Assembly (NCBI GenBank): GCA_014378525.1
Contig: JACMNL010000004.1
Span: 1-64,000, forward strand
Direction of reading: 5' to 3'
From: Bacteriovorax sp.
Lineage (GTDB): Bacteria > Bdellovibrionota > Bacteriovoracia > Bacteriovoracales > Bacteriovoracaceae
DNA: 64,000 bases
Shown: positions 1 through 64,000 of the stretch, in pieces
How the letters are laid out: every line of letters begins with the position of its first letter
Position numbering within the stretch: the first letter of the stretch is position 1
The notes under the pieces: generated by a model
Database searches by the model: none
What the model saw: the letters and a program-made list of their open reading frames with translations, nothing else
What the model was told of the DNA's origin: nothing
Made by a program: the position numbers and the translations under genes

Positions 1-189
1 CGTACAAATTTCCAGATTCAATAAGGGAAGAGCGACAAGACAATTTCTTTCGTGATCGAATCCCGGACACTTTTCAGGAGCAAGCCCTGTGAACCAGTTA
101 TTTCCGAATTCTTTTTTAATCGTATTATCAAATGTTATATCTTTTCCCGACTTTGATAAATTGGGATTTCTTGTAATGGTAACGGCCAT
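1..189 (-). CDS. hypothetical protein, partial (N-terminal 63 residues)
   Basis: The frame is open from an ATG at 189 to the window edge with no stop, so this is the first 63 codons of a longer gene. An AGAGG Shine-Dalgarno-like run lies just upstream of the ATG. The visible protein has no signal peptide and starts MAVTITRNPNLSKSGKDI. Three cysteines fall in residues 40-62 (ECPGF-, RNCLV- and EICT-type contexts). I do not recognise a family. It lies downstream of the sugar dehydrogenase gene, separated from it by a terminator, so it probably has its own promoter in 190-288. Confidence 0.6.
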   Translation of the reverse strand, partial: MAVTITRNPNLSKSGKDITFDNTIKKEFGNNWFTGLAPEKCPGFDHERNCLVALPLLNLEICT

Positions 190-288
190 ACTTTGCCTCT
201 AATAGTAGTTTTTAATGACAACTTATTTTCCGCCTATTTTGAAGTTTTGTCATTGGAAGATTGAGGAAGCCTAAGCTAGGTCTAACGG

Positions 289-312
289 AAAAAAGGTTAC
301 TAAGCAGTAACC
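289..312 (-). terminator. rho-independent terminator after the sugar dehydrogenase
   Basis: Inverted repeat GGTTACT (295-301) / AGTAACC (306-312) with loop AAGC, and a run of six A on the + strand at 289-294. On the minus strand this is a 7-bp hairpin followed by six T, directly downstream of the dehydrogenase stop. Confidence 0.8.
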
Positions 313-325
313 TGACTAACCCTGA

Positions 326-1423
326 TTATTTTGTTGGTTTAAGTCTGAGCAGTTTACCGCTGTCAGTTGAGAGATAAATGAGACCATCTGGTCCGGTTTT
401 TACCTGCCTAAATCGCTCGCCTAAATCATCAAGAAGTTTTTCTTCTTTTATCATTTTCATATTCTTATCCATTACGACGCGGTGTAAATGACCGTGATTA
501 AGTGTCGCCAGAAAAAGATTTCTTGAAAACTTAGGGAATACCGTACCAGTGTAAATCATGATCCCTGAGGGATTAATCGATGGTACCCAATGAAAAACAG
601 GCTGCACCATCCCTGTTCTTTCTGTCGTACCGATTGACGGTCCCCAGTATTCTTTTCCGTATGTAATGACCGGCCATCCGTAGTTCAACCCTTTTTTAAT
701 CAGGTTTACTTCATCACCACCGCGCGGGCCGAATTCTGCTTCAATAAGATTTCCGTCCGGATCGATGATGAGTCCCTGAGGATTTCGATGACCCAGACTC
801 CATATTTCAGGAAGTGCATCTTTAGTTTTTACGAAAGGATTATCGGCAGGGGCCTTGCCTTCTTTGGTTAAACGTAAAACTTTTCCCTGATGAGTAATGA
901 GATCCTGAGCATGCTCTCTTTTATTTCTCTCTCCCACACTCATAAAAATAAATCCGTCTTTATCAATGACGATTCGAGAACCGAAATGTTCACCGCCTGT
1001 TGAAAACGCCTGCGCCTGAAATAATCTGGCGCCGGTTAACGTTTTTTTATCAGCAGATAATTTTCCTTTAAATAAACTTGTCGTCGCACCTTTTGGATCG
1101 GGATCAGAGTATGTCAGATAAACATCTTCTTTTTTATGATCGATATAAACATCAAGCAGACCTCCCTGCGATTCAATAAAAACCTTTGGAGCACCGGCCA
1201 CATCAAAAGACTTGAGGGTTTTTAAATCCAGGTATTTTAATTTTCCGTCGCGCTCACTGAAAATCATTTCATTCGCAGCTTTCGGATCTAAAAAATCAAA
1301 TCCCCAGATGACATCTTTACCTTCGTAAAGTTTTTCAATTGTAAACTTCTGCCCTTCAGAAATATAATCTTTGGCAAACGTTTGCGAAGAAAAAACCATT
1401 ACTAAAAGTAAAATATATTTCAT
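326..1423 (-). CDS. PQQ-dependent sugar (aldose) dehydrogenase, GSDH/YliI family
   Basis: Secreted 365-residue protein with a Sec signal peptide (MKYILLLVMVFSSQTFA). Family hallmarks are GGEHFGSRIVIDKDG and VGERN near residue 145-165, then GHRNPQG, EFGPRGGDEVN and LNYGWP around 210-250. These are conserved in soluble glucose/aldose dehydrogenases of the six-bladed beta-propeller type (E. coli YliI/Asd). Such enzymes oxidise aldose sugars in the periplasm with PQQ as cofactor; the substrate cannot be read here. The usual HGP of the PQQ region appears as FGP. The start ATG overlaps the stop of the upstream secreted protein (ATGA), so the two are translationally coupled. Confidence 0.88.
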   Translation of the reverse strand: MKYILLLVMVFSSQTFAKDYISEGQKFTIEKLYEGKDVIWGFDFLDPKAANEMIFSERDGKLKYLDLKTLKSFDVAGAPKVFIESQGGLLDVYIDHKKEDVYLTYSDPDPKGATTSLFKGKLSADKKTLTGARLFQAQAFSTGGEHFGSRIVIDKDGFIFMSVGERNKREHAQDLITHQGKVLRLTKEGKAPADNPFVKTKDALPEIWSLGHRNPQGLIIDPDGNLIEAEFGPRGGDEVNLIKKGLNYGWPVITYGKEYWGPSIGTTERTGMVQPVFHWVPSINPSGIMIYTGTVFPKFSRNLFLATLNHGHLHRVVMDKNMKMIKEEKLLDDLGERFRQVKTGPDGLIYLSTDSGKLLRLKPTK

Positions 1424-1983
1424 AAAGGAAGTCCGTTCACATTGGGTTTCAATGTGCAGAACGCATAAGAAAATCCGCGAAGCCAGGCAAGAAAATAAAT
1501 TTCTTTCGTCTCAACATTCTGGCGTGCCCAGTAAACAAGTGCCGGGTATCCCTGCTCATCAAGAACTGCTGCTGTTGCAGAAGTTGAATGCCATGTAATT
1601 CTTCCGGCATCATGCCAGTCCGGTGACATTTCTCTTCTGGCATCAGCAAGCGACCAGTCGGCCATATCATTTCCATCTCCAAAAAACTGAAGTACCGGAG
1701 ACATGAATGCGCCTTTTGCATCTGTATCTAACAGCATTCCAATGTAATGAGTTGTATCCGGATCAAGCGAAGCTGACTGATGATTACATTCACCGGAATA
1801 CATTCCGGGAACAAATTTTGGAGCAGTCGGTGTACTTAAAAAATTGTTGTACATCGTCTCCATTTTTTCAGTACAGCCGTCGTAACAGGCATCTTCCAGA
1901 ATTTCAGGAGCGTCCCAAGCGTGAGCTGAGACCGAAATGAGAACTGCGAGAGAACAAAAAACCGTGCGGATAGCATTTTTCAT
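1420..1983 (-). CDS. secreted hypothetical protein
   Basis: 187 residues with a clear signal peptide (MKNAIRTVFCSLAVLISVSAHA). The mature part has cysteines near residues 33, 37, 66 and 177 that could form disulfides, and aromatic-rich stretches (ADWSLADARREMSPDWHDAG, YFLAWLRGFSYAF). I do not recognise a family. The ORF ends 4 nt inside the PQQ-type sugar dehydrogenase gene, which suggests a common periplasmic role or at least co-expression. Confidence 0.75.
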   Translation of the reverse strand: MKNAIRTVFCSLAVLISVSAHAWDAPEILEDACYDGCTEKMETMYNNFLSTPTAPKFVPGMYSGECNHQSASLDPDTTHYIGMLLDTDAKGAFMSPVLQFFGDGNDMADWSLADARREMSPDWHDAGRITWHSTSATAAVLDEQGYPALVYWARQNVETKEIYFLAWLRGFSYAFCTLKPNVNGLPL

Positions 1984-1994
1984 AAAAACTCCAA

Positions 1995-3101
1995 TTAAAC
2001 ATTCAAAGTAAAAGCGAGTTTCTCTTCGCTCTTACCATTTACTTTTATATTCCAGAAATGCTTCCCGCTGTAATAAGTCCGTGTCGTGACGGCCTTAAGC
2101 GGAATATTAAATGACATTATTTTTTTCTCGGAAGGAGCTAGCTCAATACTCTTTCCCTTGAAACATTTAATATTGTGTTTATTATTTGCGCGAAGAAGAT
2201 GGACTTCGTGATCGAGAATAATTTTTAATTTTTTCGAACTTTTATTTTTGAATTCAACTTCTACCTGCAGGACTTTCCCCAGCTGAACTTTTTTCGTAAT
2301 AATTTTCTGAGAAAGTACTTCCACTTTCCCCGATTCCACCCCATGAAGTAAAAAAGCTTTCGCATGCCCTTTTTTAATCAGCGTTCGGCTGGCATGACGG
2401 ATTACCCAGTCCAGGTTTTTATCGAAGTCGTCTGACTTCTGCCATTCTAGTAATTTTTTAACGACCAGATCAGGATGATTTTTCGAATGGTCATTTAAAT
2501 GATTGGCCACAGACTTTCTGACATATTCAGATTCATCATTTTTTAAAATTTCAAGAAGCGACCATGTCGCCAGTGGATCTTTTACAAACCCCGGAAGTTT
2601 TTGTCCCCATGGAAGCAACGGACGCGAACCTTCACTCACTAAACGTCTCACATGCTCATCTTTATCTTTTACCCATTTTTCGAAATGAATCAGCGTTCTT
2701 TTTTCATCATTTATAAAAAAAGCTCGTACCGCAAACTCTCCGGTAAAAACTTTTGTCATCTCTTTCAGGACATTCAACGATAAATCAAATTCGGGAATTC
2801 CAAATCGCGAAACATATTCAGTCAAAGGCCAGACTGCAAATCCACTGACACCAATAGAATCTTTATCGTTTTGTTGAATCGCCCCTTTCAAAATTGGAAG
2901 TGACTTCTTCAAATTAGCAGGCATCAGTCCGTGAAGTTTAACAGCTAAAAAAATTACTCTGTCCTTCAATTCCAGCGGAGCTAATTCTTTATCAATATTT
3001 TTGAGAAAAGTTTTTTTGTCGAATTCTGGATAATTCCTGATTATTGCGGCCGCAAGATTAGCTGCCACTTTGTCATTGATCATGTTTTTGAATGGTTCCA
3101 T
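1995..3101 (-). CDS. AlkC-like DNA alkylation repair protein (HEAT repeats plus C-terminal Ig-like domain)
   Basis: Cytoplasmic 368-residue protein. The N-terminus MEPFKNMIN and the motifs RRLVSEGSRPLLPWG and YVRKSVANHLNDHSKNHPDLV match the AlkC/AlkD superfamily of HEAT-like-repeat DNA glycosylases, which excise N3- and N7-alkylated purines. The last ~110 residues (KVQLGKVLQVEVEFKNKSSK onward) are beta-rich and look like the Ig-like domain reported for AlkC. An in-frame TTG lies 18 nt upstream, but family proteins begin at the MxEPxKN block, so I chose the ATG at 3101; neither start has a good Shine-Dalgarno. No co-transcribed ada or alkB is seen. Confidence 0.82.
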   Translation of the reverse strand: MEPFKNMINDKVAANLAAAIIRNYPEFDKKTFLKNIDKELAPLELKDRVIFLAVKLHGLMPANLKKSLPILKGAIQQNDKDSIGVSGFAVWPLTEYVSRFGIPEFDLSLNVLKEMTKVFTGEFAVRAFFINDEKRTLIHFEKWVKDKDEHVRRLVSEGSRPLLPWGQKLPGFVKDPLATWSLLEILKNDESEYVRKSVANHLNDHSKNHPDLVVKKLLEWQKSDDFDKNLDWVIRHASRTLIKKGHAKAFLLHGVESGKVEVLSQKIITKKVQLGKVLQVEVEFKNKSSKKLKIILDHEVHLLRANNKHNIKCFKGKSIELAPSEKKIMSFNIPLKAVTTRTYYSGKHFWNIKVNGKSEEKLAFTLNV

Positions 3102-3202
3102 AACAAAAAGTATATTCAATAAATAATTGCAATGAAAACGGGGTGCGCAATAATTTGCCTACGATTGTAATGCATTGGGGAGCATGGTAAAAAAACTTAT
3201 CC

Positions 3203-3814
3203 ATGAACAAAATGACCGGTTACCTAAACAGTATTTACGCTGACAATAATCTTCCTTCTTCGCTGCTAAGAAGAAGCGAGCTCGTACGCGAAATGCAGGA
3301 GCTGGAAGGTAAAACCATTCATTGTTTCACTTGCCCGGGCACCTGCTGCACACAGGCCGCGAATTCCATGCTGATCACTCCGATTGAAGCACTGGAAATT
3401 CTCGCAGGCCTCAACATCGAATCTTTCGATGAGTATGCACTTCAATCTCTCAAAGACCGTCTGAATGAAACTATAAAAAGCTACCGACTGAATGTTGAAA
3501 TCTACACCGGCAAAAAAAATGTTTCTGAATTTCGAAAAACCTACACATGCCCATTTTTTAACAACGGTGCCCTCGGTTGCGGACTTTCAAGATCGAGTAA
3601 ACCTTACGGTTGTCTGGGATTCAATCCCAAAACTTCAGAAGACAACGGTAAATCGTGTTCATCGAACACAGCTCTTCTTGAAAACAGAGAAAATGAATTT
3701 ATAAAAACAGAAGACTCTGCCAATGCTCAAATCAGAAAAGACTTAGGCCTTTACTGGACGAAACAAAACATCCCGCAAGCGCTTTTAGATGTTTTAGAAA
3801 AAATCAAAAACTGA
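3203..3814 (+). CDS. CxxCxxCC (YkgJ-type) zinc/iron-chelating domain protein
   Basis: 203 residues, cytoplasmic. Residues 40-50 hold HCFTCPGTCC, and residues 113-140 hold TCPFF, GCGLS and YGCLGF, a cysteine arrangement typical of the YkgJ/UPF0153 family, predicted to bind Zn or an Fe-S centre. The family's function is poorly known. The spacing between the cysteine blocks is longer than in the second family member at 6681-7082. It lies 12 nt upstream of the EamA permease and is probably co-transcribed with it. Confidence 0.75.
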   Translation: MNKMTGYLNSIYADNNLPSSLLRRSELVREMQELEGKTIHCFTCPGTCCTQAANSMLITPIEALEILAGLNIESFDEYALQSLKDRLNETIKSYRLNVEIYTGKKNVSEFRKTYTCPFFNNGALGCGLSRSSKPYGCLGFNPKTSEDNGKSCSSNTALLENRENEFIKTEDSANAQIRKDLGLYWTKQNIPQALLDVLEKIKN

Positions 3815-3826
3815 TAACCTTATCCC

Positions 3827-4708
3827 ATGTCTGAAAAACTCTCATCACGTCAGTTAGGATTTATACAGATCATTTTATCAGGTGCCTGTTTCGGCGCTCT
3901 GGGATTTTTTGGAAAAAAAGCTTTTGAAAACTCAATTGCTCCCGGAGAATTGTTAGCGCTTCGCTATTCAATCTCCGCCATCATCACAGGACTCATCATC
4001 CTTTTAACAAATCCAAAGTCACTGATCCTGAATCGCTTTCATTTACTCTCATCAATCATGCTCGGAATTTTTGGATATGCTCTTTTCTCTAGTTTATTTT
4101 TCATGGCACTCACAGGTCTTTCTGCTTCACTCACAGTTTTACTACTCTACACCTACCCAGTAATGGTCGCCGTCCTGTCACAATTTATTTTAAAAGAACG
4201 CTTGGGAAAACTTGGAGTCTACGCTCTCATCGTCGTCTCAATCGGTATGACCTGTTTAGTATGGGGTGAATGGGCCGTGAGCAGTACAGAGTTTTTATTA
4301 TACGGAATTGGTTCAGCTTTTTTCTACGCTCTCTACATTATGTACTCACGAAAATATCTAAGAGACATTCCGGCCATGCCGTCTTCATTTTATGTTCAGC
4401 TGGGTGCCGGAGTTTGTTTATCACTTATTCACTTTCACAATATCGACAGGCCAAAAGAAATTCTCACCAATCACACCGTTCTCATTTTCAGCATGGCAAT
4501 CATCTGCTCACTTATGGCGATGACTTTATTTCTCGCAGGCCTGCGAAGAATTTCTTCCAGCGAAGCTTCAATATTAAGTACAACTGAACCGCTGTTCGGA
4601 GTACTGATTGCGAGTTTATTTCTCGGAGAAAAATTAGCGTTGATTCAAATGGCGGGTGGAGTTTTGATATTAATCGGTATGATCCTGATCGCGAAATCTA
4701 AGAAATAA
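3827..4708 (+). CDS. EamA/DMT-family inner-membrane permease
   Basis: 293 residues with about ten hydrophobic helices in two repeated halves, each with the EamA layout. The first half has FGALGFFGKKAFENSIAPGELLALR and the second has SSEASILSTTEPLFGVLIASLFLGE, a typical DMT signature. The substrate is not predictable; relatives export amino acids and other metabolites. The gene lies right after the CxxCxxCC gene and is followed by a bidirectional terminator. No good Shine-Dalgarno is visible, consistent with coupling to the upstream gene. Confidence 0.85.
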   Translation: MSEKLSSRQLGFIQIILSGACFGALGFFGKKAFENSIAPGELLALRYSISAIITGLIILLTNPKSLILNRFHLLSSIMLGIFGYALFSSLFFMALTGLSASLTVLLLYTYPVMVAVLSQFILKERLGKLGVYALIVVSIGMTCLVWGEWAVSSTEFLLYGIGSAFFYALYIMYSRKYLRDIPAMPSSFYVQLGAGVCLSLIHFHNIDRPKEILTNHTVLIFSMAIICSLMAMTLFLAGLRRISSSEASILSTTEPLFGVLIASLFLGEKLALIQMAGGVLILIGMILIAKSKK

Positions 4709-4720
4709 AAAGTTGAAATA

Positions 4721-4751
4721 AAAAAGGCCATCTTATGATGGCCTTTCTTTT
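4721..4751. terminator. bidirectional rho-independent terminator
   Basis: AAAAAGGCCATC / GATGGCCTTTCTTTT with loop TTAT. It has A-tract and T-tract on the two sides, so it can end both the EamA gene on + and the small secreted gene on -. Confidence 0.85.
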
Positions 4752-4774
4752 CATTATTGTTTTTGAAACAAAAA

Positions 4775-4975
4775 TTATTTTGTAGCTGGAGCAGTAGTTT
4801 CAGCAGTAGCTGGAGCAGCAAGTTTTGCTTTTACACAAGACTTCATTGCTTTTTTAGCTGTTCCTTCTGACTTACAAGCTTCCATAGCTGCTTTTCTTTC
4901 TGCTTTAGTTGCTTTAGCTCCAGCGAAAGCTGTAACTGAAGTAAGTGCAAGAGCGATTAAAAGTGCGTTTTTCAT
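4775..4975 (-). CDS. small secreted Ala/Lys-rich protein
   Basis: 66 residues from the ATG at 4975, which has an AGGAG-type Shine-Dalgarno 8 nt upstream; the longer frame to 5008 has no such signal. The signal peptide MKNALLIALALTSVTAFA precedes a short mature chain with two cysteines (EACKSEG and KSCVKAK) and an Ala/Thr-rich tail. It resembles the small lysine-rich periplasmic proteins common in this lineage; no function is known to me. Confidence 0.7.
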   Translation of the reverse strand: MKNALLIALALTSVTAFAGAKATKAERKAAMEACKSEGTAKKAMKSCVKAKLAAPATAETTAPATK

Positions 4976-5143
4976 CTGAGATCTCCTAGTAGGTATGATT
5001 AAGGCCATTCGATATGAATGTCTTTGTTGTTATTTTTCTTAAAACTATAATCACATGTTGAAATTAATAAAAGATTTAAAAGAGATTAAAAGAAATTAAT
5101 CTGCTGGATGCGGTGTTTCGTTCTGTGAATTCGAGCACTTTAC

Positions 5144-6472
5144 CTATAGCAAAATGCCCTTTAAAAATAGGCTCGCCACAGTAAAATAGATGACTAAACC
5201 AGTTACATCCACCAATGTGGCCACGAATGGCGCAGATGATGTCGCTGGATCGAGTCCTAGGCGTCTTAAAAGAAATGGTAGCATAGATCCTGCGAGAGTT
5301 CCCCACAAAACAATTCCTACTAAACTACAGGCCACACTGAGTGCGACTAATACATAGTGAGCACCATAAAGAACTTCGCGGCCGGGCCACATTATAATTC
5401 TGAGAAAACCAATTGATCCAAGAATAACTCCAAGACTTAATCCGGAAACTAATTCACGGGACATTACTCTCCACCAATCACGTAGTCGAACTTCACCAAG
5501 GGCCATCGCACGAATAATTAAAGTCGTTGCCTGAGAGCCGGAGTTTCCGCCTGAAGAAATGACGAGTGGAATGAATAGTGCGAGTACAACTGCTTTTGCA
5601 ATATCGTGTTCATAGTGGCTCATTGCTGTTGCCGTGAACATCTCCCCAATGAAAAGTGCCATAAGCCAACCAGCACGTTTTTTAATCATCGCCGGTAAAC
5701 TAATATCCAGGTAAGGTTCGCCAAGTGCTTCCATACCTCCCATCTTATGAATATCTTCTGTCGCTTCTTCTTCGAGTACTTCAACAACGTCATCAACGGT
5801 GATGATCCCTTTCATAACAAGGTTTTCATCGACAACCGGAATCGCTAAAAAATTATGGTTAGAAAAAGTTTGCGAAATACTTTCCTGATTTTCATCCTGA
5901 AGAACAGTGACGAGATCAGTGTTCATAATTTCATGAACAGTGGAATGATTTTTTGCCAGGAAAAGTTCACGTAAAGAAACAACACCTAGAAGAACCTGAG
6001 TGCGGTCTAAAACGTAGGCGTAATAAATGGTTTCGATTTGTGATTTCGATTGAGCGCGAAGATATCTGATCGCTTCTTCTACAGTCATCTCCGGGCGAAG
6101 ACGTGCAAAGCGCGAGTTCATTAATCCCCCGGCCTCATCTTCAGCATAGGCCATAAGAACTTTTACTTCGACTAAAGTTGCGTAGTCTAAATATCTAAGA
6201 GCTGCTGCCTGGGATTCTTCATTTAAGTTCTGAACTAAATCGGCGATATCATCGGGAGCTAAAAGACGAATCCACGAGCGCTTTTCTGCGTGCGGAATTT
6301 CTTCAAAGAGTTCGGCCTGATAGTCTGATGAAAGATTGATGAAAAGTTCTTCCTGATCGATACGTCCAAGCATGGCAAAAACGTCTTCGCGTTGAGAGAA
6401 CGTTAGTACCTGCCAGTTATCAAGCAAGTTTTCTAAAGAGAAGTCATCATTTAAAAGTGTAGTAGTTTCCAT
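5144..6472 (-). CDS. mgtE: MgtE-type magnesium transporter
   Basis: 442 residues. The N-terminal MgtE_N superhelix spans about 1-130. Two CBS domains follow at about 140-260 (VHEIMNTDLVTVLQDENQ, FLAIPVVDENLVMKGIITVD). Five membrane helices from about 285 include SSGGNSGSQATTL and LGLDPATSSAPFVATLVDVTG, the latter with the acidic residue that lines the Mg2+ pore. It imports Mg2+ under control of the cytosolic CBS/N domains. Length fits the family. It is a single-gene unit with a 208-bp upstream gap in which I see no recognisable Mg2+ riboswitch. Confidence 0.93.
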   Translation of the reverse strand: METTTLLNDDFSLENLLDNWQVLTFSQREDVFAMLGRIDQEELFINLSSDYQAELFEEIPHAEKRSWIRLLAPDDIADLVQNLNEESQAAALRYLDYATLVEVKVLMAYAEDEAGGLMNSRFARLRPEMTVEEAIRYLRAQSKSQIETIYYAYVLDRTQVLLGVVSLRELFLAKNHSTVHEIMNTDLVTVLQDENQESISQTFSNHNFLAIPVVDENLVMKGIITVDDVVEVLEEEATEDIHKMGGMEALGEPYLDISLPAMIKKRAGWLMALFIGEMFTATAMSHYEHDIAKAVVLALFIPLVISSGGNSGSQATTLIIRAMALGEVRLRDWWRVMSRELVSGLSLGVILGSIGFLRIIMWPGREVLYGAHYVLVALSVACSLVGIVLWGTLAGSMLPFLLRRLGLDPATSSAPFVATLVDVTGLVIYFTVASLFLKGILL

Positions 6473-6680
6473 TTAAGCACCAATTATTTTCATGGGTGGA
6501 TCTTAAGTGGATAGAGGTTGGAAATTAAGCCGACATTTTCTCCACTGAGTTTTTTATTGTATTGAACTTGGGATCTTCGTCCATCTTGTCTTCTCTCAGT
6601 TGAGTTGCGGTTGATAATATTTACCGAAATTTAATCCCACTCTATCTAAATGGCAAACACTTTTATAAGATCGCATCAAG

Positions 6681-7082
6681 ATGAGTAAAAAAAACACACC
6701 CGGAAAAATAGAAGAGCATCTCAAAGATTTGAGTCGCTGGTCTCATTATAAAAAAGGTATGTGCGATACTTGTGAAGGACTTTGTTGTTACATGCCGGTC
6801 GAAGTAAAAACATCTGATCTAATCCGGATGGGCATCTTAGGCGACTTTCATTTAGAGATGTCAATCAAGGATCAAATTAAGGATGCACTCAAACATCCAG
6901 GCGTTCAAAGATACACGGCCTCAACCGAGAAATTTACACTCTCACAAAAACCCGATGCCTCATGTTTTTTTCTCGATCAAAATAAGCGCTGCACTCAATA
7001 TGATATACGCCCTGATACCTGCCGCAATCACCCTAAAATCGGACCACGCCCCGGCTTCTGTGCCTACATGAAAAAAGAATAA
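6681..7082 (+). CDS. CxxCxxCC (YkgJ-type) zinc/iron-chelating protein
   Basis: 133 residues, cytoplasmic. The motif MCDTCEGLCC at about residues 31-40 is followed by CFFLDQNKRCTQYDIRPDTCRN and a last cysteine in GFCAYM. This is the classical UPF0153/YkgJ layout, stronger than in the relative at 3203-3814. The function of the family is unknown; metal chelation is predicted. The desaturase gene follows on the same strand, so a metal-related link to that di-iron enzyme is possible but only inference. Confidence 0.8.
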   Translation: MSKKNTPGKIEEHLKDLSRWSHYKKGMCDTCEGLCCYMPVEVKTSDLIRMGILGDFHLEMSIKDQIKDALKHPGVQRYTASTEKFTLSQKPDASCFFLDQNKRCTQYDIRPDTCRNHPKIGPRPGFCAYMKKE

Positions 7083-7173
7083 TACTGGGCTTAATCTTTC
7101 TGGGAACTTGTCTAATGAAAAATCTACCATTGGCCATTCTAAAAGGGTTCTGATTGCGCTATTGTGGGCCCAT

Positions 7174-8187
7174 ATGACTACACAGAAACGCGACTTCATT
7201 AAAGATTCAGGCCCTAACCATCACATCGGCAGACGTCGTGAAATTATCGCTGCACATCCGGAGATCAGAAATCTTTACGGGCCTTATAGAATGTCTGCTT
7301 TGTACATTGTTCTTGTCGTCGCTTTTCAATTCGCTATCGCTTACTCGCTTCGCAACCAGGCATGGTGGTTAGTCGCAATTATCGCTTATGTTGTCGGTGC
7401 TTTCGCCAACCACTCTCTTTATGTCATGATCCATGAATGCACACACAATGTTGTTTTAAAAACTTCATTTGGAAATAAGGTGATGGGACTCGTTTGCGAT
7501 TTCCCTTTAGTGCTTCCCTCTGCAATGGGTTTCAGAAAATATCACATGATTCACCACAAGCATTTAGGTGAATACTCATACGATCCGGACATCACGAGCT
7601 ACCGCGAAGGAAACCTGGTTGGAAATTCTGCTATAAAAAAAGCAATCTGGTTAATGTTCTTTTCTGTTTCACAGGCACTTCGTCCTTTGAAAGTTCAGTT
7701 CTATAAACCACTCAATATCTGGACTGCGATCAATGTTCTAATCAACGTTGCAATTAACGTGGGCTTGTTTATCTACGCTGGCCCGATGGCATTCGTTTAT
7801 CTTTTACTTTCTACTTTATTTGCCCTTGGCCTTCATCCGTTAGGCGGACGCTGGATCCAGGAGCACTTCATTACAAAAGAAGGCCAGGAAACTTACAGCT
7901 ACTACGGGCCGTTGAATAAATTATGTTTCAATATGGGTTACCATAACGAGCACCACGACTTCATGAATGTTGCTTGGATTAATCAGCCGAAAGTAAAACA
8001 AATGGCACCTGAATTTTATGACAACTTAAAAAGTTATAATTCGTGGACCAAAGTTCTGTTGAATTTTATTTTTAATCCAGAGATTGATTCATTTACACGT
8101 ATGGTTCATCCGGACCGCCACCCGAAAGCGACGGTAGATAATGAAAAAATTCTTTATTCTAAAGAAGTTATTGAAACGTTCTTTTAA
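7174..8187 (+). CDS. sphingolipid delta-4 (dihydroceramide) desaturase-like membrane desaturase
   Basis: 338 residues from the ATG at 7174; an upstream in-frame TTG at 7108 would add 22 residues that family members lack. Three histidine boxes are present: HECTHN, HMIHHKHLG and GYHNEHHDF, expected to bind a di-iron centre. The N-terminal RRREIIAAHPEIRNLYGP and the C-terminal GQETYSYYGPLN are close to eukaryotic DES/DEGS1 dihydroceramide desaturases, which introduce the 4,5-trans double bond of the sphingoid base. Four membrane helices are visible. The sequence fits this family better than acyl-CoA or phospholipid desaturases. No serine palmitoyltransferase lies in the window. Confidence 0.85.
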   Translation: MTTQKRDFIKDSGPNHHIGRRREIIAAHPEIRNLYGPYRMSALYIVLVVAFQFAIAYSLRNQAWWLVAIIAYVVGAFANHSLYVMIHECTHNVVLKTSFGNKVMGLVCDFPLVLPSAMGFRKYHMIHHKHLGEYSYDPDITSYREGNLVGNSAIKKAIWLMFFSVSQALRPLKVQFYKPLNIWTAINVLINVAINVGLFIYAGPMAFVYLLLSTLFALGLHPLGGRWIQEHFITKEGQETYSYYGPLNKLCFNMGYHNEHHDFMNVAWINQPKVKQMAPEFYDNLKSYNSWTKVLLNFIFNPEIDSFTRMVHPDRHPKATVDNEKILYSKEVIETFF

Positions 8188-8193
8188 GTAAGC

Positions 8194-8514
8194 TTAGTTT
8201 CCGTCAACACCTTCTACATCTTCTTTTTTGTTAAGTGCTTTATGTGCAGCTTTTTGTTTGGCACATTCTGATTTATCAGTTTTTAAATTGCAAAATCCTT
8301 CTTGACCAGCACGACCGATTTTTCTAAGGACTTTTTTTGTTTCACCTGAAACATTTTTTGCGGCCTTAATAACTTTATCATCATCTTTTTTTGCAACCGG
8401 TTTATCATCAGTCTTTGTTGTCTCTACAACAGTAGTCGTCGTCGTCGTTGTAGTTGTCTCAGCGTGAAGGGATACAGAAAGTAACAAAGTCATTGTTAGT
8501 GTGAATAATTTCAT
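8194..8514 (-). CDS. small secreted Thr-rich, lysine-rich protein
   Basis: 106 residues with signal peptide MKLFTLTMTLLLSVSLHA followed by a run of nine threonines, then a Lys/Asp-rich charged stretch and two cysteines (GFCNLKTDKSEC) near residues 74-84. The Thr run is encoded by mixed Thr codons, so it is not a simple DNA repeat. No family recognised; probably a periplasmic or surface low-complexity protein. It converges with the desaturase gene, with only 6 nt between the stops. Confidence 0.65.
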   Translation of the reverse strand: MKLFTLTMTLLLSVSLHAETTTTTTTTTVVETTKTDDKPVAKKDDDKVIKAAKNVSGETKKVLRKIGRAGQEGFCNLKTDKSECAKQKAAHKALNKKEDVEGVDGN

Positions 8515-8587
8515 AAATATGCGTCCTTTGAAAAATCAGGTTTATATGTTTAAATTATCTTAACATCACTTTTATCAAGGAAGAAAT

Positions 8588-8983
8588 ATGTTTTCAAAAG
8601 CTGCAATGGTATCGCGCTACCTTCTGGGCCTCATGTTCACTATTTTTGGAGCAAACGGAGTTATGATGGTCTTCACTGGTCATGGCTTTATTCCAATGCC
8701 TCCACAGCCTGCACAAATGGTAACGATCATGACTGGGTTCATGGCGACAGGTTACATCATGCAAGCGGCAATGTTATGTGAGTTGATAGCAGGAATTTTA
8801 CTTTTAAGTGGCATGTATGTGAATGCAGCCATCATTTTACTCGGGCCGGTTATTGTAAATATTTTAGGGATTCACTTTTTTGCTGAGCCTTCAGGAATTC
8901 CAATGGCACTTTTGACGGCCGTTCTTTATGTCATTCTTGTGGCATCGAGATGGTCTGATTTAAAAGTATTAGTTAAGAAATAA
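8588..8983 (+). CDS. DoxX-like four-helix membrane protein
   Basis: 131 residues with four hydrophobic segments and the loose DoxX/SURF4-like layout: an N-terminal RYLLGLMFTIFGANG, then AAMLCELIAGILLLSG and a C-terminal LLTAVLYVILVASRW. AAGGA precedes the ATG at suitable spacing. Family members are small inner-membrane proteins linked to thiosulfate:quinone oxidoreductase or of unknown role. It is a monocistronic unit ended by a hairpin. Confidence 0.65.
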   Translation: MFSKAAMVSRYLLGLMFTIFGANGVMMVFTGHGFIPMPPQPAQMVTIMTGFMATGYIMQAAMLCELIAGILLLSGMYVNAAIILLGPVIVNILGIHFFAEPSGIPMALLTAVLYVILVASRWSDLKVLVKK

Positions 8984-8994
8984 TTTTTGATACT

Positions 8995-9017
8995 GCCATC
9001 TTCAGGGATGGCCTTTT
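8995..9017 (+). terminator. terminator after the DoxX-like gene
   Basis: GCCATC (8995-9000) / GATGGC (9007-9012), loop of 6 nt, followed by CTTTTA on +. It slightly overlaps the stop of the convergent transglycosylase gene. Confidence 0.6.
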
Positions 9018-9648
9018 ATTCTTTCGAACAAAACGGCATTTGATCCAGGTGTTTTTTAAACCAGCCCACTAACAGCACTCTTCCTCTCTTGTCATTCTGC
9101 CTAAGCGGGCCCCATAACAAAATATGTTTTCCAAAAAGCTGTCCTTTTAAATCGGGACGAAGAAATTTAGTTTCAGATACCGGAGCACCTTTTAATTGCC
9201 ATGCTAATAGTTTTACTCCACAACGAAGATGAAGTGTGGGGTCAGCAATATCTTTTGGGTCATTGATTCCACACTGCTCGCGTGCCGTTGCTTTTGATAA
9301 CTGTAGCAAGCCGTAGTTGCCGTGAGTGCCTTTGTTGGCGCGCGAACGGGCCTTAGTATTGAATGCACTTTCTGCTCTAGTTAAGCTCGATAGAAATACA
9401 ACCCAGAAATCTTTTTTGGAATCGACATCGGCCGAATTAAATCCCGGGCAGCCCAGAGAATTTAAATCATCCTGATCAATATACTCAGTGACCATGTCGA
9501 TATTTTCTTTCTGATCAATTTCGTTTGAGATGGCATCATTCCAGGAATTATCCCAGAAATAATTTTTGCGGTATTGTTCGATTTCAACTTTAGCTGATAC
9601 AGATATCGAGACTGTGAATAACAATAGGAGAACGAAAAAAAATTTCAT
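9016..9648 (-). CDS. secreted SLT-type lytic transglycosylase-like protein
   Basis: 210 residues with signal peptide MKFFFVLLLLFTVSISVSA. Residues 83-150 match the lysozyme-like SLT fold: LTRAESAFNTKA carries the expected catalytic Glu at about residue 93, followed by GNYGLLQLS and DPTLHLRCGVKLLAWQL. Such enzymes cleave the MurNAc-GlcNAc bond of peptidoglycan in the periplasm. Two extra cysteines in the domain may form a disulfide. It is the last of a string on the minus strand (pcp, two lipocalins, this gene), separated from the preceding lipocalin by about 30 nt. Confidence 0.75.
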   Translation of the reverse strand: MKFFFVLLLLFTVSISVSAKVEIEQYRKNYFWDNSWNDAISNEIDQKENIDMVTEYIDQDDLNSLGCPGFNSADVDSKKDFWVVFLSSLTRAESAFNTKARSRANKGTHGNYGLLQLSKATAREQCGINDPKDIADPTLHLRCGVKLLAWQLKGAPVSETKFLRPDLKGQLFGKHILLWGPLRQNDKRGRVLLVGWFKKHLDQMPFCSKE

Positions 9649-9680
9649 TCACCTATTGTGAAGAACGTTCTATCGATTGT

Positions 9681-10205
9681 CTAATATTTTGAGTCTACTA
9701 GTTTATCTACTGGAAATCCTATATCTTTAGCGAGTGATTTATACTCATTTAATGTCGCAGGATCAATCGATGGAGTACGCGAAAGAATCCATAATGATTT
9801 TCGGTTTGTTGAACCGACCATTACACTGTCGTATCCATCACTCAATTTAATAATGACGTATTCACCTTTTATTTTAAAAAGGTTTAGCCAGAAATTTTCG
9901 AATTGAATTGAAAGTCGTGCATTGTTGGGAGCATCAGTAATTGTTCCTGCTCCGTAAATGGCGGATGTTTTTCCGTTCTTTTTGATACATTTATTTTGCA
10001 CGCTGATTTCTGTTTCACTCAGGATTCCGTATTCAGCAGTCTGAGCGACACAGCTTAACGTAAAAAATTGAGGCAAAGATGTAATCGCATACCATTTTCC
10101 GATGTAGCGGCCAACATCTACATTCTGTGCCGTTGGAAGTGGATTTTGGTTTGCGAAAACATTCATAGAATAAACAATACATAATAAAATTAAAAAGTTT
10201 TTCAT
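9681..10205 (-). CDS. secreted lipocalin (Blc-like), copy 2
   Basis: 174 residues from the ATG at 10205, preceded by GGAG; the extra nine codons to 10232 carry no Shine-Dalgarno. Signal peptide MKNFLILLCIVYSMNVFA. The lipocalin signature GRYIGKWYAITSLPQFF carries the invariant GxW, and later LWILSRTP fits the bacterial Blc/apolipoprotein-D type. The family binds small hydrophobic ligands or lysolipids in a beta-barrel. There is no lipobox cysteine after the signal, so it is probably soluble in the periplasm or released. It is a tandem paralogue of the next gene. Confidence 0.85.
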   Translation of the reverse strand: MKNFLILLCIVYSMNVFANQNPLPTAQNVDVGRYIGKWYAITSLPQFFTLSCVAQTAEYGILSETEISVQNKCIKKNGKTSAIYGAGTITDAPNNARLSIQFENFWLNLFKIKGEYVIIKLSDGYDSVMVGSTNRKSLWILSRTPSIDPATLNEYKSLAKDIGFPVDKLVDSKY

Positions 10206-10218
10206 GGCGACTCCGTTT

Positions 10219-10743
10219 TTAATATTTAGCATCTTTTAACTGCATTACTGAAAATCCCAATTCAGTAGCAAGTTTTTTATAATCAAGGAAAGTTTGTGGA
10301 TCCAGAGATGTCGTACGGGACATGATCCATAACGACTTACGGTCATTAGATCCAACCATCACAGAATCATATTTATCAGAAAGTTTGATGATCTGATAGT
10401 CGCCTTTAACTTTAAAAAGCTTTGTCCATTTTTTGTCGAACTGTACTAATAATTTTGAATTTGCAGGAGCATTTACAATCGTAGCTGTGCCATTGATATC
10501 TTTAGTTTTTCCATTTTCTTCAAAGCAGACATTGTGAACGCTGAATTGCTTATCATTCAACACTCCGTACTCAGCAGACTGGCCTGTACACTTGTTGATG
10601 TAAAATTGTGGAAGTGAAGCGATCGTAAACCATTTGCCTGCATAGCGGGCGACATCGACTTTTGATTCAACAGGAAGTGGTGCAGGTTTTTTTGCGAAAG
10701 CATTAAGTGAAAATAACAGAATTAATAGTAAGAAAAATTTCAT
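10219..10743 (-). CDS. secreted lipocalin (Blc-like), copy 1
   Basis: 174 residues from the ATG at 10743 with GGGAG upstream. Signal peptide MKFFLLLILLFSLNAFA. It has ARYAGKWFTIASLPQFY with the lipocalin GxW, and SLWIMSRTTSLDP near the C-terminus. It is clearly homologous to the neighbouring lipocalin along its whole length (shared ‑KLSD-YDSVMVGS- block, similar C-terminal D-KY), so this is a tandem gene duplication. The gap to copy 2 is 13 nt and to pcp 17 nt, so the genes form one transcription unit. Confidence 0.85.
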   Translation of the reverse strand: MKFFLLLILLFSLNAFAKKPAPLPVESKVDVARYAGKWFTIASLPQFYINKCTGQSAEYGVLNDKQFSVHNVCFEENGKTKDINGTATIVNAPANSKLLVQFDKKWTKLFKVKGDYQIIKLSDKYDSVMVGSNDRKSLWIMSRTTSLDPQTFLDYKKLATELGFSVMQLKDAKY

Positions 10744-10760
10744 GAAGACTCCCATCTTTT

Positions 10761-11327
10761 TTAAAGGCCATTGACTATGGTATACAGAGCAAGATAAATG
10801 CCATCATAATTGTCTAAACCAGGAAGGTGTATAAATGTTGCGGATGTTTTTTTATTCTGTACGTAACACAAAACTTTATAAAGCAATTCATTGCAGACAT
10901 ACTCACCAGCACTCGTAGAAAGCAACAGATCGCATCCTGATTTTTTCGCAAACATAGTAAGCTTTTCAAGATCAATCGTTGTGAAAAGACCATCAGGGCC
11001 GCTCTCATCAATTTTCTGTGATACGAGTGTCACTCCATCGTTATCCGGAATTCTCGCATCTACCCAATTGATACCGATGCGCTCGACTGTTAATTCTTTG
11101 CGATTTTTTGCAAGGCCGGTAAGTATGACCATATCGGGGCAAAATTCATCATAGATTTTTTTGAATTCTAAAAAACCACCATTGAAAGTTACAGGCAGAA
11201 TTGCACCTCTGACTTCCCGATCATCAGAAATATTTTTTCCATTCATCCAGCTGATCCAATCACCAGAAGGATTTGTGTCATCTCTGTCGAATGGTTCAAA
11301 TCCAGTGATTAAAAATTTTTTTTTCAT
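10761..11327 (-). CDS. pcp: pyroglutamyl-peptidase I (C15 family), short form
   Basis: 188 residues, cytoplasmic. ITGFEPFDRDDTNPS at the N-terminus, TVERIGIN with the catalytic Glu, GEYVCNELLY with the catalytic Cys (~144) and FIHLPG with the catalytic His (~166) are all in the expected order. It removes N-terminal pyroglutamate from peptides. The protein ends soon after the His block and lacks most of the C-terminal helix of the usual ~215-residue enzyme. It is first in a string with two lipocalins and a transglycosylase; the functional link is unclear. Confidence 0.85.
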   Translation of the reverse strand: MKKKFLITGFEPFDRDDTNPSGDWISWMNGKNISDDREVRGAILPVTFNGGFLEFKKIYDEFCPDMVILTGLAKNRKELTVERIGINWVDARIPDNDGVTLVSQKIDESGPDGLFTTIDLEKLTMFAKKSGCDLLLSTSAGEYVCNELLYKVLCYVQNKKTSATFIHLPGLDNYDGIYLALYTIVNGL

Positions 11328-11375
11328 ATGTATGCCTAATTGGTAACTTGACGCGAGCGCTCAAAATGTCATAGC

Positions 11376-11404
11376 TTGACCTTTGCACTAGGCGCGTCTA
11401 GAAA
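11376..11404 (+). promoter_or_regulatory. probable sigma-70 promoter of the 11437 gene
   Basis: TTGACC (11376-11381), 17-bp spacer, TAGAAA (11399-11404). A second perfect TATAAT lies at 11414-11419 but has no good -35, so the start site is uncertain. Confidence 0.4.
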
Positions 11405-11436
11405 CGAGAACCTTATAATAAGTTGGAGCGCCTCTA

Positions 11437-12678
11437 ATGAAAACATTTTTATCACTACTGCTACTTACCCTGAGCGTTTCTGCAACTGCTGCAGTCTGGG
11501 AAGACACAAACACCTGGTCGCTTGATTACGAAAAACAATTCACCGAATGGGTTCAAACCAACAACGTACGCGAAGGAATGTTCAACGACAGAAACTCTCC
11601 TTATTATGGAATCAGCACAGACTGCGCTGATACAGCTTATGCAATTCGTGCGATCTTCGCATTCGAACACAAACTTCCTTTCGCGATTTCAAACCCGTCA
11701 GGTTCACGCGATGTTAGCAAATCCTTAAACAACAAATCAAATAAGTTTGATTATGCAGGTCCGGAAAATAAACGTCTGGTTGCTTTGATCACTGAAATCG
11801 GTGATTCAGTTGGTACAGAAAACTTAACAAGACTTGATACATTTCCAGTGGCGATTAAATCTATCGTTCCAGGTTCAATCTTTACTTACAAAATGGCCGC
11901 TAAGTTTGGAAAATTTATCCGTCATACCTACAACATCAAAGGAATCAATCCGGTTGGAACATTCGATGTCGTTTACTCTACGCAGGCAAACCATAAATCT
12001 CGTGGTGATCTATTAAGAAGAAGAGACCGTGAATTCGAAAACCTTCCAAATGATCCATGGGGATTCAGAAGATTCAAATGGCCGGAACTTTTAAACAAAG
12101 ATTTAAGTGCTATTCCTGCTGAGCTTGGACCTTCAATGGAGCAATACAATCTTGCAAGAACAATGGACACACGTACATTCTTTAAATACGTAGGAAAACA
12201 ATTAGCAACAACGAATGAATCTTCATCAGAAAGAATGACGAGATTATTCGCTGCGATTTGTCTGGAATCACAAGCACGCGTTGGATATGTCAACGATGCT
12301 CTTAATCACCTAAACCAAACAGGCAATGCTTGTATGAACTACGAAGAGTTTGATGCTTATTCAACTCCAGCTCGTGATGGTGCTCTAAAAGAAATGTACT
12401 TAAAGTTTCAGCAAGCACTTTCTGAATCAACTCAACTGAGACTGACTGACGGAAATGCTTACGCTTTTGCTCAATATATCTTCAATGGAAAAGGATCTGT
12501 TCAGGCAGAACTTCAGGCCGCATGTCCTGTTGCTTACAAAAACGGAATGGTTATTGATTTAGCTGTCTTCTGGAAACGTATGTCTGCTGACAGAATGTCT
12601 TCTCATCCGAACGATACAGTAGAAGTTCGTTGGGGAGAAAAAACATCTCCGGCAACAAGATGCAAGCGCTGGTACTAG
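11437..12678 (+). CDS. secreted hypothetical protein with Cys/His papain-like pattern
   Basis: 413 residues with signal peptide MKTFLSLLLLTLSVSATA. The block STDCADTAYAIRAIFAFE at about residues 60-78 has a cysteine at the head of a helix. A later block IRHTYNIKGINPVGTFDVVYS around residues 165-185 has a histidine before a beta-strand, and an earlier PGSIFTYK lies between them. This order is what NlpC/P60 and other papain-fold hydrolases show, but I cannot assign a family. A periplasmic or exported peptidase or amidase is inference. Six bases separate it from a small anchored protein on the same strand. Confidence 0.6.
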   Translation: MKTFLSLLLLTLSVSATAAVWEDTNTWSLDYEKQFTEWVQTNNVREGMFNDRNSPYYGISTDCADTAYAIRAIFAFEHKLPFAISNPSGSRDVSKSLNNKSNKFDYAGPENKRLVALITEIGDSVGTENLTRLDTFPVAIKSIVPGSIFTYKMAAKFGKFIRHTYNIKGINPVGTFDVVYSTQANHKSRGDLLRRRDREFENLPNDPWGFRRFKWPELLNKDLSAIPAELGPSMEQYNLARTMDTRTFFKYVGKQLATTNESSSERMTRLFAAICLESQARVGYVNDALNHLNQTGNACMNYEEFDAYSTPARDGALKEMYLKFQQALSESTQLRLTDGNAYAFAQYIFNGKGSVQAELQAACPVAYKNGMVIDLAVFWKRMSADRMSSHPNDTVEVRWGEKTSPATRCKRWY

Positions 12679-12684
12679 ACTTTA

Positions 12685-13299
12685 ATGAAGTCTCATCAAA
12701 AACTTTTAATTAACATCGGGGCCTTGATTATCGTAGCGGTAATCGGGGCCTTTCTGTTTAAGAACTATCGGCCTCCTGTTGCAACCGTTAATCATGGTTC
12801 AACAACTTCAGTTGAGAAGGCTAATCCTGATGTCATTCTTTCAAAAACTCCAGCTGAAGCTGTGACAACTCATTCTAATACTTCTCCTAAAGAAGAAAAT
12901 TGTAAGTCGCTTCGCTCGACTTACATGAATATTGATGAAGTCAAAAAAGTTGAAAAAGTGGATGTTCGTTTTGTGAACACTCACAAAAAAGTTGATGGAA
13001 TCGTTTATCGATTGAGACTTTTTTATAAAGACACCAGCGAAAATGATTACATTAATTATCTCGTCTATAAAGAAAATCAGAACGATGAAGATATCCTTGT
13101 GGAAAAATCTCCTTATAAAAAAGGAAAACTTTACACCAAGATTGAAAAAGCTCTTGGTGAAATACTCTACAGCGAAGAAGGAATTAACATCGGTACTGAG
13201 CAGGATCTGTTCCTGCATTATGAAAATAAAGTTTTAAAGGATCTTCAGGGTGTCAGTCCTAATCCAAGAGAAAAGGACTATATCGAGTGTCGTTTCTAA
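12685..13299 (+). CDS. hypothetical protein with N-terminal membrane anchor
   Basis: 204 residues. Residues 7-27 form one transmembrane helix, followed by a low-complexity Thr/Ser-rich linker and a charged domain (residues 80-200) with one cysteine near each end (ENCKS, YIECRF). The orientation is probably N-in with a periplasmic domain. The domain is not recognised. It follows the 11437-12678 gene by 6 nt and ends 1 nt before the convergent mepA, so it is co-transcribed with the secreted Cys/His protein. Confidence 0.65.
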   Translation: MKSHQKLLINIGALIIVAVIGAFLFKNYRPPVATVNHGSTTSVEKANPDVILSKTPAEAVTTHSNTSPKEENCKSLRSTYMNIDEVKKVEKVDVRFVNTHKKVDGIVYRLRLFYKDTSENDYINYLVYKENQNDEDILVEKSPYKKGKLYTKIEKALGEILYSEEGINIGTEQDLFLHYENKVLKDLQGVSPNPREKDYIECRF

Positions 13300-13300
13300 T

Positions 13301-13987
13301 CTAGCAGCCTGATCCAGCGGGAACAGCGGCCTGGGACTTACAAGACATATCTGTTTTAGGACAAGTTAATCTCATGTGAAAATGATTTGTGTGGAGGTCT
13401 TCAACACGCAAACGTCTTAAAGCTTCTACATAATCTTTATCTGTAAGCAGATTATTTTTTTTCGCATAAGTGCAGAAAGCCTTTTTAATCGCCACATCCA
13501 CAAAAATTCTTTCCACTGGATGTGTTGTCACAAGATATCTAAAAAGGTTTAGCGATCTTTCTAAATCCAGGTTTTCACTGACGACACCATTTTTAACAAA
13601 TTCTTCTTCCCAGAAAGCTGCATTCTGAGATTGCAGTTTTTTATTTTTCGTCAGATAAACAATATCGGCATCAAGTCCGTTCTGATGACTTCCGTGTTCT
13701 TTTAAAACACCACCGCCTTTTTGAGCGATGTCTCCAATTTGGAGTTGCTCGGCATCCGGATAAGTCTGTCTTACAAAGTCAGCAGCATCACTGATCGTAT
13801 CCTGCATAATCTGTGTTCCGAAAAAACGACCTCTTTGCATGAAAAGTTTATGAACAGGAGTCCCTCTCTCAATAATCGAGTCTCCGTCTTTTAATTTTCC
13901 TGAGGAGTAATATCCGATAGCTTCTGATGCATTTGTATAAGTTGAAAAGATAAGCGCGCAGACAAGAATCATTCCTGATAATTTCAT
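13301..13987 (-). CDS. mepA: penicillin-insensitive murein endopeptidase (LAS family)
   Basis: 228 residues with signal peptide MKLSGMILVCALIFSTYTNA. The zinc-binding LAS motifs are seen: EHGSHQNGLDADIVY (His and Asp ligands at about 98-108) and HTNHFHMRLTCP (His ligand at about 206-214). MepA cleaves the D-alanyl-meso-diaminopimelyl cross-link of murein in the periplasm. Length is somewhat below the ~270 of E. coli. Four cysteines near the C-terminus may form disulfides as in MepA. Predatory bacteria of this group are known for several murein endopeptidases used in prey modification; assignment to prey or self is not possible here. Confidence 0.88.
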   Translation of the reverse strand: MKLSGMILVCALIFSTYTNASEAIGYYSSGKLKDGDSIIERGTPVHKLFMQRGRFFGTQIMQDTISDAADFVRQTYPDAEQLQIGDIAQKGGGVLKEHGSHQNGLDADIVYLTKNKKLQSQNAAFWEEEFVKNGVVSENLDLERSLNLFRYLVTTHPVERIFVDVAIKKAFCTYAKKNNLLTDKDYVEALRRLRVEDLHTNHFHMRLTCPKTDMSCKSQAAVPAGSGC

Positions 13988-14141
13988 TGATCACTTCCTG
14001 TGATAAAATTGAATACTTCTATTCTATCGAAGAAGCGTAAATTTCACTGGGGGGGTAAAAATCTTCCTCAAAAGAAGACTATTCTAGTAGTGTAAAACCT
14101 TTTGGGTTCATATTTTAGATTTTTATCCCTATACTTTAAAA

Positions 14142-14669
14142 GTGAATACACTAATCATCATTCTTTGCGTCCTCCTCTACTTTGTTTTACTCGTTGCCTT
14201 TTCGCTGTTCAAAAAAACTTCGCAGGGAATTGAAAACAAATATATCAACCTGATTAAGCCCCTCATTCCTTCGTGGAAATTCTATGATGACTTTGAGGAA
14301 ACAAGGCTGCTTTTTTTCCGGTCAAAAATTTCTGACGAAGAAACTTTCAGCGAATGGGCACCTCTTTATCAGACACCGACTCCAACCTTACCTGCACTCT
14401 TTATCAATAATCAGGGCAATCTTATTCTCGCGGCCCAGTCTCACATCCAGACATTGATTCATGATATCTGTGAGCACAATGATGAAACTGCTTTTCAGGA
14501 TACACTTACCTATAAGATCACTAAAAATCTTGTGAGCTATGCACTTAGGAAAAAATATACCAAGGCCTTTATTTATCAGTTCAAGCTGGCCTCTGTAAGT
14601 GTCAAAGCAGAAATCATGGAAGACATTCTGGTGTCTCCTCTTTATGAAGAAGAGGAGTCACATGCCTGA
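14142..14669 (+). CDS. membrane-anchored hypothetical protein, partner of the HTTM-like gene
   Basis: 175 residues starting at a GTG. Residues 2-22 are one transmembrane helix (TLIIILCVLLYFVLLVAFSL); the rest is a soluble domain with FYDDFEETRLLFFR and EWAPLYQTPTPTLPALFIN. No known family. Its last 8 nt overlap the start of the next gene (ATGCCTGA), which has its own AGAGGAG inside this gene, so the two are translationally coupled. No Shine-Dalgarno is clear for the GTG itself, so the true start may be a little different. Confidence 0.6.
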   Translation: MNTLIIILCVLLYFVLLVAFSLFKKTSQGIENKYINLIKPLIPSWKFYDDFEETRLLFFRSKISDEETFSEWAPLYQTPTPTLPALFINNQGNLILAAQSHIQTLIHDICEHNDETAFQDTLTYKITKNLVSYALRKKYTKAFIYQFKLASVSVKAEIMEDILVSPLYEEEESHA

Positions 14670-15444
14670 TTCTCATGAAGCCTTAATTTTGATCGGAAGA
14701 CTGATGGGACTTGCTGTTTTTTTTCAGTCACTGGAATTTATCAAGATGAAAGAGAGCATCACAGAAACCGGAATCTGGCGCTGGAGTGAACTTCGTTCTG
14801 ATTATCTTTTTATGCCTGATAAAATGCTTAAGGCCCTCGACTGGTTGATGACTCCAAAAAGATTCATGGAAATCATGACGTTAAGATTTTATACAGGTCT
14901 TCTCGCTTTTTTATACCCGCACTTTATTTTGATTTTTATTTTTTTGTTTCTTACGACTTTTTTGATCACTCTCAGATGGCGTGGATCATTCAACGGCGGT
15001 AGTGATTACCTGACTTTGATTATTCTTTTATGCCTTTGCGTTGGATTCGTTCATCCACTTCTCGGCAAGGCCGCACTCTGGTATCTGACGTTGCAAGTGA
15101 TCAGCTCTTACTTCATGGCAGGGCTCTATAAATTAAAACAAAAAAAGTGGCGTGACGGAACTGCGGTTTACGGTTTTGTAACTTCAGCAAGCTACAAAAC
15201 TCCCCTCTTCATTGTGGAAAAATGTGAGGACGAAGCCATTGCAAAATTCATTGCATGGTCAGTGATACTTTTTGAGCTCACTTTCCCGCTGGTGCTCGCA
15301 CATCCTTACCTGACTATTTTTTATCTGGTTGCAGGACTACTCTTCCATCTCGGAAATTTCTTGACGTTTGGATTGAACAGATTTTTCTGGGTATGGAGTG
15401 CCAGTTACCCGGCACTTTATTATTGCAGTAAATTACTTAGATGA
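14662..15444 (+). CDS. HTTM-like multi-pass membrane protein
   Basis: 260 residues from the ATG at 14662, which has AGAGGAG at 14651-14657; the longer frame from 14599 is not supported. Six or more hydrophobic segments are present, with LYKLKQKKWRDGTAVYGFV and a C-terminal LFHLGNFLTFGLNRFFWVW, which match the layout of HTTM proteins (horizontally transferred transmembrane domain, related to vitamin-K-dependent gamma-carboxylase). The molecular role of bacterial HTTM proteins is mostly unknown. It overlaps the convergent secreted-protein gene by 12 nt. Confidence 0.65.
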   Translation: MPDSHEALILIGRLMGLAVFFQSLEFIKMKESITETGIWRWSELRSDYLFMPDKMLKALDWLMTPKRFMEIMTLRFYTGLLAFLYPHFILIFIFLFLTTFLITLRWRGSFNGGSDYLTLIILLCLCVGFVHPLLGKAALWYLTLQVISSYFMAGLYKLKQKKWRDGTAVYGFVTSASYKTPLFIVEKCEDEAIAKFIAWSVILFELTFPLVLAHPYLTIFYLVAGLLFHLGNFLTFGLNRFFWVWSASYPALYYCSKLLR

Positions 15445-16023
15445 ACGGTTGAAGAAAACTTCCAGGTCAAAAATTTGTGACTTTAAGTTTGAAATTTTCA
15501 ACGTTCTTTGAACTGCCATCGATACACGGGATTCGTTTTCAATGACCATGTACCTCGGCATATCGGCAAAGTTAATGGTGATTTTATGAACTTCTGGTTC
15601 ACCTCTTATAAGATAATAATGATACGAAGAAGCAGAATTTCCTTCGAAGCGAATTCTGTCAAATATATCCCATTCCATCAAGTCTTCACTCTCGTTTGTT
15701 ACAGATGGAGAATTTGAAGTTGCGATAAAATCAAAAAATCTTCCAGACCAGATCATGTTCATATCGTTTTTTAAATCTTCCGGCATCTCCACATTGTGAA
15801 GAAATTTCTGACAATTGTAGAACCCTTTCTTCAGGTAACAATCGTAATGATCGGCCACCAGTTCCTTAAAACGATTTGAGTTCGCCACCGGAACAATTTC
15901 AGTATTGCGAACCAGGTCAGTCTTAACTTCCTTGAACATATACTGTCCGTCGAGTTTAACTGGTTCAACAGCATAAAGTGATAAAGGCAGGAGAACTGTA
16001 AGTGCGAGGATTATTTTTTTCAT
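15433..16023 (-). CDS. secreted hypothetical protein
   Basis: 196 residues with signal peptide MKKIILALTVLLPLSLYA. The mature part has two cysteines close together (DCYLKKGFYNC, about residues 60-70) and ends in a beta-rich stretch (HKITINFADMPRYMVIENES). No family is recognised. It is a single gene, with its 3' end overlapping the HTTM-like gene. Confidence 0.6.
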   Translation of the reverse strand: MKKIILALTVLLPLSLYAVEPVKLDGQYMFKEVKTDLVRNTEIVPVANSNRFKELVADHYDCYLKKGFYNCQKFLHNVEMPEDLKNDMNMIWSGRFFDFIATSNSPSVTNESEDLMEWDIFDRIRFEGNSASSYHYYLIRGEPEVHKITINFADMPRYMVIENESRVSMAVQRTLKISNLKSQIFDLEVFFNRSSK

Positions 16024-16119
16024 AGATAAAGTTTAGGCAATTGAGACTTAAAGAGTCAAGACGGGACCAAGCGAGTTCTGATATCTTGATTCAAAATTAA
16101 CCTCAAACAAGGATGAATT

Positions 16120-16734
16120 ATGATTACTCTTTATGGCTCTGCGCGCTCAAGTGCTGGAAGATGTCTGTGGGCACTGGAAGAAGCTGGAGTTCCCTACGAA
16201 CTGAAGAATGTAGATATGAAAACTAAAGAACACAAATCAGAAGCGTTCTTAAAAATTAATCCTAACGGAAAAGTTCCTGCAATGACTGATGGATCACTGA
16301 ATCTTTTCGAATCAATGGCCATCAACAATTATATTGCAGAAAAATACAAACCGGAACTTATCGGTACAACGATTGAAGACCGTGCGATTTCATCTCAATG
16401 GTCTTTCTGGGCAAGCTCGGAACTTCAAGACCCGATCATTCAGGTTTTTATTCAAAAAGTTTTCATGCCTGAAGAAAAAAGATCACAGGCAGTGATTGAT
16501 GAAAACTTAGAAAAACTTCCTGAGTTGTTTAATATTTTAAACAAGTCTCTTGAAGGAAAAACTTACTTAAACGGAAAGACGTTTACACTTGCTGACCTAA
16601 ATGTTCAGTCAGTTGTTAGTATCGCTCCGATGATTGGTTTTGATATGAGTCCATATAAGAATGTTGACTCGTGGTTAAAAGCTATCAGTGACCGTCCTGC
16701 TTTCCAAAAATACGCTAACCTTAGAAAGGGTTAA
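16120..16734 (+). CDS. glutathione S-transferase family protein
   Basis: 204 residues. Residues 1-78 form the thioredoxin-like domain (ITLYGSARSSAGRCLWALEE, then NPNGKVPAMTDG with the cis-Pro and FESMAINNYIAEKY with the ES pair that contacts glutathione). Residues 90-200 form the all-alpha domain with the conserved FTLADLNVQS N-capping motif. The active-site Ser-Ser-Ala-Gly region suggests a Ser-type GST. It conjugates or reduces substrates with glutathione in the cytoplasm; the substrate is unknown. A strong terminator follows. Confidence 0.88.
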   Translation: MITLYGSARSSAGRCLWALEEAGVPYELKNVDMKTKEHKSEAFLKINPNGKVPAMTDGSLNLFESMAINNYIAEKYKPELIGTTIEDRAISSQWSFWASSELQDPIIQVFIQKVFMPEEKRSQAVIDENLEKLPELFNILNKSLEGKTYLNGKTFTLADLNVQSVVSIAPMIGFDMSPYKNVDSWLKAISDRPAFQKYANLRKG

Positions 16735-16740
16735 TCATAC

Positions 16741-16772
16741 AAAAAAAAGGGAGCTTTTTAGCTCCCTTTTTT
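16741..16772. terminator. bidirectional terminator between GST and phospholipase D-like genes
   Basis: Eight A, then GGGAGC (16749-16754), loop TTTTTA, GCTCCC (16761-16766), then six T. It serves both convergent genes. Confidence 0.9.
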
Positions 16773-18086
16773 CTAATAAATCTCAAATAAAAAACTACTT
16801 AATGCTTTCGTTCTAATATACCTGATCATTCGTGCATACTGATTTTCTTCTGCATCCATAGATTCCAGAGTCGCTTTTTTTGTAATCGCAGGATCAGCTA
16901 TTTCTTTATCAAATACTTCAGTTAATCTCGCTGCAATTGCTTTTGATTTAATTTCAACAACGATCTCATCGCTCACACCAGTACTACCAGTTCCAAAATT
17001 GTGAGAACCGATAATGACGTGTTCATCATCAAAGATAAGAACCTTTTCATGAACATAATTAAGTTTCTGGTTTCTCTGCCATTGATATACATTCAGGCCT
17101 TTTTTTATCAGGTCAATTACGTCAGGGATTGAATAAATATAACCCCAGTTGCTTGAAAATTTCGCCGACTCAAGACTGTTGGTAATCATATCGATTGAGT
17201 TTCCGGCCGCCAGGTTTTTCTCAAGAAAATTACGCCATCTTGCAGTTGGAAGAACAAAATAGTTATAAGCGCGTAGTTTTTTAAAATCAAATTTGATAAC
17301 CGTATCTAAAATGTCATCTTCCTGTAATAGACGTTGTGCTTTATTCATTCCTTTTTCGTACTGGTGTATTAAAGCTTCATGAGAAATGATTCTTGCATCT
17401 ACACCATCTTCATAAATTTTCTGATCTGGGAAATATTTTTTATCGTTGTGTGAGAAGATGGTCTTACTGTAGGCACCGACACATTCATCCATCGTCTCTT
17501 CGCGCTTGCAATTTGATTTAATTTTAAGTCCTGTAACGAAATCAAACATCTTTTTATAGTGATCCTGAACCTGGTTAACGACCGGGCCTTCCAACTGGAC
17601 TTCCATATCTTTACCGCTCAAGCTGCTGTCAGAAATATTTCTTCCACCGATGATGGCCTTTTCACCGTCAACCAGAAAGATTTTTTCATGCAGATTATGA
17701 GTAAATGAAAAGTGTGATCCGGGAGTCAGCGATACGTAAGCAAATGTTGCATCCGATCCGGCCTTAAGTTCTTTTCTTCCCGCACCAGTAATATCTGTTC
17801 CCAATGTCGGAATAAAAGTTGTGAGAATTCGGACTTCAACCCCACGTGCATTGGCCTTACTTAATTCAACGGCCATACGTTCAGGGATCGTTGAGTTGTC
17901 CCAGAAAAAAGTCAGAATGTTAATGTGATGTTTAGCGTTTCGGATCAGCTCCATTTTATAATCAGCTGAAGCGGCAGGATCTTCGAGTAGTGTGAGCTTA
18001 TTTCCGTCCGTGTGTTCATACACTCTCGCCAAAGCGGAGTTCGCCATAAAGATCATTAATAAGAGCAGGTACACAAGTTTTATCAT
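16773..18086 (-). CDS. secreted phospholipase D-like protein (two HKD motifs)
   Basis: 437 residues from the ATG at 18086; a TTG two codons upstream is the alternative. The signal peptide runs to about NSALA. Two PLD motifs are visible: HNLHEKIFLVDGEKAIIGGRN near residue 150 and YVHEKVLIFDDEHVIIGSHN near residue 350. Both have HxK and the downstream D and N. The family covers cardiolipin synthases, phospholipases D and nucleases; export suggests action on lipids or on extracellular DNA. In this lineage it could act on prey, which is inference. Confidence 0.85.
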   Translation of the reverse strand: MIKLVYLLLLMIFMANSALARVYEHTDGNKLTLLEDPAASADYKMELIRNAKHHINILTFFWDNSTIPERMAVELSKANARGVEVRILTTFIPTLGTDITGAGRKELKAGSDATFAYVSLTPGSHFSFTHNLHEKIFLVDGEKAIIGGRNISDSSLSGKDMEVQLEGPVVNQVQDHYKKMFDFVTGLKIKSNCKREETMDECVGAYSKTIFSHNDKKYFPDQKIYEDGVDARIISHEALIHQYEKGMNKAQRLLQEDDILDTVIKFDFKKLRAYNYFVLPTARWRNFLEKNLAAGNSIDMITNSLESAKFSSNWGYIYSIPDVIDLIKKGLNVYQWQRNQKLNYVHEKVLIFDDEHVIIGSHNFGTGSTGVSDEIVVEIKSKAIAARLTEVFDKEIADPAITKKATLESMDAEENQYARMIRYIRTKALSSFLFEIY

Positions 18087-18239
18087 ATTCAAATTTTATC
18101 AGAACTGTAAAATCCGTGGGCACAGTTGAAAAGATTACAGGGCCTGTATAATGGAAGCACCGCCCCCTGAAAATCAGGAACTTAGGGCCTATTCTAGAGC
18201 AGACTTTCACTTCAACCCTATTAAAGGCAGACATTGTTC

Positions 18240-18755
18240 ATGAAAAAAGTATGTGTGATCACTGCGAGTACTGGTAAAAACTTAGAACTAGCGAATGCTA
18301 TTATGGAACATTTAAAGAAGCATAATGCTGATGCCTCTCTATTAAATATCGTAAATCTTCATCTTCCACTTTACTCAACTCACACAGAGTCTCTTCATAA
18401 AGCAGAAGATTTAGTTTCACCTTTTAAACACCAGCTTGAGGCCGATGCCTTCATTATAGTTGCCCCGGAATATAACGGTGGACCTCCTCCCGTATTTTCC
18501 AATTTTCTTTCTTGGGTCAGCCGTTCAACAAAAAACTGGCGCGACACTTTCAATAAAAAAACCTGTATGATCGCAACAGCTAGCGGCGGCGGCGGAACAA
18601 ATGTTCTGATGATTTTAAGAATGCAGCTTTCTTTCATAGGTATGACAGTTATTGGTCGCCAGATCATTTCAACTTTCAGTAAACCTGCTCCAGATGAAGA
18701 AGTTGAAAAAGTAGTTCTGGAATTACTGGAAGCGATTCCAGGAAAACAGAAGTAA
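18240..18755 (+). CDS. NAD(P)H-dependent FMN reductase-like flavoprotein
   Basis: 171 residues from the ATG at 18240 (a TTG lies two codons upstream). The flavodoxin-like fold shows LLNIVNLHLPLYS and the FMN-contacting VAPEYNGGPPPVFSNFLSWVSR, typical of the NADPH-dependent FMN/quinone reductase family (ArsH/YieF/SsuE group). It reduces FMN or quinones in the cytoplasm. AAAGGCAG lies about 9 nt upstream of the ATG. It is divergent from the phospholipase D-like gene, sharing a ~150-bp promoter region. Confidence 0.85.
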   Translation: MKKVCVITASTGKNLELANAIMEHLKKHNADASLLNIVNLHLPLYSTHTESLHKAEDLVSPFKHQLEADAFIIVAPEYNGGPPPVFSNFLSWVSRSTKNWRDTFNKKTCMIATASGGGGTNVLMILRMQLSFIGMTVIGRQIISTFSKPAPDEEVEKVVLELLEAIPGKQK

Positions 18756-18816
18756 TAAATTTCTGTATGGCCGGAGTCTAAGCGCAGGCCTGTCTCTTTT
18801 GAGATATGGTCCGGTC

Positions 18817-19641
18817 ATGAAAACATTTAACATTTTATTCTTCTCTCTGCTTTTTTCTACAACTGTTCATGCATCAGACATCCAGATTAATAATCTGAAG
18901 ACAGATCTGCCGTCGGGACAATATGAGGCCACAACATATCAGCCGACTGATAGAGATATAAAAGCAATCCTCATTCTGACTCCAACAATTGCAGGCGTAA
19001 GTCTGATGGAAAAGGCCAATGCTCATTACTTTAGTAAAGCAGGATTTCTTGTAATCATGCCACTTCCATATGATGATGAAATCACCAGCACACAACCGGA
19101 TATTGCAAAACTTGATGAAGGTTTTATAAGACCAGCTCTTGCAGTAGACAGCTTCATTGAAATTTCAGAAAAACAATTTCATCTTCCTGCCAATCTTCCC
19201 GTGTTTGCAATGGGCGCAAGTCAAGGGGGAATCAGAACACTCATCATCACTTCACATAGTCCGCGCATTACGGCCGCATGGTTTGCAACTGCAGGTGGTG
19301 ATTTTGCATCCATCTACGCTCGCTCAACTGTTAAAAAGATTGCGACATTCAGAGAAAATCACATGAAGTTTTTAGGGCTGACAAAAGTTTCTGACTATGA
19401 AACTTATCTTAGAAATAATTTAAAAAATGATCCGGCCATTGCCTGCAAAGATATTAAAGTTCCATTCGTTCAAACAATTGCATTGAAAGATGACAAAGTA
19501 CCAACGGAAAATCAGGAGCTACTTGTTAAGAATTGTCCTGCTCATAAGGTTATACGAATTGATACGGGTCACGTTGGCGGATCACTCACAACGTTAAAGT
19601 GGCGTAAGCAGATCAAGACCTTCTTTCTTAATTCAATATAA
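18817..19641 (+). CDS. secreted alpha/beta hydrolase, tandem copy 1
   Basis: 274 residues from the ATG at 18817; the upstream TTG at 18799 would only add six codons before the signal peptide MKTFNILFFSLLFSTTVHA. The nucleophile elbow MGASQGG near residue 145 gives a catalytic Ser, KDDKVP near 235 a candidate Asp, and DTGHVGGS near 257 a candidate His. The fold resembles dienelactone-hydrolase/esterase types acting in the periplasm or outside. The substrate is unknown. Two paralogues follow directly downstream. Confidence 0.75.
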   Translation: MKTFNILFFSLLFSTTVHASDIQINNLKTDLPSGQYEATTYQPTDRDIKAILILTPTIAGVSLMEKANAHYFSKAGFLVIMPLPYDDEITSTQPDIAKLDEGFIRPALAVDSFIEISEKQFHLPANLPVFAMGASQGGIRTLIITSHSPRITAAWFATAGGDFASIYARSTVKKIATFRENHMKFLGLTKVSDYETYLRNNLKNDPAIACKDIKVPFVQTIALKDDKVPTENQELLVKNCPAHKVIRIDTGHVGGSLTTLKWRKQIKTFFLNSI

Positions 19642-19731
19642 TTTAGTGTGATATTTATAAAAGTGATTTGATCATTCTTAAATATAAAAATTAATCTTGA
19701 GCGCTTCATAAATTAGGTTTAGGTTTAAACT

Positions 19732-20574
19732 ATGAAAGCGATGATCATCAGCATCCTATTCATACTACTAGCCCCATCTCAACAATCATTCGCTGAAGAA
19801 AAAAGCCGTTATTACGAAACATATAAAGTAACCACACTCATCCCGCCCTATAAATATGAGGCGATGATCTATGAACCTAAAATAGAAAAGATCAAAGCGA
19901 TTCTCATCATCTCCCATACACTAAGTGCATCGGACTCTATCGAAGGTGCGGATGCTCAGTATTTTTCAAAAAATGGTTTTGTTGTTATCGTTCCTTTTTT
20001 GTTTGAGACAGAACTCAATAAGTTATTTCCGGATACAGAAAAACTTGATGCAGATTTTTTGCGTCCTATAGCATCTGTAAATAATTTTATCGACATTGCT
20101 GAAACAAAATTAAAACTACGACCAAATCTTCCCATCTTTGCAATGGGTGCAAGTCAGGGTGCAATCACTACGATCACATTAACGGCCAGTATAACGCGAA
20201 TTAGAGCAGCGTGGTCTGCGGTTGGTGGCGGAGACCTTCCTCATATATTCGCGCGCTCAGATGTGAGCACACTGGTAAAATTCAGAAATAATCATATGAG
20301 TATTCTGCAAATTAATAATCTAGATGAATACGAAAATTATTTGCGCGATCATTTAACGAATGACCCTACCATTTTCTGCAAAGATATTAAAGTTCCTTTC
20401 CATCAGACGATTGCCACGCACGACACCGCCGTTCCGACTAGAACTCAGGAACTGCTGGCAAAAGAATGCCCGCCCCATGAAATACAAAGGTTAAATTTAA
20501 GTCATACTGGTGGATCGATGACGGTAGTGCGGGACCAGGAAAAAATAAAAGAATTTTTTGAAGCCGAACTTTAA
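19732..20574 (+). CDS. secreted alpha/beta hydrolase, tandem copy 2
   Basis: 280 residues with a signal peptide ending near SFA. It is aligned along its whole length with copy 1: same MGASQG elbow, same NDPTIFCKDIKVPF block, HDTAVP in the place of the acidic residue and SHTGGS with the candidate catalytic His. The gap of 90 bp to copy 1 is AT-rich, so copy 2 may have its own promoter. Divergence between copies is high enough that they may have different substrates. Confidence 0.75.
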   Translation: MKAMIISILFILLAPSQQSFAEEKSRYYETYKVTTLIPPYKYEAMIYEPKIEKIKAILIISHTLSASDSIEGADAQYFSKNGFVVIVPFLFETELNKLFPDTEKLDADFLRPIASVNNFIDIAETKLKLRPNLPIFAMGASQGAITTITLTASITRIRAAWSAVGGGDLPHIFARSDVSTLVKFRNNHMSILQINNLDEYENYLRDHLTNDPTIFCKDIKVPFHQTIATHDTAVPTRTQELLAKECPPHEIQRLNLSHTGGSMTVVRDQEKIKEFFEAEL

Positions 20575-20596
20575 TATTTTTTAAAAAGGATTATAA

Positions 20597-21427
20597 ATGA
20601 AAATAATGATGACTCTGACTCTCGGCTTTTTTCTCGCGACAAGTCCAGCCTATGCCGACAATGATTTTAAAACTTATGAAATAAGCACAACTGTCGATTC
20701 GATTACCTATGAAGCAACTGTTTATCAACCTATAAAGGTTAATGTAAAATATGCACTTATCATTTCTCACAATATCGCCGGAGTGACTCCACTCGAGACA
20801 GCAAATGCTACTTATTTTGCCGAAAGCGGGTATATGGTTCTGGTTCCACACCCATTCGCCAATGAGATGTCAGCGGACGTTCCAGATACTGCAAAAGTTG
20901 ATGCTGATTACTTAAGATATGGTACTGCAGGAAGCAGTCTCTTAAACAGAATGATAGAGCAATTTTCGCTTCCACCTGCCATTCCTGTTTTTGGATTAGG
21001 ATCAAGTCAGGGAGCAGTCACTTCAATTATCCTTGCCTCACAAATTCCACAGATAAAGGCCATCTGGACAGCTGTTGGTGGTGGAAATCTTCCTTATATA
21101 TATTCACATTCACTCGTTCCTCAAGTGATCAACTTTAGATATCATCACATGAAAGCACTGGGTATTTTAGAAATCACTACGTATGAAACTTACCTGCACC
21201 AAAATTTAAAAAATGATCCGGCCATCTCTTGCAAAAGTATAACAGTTCCCTTTCACCAGTTGATCGCGCTTTATGATGACATGGTTCCGACTAAAACTCA
21301 GGAATATCTGGTGGACGAATGCCCGGCCCACGATGTGAAACGTCTTTCAGTTGATCACATCGTAGGAGCAGCGACAGTATTATGGGATAGAGAAGATATT
21401 AAGAAATTTTTTGAATCTTCTATTTAA
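20597..21427 (+). CDS. secreted alpha/beta hydrolase, tandem copy 3
   Basis: 276 residues with signal peptide [20 protein letters not shown] and an AAAAGGA Shine-Dalgarno. It has [10 protein letters not shown] as the elbow, [14 protein letters not shown] shared with the other copies, YDDMVP for the acid, and VDHIVGA in place of the GHxGGS block; the catalytic His is kept but its context has changed. It follows copy 2 by 22 nt, so the two share a transcript. Its last 8 nt overlap the convergent parvulin gene. Confidence 0.75.
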
Positions 21428-21689
21428 TTCTTTTAATTAAGTGGAAACCGAATTGAGTTCTGACCGGTTCAGAAATCTCACCTGGCATTAAAGCAAAAGC
21501 TGCTTTTTCAAATGAAGGAACCATCATACCTTTGCCGAACTCACCAAGGTTTCCACCGTCTTTTCCTGAAGGACAAGTCGAGAAATCGCGTGCCAGTTCT
21601 TCAAAAGTTTTTCCTTCTGTCAGTTTCTTCTGGATATCTTTAATTTCAAATTCCTGATTAACCAGAATATGTGAGGCAGTAACTTTCAT
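21420..21689 (-). CDS. single-domain parvulin-type peptidyl-prolyl isomerase
   Basis: 89 residues, no signal peptide. The whole protein is one PpiC/parvulin domain: [39 protein letters not shown] split by the usual loops, then [14 protein letters not shown]. It speeds cis-trans isomerisation of prolyl bonds. Without an export signal it acts in the cytoplasm, like E. coli PpiC. It lies 9 nt downstream of the M14 carboxypeptidase gene on the same strand, so both are co-transcribed. Confidence 0.9.
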
Positions 21690-21698
21690 AATTTTTCC

Positions 21699-22745
21699 TT
21701 AGTTAAAGTATTCTAAAAATGTCCACATCATCTCACGTGACTCGTTAACGATTGACGGGATTTTGTTATAGCTTGGAATTTTCTCTCTGCCAATCTCTAC
21801 TGCAATCGCTTTAGTTCCGGTCTTCCAGTAAAAATAATCAGCGCTGCTTCCTTCCGCTACATAAATTGTCGTAGAGATCTGACCTGCCGTGTACTGATTA
21901 TCTTTCGCCATCGATTGTACAATATCTTTAAAGCCACCGACATCAGCAGTATTAACCGGAGCTTTTTTAGTGTAGCCCCATGGGTACATAACAAGTCTTC
22001 CATAGGCATGTAGATCAAGTGAGCCGGTGAATTTCATTTTATTAGTGTAATTCATCATGGCCTCGATCACATCAACAGTTTTATTTGTAGGATTTTCCGG
22101 CCATGGATAACTTCTATTTGGATCCTGTCTTTGCACATAACGTTCACGGGCCTCAAAACTATCAGGGCTTACGACTGGAATAATATAAATATCACGAGAA
22201 TCTAAAATTTTTGTTAAGCGCGAATCTTTCCCGTATCCGGCAAGAAGTTCATTGGTAAGTGAAAATAAAACTTCAGTCGTAATGAGTTCGTCTCCGTGAG
22301 TCGCTGCCGTCACCATCAGTTTTGGTTTATTTTCACCACCTGTAGAAACCTTCAATGAATAAAGTGTGCGTCCCTCTTTACTTACTCCATATGTATCAAG
22401 ACTTGTAAGTTTGGGATAAGTTGCAGCGATCGTTTTTAAATCGCTTTCGACTTTTGCAAAGTCTCTGTATTGAGTTGCAGACTTCTCAAGATTTTGCAGT
22501 TCATTTTCATGAACATTTTTTTCCAGGAGAACCGCATGTGGTGCGATTTTTAAAAATGCTTCCACATCTTCTTCCAGAACATAAACTTCAAAACCGTGAG
22601 TTAGTTTTTGAACAACTTCAAATTGTCTTGCAATCTTATCCATCTTCAGAGGATTTTCTGAAACCTGATAGCTTCTGATTTTTTCAGCTGCAAATATTGT
22701 TGTTGAGAAAGTAAGGACAATTAAAAGTAAAACTTTTATAAACAT
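21699..22745 (-). CDS. secreted M14 zinc carboxypeptidase
   Basis: 348 residues from the ATG at 22745, with GGTGGAG upstream; the longer frame would place the start inside that site. Signal peptide MFIKVLLLIVLTFSTTIFA, then a propeptide-like segment to about residue 100. The catalytic domain shows THGDE (two zinc ligands), LDLHAYG (third ligand His) and VEIGRE with the catalytic Glu, plus SPDSFEARERYVQRQDPNRS. It removes C-terminal residues from peptides, or DAP-containing residues from murein as in some relatives. Substrate choice is unknown. Confidence 0.88.
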   Translation of the reverse strand: MFIKVLLLIVLTFSTTIFAAEKIRSYQVSENPLKMDKIARQFEVVQKLTHGFEVYVLEEDVEAFLKIAPHAVLLEKNVHENELQNLEKSATQYRDFAKVESDLKTIAATYPKLTSLDTYGVSKEGRTLYSLKVSTGGENKPKLMVTAATHGDELITTEVLFSLTNELLAGYGKDSRLTKILDSRDIYIIPVVSPDSFEARERYVQRQDPNRSYPWPENPTNKTVDVIEAMMNYTNKMKFTGSLDLHAYGRLVMYPWGYTKKAPVNTADVGGFKDIVQSMAKDNQYTAGQISTTIYVAEGSSADYFYWKTGTKAIAVEIGREKIPSYNKIPSIVNESREMMWTFLEYFN

Positions 22746-22848
22746 GAAAATCTCCACCATGAGAAGTTTGAGTTCAACTAGTCTGGCATCGTCTTCATGA
22801 ATTGAAAACTAACATAAAATCTCAAACAGGGCGGGATTTTACATATGC

Positions 22849-22862
22849 GTGACTCAAGTCAC
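22849..22862. promoter_or_regulatory. candidate operator, perfect palindrome upstream of lamB
   Basis: GTGACTCAAGTCAC, 6-bp arms with a 2-bp spacer, in the 237-bp gap between the carboxypeptidase and lamB. It may bind a dimeric regulator of maltodextrin uptake. I did not find the same sequence upstream of the ROK kinase gene or the GH13 gene, so this is only a candidate. Confidence 0.3.
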
Positions 22863-22997
22863 TGAATAATTTATTTACTCTCCTTCTTATTATCTGCAAC
22901 TTAGCTCCCGTATTCCATAGGAGTGCGTTCAAAAAAGATGGAAAAACTGCGCACTTTCTGGCACTCTCGGGCCTAAATCTTTAAGGGCCAAACCACT

Positions 22998-24251
22998 ATG
23001 AAAACTGCGATCATGCTTATCCTTCTTTCTTTGTTATTTATTTCGAAAGTATCAGCAATCGATATTAAAGACGTCGACATGTTTGGATACGTTCGCGCAG
23101 GTGTAGGTACCAACACTTACGGTGGTGATCAGGAATGTTTTTATAACCAGGGTGCCGGCGGTGGAAATGGCATCGGAAGAAATGAATTCCGTCTCGCTAA
23201 CGAATGTTCAAATTATCTTGAATTAGGTTTCAGATTCAATCACCTGAAGTCTGAAACAAAAAACGTCTATACACAATTCAGAATTTCAAACACACATAGC
23301 GGAAACGATGCTGGTTACGATGCTCAAGCAACAAACTTCGTTGAGGCCTTCGCTGAAATCCAGGGTTACAACGATCAACCTTACAGCTACTGGGTTGGTA
23401 AAAGATTTTACCGCGACCAGGACGTTTACATTGATGATTATTATTACTTTGGAAGTACAAACGGAAACGGCGCTGGTATGGGGAACATTCCACTGTTCGG
23501 TGGAAAACTTTCTCTTGCTTACCTTCGCAGAGTAACGGACATCAGAACACAAAAAGGTTATCAGGGAATCACACTTTACGATGCACGTTTAAAAAGTGTT
23601 CCTATCGCAAAAAATATCAAACAAAACTTCTGGATCGCTGCCGGTCAGGCACCTGAAGGAACAAATCAGGTGAGTGGTGAAAAATACTCGAAGAACAACG
23701 GATTCGTTGTGGGAACACTGGTTGAGTTCAATATGTGGGACAACGGCTTCAACCACTTTGCCGCTCTTGCCGGCCAGGGTGTATTGAACAACTTCAACCT
23801 TTACGGAGACAGTACTCTACTACCAACCGACAGTGACAATGCTCAATACCGATTGAGATTCATCAACCACACTACTTATAACGTCAGCGAAAAATGGGCC
23901 TTCCATTTATCACTTAACCACGAAAGACTTTACACTCACGGTGAAACTACTGAGCAGTGGATGGGCCTTGGTGTCCGTCCGGTTTACAGAATCACTCCTA
24001 CTTTTCACTTAGTCACTGAAGCAGGTAGCTCGATTGTTCAAAACCACGGTGCACACAGATTAATGAGATTAACTATTGCTCCTCAATTAAGTTTCAGTGA
24101 CAATATCTGGGGCCGACCGGTATTGCGTGCATTTTACACTCAGTCATTCTGGAACGTGGCCAACAAAGCTAACGTTGCCCAGAACGCGCCGACATATGCC
24201 AACAAAATTTCCGGTGGTGCTTACGGATTTCAAATGGAAACATTTTTCTAG
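22998..24251 (+). CDS. lamB: LamB-type maltoporin
   Basis: 417 residues with signal peptide MKTAIMLILLSLLFISKVSA and C-terminal Phe, as in outer-membrane barrels. LamB features are visible: MFGYVRAGVGTN at the mature N-terminus, WVGKRFYRDQDVYIDDYYY in the middle, and GAGMGNIPLFGGKLSLAYLRR. Many aromatic residues fit the greasy slide for maltodextrins. It lets maltose and maltodextrins diffuse across the outer membrane. It is first of a two-gene unit with malK (9-nt gap), convergent with the rest of the maltodextrin genes. Confidence 0.88.
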   Translation: MKTAIMLILLSLLFISKVSAIDIKDVDMFGYVRAGVGTNTYGGDQECFYNQGAGGGNGIGRNEFRLANECSNYLELGFRFNHLKSETKNVYTQFRISNTHSGNDAGYDAQATNFVEAFAEIQGYNDQPYSYWVGKRFYRDQDVYIDDYYYFGSTNGNGAGMGNIPLFGGKLSLAYLRRVTDIRTQKGYQGITLYDARLKSVPIAKNIKQNFWIAAGQAPEGTNQVSGEKYSKNNGFVVGTLVEFNMWDNGFNHFAALAGQGVLNNFNLYGDSTLLPTDSDNAQYRLRFINHTTYNVSEKWAFHLSLNHERLYTHGETTEQWMGLGVRPVYRITPTFHLVTEAGSSIVQNHGAHRLMRLTIAPQLSFSDNIWGRPVLRAFYTQSFWNVANKANVAQNAPTYANKISGGAYGFQMETFF

Positions 24252-24260
24252 AGGATTGAT

Positions 24261-25364
24261 ATGCTAGAGCTAAAAAATATTAAGAAAAGTTACGACAACA
24301 AACTTACGATCATCGAAAACTTCAACCTGGATATTAAACAGGGTGAGTTCGTTGTCATCGTCGGTCCTTCCGGCTGTGGTAAATCTACGCTGCTAAGAAT
24401 GATTGCCGGACTTGAAGATATTACCAGCGGGCAGCTTCTATTAAACAGTAAAGATATTTCAAACTATGAACCAAGTAAGCGTGATGTCGCGATGGTTTTC
24501 CAGGACTACGCTCTTTATCCGCACATGAATGTTTTTGAAAACCTTGCCTTCGGTTTAAGAATTAAAAACGTTGAAGACTCAGTCATTAAAGAAAAAGTTT
24601 TAAAGGCCGCAGCGATGCTTGACCTGACGACATACCTTGAAAGAAAACCTTCTGACTTATCCGGTGGCCAGCGCCAGCGTGTAGCAATGGGACGCGCGAT
24701 CGTAAAAGACGCAAAGATTTTTCTTTTCGATGAACCTCTTTCAAACCTTGATGCAAAACTTCGCCACAAGATGAGAGCGGAAATTAAGAAATTCCATCTG
24801 GACCAGAAAGGAACTTCAGTTTACGTTACTCACGACCAGCTTGAGGCCCTGACGTTAGCTGATAAACTTGTTGTTATCCGCGCTGGTGTGATTGAGCAGG
24901 TCGGATCTCCTCAGGAAGTTTTCAACAACCCAAGAAATTCTTTTGTAGGTGAATTCATCGGTACTCCGGCAATGAACCTGCTTGAAGTGGATCTTGAATA
25001 CAGAGATGGTGGTGTTTTCGCTATTGGTAAAAACCGCGCTTTCGTTTTCAAACTTCCGGAAAATAAAACTAAATTTAATACAGAAAAAAAACAGTCTCCG
25101 AAAAAAGCTGTCCTGGGAATCCGCCCGACGGATATCGTTCTTCACTCGACAGAAGAGGCCGGATGGAATGCGAAGTTCGAGGTTCTGTTTTCAGAACTCT
25201 TAGGCCACGAAGCGAATTTAATTTTAAAATATGCTGACGGTGAGATGAACAGTTTGATCCCTGCGATGCATATGCCACAAGATTTAAAGTCTGCGGAGTT
25301 TTATTTCAAGCTGCACTTTGCTCACATCTTCGACGTTACGACAGGCTCAAATCTTAACCTTTAA
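24261..25364 (+). CDS. malK: maltodextrin ABC transporter ATPase MalK
   Basis: 367 residues. Walker A GPSGCGKST at 35-43, the Q-loop in MVFQDYALYPHMNVFENLAFG, signature LSGGQRQRVAMGRAIV, Walker B FLFDEPLSNLDAKLR and the H-loop in VTHDQLEALTLA. A C-terminal TOBE/MalK regulatory domain (about 240-367) carries LGIRPTDIVLH. It powers sugar import with the MalF/MalG pair, whose genes lie on the opposite strand. GAGGATTGAT gives a good Shine-Dalgarno. Its last 11 nt overlap the malG 3' end. Confidence 0.92.
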   Translation: MLELKNIKKSYDNKLTIIENFNLDIKQGEFVVIVGPSGCGKSTLLRMIAGLEDITSGQLLLNSKDISNYEPSKRDVAMVFQDYALYPHMNVFENLAFGLRIKNVEDSVIKEKVLKAAAMLDLTTYLERKPSDLSGGQRQRVAMGRAIVKDAKIFLFDEPLSNLDAKLRHKMRAEIKKFHLDQKGTSVYVTHDQLEALTLADKLVVIRAGVIEQVGSPQEVFNNPRNSFVGEFIGTPAMNLLEVDLEYRDGGVFAIGKNRAFVFKLPENKTKFNTEKKQSPKKAVLGIRPTDIVLHSTEEAGWNAKFEVLFSELLGHEANLILKYADGEMNSLIPAMHMPQDLKSAEFYFKLHFAHIFDVTTGSNLNL

Positions 25365-26241
25365 CTCCTCCATGAGATAATCCATCGACGATATAACGGT
25401 GGATCGAAAAGAACGTCAGAGAAACCGGCAGTGCCCCTAAAATGGAAGCTGCCGCGAACTGTCCCCATCTGCTGGCAAACGATTCACTGACAAAAATCTG
25501 AATTCCTACCGCAAACGTCATCTTGTCCTGAGACTTCAAAAGAATCGACGGTAAAATAAAATCTGAAAATGTACTGATGAAAGTTAAGAGACCAATGACT
25601 GCAAGCATAGGCACGCACAATGGAAGAACGATTTTGTAAAAGGCCTGGAAGTGAGTGCATCCATCCATTCTCGCCGACTCTTCAATCGATTTTGGTAATG
25701 TATCGAAATATCCTTTTAAGAGCCAGATGTTGAACGGTGTTCCACCGAGATAAATAAGAATCAATCCGCCGTGGCTATCGATTCCGAAAGCAGGAACTCC
25801 CTGACCGATAAAATCCAGCATGAAATAAAAGGCCACCATTGCCATCATGTTCGGGAACATCTGCAAGACCATTAAGAACATAAGACTTACGTCTTTACCT
25901 TTGAATTTAAATCTTGAAAGTGAGTAAGCGGCAGTCGTTGAAAACAAGAGCATTAAAAATGCGCTGATCAGAGAAACTTTAAGCGAGTTAAAAAGCCATG
26001 TCATGATCGGGTAAGGAGAAACTACATGCTCCCCTAAAGCGTTTACATAATCGATTCCCAGAATGTATTTCCAGTTATCCAGACTTACGTGTTCAGGAAT
26101 GAGTCCTGCTTTCAGTGATCCACTTTTACTTAACGAAACTGAGATGATTGAGAAAACAGGAAGCAGAACAGTCAGTCCGATCGTGATCAGCAGTAAATGC
26201 GACAGCAATTTATCCAGAGATTTTTTCTTATTGTTATACAT
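25354..26241 (-). CDS. malG: maltodextrin ABC transporter permease MalG
   Basis: 295 residues with six membrane helices. The ATPase-docking EAA loop reads EESARMDGCTHFQAFYKIVLP near residue 190-210. The N-terminal helix and the long first periplasmic loop match MalG of the CUT1 family. It pairs with MalF in the inner membrane. It is last in the minus-strand operon, following malF by 18 nt, and its 3' end overlaps malK on the other strand. Confidence 0.9.
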   Translation of the reverse strand: MYNNKKKSLDKLLSHLLLITIGLTVLLPVFSIISVSLSKSGSLKAGLIPEHVSLDNWKYILGIDYVNALGEHVVSPYPIMTWLFNSLKVSLISAFLMLLFSTTAAYSLSRFKFKGKDVSLMFLMVLQMFPNMMAMVAFYFMLDFIGQGVPAFGIDSHGGLILIYLGGTPFNIWLLKGYFDTLPKSIEESARMDGCTHFQAFYKIVLPLCVPMLAVIGLLTFISTFSDFILPSILLKSQDKMTFAVGIQIFVSESFASRWGQFAAASILGALPVSLTFFSIHRYIVDGLSHGGVKG

Positions 26242-26259
26242 ACTATTTCTCTAATCTTC

Positions 26260-27663
26260 TTATTTGTTTATCAGCTTTGAAACTCTGAAATTTAATACTG
26301 TTAAAATGACTACGATAAAAAAGATCAGCATTGAAACAGCAGCGGCCATCCCAAAATTTTGTCCCTGCGCCCCTTCAAAGGCCAGTCGGTACGTATAGGA
26401 AATTAAAATATCCGTTTCCCCGATCGGTGCACTCACATTGGGTATAACCGGGCCACCACCTGTAAGCAGATAGATTCCGACAAAGTTATTCATGTTAAAA
26501 GCGAAGGATCCGATTAAAAGCGGAACCATTGCTCTTAACACCAGCGGGAAAGTTAAAAATCTGAAATTCTGAAACTTCGTCGCACCTTCAAGTGAAGACG
26601 CTTCGTAAATTGATTTTGGAATCGACTGGATAATCCCGGTGATCACCAGGAGCATGTAAGGAAATCCCAGCCACAGGTTGACCATAAGAACGCTGACTTT
26701 CGCCCACATTTTATTTTCAAGCCATGGAACCGGACTGATCGTCAAAGCATTCAGCCATGTATTGATTTCTCCGAAGTCTTTATTCAACATCCCTTTGAAA
26801 ATTAAAACTGAAATGAAAAAAGGAATTGAATAAGGAATGATGAAAACCATTCTATAGATAAATTTAGATTTTCCTTCAAGGTCATTTAAAACAACCGCAA
26901 GGAAAGCTCCGAGAGAAAAAGTCAGTAACACAGAAAGTGCCGCCCAAGTGAATGTCCACGTCAGTGACTTTAAGAAAACAAACTTTGTCGCCGGATCAAA
27001 AAAGAGTTCTTTATAATTTTTAAGACCGCTTAATGTAAAATAACCGGGACCAACACTCTCGCCAGCAAGCTTAAACTGGCCGTCCTCTTTATCCTCCGTT
27101 AAATCCTGGCCGGTGATGCTGTCTTTAAAAAGTCCGTCACCTAAACGGATATAACGAGGCTGGATTCTCGCCAGCATGTCAGAGCGGTAAAATGAATACT
27201 CGCCTAGAGCAGGATGAATGATTTTGAAATCAGGTTTAAGGTCTTCCATGTCCAGGACTTCTCCCTTCGATAGTTTAACGATTCCTTTTGGAAGAAGCAT
27301 TGTCGATCCAAGCTTCACAACTTTGTCGTCTTTTTTGAAATCACCTGAAAGATTATCTACGACTAAGAGAAAATCATTCTGGTTTTTATAAATTTCAAAA
27401 TTTAAAAGTTCAGAGTCTTTGACAATCATCTTTTCATTTTCAAAAAGAGTGATGACATCCTTTCGCTCAAGTAAATGTCCGGTCTTTAAATTTGTGAATG
27501 AAACGTACACACTGTACGAGATGGGAACTAAACTGAAGAGAACGAAAAGTACGATAGCGGGATAAAAAAACTTATAAGCGTCTTTCTTTTGAAGTCCGTA
27601 AACCCAGACTCCAACGAGAAGAAGAATCAGGCCTGAAATGATCAGTGCATAACTTAACCACAT
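26260..27663 (-). CDS. malF: maltodextrin ABC transporter permease MalF
   Basis: 467 residues. Two hydrophobic helices at the N-terminus (5-25, 33-55) are followed by a ~150-residue periplasmic insertion (about 60-215), as in MalF with its P2 loop. The transport core of six helices follows, with the EAA loop YEASSLEGATKFQNFRFLTFP near residue 350. It forms the channel with MalG and contacts MalE through the large loop. Its ATG lies 10 nt inside the malQ 3' end, so it is translationally coupled to malQ. Confidence 0.9.
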   Translation of the reverse strand: MWLSYALIISGLILLLVGVWVYGLQKKDAYKFFYPAIVLFVLFSLVPISYSVYVSFTNLKTGHLLERKDVITLFENEKMIVKDSELLNFEIYKNQNDFLLVVDNLSGDFKKDDKVVKLGSTMLLPKGIVKLSKGEVLDMEDLKPDFKIIHPALGEYSFYRSDMLARIQPRYIRLGDGLFKDSITGQDLTEDKEDGQFKLAGESVGPGYFTLSGLKNYKELFFDPATKFVFLKSLTWTFTWAALSVLLTFSLGAFLAVVLNDLEGKSKFIYRMVFIIPYSIPFFISVLIFKGMLNKDFGEINTWLNALTISPVPWLENKMWAKVSVLMVNLWLGFPYMLLVITGIIQSIPKSIYEASSLEGATKFQNFRFLTFPLVLRAMVPLLIGSFAFNMNNFVGIYLLTGGGPVIPNVSAPIGETDILISYTYRLAFEGAQGQNFGMAAAVSMLIFFIVVILTVLNFRVSKLINK

Positions 27664-29126
27664 GTGGACCTCAATAATTCTGATCTTTGTGACTCAACTG
27701 TTAAGTCAGCAAGCTTGTGCCATTTGATGGCCTTCAGGTCTTTGAAGTTCATTTTCCATGTCCAGTTAGTATCAGCAACTGTTCCTGGATAATTAAAACG
27801 AGCTTCTGTTCCAAGACCAAGAAGATCCTGAATCTGAACCAGAACAATTTTTGCAGGTGTATGGTAAAGAATTTTTAAGAAGTCCCACTGTCCAGGGCCA
27901 TCAAGTTTTAATTCATTATCAACTTCTTGCCTTTCAACAGGAGTTAAACTTTTATACCAGCCCATCAGAGTGTCACAGTCGTGAGTCCCTGAGTAAGCGA
28001 CAGAATTATAAGTATAGTTTTCAAGTTTATGTGGATTCGATGAATCTCCCATGAGAAATTCAAAAACTTTCATTCCTGGAAAATTAAACTGATCGCGAAG
28101 TTCGTAAACATCCTGAGTGATGTAACCTAAGTCTTCCGCAATCACTTCAGGATAATCGTGAAGATGATTAAACAGATCTGCACCCGGTCCAGGATACCAT
28201 TTCCCACCGGAAGCATCAGGAGCTGTGACTTCTGAAATCCATGTTGCGCAAAAACCTCTGAAGTGATCGATTCTGATCACATCAAAATATCTTTTTAAAA
28301 AACTTAATCTTTCGTTCCACCATTTGTATTCGGTTTTCTTCTGGAATTCCCAATCGTAAATCGGAGTTCCCCACTTTTGTCCTGTGGCCGAAAATCCGTC
28401 CGGAGCTGCACCTGTTTCATATTCCATCGCGAGAGTTTCTTTGTTCAGAAAAAACTGCGATGGGTCTTTCCAGACATCCATACTATGGTAAGAAACGAAA
28501 ATAGGAAGATCACCGACAAGCTTTACACCTTTTGAGTTGGCGTATTTTTTTAAGTCAGCAAGCTGAGTGAAACAAATATACTGAGAAAATAAATGAAACT
28601 CATAACGTGTTCTTTCATCCGGAAACATTAAAGCTTCAGCATCTTTAAACGCCGGCCATTTGGTCCAGTCATATCCACGTGTTTCTTTCAATGTTCTGAA
28701 AAGGCAGTATGGCTTTATCCACGCTGATTCAGTTTCCAAAAATTTTTCGTACTTTTCGTTCGGAGTAAATTTTTTATAAGCGATCTCAAGCATTTTCAGT
28801 TTGTTTTCCTGGATTTTTTTGAAATCAACTTTTTCTGAATTAAAAATGAAACTATTAAATTCCTGCGACTCAAAACCAAACTCTTTGATTAAGAGTTCTG
28901 GCGAGACGTAATAGTCGGCCGAACCAAAAGCTGAATCAGTCGCATAAGGACAACCTGTATCACTGGTATTTCCAATTGGAAGGATCTGCCAGTAGTACTG
29001 GTGAGACTCACATAGATGATCGATAAATTCGTACGCAACGGGGCCAAAGTCTCCTACACCGTAAGATGTTGGAAGACTTGTAATGTGACAAAGAATGCCG
29101 GAGTACCTGGGACCAGTCAGTTCCAT
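27654..29126 (-). CDS. malQ: 4-alpha-glucanotransferase (amylomaltase, GH77)
   Basis: 490 residues from the ATG at 29126, which overlaps the glgP stop as TAATG. The N-terminus RYSGILCHITSLPTSYGVGDFG is typical of amylomaltase. The three catalytic acids are in VIRIDHFRGF (~285), AEDLGY (~330) and SGTHDCDT (~380). The enzyme moves glucan chains between maltodextrins and frees glucose; it makes longer chains for GlgP. It lies in the chain glgP-malQ-malF-malG with overlapping or near-overlapping genes. Confidence 0.93.
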   Translation of the reverse strand: MELTGPRYSGILCHITSLPTSYGVGDFGPVAYEFIDHLCESHQYYWQILPIGNTSDTGCPYATDSAFGSADYYVSPELLIKEFGFESQEFNSFIFNSEKVDFKKIQENKLKMLEIAYKKFTPNEKYEKFLETESAWIKPYCLFRTLKETRGYDWTKWPAFKDAEALMFPDERTRYEFHLFSQYICFTQLADLKKYANSKGVKLVGDLPIFVSYHSMDVWKDPSQFFLNKETLAMEYETGAAPDGFSATGQKWGTPIYDWEFQKKTEYKWWNERLSFLKRYFDVIRIDHFRGFCATWISEVTAPDASGGKWYPGPGADLFNHLHDYPEVIAEDLGYITQDVYELRDQFNFPGMKVFEFLMGDSSNPHKLENYTYNSVAYSGTHDCDTLMGWYKSLTPVERQEVDNELKLDGPGQWDFLKILYHTPAKIVLVQIQDLLGLGTEARFNYPGTVADTNWTWKMNFKDLKAIKWHKLADLTVESQRSELLRSTCG

Positions 29127-31720
29127 TAGTACCACATCATATGGCCGTACTCGAATGGATGCGCCAGGAAGTTATCATGGCCATACACTCTGAAGCGCAG
29201 CTTTTTAGTTTTTGAATCGGCCGATTTGAATTTTAATTCAAAGTGTCCGACTCCATCTTCAAGTGGCCCTTTAATAGTAAATTTTTGAGATTCAATCTTA
29301 TCTGTTTTAGAGGAAGCAATAACAGCTTCAATCACAACAGTCTGAGGATTGATGTCTCCTAGGTATAGACCTAAGTGAATATGTGCTTCGGCCGTTTCAA
29401 ACGGTCTTCCCGGAAGAGTGTACTCAGCTGGGTATTCAACGTGATGAAGTGGTGACTTGAAACTTTTTTCAAAGTTAGAAGGAACTTCAACATTATTTCC
29501 GTCAAAGTGAACATAAGAGAAATACATCGTCTTCCAGTTCATTTTGAAATAACGACGGTTATCAACATAAGTTTTAATCAGGTCAGGGTTCTTGTTGAAC
29601 TTCTCACCGTATTTAATCGCTTCGCTGTAAAACTTAGTCATATAGTCCTGAACCATACGATGAGTTGAGTAACGTGAAATATTTGTAATGAAAGAAACTT
29701 TTGCTTTTTCAATCCACGCTGCTGAAGAACCGTTCTCACCTTTTGCCTTATCAGCATAATAAAGTGGAAGGATCGTCTGCTCTAGAGTGTTGTAGAAGTC
29801 CTGAGCATCTTCTAAATCCTGAACATCGTCATTGGCGAAGTCTTTTTCTTCACCGATCGCCCAACCATTGTTTCCATCGAATGCTTCTCTCCACCATCCA
29901 TCAAGAACAGAGAAGTTCAGACCGAAGTTTATAGGCACTTTCTGTCCTGACGTACCAGATGCTTCCATCGGACGACGTGGATTGTTTAACCATACGTCTA
30001 CACCGGCAACCATGTGACGTGAAATGTTCATATCGTAGTTCTCAAGGATAATAATTTTTCCCTTAAACTGAGGCATACGTGAGAATTTATAAATGTCCTG
30101 AATATATTTCTGTCCCGGGATATCTGCAGGGTGAGCTTTACCCGAAAATACGAAAGCAACAGGACGGTCTTTGTTATTAACAAGGGCCTCAAGTTTTTTC
30201 ATGTCTTTGAAAATCAAAGTTGCACGTTTGTAAGTAGCGAAACGTCTTGCAAAACCAATAACTAAAGTTTTGTCATCAAGGTATGTATCAACAGCATCGA
30301 TTTCTGATTGCGGCTCTTTGTTCGCTGTTAATTGTTTTTTCAATTGCGTGCGCACAAGGTTAATCATCTTTGATTTCAATTCGATTTTCGTCGCTCTGAT
30401 ATCTGTATTGGCAACGTCACCGATTTTTTTCCAGTAGTCGTGGTTTGCCAGTTCATCTTCCCACTTGTCCCCGATTGTCTTCGTTAAAAGATTTTTCGTT
30501 TCAAGTGCCATCCACGTCTGAACGTGAACACCGTTAGTGATGAATGTCATCGGGTTTTCCACTTCAGGAACATTTGGCCATGAATCGCGCCACATTTTCT
30601 GCGCGATCTTTCCATGAAGTTCAGATACACCGTTATAAAATCTTGCAACGTTGATTGCAAAAACTGTTAATGAGAAAAATTTGTAATCAGATTTTTCAGG
30701 AACAAGTCCCAGTTCAATAAAACGTCTCCAGGAGATATCGAATCCCTTGATCATCTTGTAGAAATATTTGTGCATAAGAGGAAGACTGAACGCTTCGTTA
30801 CCTGCTGGTACCGGAGTGTGGGTCGTGAATAGACAGTTAGCTGAAACAACAACTTTAGCTTCTTCGAAGTTAAGTTTCTTTTCTTTCATTGTATTTTTAA
30901 TTCGCTCAAGCTGAAAGAATCCAGAGTGGCCTTCGTTCATGTGGAAAGCCGTTGGTTCGATTTCCAGAGCTTTTAAAAGTTTTACTCCACCGATACCAAG
31001 GATAACTTCCTGAGAAATTCTCATCTCTCTGTCGCCACCGTAAAGTTTTGCAGTTAACAGGCGGTCTGATTCAGAGTTGTCCGGGTGGTTAGAACAAAGA
31101 AGGTATAATTCACTTGTACCAACCTGTGCTTTCCATGCCTGAACTTTAATTGTTCTATCTGCAAGTTCAAGTGGGAAAACGATTTTCTGTCCGTTTTTAT
31201 CCTGAACTTCTGTTAACGAAAGATTGTCCGGAGAAAATTTTCCGTACAGGTCAACCTGCTGTCCGTCTTCGTTAATTCTTTGAGTGAAATATCCATTTGA
31301 ATAAAATAATCCAATGAATAGTAATGGAATTCCTAAATCAGATGCAGACTTAACATGGTCACCTGAAAGAACACCAAGACCACCAGAATAAATTGGTAGT
31401 GCTTCGTGAATCCCGTATTCAGCTGAGAAGTATGCGATCGGTCCCTTTAAATCAGGAAATGTCTTAGCGTACCATGTGGCTCCGACAATTTTTCTGTTTA
31501 AATATGTTTGAAGTTTTGTGTGAAGGGCATTGATTGTATTTTTTGTGTCTTCGTTTTTTAAAAGCTCTGCAATGTTTGCAGTATTTTTTAAAACGAGAAC
31601 CGGATTTCTTGTTTCAGTCCATACGTCATTGTTAATTGAAGAAAATAAATTCCAGACATCCTGATTCCAGCTCCACCAGTAATTGTAAGCTAAATCGTGT
31701 AATTGTTTTTCAGCGTTCAT
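29126..31720 (-). CDS. glgP: alpha-glucan (glycogen/maltodextrin) phosphorylase
   Basis: 864 residues. The N-terminal segment LHDLAYNYWWSWNQDVW is that of the long alpha-glucan phosphorylases with a DUF3417 head. The core contains AYFSAEYGIHEALPIYSGGLGVLSGDH in short pieces, FHMNEGHSGFF and, near residue 590, MEASGTSGQKVPINFG with the lysine that binds pyridoxal phosphate. It releases glucose-1-phosphate from glycogen or maltodextrin in the cytoplasm. A C-terminal beta-rich domain follows. It sits between the GH13 amylase (30-nt gap) and malQ (1-nt overlap). Confidence 0.93.
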   Translation of the reverse strand: MNAEKQLHDLAYNYWWSWNQDVWNLFSSINNDVWTETRNPVLVLKNTANIAELLKNEDTKNTINALHTKLQTYLNRKIVGATWYAKTFPDLKGPIAYFSAEYGIHEALPIYSGGLGVLSGDHVKSASDLGIPLLFIGLFYSNGYFTQRINEDGQQVDLYGKFSPDNLSLTEVQDKNGQKIVFPLELADRTIKVQAWKAQVGTSELYLLCSNHPDNSESDRLLTAKLYGGDREMRISQEVILGIGGVKLLKALEIEPTAFHMNEGHSGFFQLERIKNTMKEKKLNFEEAKVVVSANCLFTTHTPVPAGNEAFSLPLMHKYFYKMIKGFDISWRRFIELGLVPEKSDYKFFSLTVFAINVARFYNGVSELHGKIAQKMWRDSWPNVPEVENPMTFITNGVHVQTWMALETKNLLTKTIGDKWEDELANHDYWKKIGDVANTDIRATKIELKSKMINLVRTQLKKQLTANKEPQSEIDAVDTYLDDKTLVIGFARRFATYKRATLIFKDMKKLEALVNNKDRPVAFVFSGKAHPADIPGQKYIQDIYKFSRMPQFKGKIIILENYDMNISRHMVAGVDVWLNNPRRPMEASGTSGQKVPINFGLNFSVLDGWWREAFDGNNGWAIGEEKDFANDDVQDLEDAQDFYNTLEQTILPLYYADKAKGENGSSAAWIEKAKVSFITNISRYSTHRMVQDYMTKFYSEAIKYGEKFNKNPDLIKTYVDNRRYFKMNWKTMYFSYVHFDGNNVEVPSNFEKSFKSPLHHVEYPAEYTLPGRPFETAEAHIHLGLYLGDINPQTVVIEAVIASSKTDKIESQKFTIKGPLEDGVGHFELKFKSADSKTKKLRFRVYGHDNFLAHPFEYGHMMWY

Positions 31721-31750
31721 GATTCAAATCTCTCTGTATAATGTTTTTTC

Positions 31751-34609
31751 TTAAAGTTTTTCTAAACTATATGTATAAGTTCTTAAGTTAAATCTGATTA
31801 AGTATTTTCCAGGAGTGATATTGGCCTTCACATTAGCCGAATTAGGGACGTAAGTCAGGACGTCCTGCGCTCTTCCAGCGGAAAGTTTTGTATCAGGAGA
31901 TTTTCCTAAATCCACTTCCCAGTTTTGTGTCCCGAGTTTGAATTCTAAATTTGTTTTTGGAATATCTACACGGGCAATCAGTTCTTCGTTGTTTGCTGGA
32001 TTTGTTTTTAGCAGTGTACTGTCATTCGTCACCCAGTTAAGTGCGTCGGTTCTGAAATAAAGGGCCTGTTTCATTGTGGGAGCGTTCCCCGACTTGAACA
32101 TATAAAAGCCAGGACCTTTAAGTCTTAAAAGATTTTTTCTTCCACCAACATTGGCTATGATGTTCTGGTAAGTCTGGTCATTTCCACCGTACTTCGGGTC
32201 AGACGAGTTCATAACCTCTGTCCACCAGGTTTGAGAATTTCCCGGAAAGTCGACCCACATTCCACCATTGTCATTGTTAAAATTCCCGACCACCAGATAG
32301 GTTGCGTTCGGCAATCTAATTTCGTAGCTGAAAGTTTTAGCAATATTGTCGATTCTCACGTTCTGAGCGTCCTGAGAATTGATGGCCGGATTATCTTTTC
32401 TGAACTTGATCATGTCCTTGAAGAACTGCAGGTGTCCTTCAAAAAGTTTGGCGTCATCTTCCGTTGTGAAATTTAAAAGCGGGCCCTTTTTACCTTTTGC
32501 CAGATCCAGGTAGTACCAGGGCATGCGGTGAGAACGGACATATTTATTGATGTTCACATTCTTACTTGGAAATCTGTTTCCTTCAAGAGCATCAACATAG
32601 TCCCATTCGTTTTGTAAATTTAAGTCCTGTGCGATTTCTTCACCTTGATAAAAGAGTGTCGCGCCTGGCTTCGTAAAAAGTATTCCGTAAGAAAGTCTTG
32701 TGGCCGCGTGACTGAACTGATTATGAATTGTTCTGAACGGAATTTTTAAATCTCCTGGTTCCTCCAGTGGATTGACTCTCGAAAAAACATTATTCCCTTC
32801 CTGCTCTTCACTTTTATATTTGCTCACGATTCTGATTAAGGGATCTTTATTCCCAACGAAGTCATGGCTTCCTAAATAGTTTACCGTTCTTGCCGGGTCA
32901 CCGAAATTGTACCATACGCCAGGAGACATCTGGTGATCACTGAAACCTTGCATCGACTGTTGTAAAAAAGTTAAATCAAGTGATTTATTTGTCGCTGAGT
33001 AATCGTCGAACTCAAGTTCAAAAAAGTTTTTGAAACGGTCGTTCCACTGGGCATCGAAGCCTAATCCGTTTTCTGAAGTTGGATAAGTTACCCATACGTC
33101 ATTAGGAAGCTGCTCAGCTGAGTTATAAAATTTAGGCGATGTAACCTTGATTAAATATGTTAATTCCTGAAGGAAGCTGTAGCCGCCTTTAGTGCCGTTA
33201 AAAATTGAGTCCGTCATATCAAAACGGAATCCATCAAGATGGTATTCAGTGATTAAGTGTAAAAGAGAATCAGTGATCCACTTTCTAACCCACACACTCT
33301 CAAATCTAGGTTTTGGTCCCCATGGAGTGTCGCCAGAATAAAATTTTGAATTGTTGGTGATAGCGTTGATAGGCTCTCTCAACAAATTGTTGTTCACGTG
33401 ATTGATAACAACATCGAAGATAGCGCGCATCTTTGAACCGTGAAGTTCATCGACCAGTTTTTTCATATCCGGTTTTGTACCAAGTGTACTTTCAAGAATG
33501 ATTAATGAATCAAGAGCGTATCCCCAGGAAGCATTAAATCTGTTTTCCTGCACAGGAAGAAATTCAACAGCGTTGATCCCTACTTCATTCAGGTAAGGAA
33601 TTTTTGAAAGAACGTCTGTAAATTTTCCCTGGACGTAAGCACCGTCGATTTCTTTTGGATTGAACACCAACGGCCACAACTGATAGATGATCCAGTTGTT
33701 GTAATCAAGTGGACTCATGTTAGAAAAACTGCTGTCATTTTTCCAGACGTAATCATTATCTTTGGCAACGATCCCGCGTGGATTAATATACCCGTTAAAA
33801 CGTCCGCCCTTTGCATCGTACACAAGCTCTCTGGCCATCGGATCAATTTTCACCGGGCTGAAGGTTTTAAAATTTGCAACTTCAAGAGTTTCGTACTGAC
33901 CATTTTTAATAAATTGAAAATGGTATTTATCTTTTAGATTAGAAGTCTTTACGTATGCGTAGTGAAAACGACGTTCATCATTCACTGGAAATTCAGAAAA
34001 TAATTTTATTGGGTGAGCATCGTTGATGAACAGGTGAACTTCAGAAGATAACGGCTCCCAGATTTTATAATAAATTCCGCCGCCCACAACAGGAGTCGCA
34101 CCAAACGATCCAAGTTCTATCCATGAATCGATATTTGTATTCTGAGTTAAACGATAAAATGGAATCAGTGAGTTCGTAATGCCTTTGAAAAAATACGGAG
34201 CGCTGTTATCTGCTGGATCGATTTCAAGAACGTACTTAATTCCATTAATGGTTGAGAGACCGTGAGTTTCAACTTCGTACCAGCAGAAGTCTGCGCGATT
34301 AAGCCCATAAATCTGAGGAGCATTTGCCTGAGGGATGACACGAAAATTTCCGAGAGAGTTGTCTTTATTGGCACTTTTACTTTTTGCTGAATCTTTGAGG
34401 TTGATTGAAATTTTTCCGATCTGCTGACATGAATCCGATGAAACGCGGATGAGTTGTTTGAATCCATCGGAGTATAAAGTCAGATAATTTGCGCTGTCGT
34501 CGGTGTAGAAAGTCTGAGTCCAGTTATCCTTGAATGGAATTCCTGCATAAGCATTTCCCAATGTATTAACACATACAATTAAGCATAAAAATTTACTGAG
34601 AAACTTCAT
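31751..34609 (-). CDS. secreted GH13 alpha-amylase/pullulanase-type glycosidase
   Basis: 952 residues with signal peptide MKFLSKFLCLIVCVNTLGNAYA. The first ~290 residues are beta-rich and may hold carbohydrate-binding or CBM48-like domains. The GH13 barrel has AIFDVVINHVNNN, the nucleophile in DGFRFDMTD (~461), the acid/base in YNSAEQLP (~496) and the third acid in LGSHDFVGN (~580). The chain ends in two beta domains. It would cut external or periplasmic alpha-glucans into maltodextrins for LamB and MalE. The exact specificity (amylase, pullulanase or branching-like) cannot be settled by eye. AGGGAAA precedes the ATG. Confidence 0.85.
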   Translation of the reverse strand: MKFLSKFLCLIVCVNTLGNAYAGIPFKDNWTQTFYTDDSANYLTLYSDGFKQLIRVSSDSCQQIGKISINLKDSAKSKSANKDNSLGNFRVIPQANAPQIYGLNRADFCWYEVETHGLSTINGIKYVLEIDPADNSAPYFFKGITNSLIPFYRLTQNTNIDSWIELGSFGATPVVGGGIYYKIWEPLSSEVHLFINDAHPIKLFSEFPVNDERRFHYAYVKTSNLKDKYHFQFIKNGQYETLEVANFKTFSPVKIDPMARELVYDAKGGRFNGYINPRGIVAKDNDYVWKNDSSFSNMSPLDYNNWIIYQLWPLVFNPKEIDGAYVQGKFTDVLSKIPYLNEVGINAVEFLPVQENRFNASWGYALDSLIILESTLGTKPDMKKLVDELHGSKMRAIFDVVINHVNNNLLREPINAITNNSKFYSGDTPWGPKPRFESVWVRKWITDSLLHLITEYHLDGFRFDMTDSIFNGTKGGYSFLQELTYLIKVTSPKFYNSAEQLPNDVWVTYPTSENGLGFDAQWNDRFKNFFELEFDDYSATNKSLDLTFLQQSMQGFSDHQMSPGVWYNFGDPARTVNYLGSHDFVGNKDPLIRIVSKYKSEEQEGNNVFSRVNPLEEPGDLKIPFRTIHNQFSHAATRLSYGILFTKPGATLFYQGEEIAQDLNLQNEWDYVDALEGNRFPSKNVNINKYVRSHRMPWYYLDLAKGKKGPLLNFTTEDDAKLFEGHLQFFKDMIKFRKDNPAINSQDAQNVRIDNIAKTFSYEIRLPNATYLVVGNFNNDNGGMWVDFPGNSQTWWTEVMNSSDPKYGGNDQTYQNIIANVGGRKNLLRLKGPGFYMFKSGNAPTMKQALYFRTDALNWVTNDSTLLKTNPANNEELIARVDIPKTNLEFKLGTQNWEVDLGKSPDTKLSAGRAQDVLTYVPNSANVKANITPGKYLIRFNLRTYTYSLEKL

Positions 34610-34681
34610 CAGCTTTTCCCTAAAATAGAGATCATTAAAAGTCTCTTCTTATACGATGGATAAGTTTCTTTGAAAAATAAA

Positions 34682-34707
34682 TACCCTCGACTGTGGCCTA
34701 CCGGGTA
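34682..34707 (-). terminator. weak hairpin between malE and the GH13 gene
   Basis: TACCC (34682-34686) / GGGTA (34703-34707), loop of 16 nt, with T-rich DNA (TTTATTTTT) on the minus strand after it. It may reduce read-through from malE to the downstream genes, giving more binding protein than transporter. The stem is short, so confidence is low. Confidence 0.3.
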
Positions 34708-34713
34708 ATTTTT

Positions 34714-35871
34714 TTACTTTATCTGGTTAACTACAAGATTTAATGATTCTTTTGCGGGCATTTTTTGTTCCAAACTAAGGCTTAAGGCCTTCCCCATAGC
34801 GTTCCAGACAGAGGCCATCTGCGGGATGTTTGGCATAGCGACGCCGTTTTCAGCACTTCTCTTTAAAATGCCAACGGTTGTATCACTTTTGGATAAGGCG
34901 TCCAGAACATCAATTCTGGCCGGCGCACGGCCGTCGAATTTGTAAAAAGTCTGGATTCCTTTGTAGGATAATAAATATTTTTCAACAAATTCTTTTGCAC
35001 GAAGTTTATTTTTACTCGATCGTCTGATCATGAATCCGTGAACACCAACGAAAGGCCTGGCAATTTTTCCCTTGAATGTCGGAAGAACAGCAATGCCGTA
35101 GTTTACTTTCGCTTCGTTCAGATCCTTGATGGCCCATGGACCGTCGATCATGAACGCGAGGTGATCTGATTTAAAATTTTCGAAAGCAATTCCTCTGTCA
35201 GTTGATGAAGGAATAATTCCTTTGGTATTTAATCTTTGTAAAAATGTCAGGCCGTCGATGAATCCTTGATGATTAATACCAATATCTTTGGCGTTCAATC
35301 CATTTTCATTTTCACCGAAGATATATCCGCCAGCTGCGTTCAATATCGGAAAGGAAAAGAAAAAAGTTTTAAAGTCATAGAGAAATCCGTACATTTTTGT
35401 TTTAGGATTTGTCATTTTTTCTGCAATCGTTTCAATTTCTTCGAAAGTTTCGGGAGCATTCTTCACTAAGTTTTTATTATAAAAAAGTGCGAGTGATTCT
35501 ACTGCGTACGGGTAACCATAAAGTCTGCCTTTGTATTTGAAAGCTTTTAAAGAAACGGGAAGAAAGTTTTTTGTCAACTCAGGCAATTCATCAAGTGGTT
35601 CAATCAGACCAGATTGGGCAAGCTCACCGCTCACATCATTGGCCCATAATAAAATATCGGGACCTTTACCAGTGAGAGATGCTGTTCTGAAAAGAGACGT
35701 TAGATCTTTGTTCAACACTTCCACGACGACTTTTGAATTGTACTCTTTTTCAAAGTCACCTTTGATTTCGTTGATTGCTTTTGCAGCCCCTTCATTGGAA
35801 GTCCAGATAAGAACATCACTTGCGAAGGCAGAATTTAATGTAAGCAGGATCAGGATAAGTAGATTACGCAT
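34714..35871 (-). CDS. malE: maltodextrin-binding protein of the ABC transporter
   Basis: 385 residues from the ATG at 35871. Signal peptide MRNLLILILLTLNSAFA; no lipobox, so it is a free periplasmic protein. It has the family-1 extracellular solute-binding layout: VLIWTSNEGAAKAINEI, GPDILLWANDVSGELAQSG, LYGYPYAVESLALFYNK, and FMIDGPWAIKD. These match MalE. It hands maltodextrin to MalF/MalG. The ATG lies within the 3' end of the upstream ROK gene (8-nt overlap), so the two are coupled. Confidence 0.9.
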   Translation of the reverse strand: MRNLLILILLTLNSAFASDVLIWTSNEGAAKAINEIKGDFEKEYNSKVVVEVLNKDLTSLFRTASLTGKGPDILLWANDVSGELAQSGLIEPLDELPELTKNFLPVSLKAFKYKGRLYGYPYAVESLALFYNKNLVKNAPETFEEIETIAEKMTNPKTKMYGFLYDFKTFFFSFPILNAAGGYIFGENENGLNAKDIGINHQGFIDGLTFLQRLNTKGIIPSSTDRGIAFENFKSDHLAFMIDGPWAIKDLNEAKVNYGIAVLPTFKGKIARPFVGVHGFMIRRSSKNKLRAKEFVEKYLLSYKGIQTFYKFDGRAPARIDVLDALSKSDTTVGILKRSAENGVAMPNIPQMASVWNAMGKALSLSLEQKMPAKESLNLVVNQIK

Positions 35872-36805
35872 CAATAACTTCGCGGGCATAAATCATAGCT
35901 CCAAATAAACCAGAGCTGTCGCCCAAATGGTTGATGTAAATTTCCGGACAGTACTCTTTTGAAAGAAAAATATTTTCTTCAAGATCTGTTTTTAAGTCTT
36001 CGAATAAGACTGGCTGACTTGAAAGCCCTCCGCCGAAAACAAAATAGTGCGGATTAAAAAGATTATTGAGAATACTCATGAACTGAACAAGATTGATTCT
36101 GTAGTCGATCATAAATTGTAAAACGTCCTGTGAACCTTGAGTCGCCAGAGCAAGCAGGAGTTTTGAATCCATCGTTTTGTTAATTGCTGTTCCAGATAAA
36201 TAAGTTTCTGCACAACCTTGTTGCCCGCAGTAACATTTATTACCGCCAGACTGAAGAACGATGTGACCTACTTCAAGGGCCGAGCCGTGTGCACCTTTTA
36301 AAATTTTCCCCATCGTCACAAATCCACCACCGACACCAGTGCCAAGTGTGATTCCAATAACGACCTGGTCTTCAAATGGAATACCTTTGTAAGCAGCGTA
36401 GTGTTTACCTGCTCCTCCCCATGCTTCTGCAAGAGTGAACAAGTTGGCATCATTCTGGGCAACGATCGGAGTTTTCGTATTTAATTTTTTTTGTAACATT
36501 CCAACGACATCATGGCCGATAAGAAAAAGTGTATTTCCATTGAGCATAATGCTGGTCTTAGGCTCCAGTGTTCCCGGAAGTGCCAGACCGATTGCTCTTA
36601 AATCATCAATGGAAATTTTTGCTTCTAATAAAAGATCAGTCACAAGAGTTGCGAGTGAATCGACAAACTCTGAAACATTATGAATACATGAAATTCTTTT
36701 TTTAGAAAAAACATTGATAGAGTGAGATTGCGAATCTAGTTCTGCAACTGCTCCCTCAACTTTTGTCCCGCCGACATCAAGTCCCAAAAAATATTGTCTT
36801 TTCAT
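35864..36805 (-). CDS. ROK-family sugar kinase, probably glucokinase
   Basis: 313 residues, cytoplasmic. ATP-binding GLDVGGTKVEGAV at the N-terminus, catalytic Asp in NDANLFTLAE, GITLGTGVGGG, and the ROK zinc motif CYCGQQGCAETYLSG with the preceding GH. It phosphorylates glucose, N-acetylglucosamine or fructose; with malE, malQ and glgP in the same operon, glucose released by MalQ is the most likely substrate (inference). It is the first gene of the maltodextrin operon and has no good Shine-Dalgarno (the DNA before the ATG is pyrimidine-rich). Confidence 0.85.
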   Translation of the reverse strand: MKRQYFLGLDVGGTKVEGAVAELDSQSHSINVFSKKRISCIHNVSEFVDSLATLVTDLLLEAKISIDDLRAIGLALPGTLEPKTSIMLNGNTLFLIGHDVVGMLQKKLNTKTPIVAQNDANLFTLAEAWGGAGKHYAAYKGIPFEDQVVIGITLGTGVGGGFVTMGKILKGAHGSALEVGHIVLQSGGNKCYCGQQGCAETYLSGTAINKTMDSKLLLALATQGSQDVLQFMIDYRINLVQFMSILNNLFNPHYFVFGGGLSSQPVLFEDLKTDLEENIFLSKEYCPEIYINHLGDSSGLFGAMIYAREVIDA

Positions 36806-36846
36806 GGGAGGAATTTATCAAGATAAAGGCCATCTGTCCATAAAAG

Positions 36847-36879
36847 TTACCGGACTTACGTCTTACGTTAGTCCGGTAA
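36847..36879 (-). terminator. terminator of the superoxide dismutase gene
   Basis: TTACCGGACT (36847-36856) / AGTCCGGTAA (36870-36879), with an inner ACGT/ACGT pairing that extends the stem around a T-T mismatch. On the minus strand it is followed by CTTTTAT. It separates sod from the maltodextrin operon, whose promoter must lie in the ~40 bp that follow. Confidence 0.75.
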
Positions 36880-36889
36880 ACAATTAAAT

Positions 36890-37582
36890 CTAGTGAGCTG
36901 TTACTTCTTTATCGTAAGCATCTACTTGAACCCAGTTCACAACATTCCAGATTGCTTTCAGGTAATCAGCACGTTTATTTTGGTATCCCAGATAATAAGC
37001 ATGTTCCCAGACATCAACAGTAAAAATCGGTCTACCTTTTACAGTTGCAACATCCATCAACGGATTTTCCTGATTACCCGTTGTAGTGATCGCAAGTTTT
37101 CCACTTCCGTCTCTGTACAACCATGCCCATCCTGATCCGAATTGAGCAAGAGCAGCTTTTTCAAACGCTTCCTTGAATTTTTCAACTGATTCGAAAGTTG
37201 ATTCGATTTCTGATTTTAATCTATCAGGCATTTTTGTTTTTTCTTTATCGCCAGATAAAAGCGTCCAGAAAAAAGTGTGATTCCAGTGTCCACCGGCATT
37301 GTTTTTAATTCCTTTTTCTTTTCCCGTTAACGTCGTAATAATTGTCTGAAGATCTTTTGTATCTTTTTTATCAGCAATTAATTTATTTAAATTATCTACG
37401 TAAGTCTGGTGATGTTTGTCGTGGTGAATTTCCATCGTCTTTGCATCTAATGCCGGTTCAAGTGAAGCAGCTGGATATGGAAGTGGAGCAAGTACGAATG
37501 GAGGTTGTAATTTTCCAATATCTGCCATCGTTAATGTTTTGCCGGTAACTTCAAGTGAATGTGATTCAGTAGTTGTTTGCAT
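36890..37582 (-). CDS. sodA: Fe/Mn-family superoxide dismutase, Mn-type signature
   Basis: 230 residues, no signal peptide. The first ~30 residues are an extension before LAPLPYPAASLEPALD. The four metal ligands are expected in MEIHHDKHHQTYV, GGHWNHTFFW and DVWEHAYYLGY. The Gly before the second His (AGGHWNH) and the Gln in TGNQENPLM are the pair usually seen in Mn-type rather than Fe-type enzymes. It converts superoxide to peroxide and oxygen in the cytoplasm. AGGAG lies upstream of the ATG; a strong terminator follows. Confidence 0.85.
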   Translation of the reverse strand: MQTTTESHSLEVTGKTLTMADIGKLQPPFVLAPLPYPAASLEPALDAKTMEIHHDKHHQTYVDNLNKLIADKKDTKDLQTIITTLTGKEKGIKNNAGGHWNHTFFWTLLSGDKEKTKMPDRLKSEIESTFESVEKFKEAFEKAALAQFGSGWAWLYRDGSGKLAITTTGNQENPLMDVATVKGRPIFTVDVWEHAYYLGYQNKRADYLKAIWNVVNWVQVDAYDKEVTAH

Positions 37583-37733
37583 AATATGCTCCTGTAAAAG
37601 TGTTTGGAAATAATTGGTGCAGTCAGAAATGGCCGCGGTCTAACAGATATAGACATGCAATTGTGAATCCGTTTTGCAGGAATAACCGATCAAATCATTT
37701 GCGATGTGTTTGTGCCTGCTGTAAAAAGAGTAA

Positions 37734-37862
37734 TTACAGGAGTTTTGAAAGGGAATCGATGTATTCTTTTGGTAACTTATTCTCAATCGCACCGCTCATT
37801 ATTGTCTGCAGATAGTGCGCTGATGGTTTAAAATTCCCCGTTACCTGAACTTCATAGGTCAT
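37734..37862 (-). CDS. 42-residue GGCT-like C-terminal peptide
   Basis: A short frame missed by length cut-offs: ATG at 37862, TAA at 37734. The peptide contains FKPSAHYLQTIMSGAIENKL followed by PKEYIDSL. This matches the C-terminal helix region of gamma-glutamylcyclotransferase-like (GGCT/AIG2) proteins, where a P-S-x-x-Y block is followed by GAxExxLPxxYxxxL. The N-terminal catalytic barrel is absent. It starts 8 nt after the stop of the MazG-like gene and has no clear Shine-Dalgarno, so it may be translated by coupling or be a remnant of a once larger gene. Confidence 0.5.
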   Translation of the reverse strand: MTYEVQVTGNFKPSAHYLQTIMSGAIENKLPKEYIDSLSKLL

Positions 37863-37870
37863 ACACTTGA

Positions 37871-38221
37871 TTATAGTTCGTCGTATTTTTTTGAATTGCC
37901 CCGGGATAATTCAACCGGATATTTTTCGGCATTCTTTTTCATTTTATTGATAACAGCTTTTTCCAGGTCGATATTGAGTTTACCTGTTAAACGAAGAAGG
38001 TAGACAAATATATCAGCTGCTTCATCTTCAACTTTCTCCAGTTTTGCCGGATTATTTTTTACCAGATTGGATTCTTCTTCAGTCATCCACTGGAAAATTT
38101 CAAGCAGCTCTGAGCTTTCAACTGATAAGGCCATCGATAGGTTTTTCACTGAGTGAAACTGGTCCCAGTCGCGGTCACTGGCAAACTTATCAACCTCAGT
38201 TTTTAATTTTTCGAGATTCAT
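37871..38221 (-). CDS. MazG-like nucleotide pyrophosphohydrolase (dCTPP1/RS21-C6 type)
   Basis: 116 residues from the ATG at 38221, preceded by AGGAGC; the longer frame to 38248 lacks such a site. The all-alpha fold shows DRDWDQFHSVKNLSMALSVE, SSELLEIFQW and EKVEDEAADIFVYLLRL with the ExxED-type Mg2+ ligands. Relatives hydrolyse dCTP and modified dNTPs to the monophosphate and so clean the nucleotide pool. It follows rlmF by 7 nt and probably forms an operon with it and the small GGCT-like frame. Confidence 0.88.
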   Translation of the reverse strand: MNLEKLKTEVDKFASDRDWDQFHSVKNLSMALSVESSELLEIFQWMTEEESNLVKNNPAKLEKVEDEAADIFVYLLRLTGKLNIDLEKAVINKMKKNAEKYPVELSRGNSKKYDEL

Positions 38222-38228
38222 ATCGCTC

Positions 38229-39095
38229 CTAAAAAAACCATGCGACAAAGCGGCTTATCTTCTGGCCCTGCTGCATTTCAAAAGTTCTCACATCTTTAGC
38301 GCCATTTCTTTTTAACTCACCGTAGATACCTGATAAATTTTCTTTCGAAGAGACTAATGTTGAAAACCATTTGCATTGAGAAGCATAGTTTTTACTTTCT
38401 TCAATCATGGTTTTAATGAAAGCACTTTCACCGCCTTCAATCCATAGTTCATTACTGACGCCACCGAAGTTTAAACCTTTTTTAATTTTCAGGTTTTTTG
38501 TTTTTCGGTTTGATGATTCGGCCGCTTCCTCCTGAGAAGAATGAAAAGGCGGATTGCAGATGGTCAGGTCAAATTTATCATCAGGTAAAATAACACCTTT
38601 AAAAATATTTGTTTTTGATGGTTGAAGTCTTAGTTCAATCATCTTTTGTAGATTATTTTCATTCACAATTTTTTGTGCTGATTCAATAGAAAGCGGATCA
38701 ATATCTGTTCCAACGAAATGCCAGCCGTACTCTGCATTTCCGATCAGCGGATACACGCAGTTTGATCCCGTACCGATATCAAGGATGCGTACTTTTTCAT
38801 TTCGATAAGGCATGTTCAACAAATCAGCTGCGTAATGAATATAGTCTGCTCTTCCCGGAATCGGAGGGCACAAATAATTTTTTGGGATGTCCCAGAAAGA
38901 AATATTATAAACTGATTTTAAAATCGCTTTGTTCAAAAACTTAACTGCATCAGCATTGGCAAAATCAATTGTATCTTCACCGTTAAATTTATTTTTAATG
39001 ATGAACGATTTTAACTCCGGAAGAGCTGCTTTTAATAGTTTAAAGTCATAACGAGAGTTATGTTTATTGCGGTGATGGAGATTATCTTTTTCCAC
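38229..39095 (-). CDS. rlmF: 23S rRNA (adenine-1618-N6)-methyltransferase
   Basis: 288 residues, cytoplasmic. The N-terminal HNRNKHNSRYDF-type block (here HHRNKHNSRYDFKLLKAALP), FWDIPKNYLCPPIPGRADYIH, SAM-binding ILDIGTGSNCVYPLIG and the catalytic ICNPPFHSS (NPPF motif of N6-adenine methylases) are those of RlmF/YbiN. It methylates A1618 of 23S rRNA using SAM. It is the first gene of a small operon with the MazG-like gene. Confidence 0.92.
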   Translation of the reverse strand: MEKDNLHHRNKHNSRYDFKLLKAALPELKSFIIKNKFNGEDTIDFANADAVKFLNKAILKSVYNISFWDIPKNYLCPPIPGRADYIHYAADLLNMPYRNEKVRILDIGTGSNCVYPLIGNAEYGWHFVGTDIDPLSIESAQKIVNENNLQKMIELRLQPSKTNIFKGVILPDDKFDLTICNPPFHSSQEEAAESSNRKTKNLKIKKGLNFGGVSNELWIEGGESAFIKTMIEESKNYASQCKWFSTLVSSKENLSGIYGELKRNGAKDVRTFEMQQGQKISRFVAWFF

Positions 39096-39174
39096 TATGG
39101 TCCTTTAGTTTTTGATTCACTTGAGTATAACGGTTCATTACCTGACTAATCAATGGCGAGTTGCTAATGCTTAG

Positions 39175-39190
39175 TGGCATGGTGATTGCT
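39175..39190 (+). promoter_or_regulatory. sigma-54 (RpoN) promoter of the 39243 gene
   Basis: TGGCAT (39175-39180), 5 bp GGTGA, TTGCT (39186-39190). The GG and GC doublets are exactly 12 bp apart (-24/-12). Transcription would begin near 39201. A hairpin CGACT-GAGT-AGTCG (39208-39221) then lies at about +8, before the CGGAGG ribosome-binding site. An AAA+ activator would be needed. Confidence 0.6.
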
Positions 39191-39242
39191 TATGTATAGG
39201 AGAACCGCGACTGAGTAGTCGACATTCTTACGGAGGTATTTC

Positions 39243-39509
39243 ATGTATTCAACTAAGCAACAGGCATTAAATCATTATAAAGAACTTCAAGGTAATGTGC
39301 CTATGCACTCTTACAACACTGTTGATCCTGTGGTGTGGATTAATTCATCTCAAGTGCTGCCACTTCTTCGCGACCAGCAATTTAGTCTTGATCAGGAACC
39401 ATTGAAAATGCCACCTATGGTTGAGGCAAATTGGGACACGAATGACACGAAAGAATTTGATCGTTTATTAAATAGAATTTTATTTGCTGATAAAAAAACT
39501 ATTCATTAG
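39243..39509 (+). CDS. small hypothetical protein under a sigma-54 promoter
   Basis: 88 residues, no signal peptide or membrane helix. ACGGAGG lies 7-8 nt upstream of the ATG, one of the best ribosome-binding sites in the window. The chain is polar with many Gln, Asn and Pro (EPLKMPPMVEANWDTND), and ends with a basic helix (LNRILFADKK). No family recognised. The sigma-54 promoter and strong ribosome-binding site suggest tightly controlled but high expression. The end of the gene overlaps the tamB 3' end by 4 nt on the other strand. Confidence 0.65.
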   Translation: MYSTKQQALNHYKELQGNVPMHSYNTVDPVVWINSSQVLPLLRDQQFSLDQEPLKMPPMVEANWDTNDTKEFDRLLNRILFADKKTIH

Positions 39510-41506
39510 TAAGAAATGATTCTCTCCAGGAGTACACCATAGTCGCCGGTGCTTGTGCCATTTGTAGTTGTCGCTTTCTGAACTGAGCTGTCGATATACC
39601 AGCCTTTTCCAAGCGAGCGTCGAATGCCTGCGGAGTTGAGGCCGTTACCGCTACCACCTACCCGCAGAGAATTTTTTGATCCCAATCCAATTTGTGCTGA
39701 GAGCACATTTGAATTGGGATTGTATCCTAAAGATTCAACAGGACTACCGGCAAAATAATATAGTACAGCGAGAGATAAAATTCCCTGTGAAAGTATCTGA
39801 TTGGTGTTTCTCGCAGCCGACTTGTCATCGGGATCAAGGCCTTCAAGAGGTCGTCCGAATAAAATGACGGCGTAAATATCATCAACAGGAAGTGCAGGAA
39901 TACTTGAGAAGGCCTGACGTGGTTTTGAAAGCGGTCCTTCAAGATCCAGTGTGATTAAATATTCAGGAAGATCAAACTGAATTCTTGCAATGATTTCCGG
40001 CTCAAGTGGAGCATTAAAAACAAAACGCACTGATTGAATGATAAGTTTTCTTTTAAAGACAGTCGTTCTGAATGGCAACGTCTGGATATAACCTTTTACG
40101 ATTTGTCCGTCTGCGATTTCCAGATCAAAATTTAGTTTTAATACTTCATCAAGTAAGTTGGTATTGATATGTAATGCGTTTTCTCCCAGTGCCTGGAGTC
40201 TCATACTCACTTCAACTTTTTTCGCCGGTGCTTTTTTTACTTTAGGCGGAATCTTTTTTTCGTTGAGATTTTCATGAACCACTTTTACGGAATTTTTAAA
40301 TCGCGAATCAGGTTTCAGTTGTGGCGGCAGTCTGGTACGTGACATTTGCGGCAATAATAAATTCACCTTTTGCAGTTCGAGTCCAATAGTCACTGCCCCA
40401 ATGCTTTTGTCGTTTACCTTAAACGGAATTTCAGAATTGAGCGCCATCTTTAATTCCTGCTTCGGCCCTTTCATATCAAGTTCGCTTCGCACTTTTAGTA
40501 AAACAGAATTATTATCCTGAACATTGTCAGTTGTGATGATCAATTTCAATGAACCTTCCATCGCATTGATCGGCGCAGGCAGAACATTGAATGGCGGTCG
40601 CACGAGCTTGGCCACAGTCGATTTTAGTTTTTCAATTTCCATTGAAGCACTGGTGTTGAGAATCACCTGTCTTAAAAATTTTGGTTTACTTAAATCTTCT
40701 TTTAGTGATGCCCTTGAAATTTTTGAATTGAGTTTCAAGGTGGCCGATGCAAGTTTTGCTGTACCGACAACAGGAATATCCGTTTCCCCAATGGTAGCTT
40801 CAATTTTTATTTCATCGAAATATAATGGATTATTGGTTTTTAAATCATAAGGAAGAAGAACTTTTTTGGGAGCAGTCAGAGTAATTTTATCTTTTGTCGC
40901 ATGAAGATTAAAACCTAAGGCTTCAGCGTCCAGATTAGATGGGTCTTTTTTTAATTTAAGATCAAAAGTAAGTGGATGTTCTTTTTTTAAAATTTCGATT
41001 TTTGCAAAGTGCACACTCATGTCCGGAACAATCGGGCTCCATAACATTTTCCAGTAAGACATGATGTCGGGAGGAGGAGTTTCTTCAGGATTATCCTTTG
41101 GAGTAATTTTTAATTTTGTCGATTCAACAACTAATGGCTCATAAATTTCGTATTTAAATCCGCTTTCTTTAGTCCAGTTGAGTTCAACGTTCCATGAAAC
41201 TTTTTCCAGACAGGTATCAACAAAAACATCCGGATTGTCATAAACAAGGCAAAGGTCTTCGAAGCCTCCATAAAAACGTCTCTTATTCCAGGCGATCCAT
41301 TGGTGATTAATGGCCGCTGATTTCCATGACCACGATTTTAGAACGGAAGTTTTTTTAAGAGCATAGTCCAGATTTTTTGGATTAATAAATATTGTGGGAT
41401 TGTAAAAGAATGTGACTGCAATAGTAATTATCGCAATCAGAATCATGCCGATAAATCCGGCGATGATAAGTGAAAGGCGCTTTAGTACTTGTTTCGTCAT
41501 ATTCAT
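39506..41506 (-). CDS. tamB: TamB-like translocation and assembly module protein
   Basis: 666 residues. One N-terminal helix (about 10-35) anchors it in the inner membrane. The middle is long, beta-rich and repetitive, as expected of a periplasm-spanning beta-taco groove. The last ~130 residues carry the conserved TamB C-terminus: LPVDDIYAVILFGRPL, LSQGILSLAVLYYFAGSP, and a final beta domain ending LLERIISY. It works with TamA to insert or supply lipids or proteins to the outer membrane. It is about half the usual TamB length. The ATG follows the TamA stop directly (TAAATG), so the pair is coupled. Confidence 0.85.
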   Translation of the reverse strand: MNMTKQVLKRLSLIIAGFIGMILIAIITIAVTFFYNPTIFINPKNLDYALKKTSVLKSWSWKSAAINHQWIAWNKRRFYGGFEDLCLVYDNPDVFVDTCLEKVSWNVELNWTKESGFKYEIYEPLVVESTKLKITPKDNPEETPPPDIMSYWKMLWSPIVPDMSVHFAKIEILKKEHPLTFDLKLKKDPSNLDAEALGFNLHATKDKITLTAPKKVLLPYDLKTNNPLYFDEIKIEATIGETDIPVVGTAKLASATLKLNSKISRASLKEDLSKPKFLRQVILNTSASMEIEKLKSTVAKLVRPPFNVLPAPINAMEGSLKLIITTDNVQDNNSVLLKVRSELDMKGPKQELKMALNSEIPFKVNDKSIGAVTIGLELQKVNLLLPQMSRTRLPPQLKPDSRFKNSVKVVHENLNEKKIPPKVKKAPAKKVEVSMRLQALGENALHINTNLLDEVLKLNFDLEIADGQIVKGYIQTLPFRTTVFKRKLIIQSVRFVFNAPLEPEIIARIQFDLPEYLITLDLEGPLSKPRQAFSSIPALPVDDIYAVILFGRPLEGLDPDDKSAARNTNQILSQGILSLAVLYYFAGSPVESLGYNPNSNVLSAQIGLGSKNSLRVGGSGNGLNSAGIRRSLGKGWYIDSSVQKATTTNGTSTGDYGVLLERIISY

Positions 41507-43258
41507 TTAAAAAATTCCGCCTAAACCAAGGTAGAAAAAATTCCCCTGATCTCTTTCGGATTCATTTGAAAGTCCACGTGCTACATAACCCTGAACCATT
41601 CCTATGGGAGAAAGCCAGCGAAGTCCGGTTCCCGGTGAGTACCATAACTGGTTATCTAGCTTCCACGACTGTGCACCAAAAAAAGTTGTGTCTAAGAAAG
41701 TAAAACTTTCAATTGTCGGAATGAATACATAAGTTTTTCTGAATTCAAATTTCACGCTGAATTTTGTGAGTGCTCCCTGACCATTGTTGGCCGGAATCGA
41801 ATTTAATTTAAAACCTCTGACATCATCACTTCCTCCTCCATAATATTTTACAGAAGGTGGAAGACTTGACGTCAGAACATCTTCTGCTACCCAGGTGGTT
41901 GAAGTATTGACTCTGAATCCACCAATTGCCATTCCCTTTCCAAGATTTCCCAGTCTCATGAGTTTTAAATAAGTGAGATCAAGCTTTAGCAAAGGATCTG
42001 TAAAACCAAATGAAGGATGACGAAAATCAAAATGGAACTGCAGCATATCTCCGTCTTCAGGATGTAAATCAAAAAGTTCATAGTCATGACTTTTGGTTTC
42101 CATCGAACCTTCAATTGCTCCGGTGTGAACAGTTTTTGTGTCAGAATCGTCGTTGTTAGTTTTGTATGAACCTGCAATCAGTGTCGGGCCGGTTTCCCAC
42201 GTCCACAGTCTGTTTCTTCCATCCCTGGTCCATTGTATATGCGGTTTTAACTGAACATTGAATTCTTCAAAAGTCAGCTGACTGTTCTTTATAATATCCA
42301 GTGTTGTAAGAAGTGATCTTCTGGGAGCATTGGCCCAGAGAAAATTCTGCATTAGAAAATTAATGTTTTGAGTTTTGAAAGAGAACTGAGCGCTCGCTTC
42401 CAACAGTGAAGCCATCTCTCCCCATCTCTGGTTGGACCACTTTGCTCTTACCATCGGGCCGACTTCCGTACTTGCACCACCCCCAAAACGAATCGTTTTG
42501 CTGTAGCCGGGAATAAACTGTTGTGCGAGAGAAAATTCATGCTTTTTTAAATTACATTTTTCCTGAAAATAAGTTCCCTGCACGACACCTGATCTGGTGA
42601 ATCTTTTTTCAGCGAGTGTAAGTTTTTTTTCAGAAAAAAAATCTGTATCTACGAAAGGATAAAAACGTGCCAGAGCTCTGTCGTCTACACCTTCGATGTG
42701 TTCTTTATCGATGGGACCGAATTGAAATGATTCAAGGCCGGAAACTTTAATTGTAATTTCTCCGGTTGAAGCATCCACACTTGATTCCAGTTTCGCGCAT
42801 GGAAAAGTATTGTTCCTTAAAATCGTCAGGGACTCAGCTTCAATGTTGTCGAGAAGCTTTGGTGTGATGAGATCTTTTTTGTAGTGTCTCATAATTTCTT
42901 TTTCAACAAGCTTGTTGTTGACTTCGCTGTCTGAGATCACTGTAACTTTTTTTACGAAAGATTTTTCTTCGGGGTAAACTTCCAGCAGATCATCTTTGTA
43001 CTCAAATCGTGGAGAAGAATAACCACGGGACTGCAAAAATCCCGTCAGCATATAACTGGCCTGGTAACTTGGAATGACTTTATAGGCTACAGAATCAGGG
43101 TCACCACAAATCAGTCTTTGTTCGGTTTCTGTCAGCTCAAATTTTTCCGGTGAATGGATTGTGATCTTAGGGCATATTTTTTCATCTCTGGGTCTGTGAG
43201 CACAAGACTCAGTAGTGAGGATGATTAAGGTAAAAATGAGAAGTTTGAAAGAATTCAT
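41507..43258 (-). CDS. tamA: TamA-like BamA-family outer-membrane protein
   Basis: 583 residues. N-terminal hydrophobic segment with TTESCAHRP, possibly a lipobox, then POTRA-like regions (about 60-230; GYSSPRFEYKDDLLEVYPEE) and a C-terminal 16-strand-type barrel (240-583) with PPSVKYYGGGSDDVRGF, LRWLSPIGMVQGYVARGL and a C-terminal Phe (YLGLGGIF). These are features of Omp85/TamA. It forms the outer-membrane part of the translocation and assembly module with the adjacent tamB. A lipidated N-terminus would be unusual for the family. Confidence 0.85.
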   Translation of the reverse strand: MNSFKLLIFTLIILTTESCAHRPRDEKICPKITIHSPEKFELTETEQRLICGDPDSVAYKVIPSYQASYMLTGFLQSRGYSSPRFEYKDDLLEVYPEEKSFVKKVTVISDSEVNNKLVEKEIMRHYKKDLITPKLLDNIEAESLTILRNNTFPCAKLESSVDASTGEITIKVSGLESFQFGPIDKEHIEGVDDRALARFYPFVDTDFFSEKKLTLAEKRFTRSGVVQGTYFQEKCNLKKHEFSLAQQFIPGYSKTIRFGGGASTEVGPMVRAKWSNQRWGEMASLLEASAQFSFKTQNINFLMQNFLWANAPRRSLLTTLDIIKNSQLTFEEFNVQLKPHIQWTRDGRNRLWTWETGPTLIAGSYKTNNDDSDTKTVHTGAIEGSMETKSHDYELFDLHPEDGDMLQFHFDFRHPSFGFTDPLLKLDLTYLKLMRLGNLGKGMAIGGFRVNTSTTWVAEDVLTSSLPPSVKYYGGGSDDVRGFKLNSIPANNGQGALTKFSVKFEFRKTYVFIPTIESFTFLDTTFFGAQSWKLDNQLWYSPGTGLRWLSPIGMVQGYVARGLSNESERDQGNFFYLGLGGIF

Positions 43259-43302
43259 CAGGCGTATTTATACTTTAAATGGCGTGTTTTTTACAGAATA
43301 TT

Positions 43303-43881
43303 CTAAGAAAAGACCTGTTTATACTTCAACAATCTGTAGTCATTAACCGAGAAGTCCGGATCTTTCCTTTTCATTGAGAGAAATTCCTGATTTTTAACCA
43401 GCCCTCTCACTGCATTAGGAGATGGGGAGTATAAAATCGTATGCGGAATTTCCGGAAATTTTCCGATGTGTTTTCGGAATTCCTGATAGACATGTTTGGA
43501 GGTAAAAATAAGTTCAGAGAAGTTCTTTTTACGGATAATTTTTTCCAGTTCGTGATTATAAGTTTTATCGTACAAAGCAGAATCCAGGGCACTACCGTTT
43601 TTTCTTCTGCATGATAAGAGAATGTCAGCAATGGCGATATGATGTTCTGTTAAAAAAGATTTTATACTGCGTACACTATCTAGTTTTAAGTTGAAACATT
43701 CCCCGATGAGTCTCCACAATTTATTAGTGACGCCACCGTAATAAAACTCAATTTCATTTTCTTTTTTTTCATGATGTCGTTGAGGATTAGTGAATTTACC
43801 AATAGGAAAATTCCCAATAATTATTTTATCTGCATTCATTGGGACAAAAGGTTTATAGGGATTATATTCAACGATATCCAT
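43303..43881 (-). CDS. uracil-DNA glycosylase superfamily-like protein
   Basis: 192 residues from the ATG at 43881; a TTG one codon upstream is the alternative. The chain has KIIIGNFPIGKF near residue 20, where UDG-superfamily proteins have a G-x-x-P motif, FTSKHVYQEF in the middle and TILYSPSPNAVRG near residue 160, where the family's second motif (H-P-S or S-P-S) occurs. The fold and the spacing fit the superfamily, but the catalytic residues are atypical, so the substrate is open. It lies upstream of tamA on the same strand with a 44-nt gap. Confidence 0.55.
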   Translation of the reverse strand: MDIVEYNPYKPFVPMNADKIIIGNFPIGKFTNPQRHHEKKENEIEFYYGGVTNKLWRLIGECFNLKLDSVRSIKSFLTEHHIAIADILLSCRRKNGSALDSALYDKTYNHELEKIIRKKNFSELIFTSKHVYQEFRKHIGKFPEIPHTILYSPSPNAVRGLVKNQEFLSMKRKDPDFSVNDYRLLKYKQVFS

Positions 43882-44016
43882 CAATCATTATTCTTTCATG
43901 TTAAGAGCTTTTGTCAAAAAATAAACATGCAATATTGTGGGGCATGATTTTGCGGTTTTTTACCCCTTTGATCCGTAAGTAGTACGAAAATCCATACCTA
44001 ATACCTTCGAAAAGCT

Positions 44017-44032
44017 TGGCACAAAGAGTGCA
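44017..44032 (+). promoter_or_regulatory. sigma-54 (RpoN) promoter of a small RNA
   Basis: TTGGCAC with core TGGCAC (44017-44022), 5 bp AAAGA, GTGCA (44028-44032). GG and GC are exactly 12 bp apart. Only the first T of the TTGCA half differs from consensus. Transcription would start near 44043, five bases before a strong hairpin. No activator-binding sites were recognised upstream. Confidence 0.65.
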
Positions 44033-44042
44033 GCATAAAATG

Positions 44043-44180
44043 TGAGTTATCACAAAGCAATTTGTGATACGGGACGATAAGACAAGGCAACTATTTTATT
44101 ATGATCGCCATTGTGTAGACCTGAAACTCTGCTCCCAATCATCATTAATAAAATGCCACCTTCGGGTGGCCTTTTTATTT
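44043..44180 (+). ncRNA. candidate small RNA, sigma-54 driven, about 135 nt
   Basis: The predicted transcript begins near 44043. The first element is a perfect 9-bp hairpin, TATCACAAA (44048-44056) and TTTGTGATA (44061-44069), closed by a GCAA tetraloop of the GNRA class. The middle holds short nested pairs (GGGA with UCCC, GGC with GCC) around an AU-rich loop. The transcript ends in a GC hairpin and T-run. No long reading frame with a ribosome-binding site lies within it. It could be a free regulatory RNA, or a leader with an attenuator for the 67-residue gene that starts 16 nt after the terminator. I do not recognise an Rfam family. Confidence 0.55.
44153..44180 (+). terminator. strong rho-independent terminator of the small RNA
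   Basis: GCCACC (44155-44160), loop TTCG (a very stable tetraloop), GGTGGC (44165-44170), then CTTTTTATTT. It lies between the sigma-54 promoter and the AGGAGG site of the next gene. Confidence 0.9.
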
Positions 44181-44195
44181 AACAGGAGGAATTTA

Positions 44196-44399
44196 ATGAC
44201 TAAGACAAAAACATCAATCAAACCGGGACTTAAAGAAATTGTAGAAAGAAAAATTTCTGCAAATAACCACACTACTAATGAAAAAATTAAAAATAAAGAA
44301 CTGGCGCAACTGAAAGAATCCGAGGTTGCAACTTCTTCAGATCATCTGGACAATAAAATTTTCAAAACTACACGCGTTGGTTCCAACAGAGGCAAATGA
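44196..44399 (+). CDS. small basic hypothetical protein
   Basis: 67 residues from the ATG at 44196, preceded by AGGAGGAATTTA, an ideal ribosome-binding site; the longer frame starting at 44064 runs through the small RNA and terminator and is not used. The protein is Lys/Asn-rich and hydrophilic (MTKTKTSIKPGLKEIVERK, ends TTRVGSNRGK), without signal peptide. No family known. It overlaps the DUF924 gene by 4 nt (ATGA). Its transcription must read through the terminator or start just upstream. Confidence 0.65.
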   Translation: MTKTKTSIKPGLKEIVERKISANNHTTNEKIKNKELAQLKESEVATSSDHLDNKIFKTTRVGSNRGK

Positions 44400-44998
44400 T
44401 TATGAACTATATGGATATCATCGATTTCTGGTTCGAAGAAGTACTTCCTTCCCAGTGGTTCAAGGTGGATGATGCCCTCGATCTGAAAATGACTGAAAAA
44501 TATATTGCACTACACTCTTCTGTCGTGGCAGGGGAGTATTCCTATTGGAGAAATGAACCACTTGGAAGACTGGCCGAAATTCTTGTCATTGATCAATTTT
44601 CAAGAAATATTTATCGTGATGACCCCAAATCTTTTATCAACGATCCAATGGCACTGGTGCTGGCGCAGGAATGTATTCGGGGTGAATACCATAAAAATTT
44701 TTCACCTGAGCAAAAGTTATTTCTCTACTTGCCGTTCATGCACAGTGAATCGAAAGTCATTCACAATACAGCTTTACTTCTATATTCTGAAACTGGTCTG
44801 GAAGACAATCTCGACTTTGAATTACAGCACAAAGAAGTCATTGAAAAATTCGGTAGATTTCCGACAAGAAATTTTATTTTAGGACGCCAGTCTACTTCCG
44901 AAGAGATTGAATACCTGAAACAAATCGATGCTGCTTCTCTTGGTGAAAATAGCTGGCAAAGTATTTCAATCACCCAGGAAACAATCTCAATTCATTAA
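44396..44998 (+). CDS. DUF924 family protein
   Basis: 200 residues, cytoplasmic. DIIDFWFEEVLPSQWF at the N-terminus, GRLAEILVIDQFSRNIYRD, LYLPFMHSE and GRFPTRNFILGR are the well-known DUF924 motifs. The family is helical (TPR-like) and its function is unknown. The ATG overlaps the previous stop (ATGA), and AGAGG lies just before, so it is co-translated with the 67-residue protein. It overlaps the convergent hydrolase gene by 12 nt. Confidence 0.88.
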   Translation: MIMNYMDIIDFWFEEVLPSQWFKVDDALDLKMTEKYIALHSSVVAGEYSYWRNEPLGRLAEILVIDQFSRNIYRDDPKSFINDPMALVLAQECIRGEYHKNFSPEQKLFLYLPFMHSESKVIHNTALLLYSETGLEDNLDFELQHKEVIEKFGRFPTRNFILGRQSTSEEIEYLKQIDAASLGENSWQSISITQETISIH

Positions 44999-45799
44999 AG
45001 CTTCATGTATCGCAGTGGTATGATATCTTTCCAGGAAACCTGCGACTGCCGTATTCCAGCTCTCAGGATTTTCCATGTTACTTAAATGTCCTGCTCCGTG
45101 AATTATTTCCAGTTTACTCTTTTTAATCCCGCGATTTAAAACTTCAGCATCACTAATTGTAACAATTTTATCTTCATCACTCGCTATAATCAGGGTTGGT
45201 ACATCAATCGTTGTGAGCATTTCAGTGCTATCCATTCTTGACGACATTCCCACAAGACCAGCAGTCAATCCTTCTTCAGTGTTTTTTGAAGCGATATCAA
45301 AAAATTGTTTTTTAAGCTTCAGATTGTCCTGCGAACTTTTCCCGATTAATGATAGCCATTGTCCATCGAGGAAATCTTCACGGTCATTAGTTAAGCTTTT
45401 AATCGCACCCCAGCGTTTATTTTTAGCGGCGTTGTCATCAGCAGGTGCTTTAGTATTTGAAAGAATAAGTCCACAGCAAAGCTCCGGTGCTTTTTCATAG
45501 AGTCTGAGAGCGACGTACCCTCCCATTGAAAGTCCGCACCAGATAGATTGTTTGATTCCCGACTCTCGTAAAAAACTTAAAACTGAGTCGACGTAATGTT
45601 CAAAGGTCACTGAGTGCAATGGAAGGGCCCCCTTACCGAATCCTGGAAGATCGGGGGCCAGTGTATAGTGTGTTTTTGAAAAAGTTTGCATTTGTCCTTT
45701 CCACATATCTGATGACATGGGAAAAGCGTGAAGAAAAATTATCGGCTGGTGACCGAAACTTCCCTGAGTCTGTACATACAACGTATTTACATACATCAT
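44987..45799 (-). CDS. alpha/beta hydrolase (MhpC/enol-lactonase-like)
   Basis: 270 residues, no signal peptide. IIFLHAFPMSSDMW (oxyanion region), LPGFGKG, GLSMGGYVALRLYEKAP with the catalytic Ser (~95), SDEDKIV with the Asp and GAGHLSNMENPESW with the His. This is the family of 3-oxoadipate enol-lactonases, haloalkane dehalogenases and related esterases. No neighbouring pathway indicates a substrate. AGGAGGT is a strong ribosome-binding site. Confidence 0.88.
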   Translation of the reverse strand: MMYVNTLYVQTQGSFGHQPIIFLHAFPMSSDMWKGQMQTFSKTHYTLAPDLPGFGKGALPLHSVTFEHYVDSVLSFLRESGIKQSIWCGLSMGGYVALRLYEKAPELCCGLILSNTKAPADDNAAKNKRWGAIKSLTNDREDFLDGQWLSLIGKSSQDNLKLKKQFFDIASKNTEEGLTAGLVGMSSRMDSTEMLTTIDVPTLIIASDEDKIVTISDAEVLNRGIKKSKLEIIHGAGHLSNMENPESWNTAVAGFLERYHTTAIHEALMN

Positions 45800-45850
45800 T
45801 CTAAACCTCCTGTTTCAAGAGCAAATGCAGCTCATCCGCATTCGTGATGA

Positions 45851-46873
45851 TTACTGCTTAAAAGATTTTGTTAAATCTTTAGCGGCCAGCTCTTGCGCTT
45901 GTTTAGCTTCTTTTAGAACCGGTGCCATTCCGAAAAATTCGTGAGTCACACCATTATAGTTTTTGTATTTAACATCAACACCTGCAGCTTTTAATTTTTC
46001 AGCAAGCTCCATCCCTTCACTTCTAAGCGGATCAATTTGCGCTGTAATGATAGTTGCATCTGGTAGGCCTTGAAGATTTGCAGTTAAAAGATTGATACGC
46101 TTATCATCTTTTTGTTTTGGATCTGCAAGATAGTTATTCAAAAACCAGCTCATCATTTCTTTGTTAAGCGGTTTTGCATTGGCATTTTCTTTATACGAAG
46201 CAGTTCCCATGTAACTTCCTGCTACCGGATAAATCAGAAGCTCATGAGTTGGTAACTGGTATTTTCCATCGCGTGCAGCGATAGCTACGTTAAGGGCGAG
46301 GTTACCACCTGCAGACTCTCCAGCAACGGCCACTCTTTTCGGGTCTCCATCAAATGAAGCTGCATTTTTTAAAACCCATTTATAAGCAGCAATGGCGTCG
46401 TCGTGAGCAGCGGGGAATTTAAACTCCGGAGCTTTTCTATATTCGACTGAAACAAAAATTGCTTTTGTCTGTTCAGCAAGTGATCTTGGTGTTGCATCGT
46501 AAACATCATTGTCGGCAATCACAAATCCACCACCATGATAATAAACTACAACTGGTATAGGTTTGATTGCACCAGCTGGAGTATAAACGCGCGCTGTGAT
46601 TTTGCCTTGTGCCCCGTCAATTTGAATATCTTTTGTAGTTACATTTGATGGTGCTGTAATATTTTTTTCTGACATAACAGTTTTTACAGCATCAGTTGGT
46701 GTAGGTTGTTTGCGGGCCTCTTTTGCATCCAGCTGCTCAATGGGTTTTCCACCTTTTGCAGAAAGTGTAGTTAAAACTGTATCCATTTCCTTGTTTGGCG
46801 TGGGCATTTTTGCCGCGTAAACACTTTGAAGGGATACAACGACAAGAACTGGTAAAATTACTTTTTTAATCAT
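45851..46873 (-). CDS. secreted alpha/beta hydrolase of the hormone-sensitive-lipase (HSL) family
   Basis: 340 residues with signal peptide MIKKVILPVLVVVSLQSVYA. HGGGFVIAD (oxyanion hole), GESAGGNLALN with the catalytic Ser (~190), DPLRSEG with Asp and GVTHEFFG with His. This is the HSL/acetyl-esterase type that hydrolyses short-chain esters. Secretion suggests that it acts on extracellular or periplasmic esters. The next gene upstream is divergent. Confidence 0.88.
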   Translation of the reverse strand: MIKKVILPVLVVVSLQSVYAAKMPTPNKEMDTVLTTLSAKGGKPIEQLDAKEARKQPTPTDAVKTVMSEKNITAPSNVTTKDIQIDGAQGKITARVYTPAGAIKPIPVVVYYHGGGFVIADNDVYDATPRSLAEQTKAIFVSVEYRKAPEFKFPAAHDDAIAAYKWVLKNAASFDGDPKRVAVAGESAGGNLALNVAIAARDGKYQLPTHELLIYPVAGSYMGTASYKENANAKPLNKEMMSWFLNNYLADPKQKDDKRINLLTANLQGLPDATIITAQIDPLRSEGMELAEKLKAAGVDVKYKNYNGVTHEFFGMAPVLKEAKQAQELAAKDLTKSFKQ

Positions 46874-47014
46874 GACTTATTCCTCTGAAATTGAGTTTGT
46901 ACTATAGATAGCACGTTAGTTAAGTATTAGAGTTGCAATTCCCGTTCCCTGAATTTCCCATCATAATACGCATTTCTTGAGGATTTTTTCCCCGAGTCAT
47001 GAAACACTATACGA

Positions 47015-47821
47015 ATGACGGACAAAAAAATAACACCTCAAGAATTTATCTCCCTATTGCAAAAACTTTTAAGTGAAGGCATTCCCGCTGCTGATTTTGT
47101 GGCCCTTGGTGGTGCAATCACAATGCTGAAACCTACAGACTGGAAATCGGTAGCAGGAAATGTTTTTGTAAAAGACATGAAACCTATTTATCATTCAGGA
47201 AAAGCAAAAATAATTTCACTGAAAGAGTTAAAGAAAAATATCAAACAGGAAGGTTCTACTTCTTTTTTTAAAAACTTTGCGAAGAATTCGAAGAGTTTAA
47301 TCAAAGGCTCAATTCAGAATGCGACTGTAAGTATTCCGGAAGCAAAAAACCGTTTAACAAAATTCTCCGGAAAAATTATGGGTGATTACAATCAGCTCAA
47401 ATCCAGTGAAGACCGCGGAAGATATATTCTGAAACTTTCACTGTATGCTGGTATTTTTGCACTGGCCTTTCAAAAAGGTGCCAAACAAAAAATGCTTTCT
47501 AAATCCACACTGCCGTTAATAGCAGTTGGACTCACTATGGTTTTTATCAATCGTATTTTAGAACAGGCAGAATCTAAACTGAATGAATCACCTGGTGCTT
47601 TGAAATTATCTCAAGACCTGCGCTCTCTGCTTCGCACTCTCAATATGGGATTTAGTTCCGGCATGACTTTCAATGTAATGGTTGATGGAATTGTTGATCA
47701 GAAAATTGAAATCAGTGATTTGGATGGCAAGACCATTGGTTCACTAATGCCCAGATCAATAATCGACAGTATGATCTACTCAACTTTAATGGGTTTATTT
47801 TCTTCTGAAGCAAAATCTTAG
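47015..47821 (+). CDS. hypothetical protein with two central membrane helices
   Basis: 268 residues. No signal peptide. Two hydrophobic segments (ILKLSLYAGIFALAFQKGA and LPLIAVGLTMVFINRIL, about residues 145-180) form a hairpin in the membrane, with a basic N-terminal domain (KAKIISLKELKKNIKQEG) and a C-terminal domain that includes RTLNMGFSSGMTFNVMVDGI. I do not know the family. The start has no good Shine-Dalgarno. It is a single gene between two promoters. Confidence 0.6.
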   Translation: MTDKKITPQEFISLLQKLLSEGIPAADFVALGGAITMLKPTDWKSVAGNVFVKDMKPIYHSGKAKIISLKELKKNIKQEGSTSFFKNFAKNSKSLIKGSIQNATVSIPEAKNRLTKFSGKIMGDYNQLKSSEDRGRYILKLSLYAGIFALAFQKGAKQKMLSKSTLPLIAVGLTMVFINRILEQAESKLNESPGALKLSQDLRSLLRTLNMGFSSGMTFNVMVDGIVDQKIEISDLDGKTIGSLMPRSIIDSMIYSTLMGLFSSEAKS

Positions 47822-47893
47822 TGTCATGACTGTTACCTGCGCACTGACTTCTGGCACGGTGTTTTTCTTTTCCAATTCAGTTATAGTTCACCT

Positions 47894-48886
47894 ATGAATG
47901 CACCTAAAAAAGTTAAATATTCTATACTCGATCTCGCACCAATCATTGAAGGACAAAATGCAGCTGATGCATTTAAAAATTCCGTTGATCTAGCTCAACA
48001 CGCAGAAAAAATCGGCTACAACCGTTTCTGGCTAGCTGAACATCACAACATGGATGGGATAGCGAGTTCTGCAACATCAGTTCTCATCGGACATATTGCC
48101 GGCCAGACAAAAACGATTCGAGTAGGATCAGGCGGAGTCATGCTCCCGAATCACTCTGCACTAATTATCGCCGAGCAATTCGGAACTCTCGAGTCACTCT
48201 ATCCAGGAAGAATTGATTTAGGATTAGGAAGAGCTCCCGGAAGTGACCAGGCCACAATGAGAGCAGTGAGAAGAGATTTATCTTCACAAAACTTTGCGGA
48301 ACAGGTTCAGGAGCTATTTTCATATTTTTCTGAAAATCAGGAAGGTAAAAAAGTTATCGCAAATCCAGGATGCGGATTAAAAATTCCTGTGTGGTTACTT
48401 GGTTCAAGTTTATATAGTGCTGAGCTTGCAGGACGTCTTGGTCTTCCTTATTCTTTCGCCAGCCACTTCGCACCGGAGTTGATGATGGAAGCAATCCATG
48501 TTTACCGCCAGTTTTTCACACCATCAATTCACTTAAAAAAACCATATCTCATGCTTGGTGTTCAGGTTGTCGGCGCACCGACAGATGAAGAAGCAGAATT
48601 TTTATCGACGAGTGTGTATCAAAGATTTTTAGCTTTAATTCAGGGACGCTCTCTTAAAATGCAGCCGCCTGTAAAAAGTATGGACGGCCTTTGGAATCCA
48701 AGTGAAGAGCAGTATGTGAAAAGCAGATTACAGACATCTGCCCGTGGTGGGCCTGCGACTCTGAGGGCGCAGTTAAATCATCTCGCAAATTTCACTGGAG
48801 CAGACGAGCTCATGATTGTTTCTGATTTATACAATCACAAAGACCGTCTACGCTCATTTGTTATGGCCGCAGAAGCACTAATCTAA
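47894..48886 (+). CDS. LLM-class flavin-dependent oxidoreductase
   Basis: 330 residues, cytoplasmic. The bacterial luciferase-like fold is shown by [59 protein letters not shown] and the [20 protein letters not shown] block. Members reduce or mono-oxygenate substrates using FMNH2. The subgroup resembles E. coli YhbW; substrate unknown. The 3' end overlaps the convergent DUF1003 gene by 9 nt. Confidence 0.9.
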
Positions 48887-49387
48887 TTTTTTTTCTTTTA
48901 TAAGTCGTTCGACAAGTTCGTGGTGTGTTTTTTGAAAAGCATCCAGCTTGTCGTGAAGATTTCTGATTTCCATTTCAGCTTTCAAATTAATCATGAAATC
49001 AGAACGTGCGCGGCGACGGTCTTTTTCTTCCTGACGATTCTGGCTCATCATAATGATTGGTGCCTGCAAGGCCGCAAGACATGAGAGCATCAGGTTTAGT
49101 AAAATGAACGGGTATGGATCAGCTGGTTTTGAACCCAGCCATAGAACGTTGATGAGAATCCACACCACGATAAAAAATCCAAATCCTAAAATAAAAGTCC
49201 AGCTCCCGCCAAAATCAGCCACCTTGTCTGAAACTCTCTGGCCGAATGTCGCTTCATCTTCTCTTTCCACTTCATGGAGCTTGCTGCTCAAAATGTGATC
49301 TTCTTCAATCGACTTCGCAACGATACACTCGAGGTCTTTTGCTTCTACTTCTTCTTCCTGTAATAATTTTCTAATTTCGATACTCAC
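48878..49387 (-). CDS. DUF1003 membrane protein
   Basis: 169 residues. Two membrane helices in the middle ([21 protein letters not shown], then [19 protein letters not shown]) follow ADFGGSW, and [19 protein letters not shown] follows them, as in the DUF1003 family. A charged coiled-coil-like tail completes it. Function unknown; some relatives are tied to cyclic-nucleotide or membrane stress. It overlaps the upstream transporter gene by 4 nt and is coupled to it. Confidence 0.85.
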
Positions 49388-50559
49388 GAATTACCTCTTT
49401 TATATTTTAAAACCAGACCTGCAAGACTTCCGGCCACGAGTCCCCAGAAAGCTGCACCAATACCTAATATTGAAACACCAGATGCAGTCACAAAAAATGT
49501 GATCATTGCCGTTTCTTTTTCTTCTTTATGATCAAAGATTGTCGTGAGTCCGCTGTTCACTGTATTCATAAGTGCGAGACCTGCAATGGCCATAATCAGC
49601 TCTTTTGGAAAAACTGCGAAGAGACTTGCAACGACCCCCGAAAAAATTCCAGCGACAATATATATTGCTCCCATACTTACGGCCGCAATGTATCTTTTTT
49701 TATGATCCGGATGCGCCTCATGCCCCATACATATGGCAGCAGTTATCGCAGACAAGTTGAGCGCGAATCCGCCAAATGGTGCAATCAGAAGATTGACGAA
49801 ACCAGACCAGGAAATAATTTTTGAAACTTCCGGTTTGTATCCGTAGGTTTTCATCACAGCTATACCAGTTAAATTTTGCGAGGCCATCGTTACCATGAAC
49901 AAGGGAATACCGATGCTGATGAGAACTGTCAGATTGAAAGTCGGCTTCGTAAAAACTGGTTTTAGAATTGTAAAATCCAGTGGAGAAAAATGCAGTAAAT
50001 TTAAAAGCCATGAAACCATGACTCCTGTAAATAAAACAAAGACGATGTTATATCGCGGAAAAAATCTTCTTCCAAAAACATAAACGATGAACATCAAAAG
50101 TATCGGCCAGAACATCGTCTGCATCGACGTAAAAATTTCCAGCACCAGATGAAATAAAATACCTGCGAGCATGGCCGAGGCCATCGCAACCGGAATTTTA
50201 TTCATTACTTTTTCAAATAGTCCGGTCACACCGCAAAGAAAAATTAACAGTGCAGAAAAAACAAATGCGCCGATAATATCAGAAAGAATGAGTCCGTGAA
50301 GACTGGTAATAAGTAAGGCGGCCCCCGCAGTCGACCATGCAAACATCAGTGGTATTCTGTATTTCAGCGAGAGGTAAATTGTTAACGCCCCCATACTCAC
50401 ACAAATAATACCAAGCCATGAACTAGCTTCGGCAGGCGTTGCTCCTGCTGCAATCGCTGCCTGGAAAACAATAACCGCTGAACTCGTATAACCTACAAGA
50501 ACTGCAACAAATCCTGCGATAAAAGCAGATAATGTGTAATCTTTTAAAACTTTTTCCAT
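49384..50559 (-). CDS. BenE-type (benzoate/H+ symporter family) membrane transporter
   Basis: 391 residues with about 12 membrane helices. Family marks include FVAVLVGYTSSAVIVFQAA, GATPAEASSWLG, YRIPLMFAWSTAGAALL and SGFVNLLIAPFGGFALNLSA. BenE is the archetype that imports benzoate with protons; many relatives in genomes without benzoate degradation have unknown substrates, and none of its catabolic genes are here. It is coupled to the DUF1003 gene. Confidence 0.82.
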   Translation of the reverse strand: MEKVLKDYTLSAFIAGFVAVLVGYTSSAVIVFQAAIAAGATPAEASSWLGIICVSMGALTIYLSLKYRIPLMFAWSTAGAALLITSLHGLILSDIIGAFVFSALLIFLCGVTGLFEKVMNKIPVAMASAMLAGILFHLVLEIFTSMQTMFWPILLMFIVYVFGRRFFPRYNIVFVLFTGVMVSWLLNLLHFSPLDFTILKPVFTKPTFNLTVLISIGIPLFMVTMASQNLTGIAVMKTYGYKPEVSKIISWSGFVNLLIAPFGGFALNLSAITAAICMGHEAHPDHKKRYIAAVSMGAIYIVAGIFSGVVASLFAVFPKELIMAIAGLALMNTVNSGLTTIFDHKEEKETAMITFFVTASGVSILGIGAAFWGLVAGSLAGLVLKYKRGNS

Positions 50560-50600
50560 GAGATGATTTTAATCCTCATAAATTCTTTATGCACCTAAAA

Positions 50601-50630
50601 TTGACAACCGTTCGTGGGCTTAGTTACTGT
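50601..50630 (+). promoter_or_regulatory. probable sigma-70 promoter of the DUF1993 gene
   Basis: TTGACA (50601-50606), 18-bp spacer, TACTGT (50625-50630), followed after about 20 bp by ATGGAGGC and the start ATG at 50659. Confidence 0.45.
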
Positions 50631-50658
50631 AGGGACACTAATTTTTATGGAGGCCATC

Positions 50659-51168
50659 ATGATTTATGAACTAGTAATTCCTCAATTCGTTAAAACGCTA
50701 AAGAACCTTGATTCTATGCTTGATAAAGCGGCGGGATATGCTGATTCAAAGAAATTTGAAACAGACGTTCTTCTTAACTCTAGACTTGCTCCTGATATGT
50801 TCCCGCTTACTCGTCAAATCCAGATCGTTTGCGACACTGCAAAACTTGGAGCTTCACGTTTGACTGGTATTGCTGCTCCGGTGAATGATGATTCTGAAAA
50901 AACTCTTTCTGATGTAAAAGCTCGAATCGCTTCTACAATTTCATACCTTCAAACAATGAAGCCTGAAGATTTCAAAAATGCGGAAACTTGTACTGTGACA
51001 ACTCCACGTTGGGAAGGGAAAACACTTACAGGAGAGCAGTACGCTGTTCACCATGTAATTCCAAATTTCTATTTTCACGTGACAACTTCTTATTCGATTT
51101 TAAGACACAATGGTGTTGATGTTGGTAAGAAAGATTTCTTAGGTGAAATGCCTTACAAGCTTCCATAA
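50659..51168 (+). CDS. DUF1993 family protein
   Basis: 169 residues from the ATG at 50659, which has GGAGG 7 nt upstream; the longer frame to 50614 does not. MIYELVIPQFVKTLKNLDSM at the N-terminus, LAPDMFPLTRQIQIVCDTAK and VIPNFYFHVTTSYSILRHNG are DUF1993 motifs. The domain is a four-helix bundle related to the DinB/MDMPI type, with a possible metal site formed by H in the ‑HHVIPNF‑ block. Role unknown. Well-expressed signals (strong promoter, ribosome-binding site and terminator). Confidence 0.88.
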   Translation: MIYELVIPQFVKTLKNLDSMLDKAAGYADSKKFETDVLLNSRLAPDMFPLTRQIQIVCDTAKLGASRLTGIAAPVNDDSEKTLSDVKARIASTISYLQTMKPEDFKNAETCTVTTPRWEGKTLTGEQYAVHHVIPNFYFHVTTSYSILRHNGVDVGKKDFLGEMPYKLP

Positions 51169-51171
51169 TAA

Positions 51172-51200
51172 AAAAGGCCCTCTTAAGGAGGGCCTTTTTA
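51172..51200. terminator. bidirectional terminator between DUF1993 and the small Lys-rich gene
   Basis: GGCCCTC (51176-51182), loop TTAAG, GAGGGCC (51188-51194), with A-run before and TTTTTA after. Confidence 0.9.
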
Positions 51201-51206
51201 TTGAGA

Positions 51207-51320
51207 TTAATAAGTTTTCTTACCTTTCTCTTTTTTCTTATCTTGTTTTTCTTTTGTCGATAGTTTCGGCTTAGTTTTTTCCTTACCTTTATCGTTCCCT
51301 TTATCCTGTCCCTTTGCCAT
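51207..51320 (-). CDS. 37-residue lysine-rich protein
   Basis: A short frame below the usual length cut-off. ATG at 51320, preceded by AGGAGAACTCA, stop TAA at 51207. The peptide is extremely basic and hydrophilic (MAKGQDKGNDKGKEKTK at the N-terminus, KKKEKGKKTY at the C-terminus), with no hydrophobic core; it is likely disordered and may bind nucleic acid or another acidic partner. Similar tiny MAKGQxK proteins are seen in other bacteria as unknown proteins. It ends at a bidirectional terminator. Confidence 0.6.
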   Translation of the reverse strand: MAKGQDKGNDKGKEKTKPKLSTKEKQDKKKEKGKKTY

Positions 51321-51362
51321 TTGAGTTCTCCTACGTTTGGTTAATGGTCAGACTTTAGGATA

Positions 51363-53192
51363 CTACGAAAATTTATTTATGGTATCTAAAAAAACATTGC
51401 CATAATTTTCCAGCTTATTTTGTCCAACACCATGAACTAACAGGAACTCGCTGGCATTCCGCGGTTTGATCGCACACATGTCATGTAGCGATTTATCATT
51501 GAACACAATATAAGACGGGAGATTCTTTTCTTTGGCCAGTCTGTTGCGAAGATCTTTAAGGGCCTCGAATAAATCATCCTGTCCATGCGCTGCTTCGGCG
51601 CCCTTACTTTTTGAAATGCGTTTTTTGTCCTGCTTCGCTGCCGTTTTAATTTTAGCAACCGACTCATCCTGCTTGCGCAGAGATAGTTTCAATTTTCCCG
51701 TGAGTATTTCCTGCGACTTGTTAGTCAACCCCAGGCTTCTATACTCCCAGTTTTTGATCGCAATATAATTTAAATTTAAAAGCTGGCGTAAAACAGAGTT
51801 CCAGTGATCTTTCGGCTGATCCTTCCCGATTCCATAAACCGATAACTGATCGTGACGTCGCTCTGTAATCTTCGCATTTTTACTTCCGCGAATGACATCG
51901 ATAATGTGGCCTGCCCCAAAAGACTGGTTGGTTCTATAGATCGTCGACATAATTTTCTGGGCATCTACTGTTGCATCCCAAAGTGTCGGCGGTTCAATAC
52001 AAGAATCGCAGTACCCGCAAGTCTCCGCGCCAATCTCTCCGAAGTATCTTAAAAGATAACTTCTTCTACAGGCGGCCGCTTCACAAAGGGCCAGCATGCA
52101 ATCAAGTTTAAAGCGTGCGACTTTTTTATAATTTTCATCCGCATCAGTTGTCTCCAGCATCTGTGATAATTTTACAACGTCCTGCAGACCGTAAATCATC
52201 CACGCCGTCGATGCTTTTCCATCACGGCCAGCTCTACCCGTTTCCTGATAATAACTCTCGATACTTTTTGGTAAATCAAGATGGGCCACAAATCTTACGT
52301 CAGGCCTGTCGATCCCCATTCCAAAGGCAATGGTCGCTACGACAATAATTTTTTCTTCGATGTTAAAAAGTTCCTGGTTCATCGCTCTTTCATTTTGAGA
52401 AAGACCTGCGTGATAAGGAACTGCTTTATATCCTAACTTAGAGAGGGCCTGCGCCACTCGTTCAACTTTATCGCGAGATAAGCAGTAAACTATCCCCGTA
52501 TCATCCGGGTGGTGGGTTTTAATGAACTCATCCAGCTGCTTAATTTCATCGTGACGTTCTAGGATCATGTATTTAATGTTTGGTCTGTCGAATGATGAAA
52601 CGAAAATCTGAGGGGCCTTCATGTGAAGTTGATTCGTGATATCGATTCTCGTTTTCGCATCTGCTGTTGCAGTCAGTGCAATCACAGGGACATCGGGAAA
52701 TCTTTCTTTCAACTCTCCCAGTCTCGTATAATCTTTTCTGAATTCATGCCCCCACTGAGACACACAGTGAGCTTCATCGATGGCGATAAGTGAAACGCCG
52801 ATGTTATCGAAAAATCCTGCCAGGTTTGGACTTAAAATTCCTTCGGGCGAAACGTAGATGATTTTAACTTTGCCATTTAAGATTTGTGCTTTTGCTTTTT
52901 GAGATTCGCTGTAGCTTTGTGACGAGTTTAAAAAAACAGAATTCACTCCGTACTCTTTCAGGTTCATCACCTGATCCTGCATCAGTGATATCAGCGGAGA
53001 AATAACTAACGTCACTCCATCTAAATACAAAGCAGGAATCTGATAACAAAGCGACTTACCACCACCAGTAGGCATGATTGCAAGTGTATCTTTACCGTCG
53101 AGAATAGAATTAATAATATTGTACTGCTCGAACCTGAACTGATCGTAGCCGAAAGTTTCTTTCAGAATGTGCAGTAGTTTTTCATCACGCAT
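51363..53192 (-). CDS. recQ: ATP-dependent DNA helicase RecQ
   Basis: 609 residues. Superfamily-2 motifs: I in LAIMPTGGGKSLCYQIPAL, II in IAIDEAHCVSQWGHEFRKDY, III in VIALTATAD, IV-VI in GIVYCLSRDK, VATIAFGMGIDRPDVRFV and SYYQETGRAGRDG. The RQC zinc site uses CEAAACRRSYLLRYFGE and CGYCDSC. A C-terminal HRDC domain (about 530-609) begins at LFEALKDLRNRLAKEKNLPSY. It unwinds DNA 3' to 5' in recombination and repair. It starts 2 nt after the DUF3820 stop and is co-transcribed with it. Confidence 0.95.
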   Translation of the reverse strand: MRDEKLLHILKETFGYDQFRFEQYNIINSILDGKDTLAIMPTGGGKSLCYQIPALYLDGVTLVISPLISLMQDQVMNLKEYGVNSVFLNSSQSYSESQKAKAQILNGKVKIIYVSPEGILSPNLAGFFDNIGVSLIAIDEAHCVSQWGHEFRKDYTRLGELKERFPDVPVIALTATADAKTRIDITNQLHMKAPQIFVSSFDRPNIKYMILERHDEIKQLDEFIKTHHPDDTGIVYCLSRDKVERVAQALSKLGYKAVPYHAGLSQNERAMNQELFNIEEKIIVVATIAFGMGIDRPDVRFVAHLDLPKSIESYYQETGRAGRDGKASTAWMIYGLQDVVKLSQMLETTDADENYKKVARFKLDCMLALCEAAACRRSYLLRYFGEIGAETCGYCDSCIEPPTLWDATVDAQKIMSTIYRTNQSFGAGHIIDVIRGSKNAKITERRHDQLSVYGIGKDQPKDHWNSVLRQLLNLNYIAIKNWEYRSLGLTNKSQEILTGKLKLSLRKQDESVAKIKTAAKQDKKRISKSKGAEAAHGQDDLFEALKDLRNRLAKEKNLPSYIVFNDKSLHDMCAIKPRNASEFLLVHGVGQNKLENYGNVFLDTINKFS

Positions 53193-53194
53193 TT

Positions 53195-53419
53195 TTAAAA
53201 TCTCATTTCGCGAAGTGGATTGATTAAGTCTTCAAGTCCGTTGAGCTTAATTTCATAGAGCAGGCCTAGAAGTTTTCCCAGATCATTTTTCGGGAATCCC
53301 TGATCGTAAAACCAAAGGACGTAACTTTCAGGAAGATCTATGAGAAGCCTTCCCTGATATTTACCAAATGGCATAGTGACTGTGGTGAGTTTTACGAGAT
53401 CGTTTTGTTCAAAATTCAT
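53195..53419 (-). CDS. DUF3820 family protein upstream of recQ
   Basis: 74 residues from the ATG at 53419. TTVTMPFGKYQGRLLIDLPE and YVLWFYDQGFPKNDLGKLL with EIKLNGLEDLI are DUF3820 motifs. The small domain is found next to RecQ and other DNA-related proteins and as a tail of exonucleases, so a DNA role is likely but unproven. A longer frame from a TTG at 53455 exists. There is no clear Shine-Dalgarno for either start. Confidence 0.82.
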   Translation of the reverse strand: MNFEQNDLVKLTTVTMPFGKYQGRLLIDLPESYVLWFYDQGFPKNDLGKLLGLLYEIKLNGLEDLINPLREMRF

Positions 53420-53475
53420 AAGGGAAATTATCTTATTTTGGGTACGTATTGCCAAGCGCTATCAATTGTTTTGAT

Positions 53476-53486
53476 CGCAAATTGCG
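53476..53486. repeat. palindromic operator candidate, copy A
   Basis: CGCAAATTGCG, a perfect palindrome around a central base, in the gap between the DUF3820-recQ unit and the toxin-antitoxin unit. An identical copy lies at 53539-53549, 63 bp away centre to centre, i.e. six helical turns. Confidence 0.6.
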
Positions 53487-53538
53487 TCCAAATCGATAAT
53501 CTTAGGGTGGAGATTCTAATACGTTACAAACTTGAGGT

Positions 53539-53549
53539 CGCAAATTGCG
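53539..53549. repeat. palindromic operator candidate, copy B
   Basis: CGCAAATTGCG again, both copies also sharing the T before the first C. The two lie on the same DNA face if the DNA is B-form, which would suit cooperative binding of a dimeric regulator with DNA looping. Confidence 0.6.
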
Positions 53550-53578
53550 GCGTCAAGATTGTAAGTTGTCAATAATTC

Positions 53579-53893
53579 CTATGCGGCCATTGCCTGAATC
53601 AATGCAGAGATTGTAGAGAGCTCAGGATTAAAATCTTTTTTCGGATCAATTAAATCATATAATGTTCTTCTGCCGATTCCGGCCTTCTTTGCCAGCGCAA
53701 CTTTATTCACTGTCATTAAATGCGTATATAGAACATCTCGAAAAGTTTCAAGATCCCCACTTCTAATACAATCCAATAAAACTTCAGCAACCGTTGAAGA
53801 GTTTTTTAAAATCTTGCTATTAAATGGAACGTGCTCCACTAATAATTTCTTGCCTGATTTTTTTGGCCTTTTTAATGTCGTAGTTTTGACCAT
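53579..53893 (-). CDS. HigA-like antitoxin
   Basis: 104 residues from the ATG at 53893, preceded by GGAGGAAATAAA; the longer frame to 53908 has no better signal. The C-terminal part (residues 55-104) has the helix-turn-helix of the addiction-module antidote family: NKVALAKKAGIGRRTLYDLI, with DPKKDFNPELSTISALIQAM. The first ~40 residues are basic (KTTTLKRPKKSGKK). It would neutralise the adjacent toxin and repress the operon. It overlaps the toxin 3' end by 74 nt. Confidence 0.82.
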   Translation of the reverse strand: MVKTTTLKRPKKSGKKLLVEHVPFNSKILKNSSTVAEVLLDCIRSGDLETFRDVLYTHLMTVNKVALAKKAGIGRRTLYDLIDPKKDFNPELSTISALIQAMAA

Positions 53894-54124
53894 TTTTATT
53901 TCCTCCATTCAAAGCAACTATTAGCGTTTTATTTCTGGAAAAAAGATAAATTCTTATCCCATTTTTCCAACGTAACTCAATTAGTCCTTCAAATTTTTTA
54001 TAATCTCCAAAATGTCCAATTGAGAGCATATCGAGTCTGGAGATAATTATGACCTGAGTTTTTGGTGGTTGTTTATAAAACCATTTTAAAAATTCAAATG
54101 TTTTTAGAACTTGAATTTTTTCAT
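53820..54124 (-). CDS. HigB/RelE-like toxin with an out-of-frame start
   Basis: The body of the frame (about 100 residues) is a Gp49/HigB-like mRNA interferase: VLKTFEFLKWF, KFEGLIELRWKNGIRIYLF, and GGNKNGQNYDIKKAKKIRQEI at the C-terminus. The only ATG at the right place is at 54124-54122, but it is one base out of frame: reading from it gives MKKFKF then stop. With one extra A in the run of six A (54116-54121) it would read MKKIQVLKTF, the expected N-terminus. The alternatives are an in-frame GTG at 54152 with AGGAG upstream, or an ATT. Hence the gene may be inactive, use slippage, or start at the GTG. Confidence 0.65.
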
Positions 54125-54131
54125 TATTTGA

Positions 54132-54160
54132 ATTGTACGGTATATTGCACACATTGTCAA
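54132..54160 (-). promoter_or_regulatory. sigma-70 promoter of the toxin-antitoxin operon
   Basis: On the minus strand TTGACA (54160-54155), 17-bp spacer, TACAAT (54137-54132). The consensus match is the best in the window. The start site would fall at about 54125-54128, leaving almost no leader before the ATG at 54124, so the mRNA would be leaderless. Confidence 0.75.
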
Positions 54161-54356
54161 TGCTCCTACACTGGTAATTCAAGCAAAGAGATTCAGAAGA
54201 TCATTTTTCTATCTGCTTAGAAATAAGAGCAGTTCAGAGACAATAGTTAACAAAACTAATAGCCCATAATCACTCTTTGAAAAGAACGGTGTTAACGCTA
54301 CGTCGCCACCAAAAGTCTAGTGGAACCTTTTTAGGAGTTTATTTTGCAGAGGTAAC

Positions 54357-54386
54357 CTTGACACTTCTGCTTTTGATACCATCTTA
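54357..54386 (+). promoter_or_regulatory. possible sigma-32 heat-shock promoter of the clpB-like gene
   Basis: CTTGACA (54357-54363), 15-bp spacer, CCATCTTA (54379-54386), resembling CTTGAAA / CCCATnTA. It lies about 50 bp before the start. A sigma-70 reading with TTGACA has no good -10. Heat-shock control would suit a disaggregase. Confidence 0.35.
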
Positions 54387-54433
54387 TTAAGTAGAAATGA
54401 CGTGATTCAAAACGTTTGATCTAAGGGAGGAAT

Positions 54434-56815
54434 ATGAATAAATTTGATAGTATCGTTGAGGGCTCGTTATCCGTTGCCCAAAGTGAAGCACTGAAAAGAA
54501 AAAATAGCGAATTAGCGCCGGAGCATTTAATTCTAGGGCTGATCAGCAATCCGCAAAGTTTTTCAAGCAGAGCTTTGAAAAAATATTCAAAGGAGCTTGA
54601 AGCACTTTTAAAAAATTTACCGACGACAAAAAACAAACTTGAAATGGATCGTCTTCAGGCGAGCAGCAAACTTTCCGAGTGGCTGACGTACGCATCTTCT
54701 AATGCCATTCAAAATGGTCGTGGTGAAATTACGGAAACTGATCTACTGAAGTATCTTCAGCAGATCGTTCCCGATTTTAAGATTGATTACAATTCACTTA
54801 AGACGGAAAATGCTGAAGGTGTAACAGAGAAACCTGGTTTCTTAATTAACTTAAATGAACTGGCCGAAAGCGGAAAGCTTGATCCTGTAATCGGACGCTC
54901 GAAAGAGATTCGTGCGGTGATGGAAATTTTAGGAAGACGTGGAAAAAACAATCCGGTGTTAGTGGGGCCTGCTGGTGTTGGTAAAACCGCCATCGTTGAA
55001 GGTCTTGCTGATGCAATTGTTAAGGGAAAAGTTCCGGATGTTCTGGAAGGAAAAACTGTTTATTCATTAGAGCTTGGTGCTTTAATGGCCGGAACAAAAT
55101 ACAGAGGTGAATTCGAAGAAAGACTTCAGACTCTGTTAAAATTTATTAAAGACCAGAATGGCCAGGCGATATTGTTCATCGACGAGCTTCACCAGTTAGT
55201 TGGTGCGGGCAGAACTGATGGTGCAATGGATGCGGCCAATTTATTAAAGCCAGCTCTTGCGCGTGGAGAGCTTCACTGTATTGGGGCAACGACGCCCGAA
55301 GAGTACCAAAAATATATTCTGAATGATTCAGCATTAGACCGACGTTTTCGTGCAGTTCCAGTAGATGAACCGACGAAAGAAGACGCGATCGAAATTTTGA
55401 TGGGTATCAGAGAAAAAATGGAGATCCATCATGGAATCAAAATATCTGATCGAGCTATTTACGATGCTGTCTTCCTTTCTAGCCAGTATATTCCTGATAA
55501 AAACTTACCAGACAAGGCAATTGACCTTATCGATGAAGCAAGTTCAGCACTCAAATTATCAGCAGAAGCAATGCCCGCCGACCTCGCGGAACTAGAAGGT
55601 GAAATCAGAACGAAAAAGATTTATGCAAAGTCGCAGAACAAGTCTGCTGACATTGAAAAAGAAATCGTCGCACTGGAGAGCAGATTTAAAGAAGGAAAAG
55701 CAAAATGGGAGCAGGAAGTTTTGAGTCTTAAAAAAGAATCAGAATTAAAACTTTCATTAGAGAGAACTAAATTTGAGCTGGAGCAAGCTCAGAGAAACCA
55801 GGATTATGAGACAGCTTCAAAATTGAAGTACCAGACGATTCCGGAAATTGAATCGCAGCTGGCCAACTCTCAGACGACATGGATTCTCGATACGAAACAT
55901 GTGGCATTGGTTATCTCGAGACAAAAAGGAATTCCTGTTGAAAAGATTTTAAAATCTAAACAGGAACAGATTCTTGAACTGGAAGCTTACTTAAAAAGAA
56001 AAGTTTTCGGACAGGACTCTGCTCTTCACGAGATTGCAGAAGTTCTGGTTACTGCTCATGCAGGCTTATCAGATCCGTCGAGACCACTTGGATCTTTTTT
56101 ATTGAAAGGGCCATCGGGTGTCGGTAAAACTGAAACGGCAAAAGCACTGGCAGAATTTTTATTCGGCTCACAAGATCACCTGGTTCGTTTTGACTTATCA
56201 GAGTTTTCTGAAAAACACTCTGTCTCAAAACTGATTGGTGCCCCTGCAGGATACGTAGGTTATGAAGAAGGTGGTGTGTTGACTGAAGCGATCAGAAGAA
56301 AACCTTATTCGGTCATTCTGTTTGATGAAGTTGAAAAAGCTCACCGCGATTTTTCGGACATCCTCCTCCAAATTCTGGACGATGGCCGATTAACAGACAA
56401 CAAAGGACGTACGATCGATTTCAAGAACACGATTATTTTAATCACAACTAACTCGAAAGATTTGGAGAATGATTTTAAGCCGGAAGTTCTTGGACGATTA
56501 GATGCCATGTTAACTTATAACCCACTTGATAATTCAATCATGACCAACTTGATTGATAAACAATTGCAGATGTTAAACGAAAGACTGGAGAGCAAAGAGC
56601 TTTCAATTAGCCTTTCCCCAAAGGTCTACGAAGAATTGGCAAAACGCGGATACGACCCGCGCTTTGGTGCTCGCCCACTACAGTCTGTCTTCTCACAAAT
56701 AGTCACTCGTCCTCTTTCTAAGAAAGTACTAGAAGGGCATTTAGAAAAAGGCCAGATGAAAGGCGTTTGGAAGGATGATGGTTCCCATCACGTTGACTTC
56801 GAAATGCTTCAATAA
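54434..56815 (+). CDS. clpB: ClpB-like AAA+ disaggregase (short middle domain)
   Basis: 793 residues. Clp N-domain (1-110), AAA-1 with Walker A GPAGVGKTAIVEGL and Walker B ILFIDELHQLVGAG, an Arg-finger block ALDRRFRAVPVDEPT, a coiled-coil middle domain (about 395-500, with AQRNQDYETASKLKYQTIPE), and AAA-2 with GPSGVGKTETAKAL, GAPAGYVGYEEGG and LFDEVEKAH. A C-terminal GYDPRFGARPLQSV ends it. The middle domain fits ClpB, not ClpA, and I see no ClpP-binding IGF loop, so disaggregation with DnaK rather than proteolysis is likely. It is shorter than the usual ~860 residues. AAGGGAGGAAT is an ideal ribosome-binding site. Confidence 0.85.
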   Translation: MNKFDSIVEGSLSVAQSEALKRKNSELAPEHLILGLISNPQSFSSRALKKYSKELEALLKNLPTTKNKLEMDRLQASSKLSEWLTYASSNAIQNGRGEITETDLLKYLQQIVPDFKIDYNSLKTENAEGVTEKPGFLINLNELAESGKLDPVIGRSKEIRAVMEILGRRGKNNPVLVGPAGVGKTAIVEGLADAIVKGKVPDVLEGKTVYSLELGALMAGTKYRGEFEERLQTLLKFIKDQNGQAILFIDELHQLVGAGRTDGAMDAANLLKPALARGELHCIGATTPEEYQKYILNDSALDRRFRAVPVDEPTKEDAIEILMGIREKMEIHHGIKISDRAIYDAVFLSSQYIPDKNLPDKAIDLIDEASSALKLSAEAMPADLAELEGEIRTKKIYAKSQNKSADIEKEIVALESRFKEGKAKWEQEVLSLKKESELKLSLERTKFELEQAQRNQDYETASKLKYQTIPEIESQLANSQTTWILDTKHVALVISRQKGIPVEKILKSKQEQILELEAYLKRKVFGQDSALHEIAEVLVTAHAGLSDPSRPLGSFLLKGPSGVGKTETAKALAEFLFGSQDHLVRFDLSEFSEKHSVSKLIGAPAGYVGYEEGGVLTEAIRRKPYSVILFDEVEKAHRDFSDILLQILDDGRLTDNKGRTIDFKNTIILITTNSKDLENDFKPEVLGRLDAMLTYNPLDNSIMTNLIDKQLQMLNERLESKELSISLSPKVYEELAKRGYDPRFGARPLQSVFSQIVTRPLSKKVLEGHLEKGQMKGVWKDDGSHHVDFEMLQ

Positions 56816-56827
56816 TTTTCTTTTCGG

Positions 56828-56853
56828 ACCCGCTGCCCCCCGGCGGGTTCTTT
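56828..56853 (+). terminator. terminator of the clpB-like gene
   Basis: ACCCGC (56828-56833), loop of 9 nt, GCGGGT (56843-56848), then TCTTT. Confidence 0.7.
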
Positions 56854-56915
56854 AGGTTCCAGCAGACTTGCGGAGACTGTCAATTGAGTTGTCGCTTTTC
56901 TTGTCGCATTATTAA

Positions 56916-59360
56916 TTATTTTACAATAATTCTACCCAAATTATTTCTTTCATTTTCTAATTTTTTTGATAAATCTAAATTTAAGGTCATAATTTTTAAT
57001 TTTACATAAAGAATAATTTGATAATTGTCAGGCTTAACATTGTCGACATAAAATGCACCATCTCTGCCGGTAAAAAAAGCAATTTCGGATCCAGTAGATA
57101 AATTTATTAGCTTTGCACCGGCCAGTGAAATGGGCTTACCAGTTTCATCGACGAAAATTCCTTCAATTGTTTTAGTAAGTACACTTCCAAGCTTTAAATA
57201 AGAGCCTGATTTATTATGAGATTTTACCCTATATTCTTTATTAGCAAGTCCTAAACTTTTATTGTCGTCAGAAATAACATTCACACTTTTTGCCATGTAT
57301 GGCTGAACAGCAGTTAAGACAGTTCGGCCATTGGAAGCTATATAGGCTTCATGATTATCCTGATCACCATTTATTATGACAGGCTCTCTTAATTCATTAT
57401 CTACAACAATAAAAGATTGTTGAATTCTTTGCCCCAAGCTAAATTTATTATCAATAAAAGTTAATGATCCAGAAGGATTAATATTAATTTCTTTTCTTTT
57501 TGTGGCATTATCATAAGCAAAATTAGCAGAAAACTCATTGTATTGAGTATTTAAATAACTTCCTACGAACGCATTTTTATTGTTGCGATCTCCGCTTAAT
57601 CTTGCAGAATAAATTCTATTATTAACGGCTTTGTTTTCATTGTAAGAAAATTCACTTTGAATATTATTTAAGTCGTTAGTTCGATTAAACGTTGTATTTA
57701 AACTCTTTTTTCCAGAATCAAAATTATAATTTAATTGTAACAATATGGATTCACTTTTACTTGAAGAAACTGAATTCTTAGTAATAGTATTTGTCCAATA
57801 GAAATTAGAAAAGAGATTGTTTGCAATTCTATAGTTTAAGCCAGCGCTATACTGTGAAGTCATAAAATTTTTAAAATCTAGAGTTGAAAGACGTCCTTGA
57901 ATGATTCCTGCAAGTGAATCACTTAATTTTTGGTTATAGGTCATGTCTACGTTGTGTCGTAATCCATCTTGTACAAATGTTGGAATTACAATATTTGATA
58001 AAAACTTTGGTGATTGATATTCATAACTGAAAGTTAAGCGTTTTATTTGATCATCGACACCACAAGGGCAAGTCCAAATATAACTGAATTTAGATGCTAC
58101 TCCTGATCCATTCTGATTTATGTTTGATAATGATAAATTATGAATGAATAATCCACGGTCAGTTCCAAATTGATTTTCAACTCCCAAAATTCTTTTTTTG
58201 TTCATTAATTGAGAATTAATCCCAGTAGTCCAATAATTACTTACTCCATAGCGATGATAGAAGCTTGCTATAGAGTCTTTTTCGTACTTGATTTTATCAG
58301 TTTGAAATTTACTTATTGACCCCACTTCGTAGGAAAAATTACTTAAACCTTTTTTAAGCATTGATTCACTACCGGTGTGCTTAAAATAGACAAACTTAAT
58401 CCTTCCAGCATTATCTGTGATTCTTAAGGCTACATGGTTTATTCCCTGTGATACAGGTATTTCCTCTAATACATGCTTACCAGCTTCTAAATTTATTGTT
58501 TGAATGAGAAAACCGTTGATAAAAATTTCTACAATAGATGGGCTTTCTAAAAAAATTTCTCTTTCACCAGTTGGAGTATTAATATTCATAGGAGAAATAT
58601 CAAATGCACTAGCTACACTAAAACCTAAATATTGATAAGGTGTTTGAAATGTTCTAGGAAAATAATTTAAATCCCCAAAACTTAGACGTAAATTACTTGC
58701 TATAACATCTTTAGTCACTTTAGAACCACTGCGAGTCCATGTTCCATTTTCATTTAAGGTGTGATGACTTTCTAGCACATTACCATCAATATTCACCACA
58801 GGGTCAAGCACACCAGAAAGATGCGATTTTTTATCAACTTCAATTTGCTCTTTTACATAGCGCCCATTAAAAGAATAATTAACAAATGAAGAAAAAAATG
58901 ATGGATAAACATTAACTTCATTTTGATCGACGGTGCGATCTGTGATGGAAACATGGTTTGGATTTAAGAAAGAATCTGGAGCTCTGACATCTAATTTAAA
59001 ATTATTACTGTCAAAATGTTGATCCAAACCAAAGTCTAATATTTGTTCATTATTTAACAATACTAGTTGTTCATACTTAAATACAAATTCATCATATTTT
59101 TCTTTTACTAAAAATTTCTCCATTAATTTTTGAAAAGATTTTCTATCAATAGATTGGATTTTTCCATCTGAAGTAACAAAAGCATTGAATTCTCCCAAAT
59201 ATAATTGATTACTATAAAAAGATAAAGTCATTCTTTGAGCCGACAATGTTTGAAATTGTGCGATAGTATTTTTTGTTTCAGCAACTGATAAAGAAATTGA
59301 ATTAATCACTAGCAAGATGAAAAATAATAATTTATAAATTTTCTTAGTGAATAAATCCAT
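56916..59360 (-). CDS. fimbrial outer-membrane usher
   Basis: 814 residues with signal peptide MDLFTKKIYKLLFFILLVINSISLSVA. The layout fits a FimD/PapC-type usher: an N-terminal domain, a large barrel with SFGDLNYFPRTFQTPYQYLG and EREIFLESPSIVEIFINGF (plug-like), then LEEIPVSQGINHVALRITDN and a C-terminal carboxypeptidase-like beta domain (PISLAGAKLINLSTGSEIAF) that ushers use as the second C-terminal domain. It secretes and assembles the pilus subunits at the outer membrane. Two cysteines sit close in WTCPCGVDD. It belongs to the less typical usher clades (archaic or CS1-like) rather than type 1. Confidence 0.78.
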   Translation of the reverse strand: MDLFTKKIYKLLFFILLVINSISLSVAETKNTIAQFQTLSAQRMTLSFYSNQLYLGEFNAFVTSDGKIQSIDRKSFQKLMEKFLVKEKYDEFVFKYEQLVLLNNEQILDFGLDQHFDSNNFKLDVRAPDSFLNPNHVSITDRTVDQNEVNVYPSFFSSFVNYSFNGRYVKEQIEVDKKSHLSGVLDPVVNIDGNVLESHHTLNENGTWTRSGSKVTKDVIASNLRLSFGDLNYFPRTFQTPYQYLGFSVASAFDISPMNINTPTGEREIFLESPSIVEIFINGFLIQTINLEAGKHVLEEIPVSQGINHVALRITDNAGRIKFVYFKHTGSESMLKKGLSNFSYEVGSISKFQTDKIKYEKDSIASFYHRYGVSNYWTTGINSQLMNKKRILGVENQFGTDRGLFIHNLSLSNINQNGSGVASKFSYIWTCPCGVDDQIKRLTFSYEYQSPKFLSNIVIPTFVQDGLRHNVDMTYNQKLSDSLAGIIQGRLSTLDFKNFMTSQYSAGLNYRIANNLFSNFYWTNTITKNSVSSSKSESILLQLNYNFDSGKKSLNTTFNRTNDLNNIQSEFSYNENKAVNNRIYSARLSGDRNNKNAFVGSYLNTQYNEFSANFAYDNATKRKEININPSGSLTFIDNKFSLGQRIQQSFIVVDNELREPVIINGDQDNHEAYIASNGRTVLTAVQPYMAKSVNVISDDNKSLGLANKEYRVKSHNKSGSYLKLGSVLTKTIEGIFVDETGKPISLAGAKLINLSTGSEIAFFTGRDGAFYVDNVKPDNYQIILYVKLKIMTLNLDLSKKLENERNNLGRIIVK

Positions 59361-59380
59361 TTATCCTCAAAAACAAAATT

Positions 59381-60337
59381 TTATTGGGACTGTAAAGTAA
59401 AAGTAATTACATCTTGATAGCTGCCGGCCGTTTTACTGCCATTATTAACTCCCGAATATCCCATCGTAAGATTTCCGAGAAAAGATGAACTCGAGTACAT
59501 TGTAGCGTTAGAAACTGTACTGAAAGTTGTTGGTGTTGTGGTTAATGTAAGGGGTGTTGCCGCAAAACTTAAGCTATAAGAAATTTTATCATTTGCACCC
59601 GGTGTAGCCACGCTGGTATTAACTAAATTACCAGAGTTGGTACTGCTGGCCATGAGCAAATATCCATTTTGACAGTTGGCTGTAATATTAACTGAGCCTA
59701 CATTTAAAGCTGATTGGGTAGATGTTAACGGTAGGTTGGAAGCTGAAGCTGTCGGGGTAATTGTTAAAGTTATTGTATCGTTGATAACTGCAGCACTAAT
59801 AATTAAGGTCTTTGTTACCAGAGGATTTATAGTGGTAGTTAAATTCTTTGCTTCAAAAGTTAAGACATCAGTGTAGGTCCCACTATAGAGTTGAGCTGCG
59901 GGAGTCCCGGTAATGGAAAATTTTAATGAACCAGTCAAGCCAGGTGATCCACCTTCAGTTGCAGTAAAGAATAAGGTTTTTGTTGTCCCAATCGTAGTTG
60001 TATCTAAAGGCCCTGAATTAACTAGTGCAGATCCAGCTGATATAGTGAATGACATAGTGAAGCCTTTTAAATAAGTAGCCGAAACCCCACCTTTAGTAGC
60101 CGCATTTGAATTTTTTAATCCACCGTTTTGACTTGTCATCGAGACTTGAAAGTTTTGATTTGTTCCACTTGAATTTTTAAGAGTAAAACTTGAAACACTT
60201 AAGTTTGTTTTAGTTGTAGTAATATCAATCCCTGTATTACCAGAACCGGTGACTGTTAGGGTGTCGGTAGATGCATAAGCATTGTTCAAGTATAAAAAAC
60301 TCAGTAAGAAAAGAAAAATTGTAGAGAGTGTTTTCAT
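59381..60337 (-). CDS. two-domain pilus subunit (probable tip adhesin)
   Basis: 318 residues with signal peptide ending at about NNAYA. Two tandem beta-sandwich pilin-like domains are visible: the first ends in LYSGTYTDVLTFEAK near 165, the second in TAGSYQDVITFTLQSQ at the C-terminus. The second also resembles the subunits at 62180 and 62696 (SGY/NGYLLMASSTNSG). A two-domain subunit coded between chaperone and usher is the usual place for a tip adhesin. Its receptor is unknown. AAGGAATCCTCT precedes the ATG. Confidence 0.7.
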   Translation of the reverse strand: MKTLSTIFLFLLSFLYLNNAYASTDTLTVTGSGNTGIDITTTKTNLSVSSFTLKNSSGTNQNFQVSMTSQNGGLKNSNAATKGGVSATYLKGFTMSFTISAGSALVNSGPLDTTTIGTTKTLFFTATEGGSPGLTGSLKFSITGTPAAQLYSGTYTDVLTFEAKNLTTTINPLVTKTLIISAAVINDTITLTITPTASASNLPLTSTQSALNVGSVNITANCQNGYLLMASSTNSGNLVNTSVATPGANDKISYSLSFAATPLTLTTTPTTFSTVSNATMYSSSSFLGNLTMGYSGVNNGSKTAGSYQDVITFTLQSQ

Positions 60338-60351
60338 AGAGGATTCCTTAT

Positions 60352-61089
60352 TTATTTATCATAAGAAAATTTCCACTCAAAACTGTCATATCCTTGAAGA
60401 TCTTGAGGACGAACTATATTAATTCTTAATTTTGATTTAGCTAAAACATTTTTTCCCTCAACTAAAACAAGTTGAGTTTTATCCAAGGTAATTTTTTTCT
60501 CGGCTAAATTACCAACAGATTTTGCAATTAGTTCAATTGATGGAGATTTTAAAATAGCATGGGCACTTCCATCATTACTGAACAAGAGAGATAACTTCTT
60601 CTTATCTTCGCTTAAAGATTCTACTTTTTCTAATTTTAAATTAGGCTCTGTGGCATCAGAATTTACATAAATTGAGCCAACATAATTAATCATTATGCGA
60701 ACGGCTCCCCTATCTTGATTTTTAGCAGTAAATACTATGGGAACTTCTTCGACGATTATCCGATATGCTTGCTCGGTTGCTATTTTTTCTTCACCTTGCC
60801 AAGATATTTTGATTGTTTTTGTTTCTTTAGGAGAGAGAAGAAATTGATTTGGAAATGCAGTGACTTCAGAAGTGTCAGGGCGATCCTCTTGACCATTTTC
60901 TAAGAGCTTCCTTTGAGTCACTTTTACGATGATTGGAACTGCTTCATTACTTCGGTTGATAACTTGGGCAATAGAGTGAGAGCTTTTGCCGGTTGTTGTA
61001 AGAGATATTGATATAGGAGAAAATTCAAAATGAGCTTCGGCTTTGATGGAAACAAGTAGCAGTAGTGGAAATATGAAATGTTTAATCAT
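60352..61089 (-). CDS. periplasmic fimbrial chaperone (PapD-like)
   Basis: 245 residues from the ATG at 61089, spaced 8 nt from AGGA; the ATG at 61098 is too close to that site. Signal peptide to about KAEA. Domain 1 has EFSPISISLTTTG, INRSNEAVPIIVKVTQR and LSPKETKTIKISWQGE, and domain 2 has KLSLLFSNDGSAHAILKSPS. The chaperone donates a beta-strand to subunits in the periplasm. The F1-G1 loop looks long rather than short, as in the archaic/alternate clade. It is divergent from the OmpA-like lipoprotein gene, with about 40 bp between the starts. Confidence 0.8.
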   Translation of the reverse strand: MIKHFIFPLLLLVSIKAEAHFEFSPISISLTTTGKSSHSIAQVINRSNEAVPIIVKVTQRKLLENGQEDRPDTSEVTAFPNQFLLSPKETKTIKISWQGEEKIATEQAYRIIVEEVPIVFTAKNQDRGAVRIMINYVGSIYVNSDATEPNLKLEKVESLSEDKKKLSLLFSNDGSAHAILKSPSIELIAKSVGNLAEKKITLDKTQLVLVEGKNVLAKSKLRINIVRPQDLQGYDSFEWKFSYDK

Positions 61090-61132
61090 TTTTATCATCC
61101 TAAGAAACTTAAAAAGTAGATATATATATTAT

Positions 61133-62176
61133 ATGGACTATCCTAATAGAAACAAAGTTAATTTTTCAAGTATCTTAATATTTGTTTCATTCGTTTTAAC
61201 TAGCAGCTGTGCTTGTGAATTTGTCACGAATGAAGCTTTAATTGTAAATAAACCATCAATCAAAATAAATCCTGCACCTCGTTTTGTAGTCAATGGTGAA
61301 TCAGACACAAACTCTGCTGGAGGTCTTCAAAGTATTTACTTCGAATACAAAAAATCTAAAACTAACGAACTTCAATCACGTTTTCTCGATCAAAATGTCC
61401 AAATTCTATCTGATAATCCTGACGTTAGCATCATACTAGAAGCTTATTGTGACCCTACAGGAGGCAACGAATACAACCTCCGCTTATCTAAGGAACGAGG
61501 TCTGTATATAAAAAGCTATCTAGTTTCTAAGGGAATTAAGTCGGAGAGAATTTTAATTAAGCCAGTTGGTTCAAAGTCTAAGGCTTCTGAGATATCAGAA
61601 GTAGACTTTAAAAATGAAAGAAGGGTCAATATCATAATTCACTCAGTTACTCCTCAGGACCTAGTTGCACCTCCAGACAAAGTTAATCAAACTAAAAAAT
61701 CAACCTCTCAAGAAAAACCTGATTTAAATAATGCATTAACAGATATATCGAACACTGTAACTCTATTGAGAGCTCCAGCAAAATTATTATTAAATGGCGA
61801 ATCTGATCTTTTTACTGCTGGCGATCTACAAAGTATATTTTTTGAATATAAAAAACATAAAATAGTCAAAGAGCAAAGAGAGATATTAGACAAAAACATT
61901 CTATTTCTAAAGGCAAATCCAAAAATTTCTTTTGCCCTAGAAGTTCACAGTGATCCGATTGGAGGCGATGCTTATAATTCAAAGCTTGAAGAGAAAAGGC
62001 TTAATTATATTATAAGCTATCTACACAATCACGGTATAAGTCCCCAACGAATCAGTAATAAAATTATTGGCCCTAAACCTACTAGCAATTCACAAAATAA
62101 TCTTCAAATCAATAATTCAAAACAATTCTACAAAACTGAGCGTAGGATGAATTTTGTTATCACAGACATTCCCTAA
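61133..62176 (+). CDS. lipoprotein with two OmpA-like domains
   Basis: 347 residues from the ATG at 61133; the frame extends back into the chaperone gene but without support. Signal peptide with FVLTSSC, a likely lipobox. Two OmpA-like peptidoglycan-binding domains follow: one with SIYFEYKKSK, LEAYCDPTGGNEYNLRLSKERG, and KNERRVNIII; the second with SIFFEYKKHK, LEVHSDPIGGDAYNSKLEEKR and KTERRMNFVI. Both keep the Asp and Arg that hold diaminopimelate. It is the only plus-strand gene inside the pilus cluster. An envelope anchor or stabiliser of the pilus is likely (inference). Confidence 0.72.
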   Translation: MDYPNRNKVNFSSILIFVSFVLTSSCACEFVTNEALIVNKPSIKINPAPRFVVNGESDTNSAGGLQSIYFEYKKSKTNELQSRFLDQNVQILSDNPDVSIILEAYCDPTGGNEYNLRLSKERGLYIKSYLVSKGIKSERILIKPVGSKSKASEISEVDFKNERRVNIIIHSVTPQDLVAPPDKVNQTKKSTSQEKPDLNNALTDISNTVTLLRAPAKLLLNGESDLFTAGDLQSIFFEYKKHKIVKEQREILDKNILFLKANPKISFALEVHSDPIGGDAYNSKLEEKRLNYIISYLHNHGISPQRISNKIIGPKPTSNSQNNLQINNSKQFYKTERRMNFVITDIP

Positions 62177-62179
62177 AAA

Positions 62180-62671
62180 TCATTGACTTTGAACAGTGAA
62201 AGTAATTGTATCAGTATATGAACCAGCTCTTTTTGAGGCAGCGGTTACACCTGTATAACTGATAGAAACAGCTGATGCTACGGCCGAATATACTCCACCC
62301 GTCGCTTGTGTTTTAACAGTTTGATCTGTTGCTGTTAATGTGACCGCAGTTCCACCTGCATACTTCATAGTATATCCAACAGTCTGAGTTGCATCTGTTG
62401 AGTGGACTAATTTACTAGCATTAGCAGATCTCGCAAGGATTAAGTAACCAGCTGTTGAGTTACTAGATTCAGCAACACTTGCCACAACGGAATCGACGGC
62501 TGTTGTTGTTAGCGTAAGGTTATTATAATTACCTGAAGGAGTAACGGCGATACTCACTGAATCCGTAATTGTACCAGTTAAAGCTAAATTTGCATTAGCA
62601 GTCACTGCAAAACTGGTAGATTGAAAACTTAAAAAAGATAAGGCTAAAATTGCTAATAGTTTTGTTTTCAT
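62180..62671 (-). CDS. fimbrial subunit (major-type), copy 2
   Basis: 163 residues with signal peptide to about SFAVTA. The mature chain has a beta-sandwich pilin pattern: TDSVSIAVTPSGNYNNLTL, SSNSTAGYLILARSANASKL, and a C-terminal strand AGSYTDTITFTVQSQ. Such a subunit lacks its last strand and accepts one from the chaperone or the next subunit. There are no cysteines in the mature chain. GGAGGAAGTGTT before the ATG is one of the strongest ribosome-binding sites seen. It follows copy 1 by 24 nt. Confidence 0.75.
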   Translation of the reverse strand: MKTKLLAILALSFLSFQSTSFAVTANANLALTGTITDSVSIAVTPSGNYNNLTLTTTAVDSVVASVAESSNSTAGYLILARSANASKLVHSTDATQTVGYTMKYAGGTAVTLTATDQTVKTQATGGVYSAVASAVSISYTGVTAASKRAGSYTDTITFTVQSQ

Positions 62672-62695
62672 AACACTTCCTCCTCAGGAAATTGC

Positions 62696-63205
62696 TTATT
62701 TACTCTCTATAGTAAAAGTTATTACATCGTTATATGCACCAGATTTTAAATTAGTAGCTGGTATTCCTTGAAAGCTTATAGTTACATCTTTATTAACAGC
62801 ATTATATGTTCCGCCAATATTTTGTTCACGCATAACTTGATCGTTGCTGGTTAATTGAACAGCTCCACCATTTCCATAACGAAGCATATAAGGAACATTA
62901 TCTGCACTTTTAGTATTTTGAATTTTTCCATTATTAACTGAGCGAGCTTTTATTAAATATCCATTAGTAGAATTAGAAGATTCATAAATGGTTGCAACTG
63001 GAACATCGATTTGTGTGCTATTAACATTCAAGTTACTATAGTTCCCAACTGGAGTAATCGAGATCGATATCAACTCACTTATATAAGCAGAGATAGTCAG
63101 TGTCGCCGTAGTTGATTGAGCGTTTGAATTTGAAATAAAACTTAAAAGAACTAAACTTAGTAAAAACTTAGATGATAGTTGATTCTTTAAGTCTACAGTA
63201 TTCAT
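62696..63205 (-). CDS. fimbrial subunit (major-type), copy 1
   Basis: 169 residues; the N-terminal region (to about SNAQ) holds a hydrophobic signal segment after a basic start. The chain is homologous to copy 2: SISITPVGNYSNLNV, SSNSTNGYLIKARSVNNGK and the C-terminal SGAYNDVITFTIESK. Two similar subunit genes in a row suggest one major pilin and one adaptor, or alternatives. It is first in the minus-strand cluster; GGAGAAAGTGAA precedes the ATG. Confidence 0.72.
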   Translation of the reverse strand: MNTVDLKNQLSSKFLLSLVLLSFISNSNAQSTTATLTISAYISELISISITPVGNYSNLNVNSTQIDVPVATIYESSNSTNGYLIKARSVNNGKIQNTKSADNVPYMLRYGNGGAVQLTSNDQVMREQNIGGTYNAVNKDVTISFQGIPATNLKSGAYNDVITFTIESK

Positions 63206-63675
63206 TTCACTTTCTCCACTTTCTAAAGATTTAATGTCTTCTTGTCGTCTGGATCTTCTTTTATCTTAACACGCATCGAGTCACCAATTCCTCCCCCTAC
63301 GACCAATCGGATACTTACGCCAAAACAAAAGTGCAAAACATCCTGAAATCTATGAATTCTTTTGAATATTTAAAGAAAGCACCGAATTCTTTAATTACTA
63401 AAGTTTTCACCATTAATAGCCCCTTTTTTACGGCAACCACCCTAAAGGTTGCTGAAATAGCAAGGCCAGGGACCAATTCAAAGAATTCAAAGAATTCAAA
63501 GAATCTAAAGAATGTGAAACCATCGTCATTAGCGCATATTTAAAATGACTATAGTTAATAAAGAAGGAAGATGTTTTAAGTTAATAATTATTAATAGTTC
63601 TTTTTTTGCTTAATCAAAAAATTGCACCAACAACCATAGATTGATAAAAATTAAGATTAAACATAAAATAATAGA
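63206..63675 (+). other. 470-bp gap with RNA-like structure and a short tandem repeat
   Basis: No convincing gene. The left part (63206-63330) is the likely promoter region of the pilus cluster. GCAACC (63433-63438) can pair with GGTTGC (63447-63452), or the same GGTTGC can instead form TTGCT/AGCAA (63449-63453/63459-63463) nested in CCCT/AGGG (63440-63443/63468-63471), a mutually exclusive pair. A 9-bp unit AATTCAAAG is repeated three times with a fourth imperfect copy (63475-63510). An AT palindrome with a T-run follows near 63581-63607. It may be a regulatory leader of the response regulator. Confidence 0.35.
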
Positions 63676-64000
63676 ATGAATAAATATAAAATATTAATTA
63701 TCGAAGATGATAAAGGAATTCGAGAAATTTTAAATATATTGTTAGAAGATTTCTATGACGTCTCTTTAGCCGTTAATGGAATCGATGGTTTAAAAAAAGC
63801 TATTCGTAATCCTCCAGATTTAATTCTCTTAGATTTAATAATGCCTGAACTGGATGGCTTTCAAGTTTGTAAAGCTTTGCGAGAAGATGATGAATTTTCA
63901 GATGTACCCATTATGATTATAACCGGTTTAAATAATTCTGAAGACAGAACAAAATTATTCGGATTAGGGGTTGATGATTTTATTTCTAAACCGTTTAATA
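63676..64000 (+). CDS. response regulator receiver domain, partial
   Basis: The gene starts at the ATG and runs off the window after 108 codons. The receiver domain shows IIEDD (acidic pair at 11-12), the phospho-acceptor in LILLDLIMPELDGF (Asp at about 53), the conserved Thr in MIITGLN and Lys in ISKPFN. It takes phosphate from a sensor kinase. The output domain is beyond the window. The upstream structured gap may control it. Confidence 0.85.
   Translation, partial: MNKYKILIIEDDKGIREILNILLEDFYDVSLAVNGIDGLKKAIRNPPDLILLDLIMPELDGFQVCKALREDDEFSDVPIMIITGLNNSEDRTKLFGLGVDDFISKPFN

Follow-up and report, generated by a model that had tools for sequence, protein, structure and literature searches.

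A predicted sigma-54-dependent structured RNA of Bacteriovorax with sibling copies across its genus and a place upstream of a DUF924 operon

A stretch of 64,000 nucleotides (the window), part of a 3.6-Mb Bacteriovorax genome in 144 contigs, contains a predicted gene for a structured RNA of 137 nt (44043-44179) downstream of a sigma-54 promoter motif. The RNA looks real, and it belongs to a multi-copy family that is absent from Rfam and so far found in one genus related to known bacterial predators. Our preferred reading, to which we give a probability of about 0.6, is that of a sigma-54-dependent free small RNA whose promoter also feeds an operon by read-through. Sigma-54 RNA polymerase would make the ~137-nt RNA after activation by an enhancer-binding protein, and the RNA would be released at its own intrinsic terminator and most likely act on targets in trans, as a free regulatory small RNA, when the activator is on. 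In the window's clade the RNA cassette lies between the sigma-54 promoter and an apparently ancestral sigma-54 operon (a small ORF and a DUF924 gene), and the fraction of polymerases passing the terminator would yield the operon mRNA. Judged by the DUF924 protein, the closest named relatives are metagenome-assembled Bacteriovorax and Bacteriovoracaceae genomes. Genomes of the window's genus (n = 14) are given G-numbers below, G000 being the window genome. The features of the locus are the following.

43303-43884, minus strand: divergent upstream gene, weakly DNA-deoxyinosine glycosylase-like (TIGR04274, 49 bits, below the 80-bit cut-off)
43939-43966, no strand assigned: candidate enhancer (activator) region with GGGGCA (43939-43944), TTTTGCGG and TTACCCC (43960-43966), 56 bp upstream of the -24 element
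44016-44032, plus strand: sigma-54 -24/-12 element TTGGCAC-N5-GTGCA (spacer aaaga), a motif match that is kept in orthologues
44043, plus strand: predicted transcription start, placed 12 bp downstream of the -12 C
44048-44069, plus strand: 5' hairpin P1, 9 bp with a GCAA (GNRA) loop (TATCACAAA-GCAA-TTTGTGATA), an apparent clade-specific add-on
44071-44136, plus strand: conserved core, a three-way junction (covarying 14-row alignment A8)
44071-44074/44133-44136, plus strand: core stem P0
44082-44088/44107-44114, plus strand: core stem P2
44115-44119/44128-44132, plus strand: core stem P3
44147-44179, plus strand: intrinsic terminator, made up of an A-tract, GCCACC-UUCG-GGUGGC (44155-44170) and a U-tract
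44196-44399, plus strand: small ORF of 67 aa with Shine-Dalgarno sequence (SD) AGGAGG and ATG at 44196, 16 nt after the terminator
44396-44998, plus strand: DUF924 protein (PF06041, E 1.2e-55), the operon's second gene

The original prediction had named the promoter, the 9-bp GNRA hairpin and the UUCG terminator, and all three were found where it had placed them. The promoter element has its GG (44018-44019) and GC (44030-44031) doublets spaced by exactly 12 bp and is the only strict site within the 64-kb window. Across the 14 genomes, the strict motif TTGGCAYN6TGCW occurs at 370 sites versus 29 for the reversed pattern (40 versus 4 in the window's own genome), and every one of these genomes has a sigma-54 gene. 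A permissive scan of the window with two mismatches showed no enrichment of -24/-12 matches (51 found versus 55.6 expected), so only the strict form is informative. Many of 28 other strict sites precede small ORFs with an SD when inspected by eye, as real promoters should. The element is kept as TTGGCAY-N5-[GAC]TGCA in the four other orthologous sequences (two copies in G012 and one each in G003 and G008) and is also kept in the paralogous copies, with a weaker -24 in a few. The sigma-54 promoter originally proposed is thus strongly supported by motif enrichment, conservation at the orthologous loci and the distribution of the sigma-54 gene. Furthermore, the distance from the -12 C to the start of the core is 14-15 nt in all ten copies without the 5' hairpin (G006b, one of these, has a weak -24). 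At this spacing the core begins only a few nucleotides from the predicted start, which links the promoter to the fold. A search for sigma-70-like sites found none within 44043-44195; one lies upstream at 43911-43938 (9/12, no more than chance) and could feed the RNA too.

The segment 44043-44178 (136 nt) folds at -35.9 kcal/mol, and none of 200 dinucleotide shuffles folded as well (z -3.26). The terminator ends 110 nt past the hairpin, and a scan finds a terminator on both strands (2 versus 0.2 expected). The sole listed frame of at least 60 aa across the RNA (44064-44399) is the downstream ORF extended to an upstream GTG start; no SD was seen before this GTG, and such an extension is not listed for G003 or G008, the one in G003 not starting until the terminator. 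In some copies the RNA is crossed by other short frames, which vary between copies and are not conserved. The claim that the RNA holds no ORF with a ribosome-binding site therefore agrees with our finding of no SD-bearing or conserved ORF, and the ideal ribosome-binding site claimed for the gene at 44196 is present as its SD and ATG. A ribosome-paced leader peptide was rejected because no SD-bearing ORF was seen.

The hairpin that the original prediction had stressed turned out to be restricted in its distribution. It occurs in G000, G012 and G003, where the stem sequence differs and the loop is GCAA, GCGA or GAGA; the nine pairs of P1 are kept at 8/9 in G012a, 9/9 in G012b and 6/9 in G003. 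G008 lacks the hairpin, as do the nine paralogous copies with a promoter-to-core spacing of 14-15 nt. As far as these copies indicate, the GNRA hairpin is an add-on of the window's clade and the conserved part of the RNA is the three-way junction core. In the orthologues the core stems read GGRA/UUCC (P0), ACAAGGC/GCCAUUGU (P2) and GUAGA/UCUGC (P3), and on its own the core (44071-44136) folds to the three-way junction in all of the five sequences except G012a. Covariation among these five is modest, with 3 of 22 pairs changed on both sides and 46 of 500 shuffles equal; 85.5% of their cells are paired, as high as in none of 500 shuffles.

Alignment A8 extends the comparison to 14 cores, which represent at most 13 loci because G012a and G012b are probably strain variants of one locus. 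In A8, 91.9% of 221 cells are paired versus 83.3% in shuffles, and both sides have changed in 9 of 16 pairs (24 cells). None of 500 shuffles reached the percentage paired, the number of both-side-changed pairs or cells, or the covariation score, and 6 of 500 reached the number of pair types; these counts are not probabilities, since the aligned sequences are related. Versions with slid partners had 41-58% of cells paired. A8 leaves out G002b (64.8 bits, degenerate P0 and P3) and G011b (32 bits). When these two weaker copies are added (16 rows), 90.4% of 251 cells are paired and 11 of 16 pairs have changed on both sides, with 0 of 500 shuffles as high on all five measures. Conservation with compensatory change, which would support the predicted RNA, is thus seen in both alignments. 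The five compact copies behind model R2 (see below) have all 80 of 80 cells paired. RNAalifold unaided recovered P2 and P3 and did not call P0, and by our count no more than 9 of 14 cores formed the complete junction when folded as single sequences. No obvious conserved single-stranded seed was seen in the RNA.

The original prediction treated the RNA as a single gene of a family it could not recognise. The second part agrees with a search of Rfam (4227 families), in which nothing in the window matched at the gathering threshold and the window RNA scored 20.9 bits at best versus a threshold of 55; among the copies, the four scanned (L198, L199, L204 and L168) scored 25.1 bits at best versus 75. 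A c-di-GMP riboswitch, suggested by a similar-looking GGGACG... string, was rejected as neither GEMM nor any other Rfam covariance model matched. The first part did not hold, as the window RNA is one copy of many. A DNA search identified the orthologous locus in G012 (twice, each time at a contig end), G003 and G008. It is flanked there by the divergent gene and, on the opposite side, by a small ORF; DUF924 comes next wherever the contig extends far enough. The divergent neighbour is kept in G003 and G008 and in G012 is broken or ended by the contig edge. The start of G012:C239 and the end of G012:C242 (L010 and L009) look like diverged copies of one RNA locus with the upstream gene broken in one; G012a and G012b, at these two contig ends, are probably variants from mixed strains in the bin. 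Beyond the orthologues, DNA similarity was limited to short matches in the terminator part of the query.

Further copies were searched for with covariance models and a sequence pattern. Model R1 (core and terminator), run on the 129 genomes of the taxonomic family, matched in 81 at E<=0.1, and only six hits of at least 53.8 bits were taken as members. Widening the search to the order covered no genomes beyond these 129 and yielded nothing further. These included a G011 copy (53.8 bits) with promoter, core and terminator all present. Matches of 38 bits or less were taken as terminator-like noise; five of them (G002:C69, G005:C136, G013:C119, G002:C107 and G011:C43) later proved to be the ends of real or likely copies. 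A promoter-plus-core pattern matched 11 places in 10 of the 129 genomes, with zero matches throughout for the reversed control; the core was present in six, three of them new (one in G002 and two in G005), and L194 and L200-L203 were dropped because they lack the core fold. Model R2 (promoter and core) gave 13 matches in 8 of the 129 genomes, all within the genus, and the wider model R3 gave 12 matches in 8 of the 14 genus genomes. In a phylum search with strict filters, R3 matched in 7 of 368 genomes, all from this genus (1 of 181 genera). The window copy itself gets only 21 bits from R3, and the negative result for the rest of the phylum therefore applies to copies that lack the 5' hairpin. 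Both R2 and R3 miss G000 and G012, which R1 finds, and we think that the hairpin insertion is the cause.

A supported core was identified in 10 of the 14 genus genomes (G000, G001, G002, G003, G005, G006, G008, G011, G012 and G013), at one to three copies per genome with three each in G002 and G005, and no supported copy was found in G004, G007, G009 or G010. G006a, G007, G003b and G000b have the sigma-54 motif, a terminator and a similar layout with a weak or no core score and are regarded as candidates only. In some copies a further 3' domain of ~100-200 nt precedes the terminator. By eye, a second domain with a GGAA/UUCC-like long-range closure can be seen in L198, L199, L204, L238, L239, L242 and L243, most of which also have a GUAUUGU hairpin loop complementary to an upstream ACAAUAU. 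This domain may form a pseudoknot or have arisen by internal duplication of the core motif GGAACGAAAGAC.

A shared upstream motif offers a lead for an activator that may be common to the RNA copies. Among 20 RNA promoters, a set that counts the four candidates above, 14 have TT[N]CCCC in the 150 bp before them (14 of 16 supported copies and 0 of 4 weak candidates, one candidate having only 47 bp of upstream sequence). The motif was found upstream of 2 of 28 other sigma-54 sites, a sample of the 370 (Fisher 6.7e-6, for a motif picked post hoc after viewing copies that are related to one another), and in 4% of random 150-nt windows.

Several other sigma-54 sites stood out in their own right. L252/L266 and L253/L267 are tandem sigma-54 promoters ~400 bp apart, similar in G003 and G008; each promoter precedes what we read as a small secreted-peptide-like gene, and one promoter of each pair has TTTCCCC at -48. 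By eye, L269 has two hairpins with an AGGA loop (CACUCAGGAAGAGUG and UACGAAAGAGGAUUUUUCGUA), resembling CsrA sites, before an ORF, and L272 has similar AGGA-loop hairpins; both lie just downstream of strict sigma-54 sites. L257 and L262 are similar sigma-54-driven leaders or RNAs, rich in GGA (AGGAGAUCAAGGAUUGRCCUCCACGGAARUUCAAGGAAGAU).

The operon downstream of the window copy can be compared with its counterparts in sister species. DUF924 was found in 11 of the 14 genus genomes. All seven DUF924 genomes outside the window's clade have a strict -24/-12 element 278-333 nt upstream of the DUF924 match, without the RNA (loci L113, L114, L115, L116, L118, L120 and L126). There, DUF924 is the second gene and only 21-40 nt separate the -12 C from the first ORF, which leaves no RNA in that interval. 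The operon was thus probably under sigma-54 control before the RNA came to lie there. The first ORF of these seven loci is small, and Cys-rich in six (CxNCG...CxxC), G004 having fewer cysteines. By eye, the small ORF before DUF924 in the window's clade looks different from the Cys-rich ORF of the sisters; the window's ORF has no Pfam or NCBIfam match, and small ORFs stand at the corresponding place in G012, G003 and G008. From the end of the terminator to the start codon there are 13-16 nt in all five orthologous sequences. With at most 16 nt before the ATG and no sigma-70-like site in the RNA, the operon probably depends on read-through, and the position of the RNA argues that the window copy may also set, or at least tax, operon expression.

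This arrangement lends some support to an alternative in which the RNA is a dedicated cis leader, an attenuator or riboswitch whose core would sense a signal and gate passage of the terminator into the small ORF-DUF924 operon. Known terminator attenuators and riboswitch leaders are likewise structured and have a terminator just before the SD. An attenuating role had been raised in the original prediction, and its leader position stands: the terminator is close to the start codon in 5/5 sequences, and as the sisters' RNA-less operon has a sigma-54 promoter in 7/7 cases, the operon here is probably read through the RNA. The attenuation itself fared less well. When the terminator hairpin was forbidden, single-sequence folding found no alternative pairing that would serve as an antiterminator in any of the five orthologous sequences, so classical attenuation is left without a visible mechanism and an antitermination switch is not supported.

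What lies behind the other copies also bears on this alternative. A script detected a terminator behind 18 of the 20 copies and candidates, with G012a (imperfect stem) and G002b as the exceptions. A same-strand ORF lies directly behind 7 of the 14 A8 cores (the window, G012a, G012b, G003, G008, G005a and G005c), and G002b (L240, 1963-2054, minus strand), which has no detected terminator, runs into a 219-aa ORF; for such copies, action in cis may apply. By eye, the 219-aa ORF has a signal-peptide-like start, and L240 has an SD-preceded start codon where the long RNA copies have UUG or UAG. In G002c and G006b the ORF begins more than 100 nt beyond, and in G013 the start codon is further on, near the contig end. 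However, the copies in G011, G001, G002 and G005b share this core and terminator and are not directly followed by any plausible same-strand gene. The G011 copy lies between genes that we read as peptidase-like and, convergently, radical-SAM-like; no same-strand ORF of at least 40 aa was found in the 700 nt examined behind the G001 copy; and in G002 and G005b, which probably represent a single orthologous locus, another gene is convergent with the RNA, the listed same-strand frames overlapping the RNA or that gene. These four copies indicate that the RNA is not obligatorily a leader and argue that it works by itself, and we regard a dedicated cis leader as unlikely. Action as an anti-SD on the next gene was also rejected, as by eye the P3 loop CCUGAAAC is not conserved against SDs.

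It is also conceivable, with odds that we put a little lower again, that the RNA binds and sequesters a protein instead of base-pairing, which is how CsrB and CrcZ act. The fold persists through changes in the letters of its stems and loops, and the long paralogues contain several GGA motifs, some of them apparently in hairpin loops by eye. In contrast, the window RNA (44043-44179) has a single GGA, which lies in P0 and is predicted to be paired. That there is no RNA gene here, and that a chance promoter match precedes a terminator belonging to something else, is very improbable: permissive -24/-12 matches are as common as chance and the terminator would also pass for one on the minus strand, but strict-motif enrichment, covariation, the fixed promoter-to-core spacing and the confinement of R3 matches to this genus among 368 genomes all speak against it.

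Returning to a free small RNA with read-through into the operon, we tentatively extend this reading to the genus, at somewhat less than even odds: sibling sigma-54 RNAs would occur genus-wide with a common junction fold and activator site, and one of them would, through insertion, have come to lie between an ancestral sigma-54 promoter and the operon behind it. The Pseudomonas CrcZ/CrcY-type RNAs are sigma-54 dependent, have sibling copies and carry many Hfq/Crc-binding A-rich motifs; the window RNA resembles them in its predicted sigma-54 dependence and its siblings. It differs from attenuator and riboswitch leaders in having no antiterminator that we could find and in occurring elsewhere as the same element without a gene behind. 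The Vibrio Qrr RNAs are described as having a sigma-54 promoter that needs an enhancer-binding protein, LuxO (PMC10162802), with five sibling copies in V. harveyi (PMC8043402). Like these, the window RNA has a predicted sigma-54 promoter and sibling copies; unlike them, it has a three-way junction core, an operon-leader place and, in some copies, a long 3' domain. It is set apart from Qrr by the lack of any Rfam match at the gathering threshold. In Bdellovibrio bacteriovorus, a 445-nt merRNA with a c-di-GMP riboswitch and attack-phase sRNAs are reported, and three of eight sRNAs have a FliA motif (PMC3627812); an RpoN-like factor, bd0843, is described from the same species (PMC3464611). The window RNA is likewise a predicted noncoding RNA, in a relative of this predator, and differs in its sigma-54 element, its 137-nt length and the lack of an Rfam riboswitch match. 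Among the matches listed by a literature search, titles and the beginnings of abstracts mention no sigma-54 RNA for Bacteriovorax or Bdellovibrionota, nor this RNA.

The excess of strict sites (370 versus 29) suggests that the genus has a large sigma-54 regulon. The operon promoter with and without the RNA cassette provides a clean evolutionary comparison, and cis versus trans action is directly testable. If our reading is right, the copies form a new RNA family whose promoter, activator site and fold can each be tested. In the window's clade, one promoter would then emit both a diffusible RNA and a read-through operon, so that the dose of the RNA would be tied to the dose of the operon.
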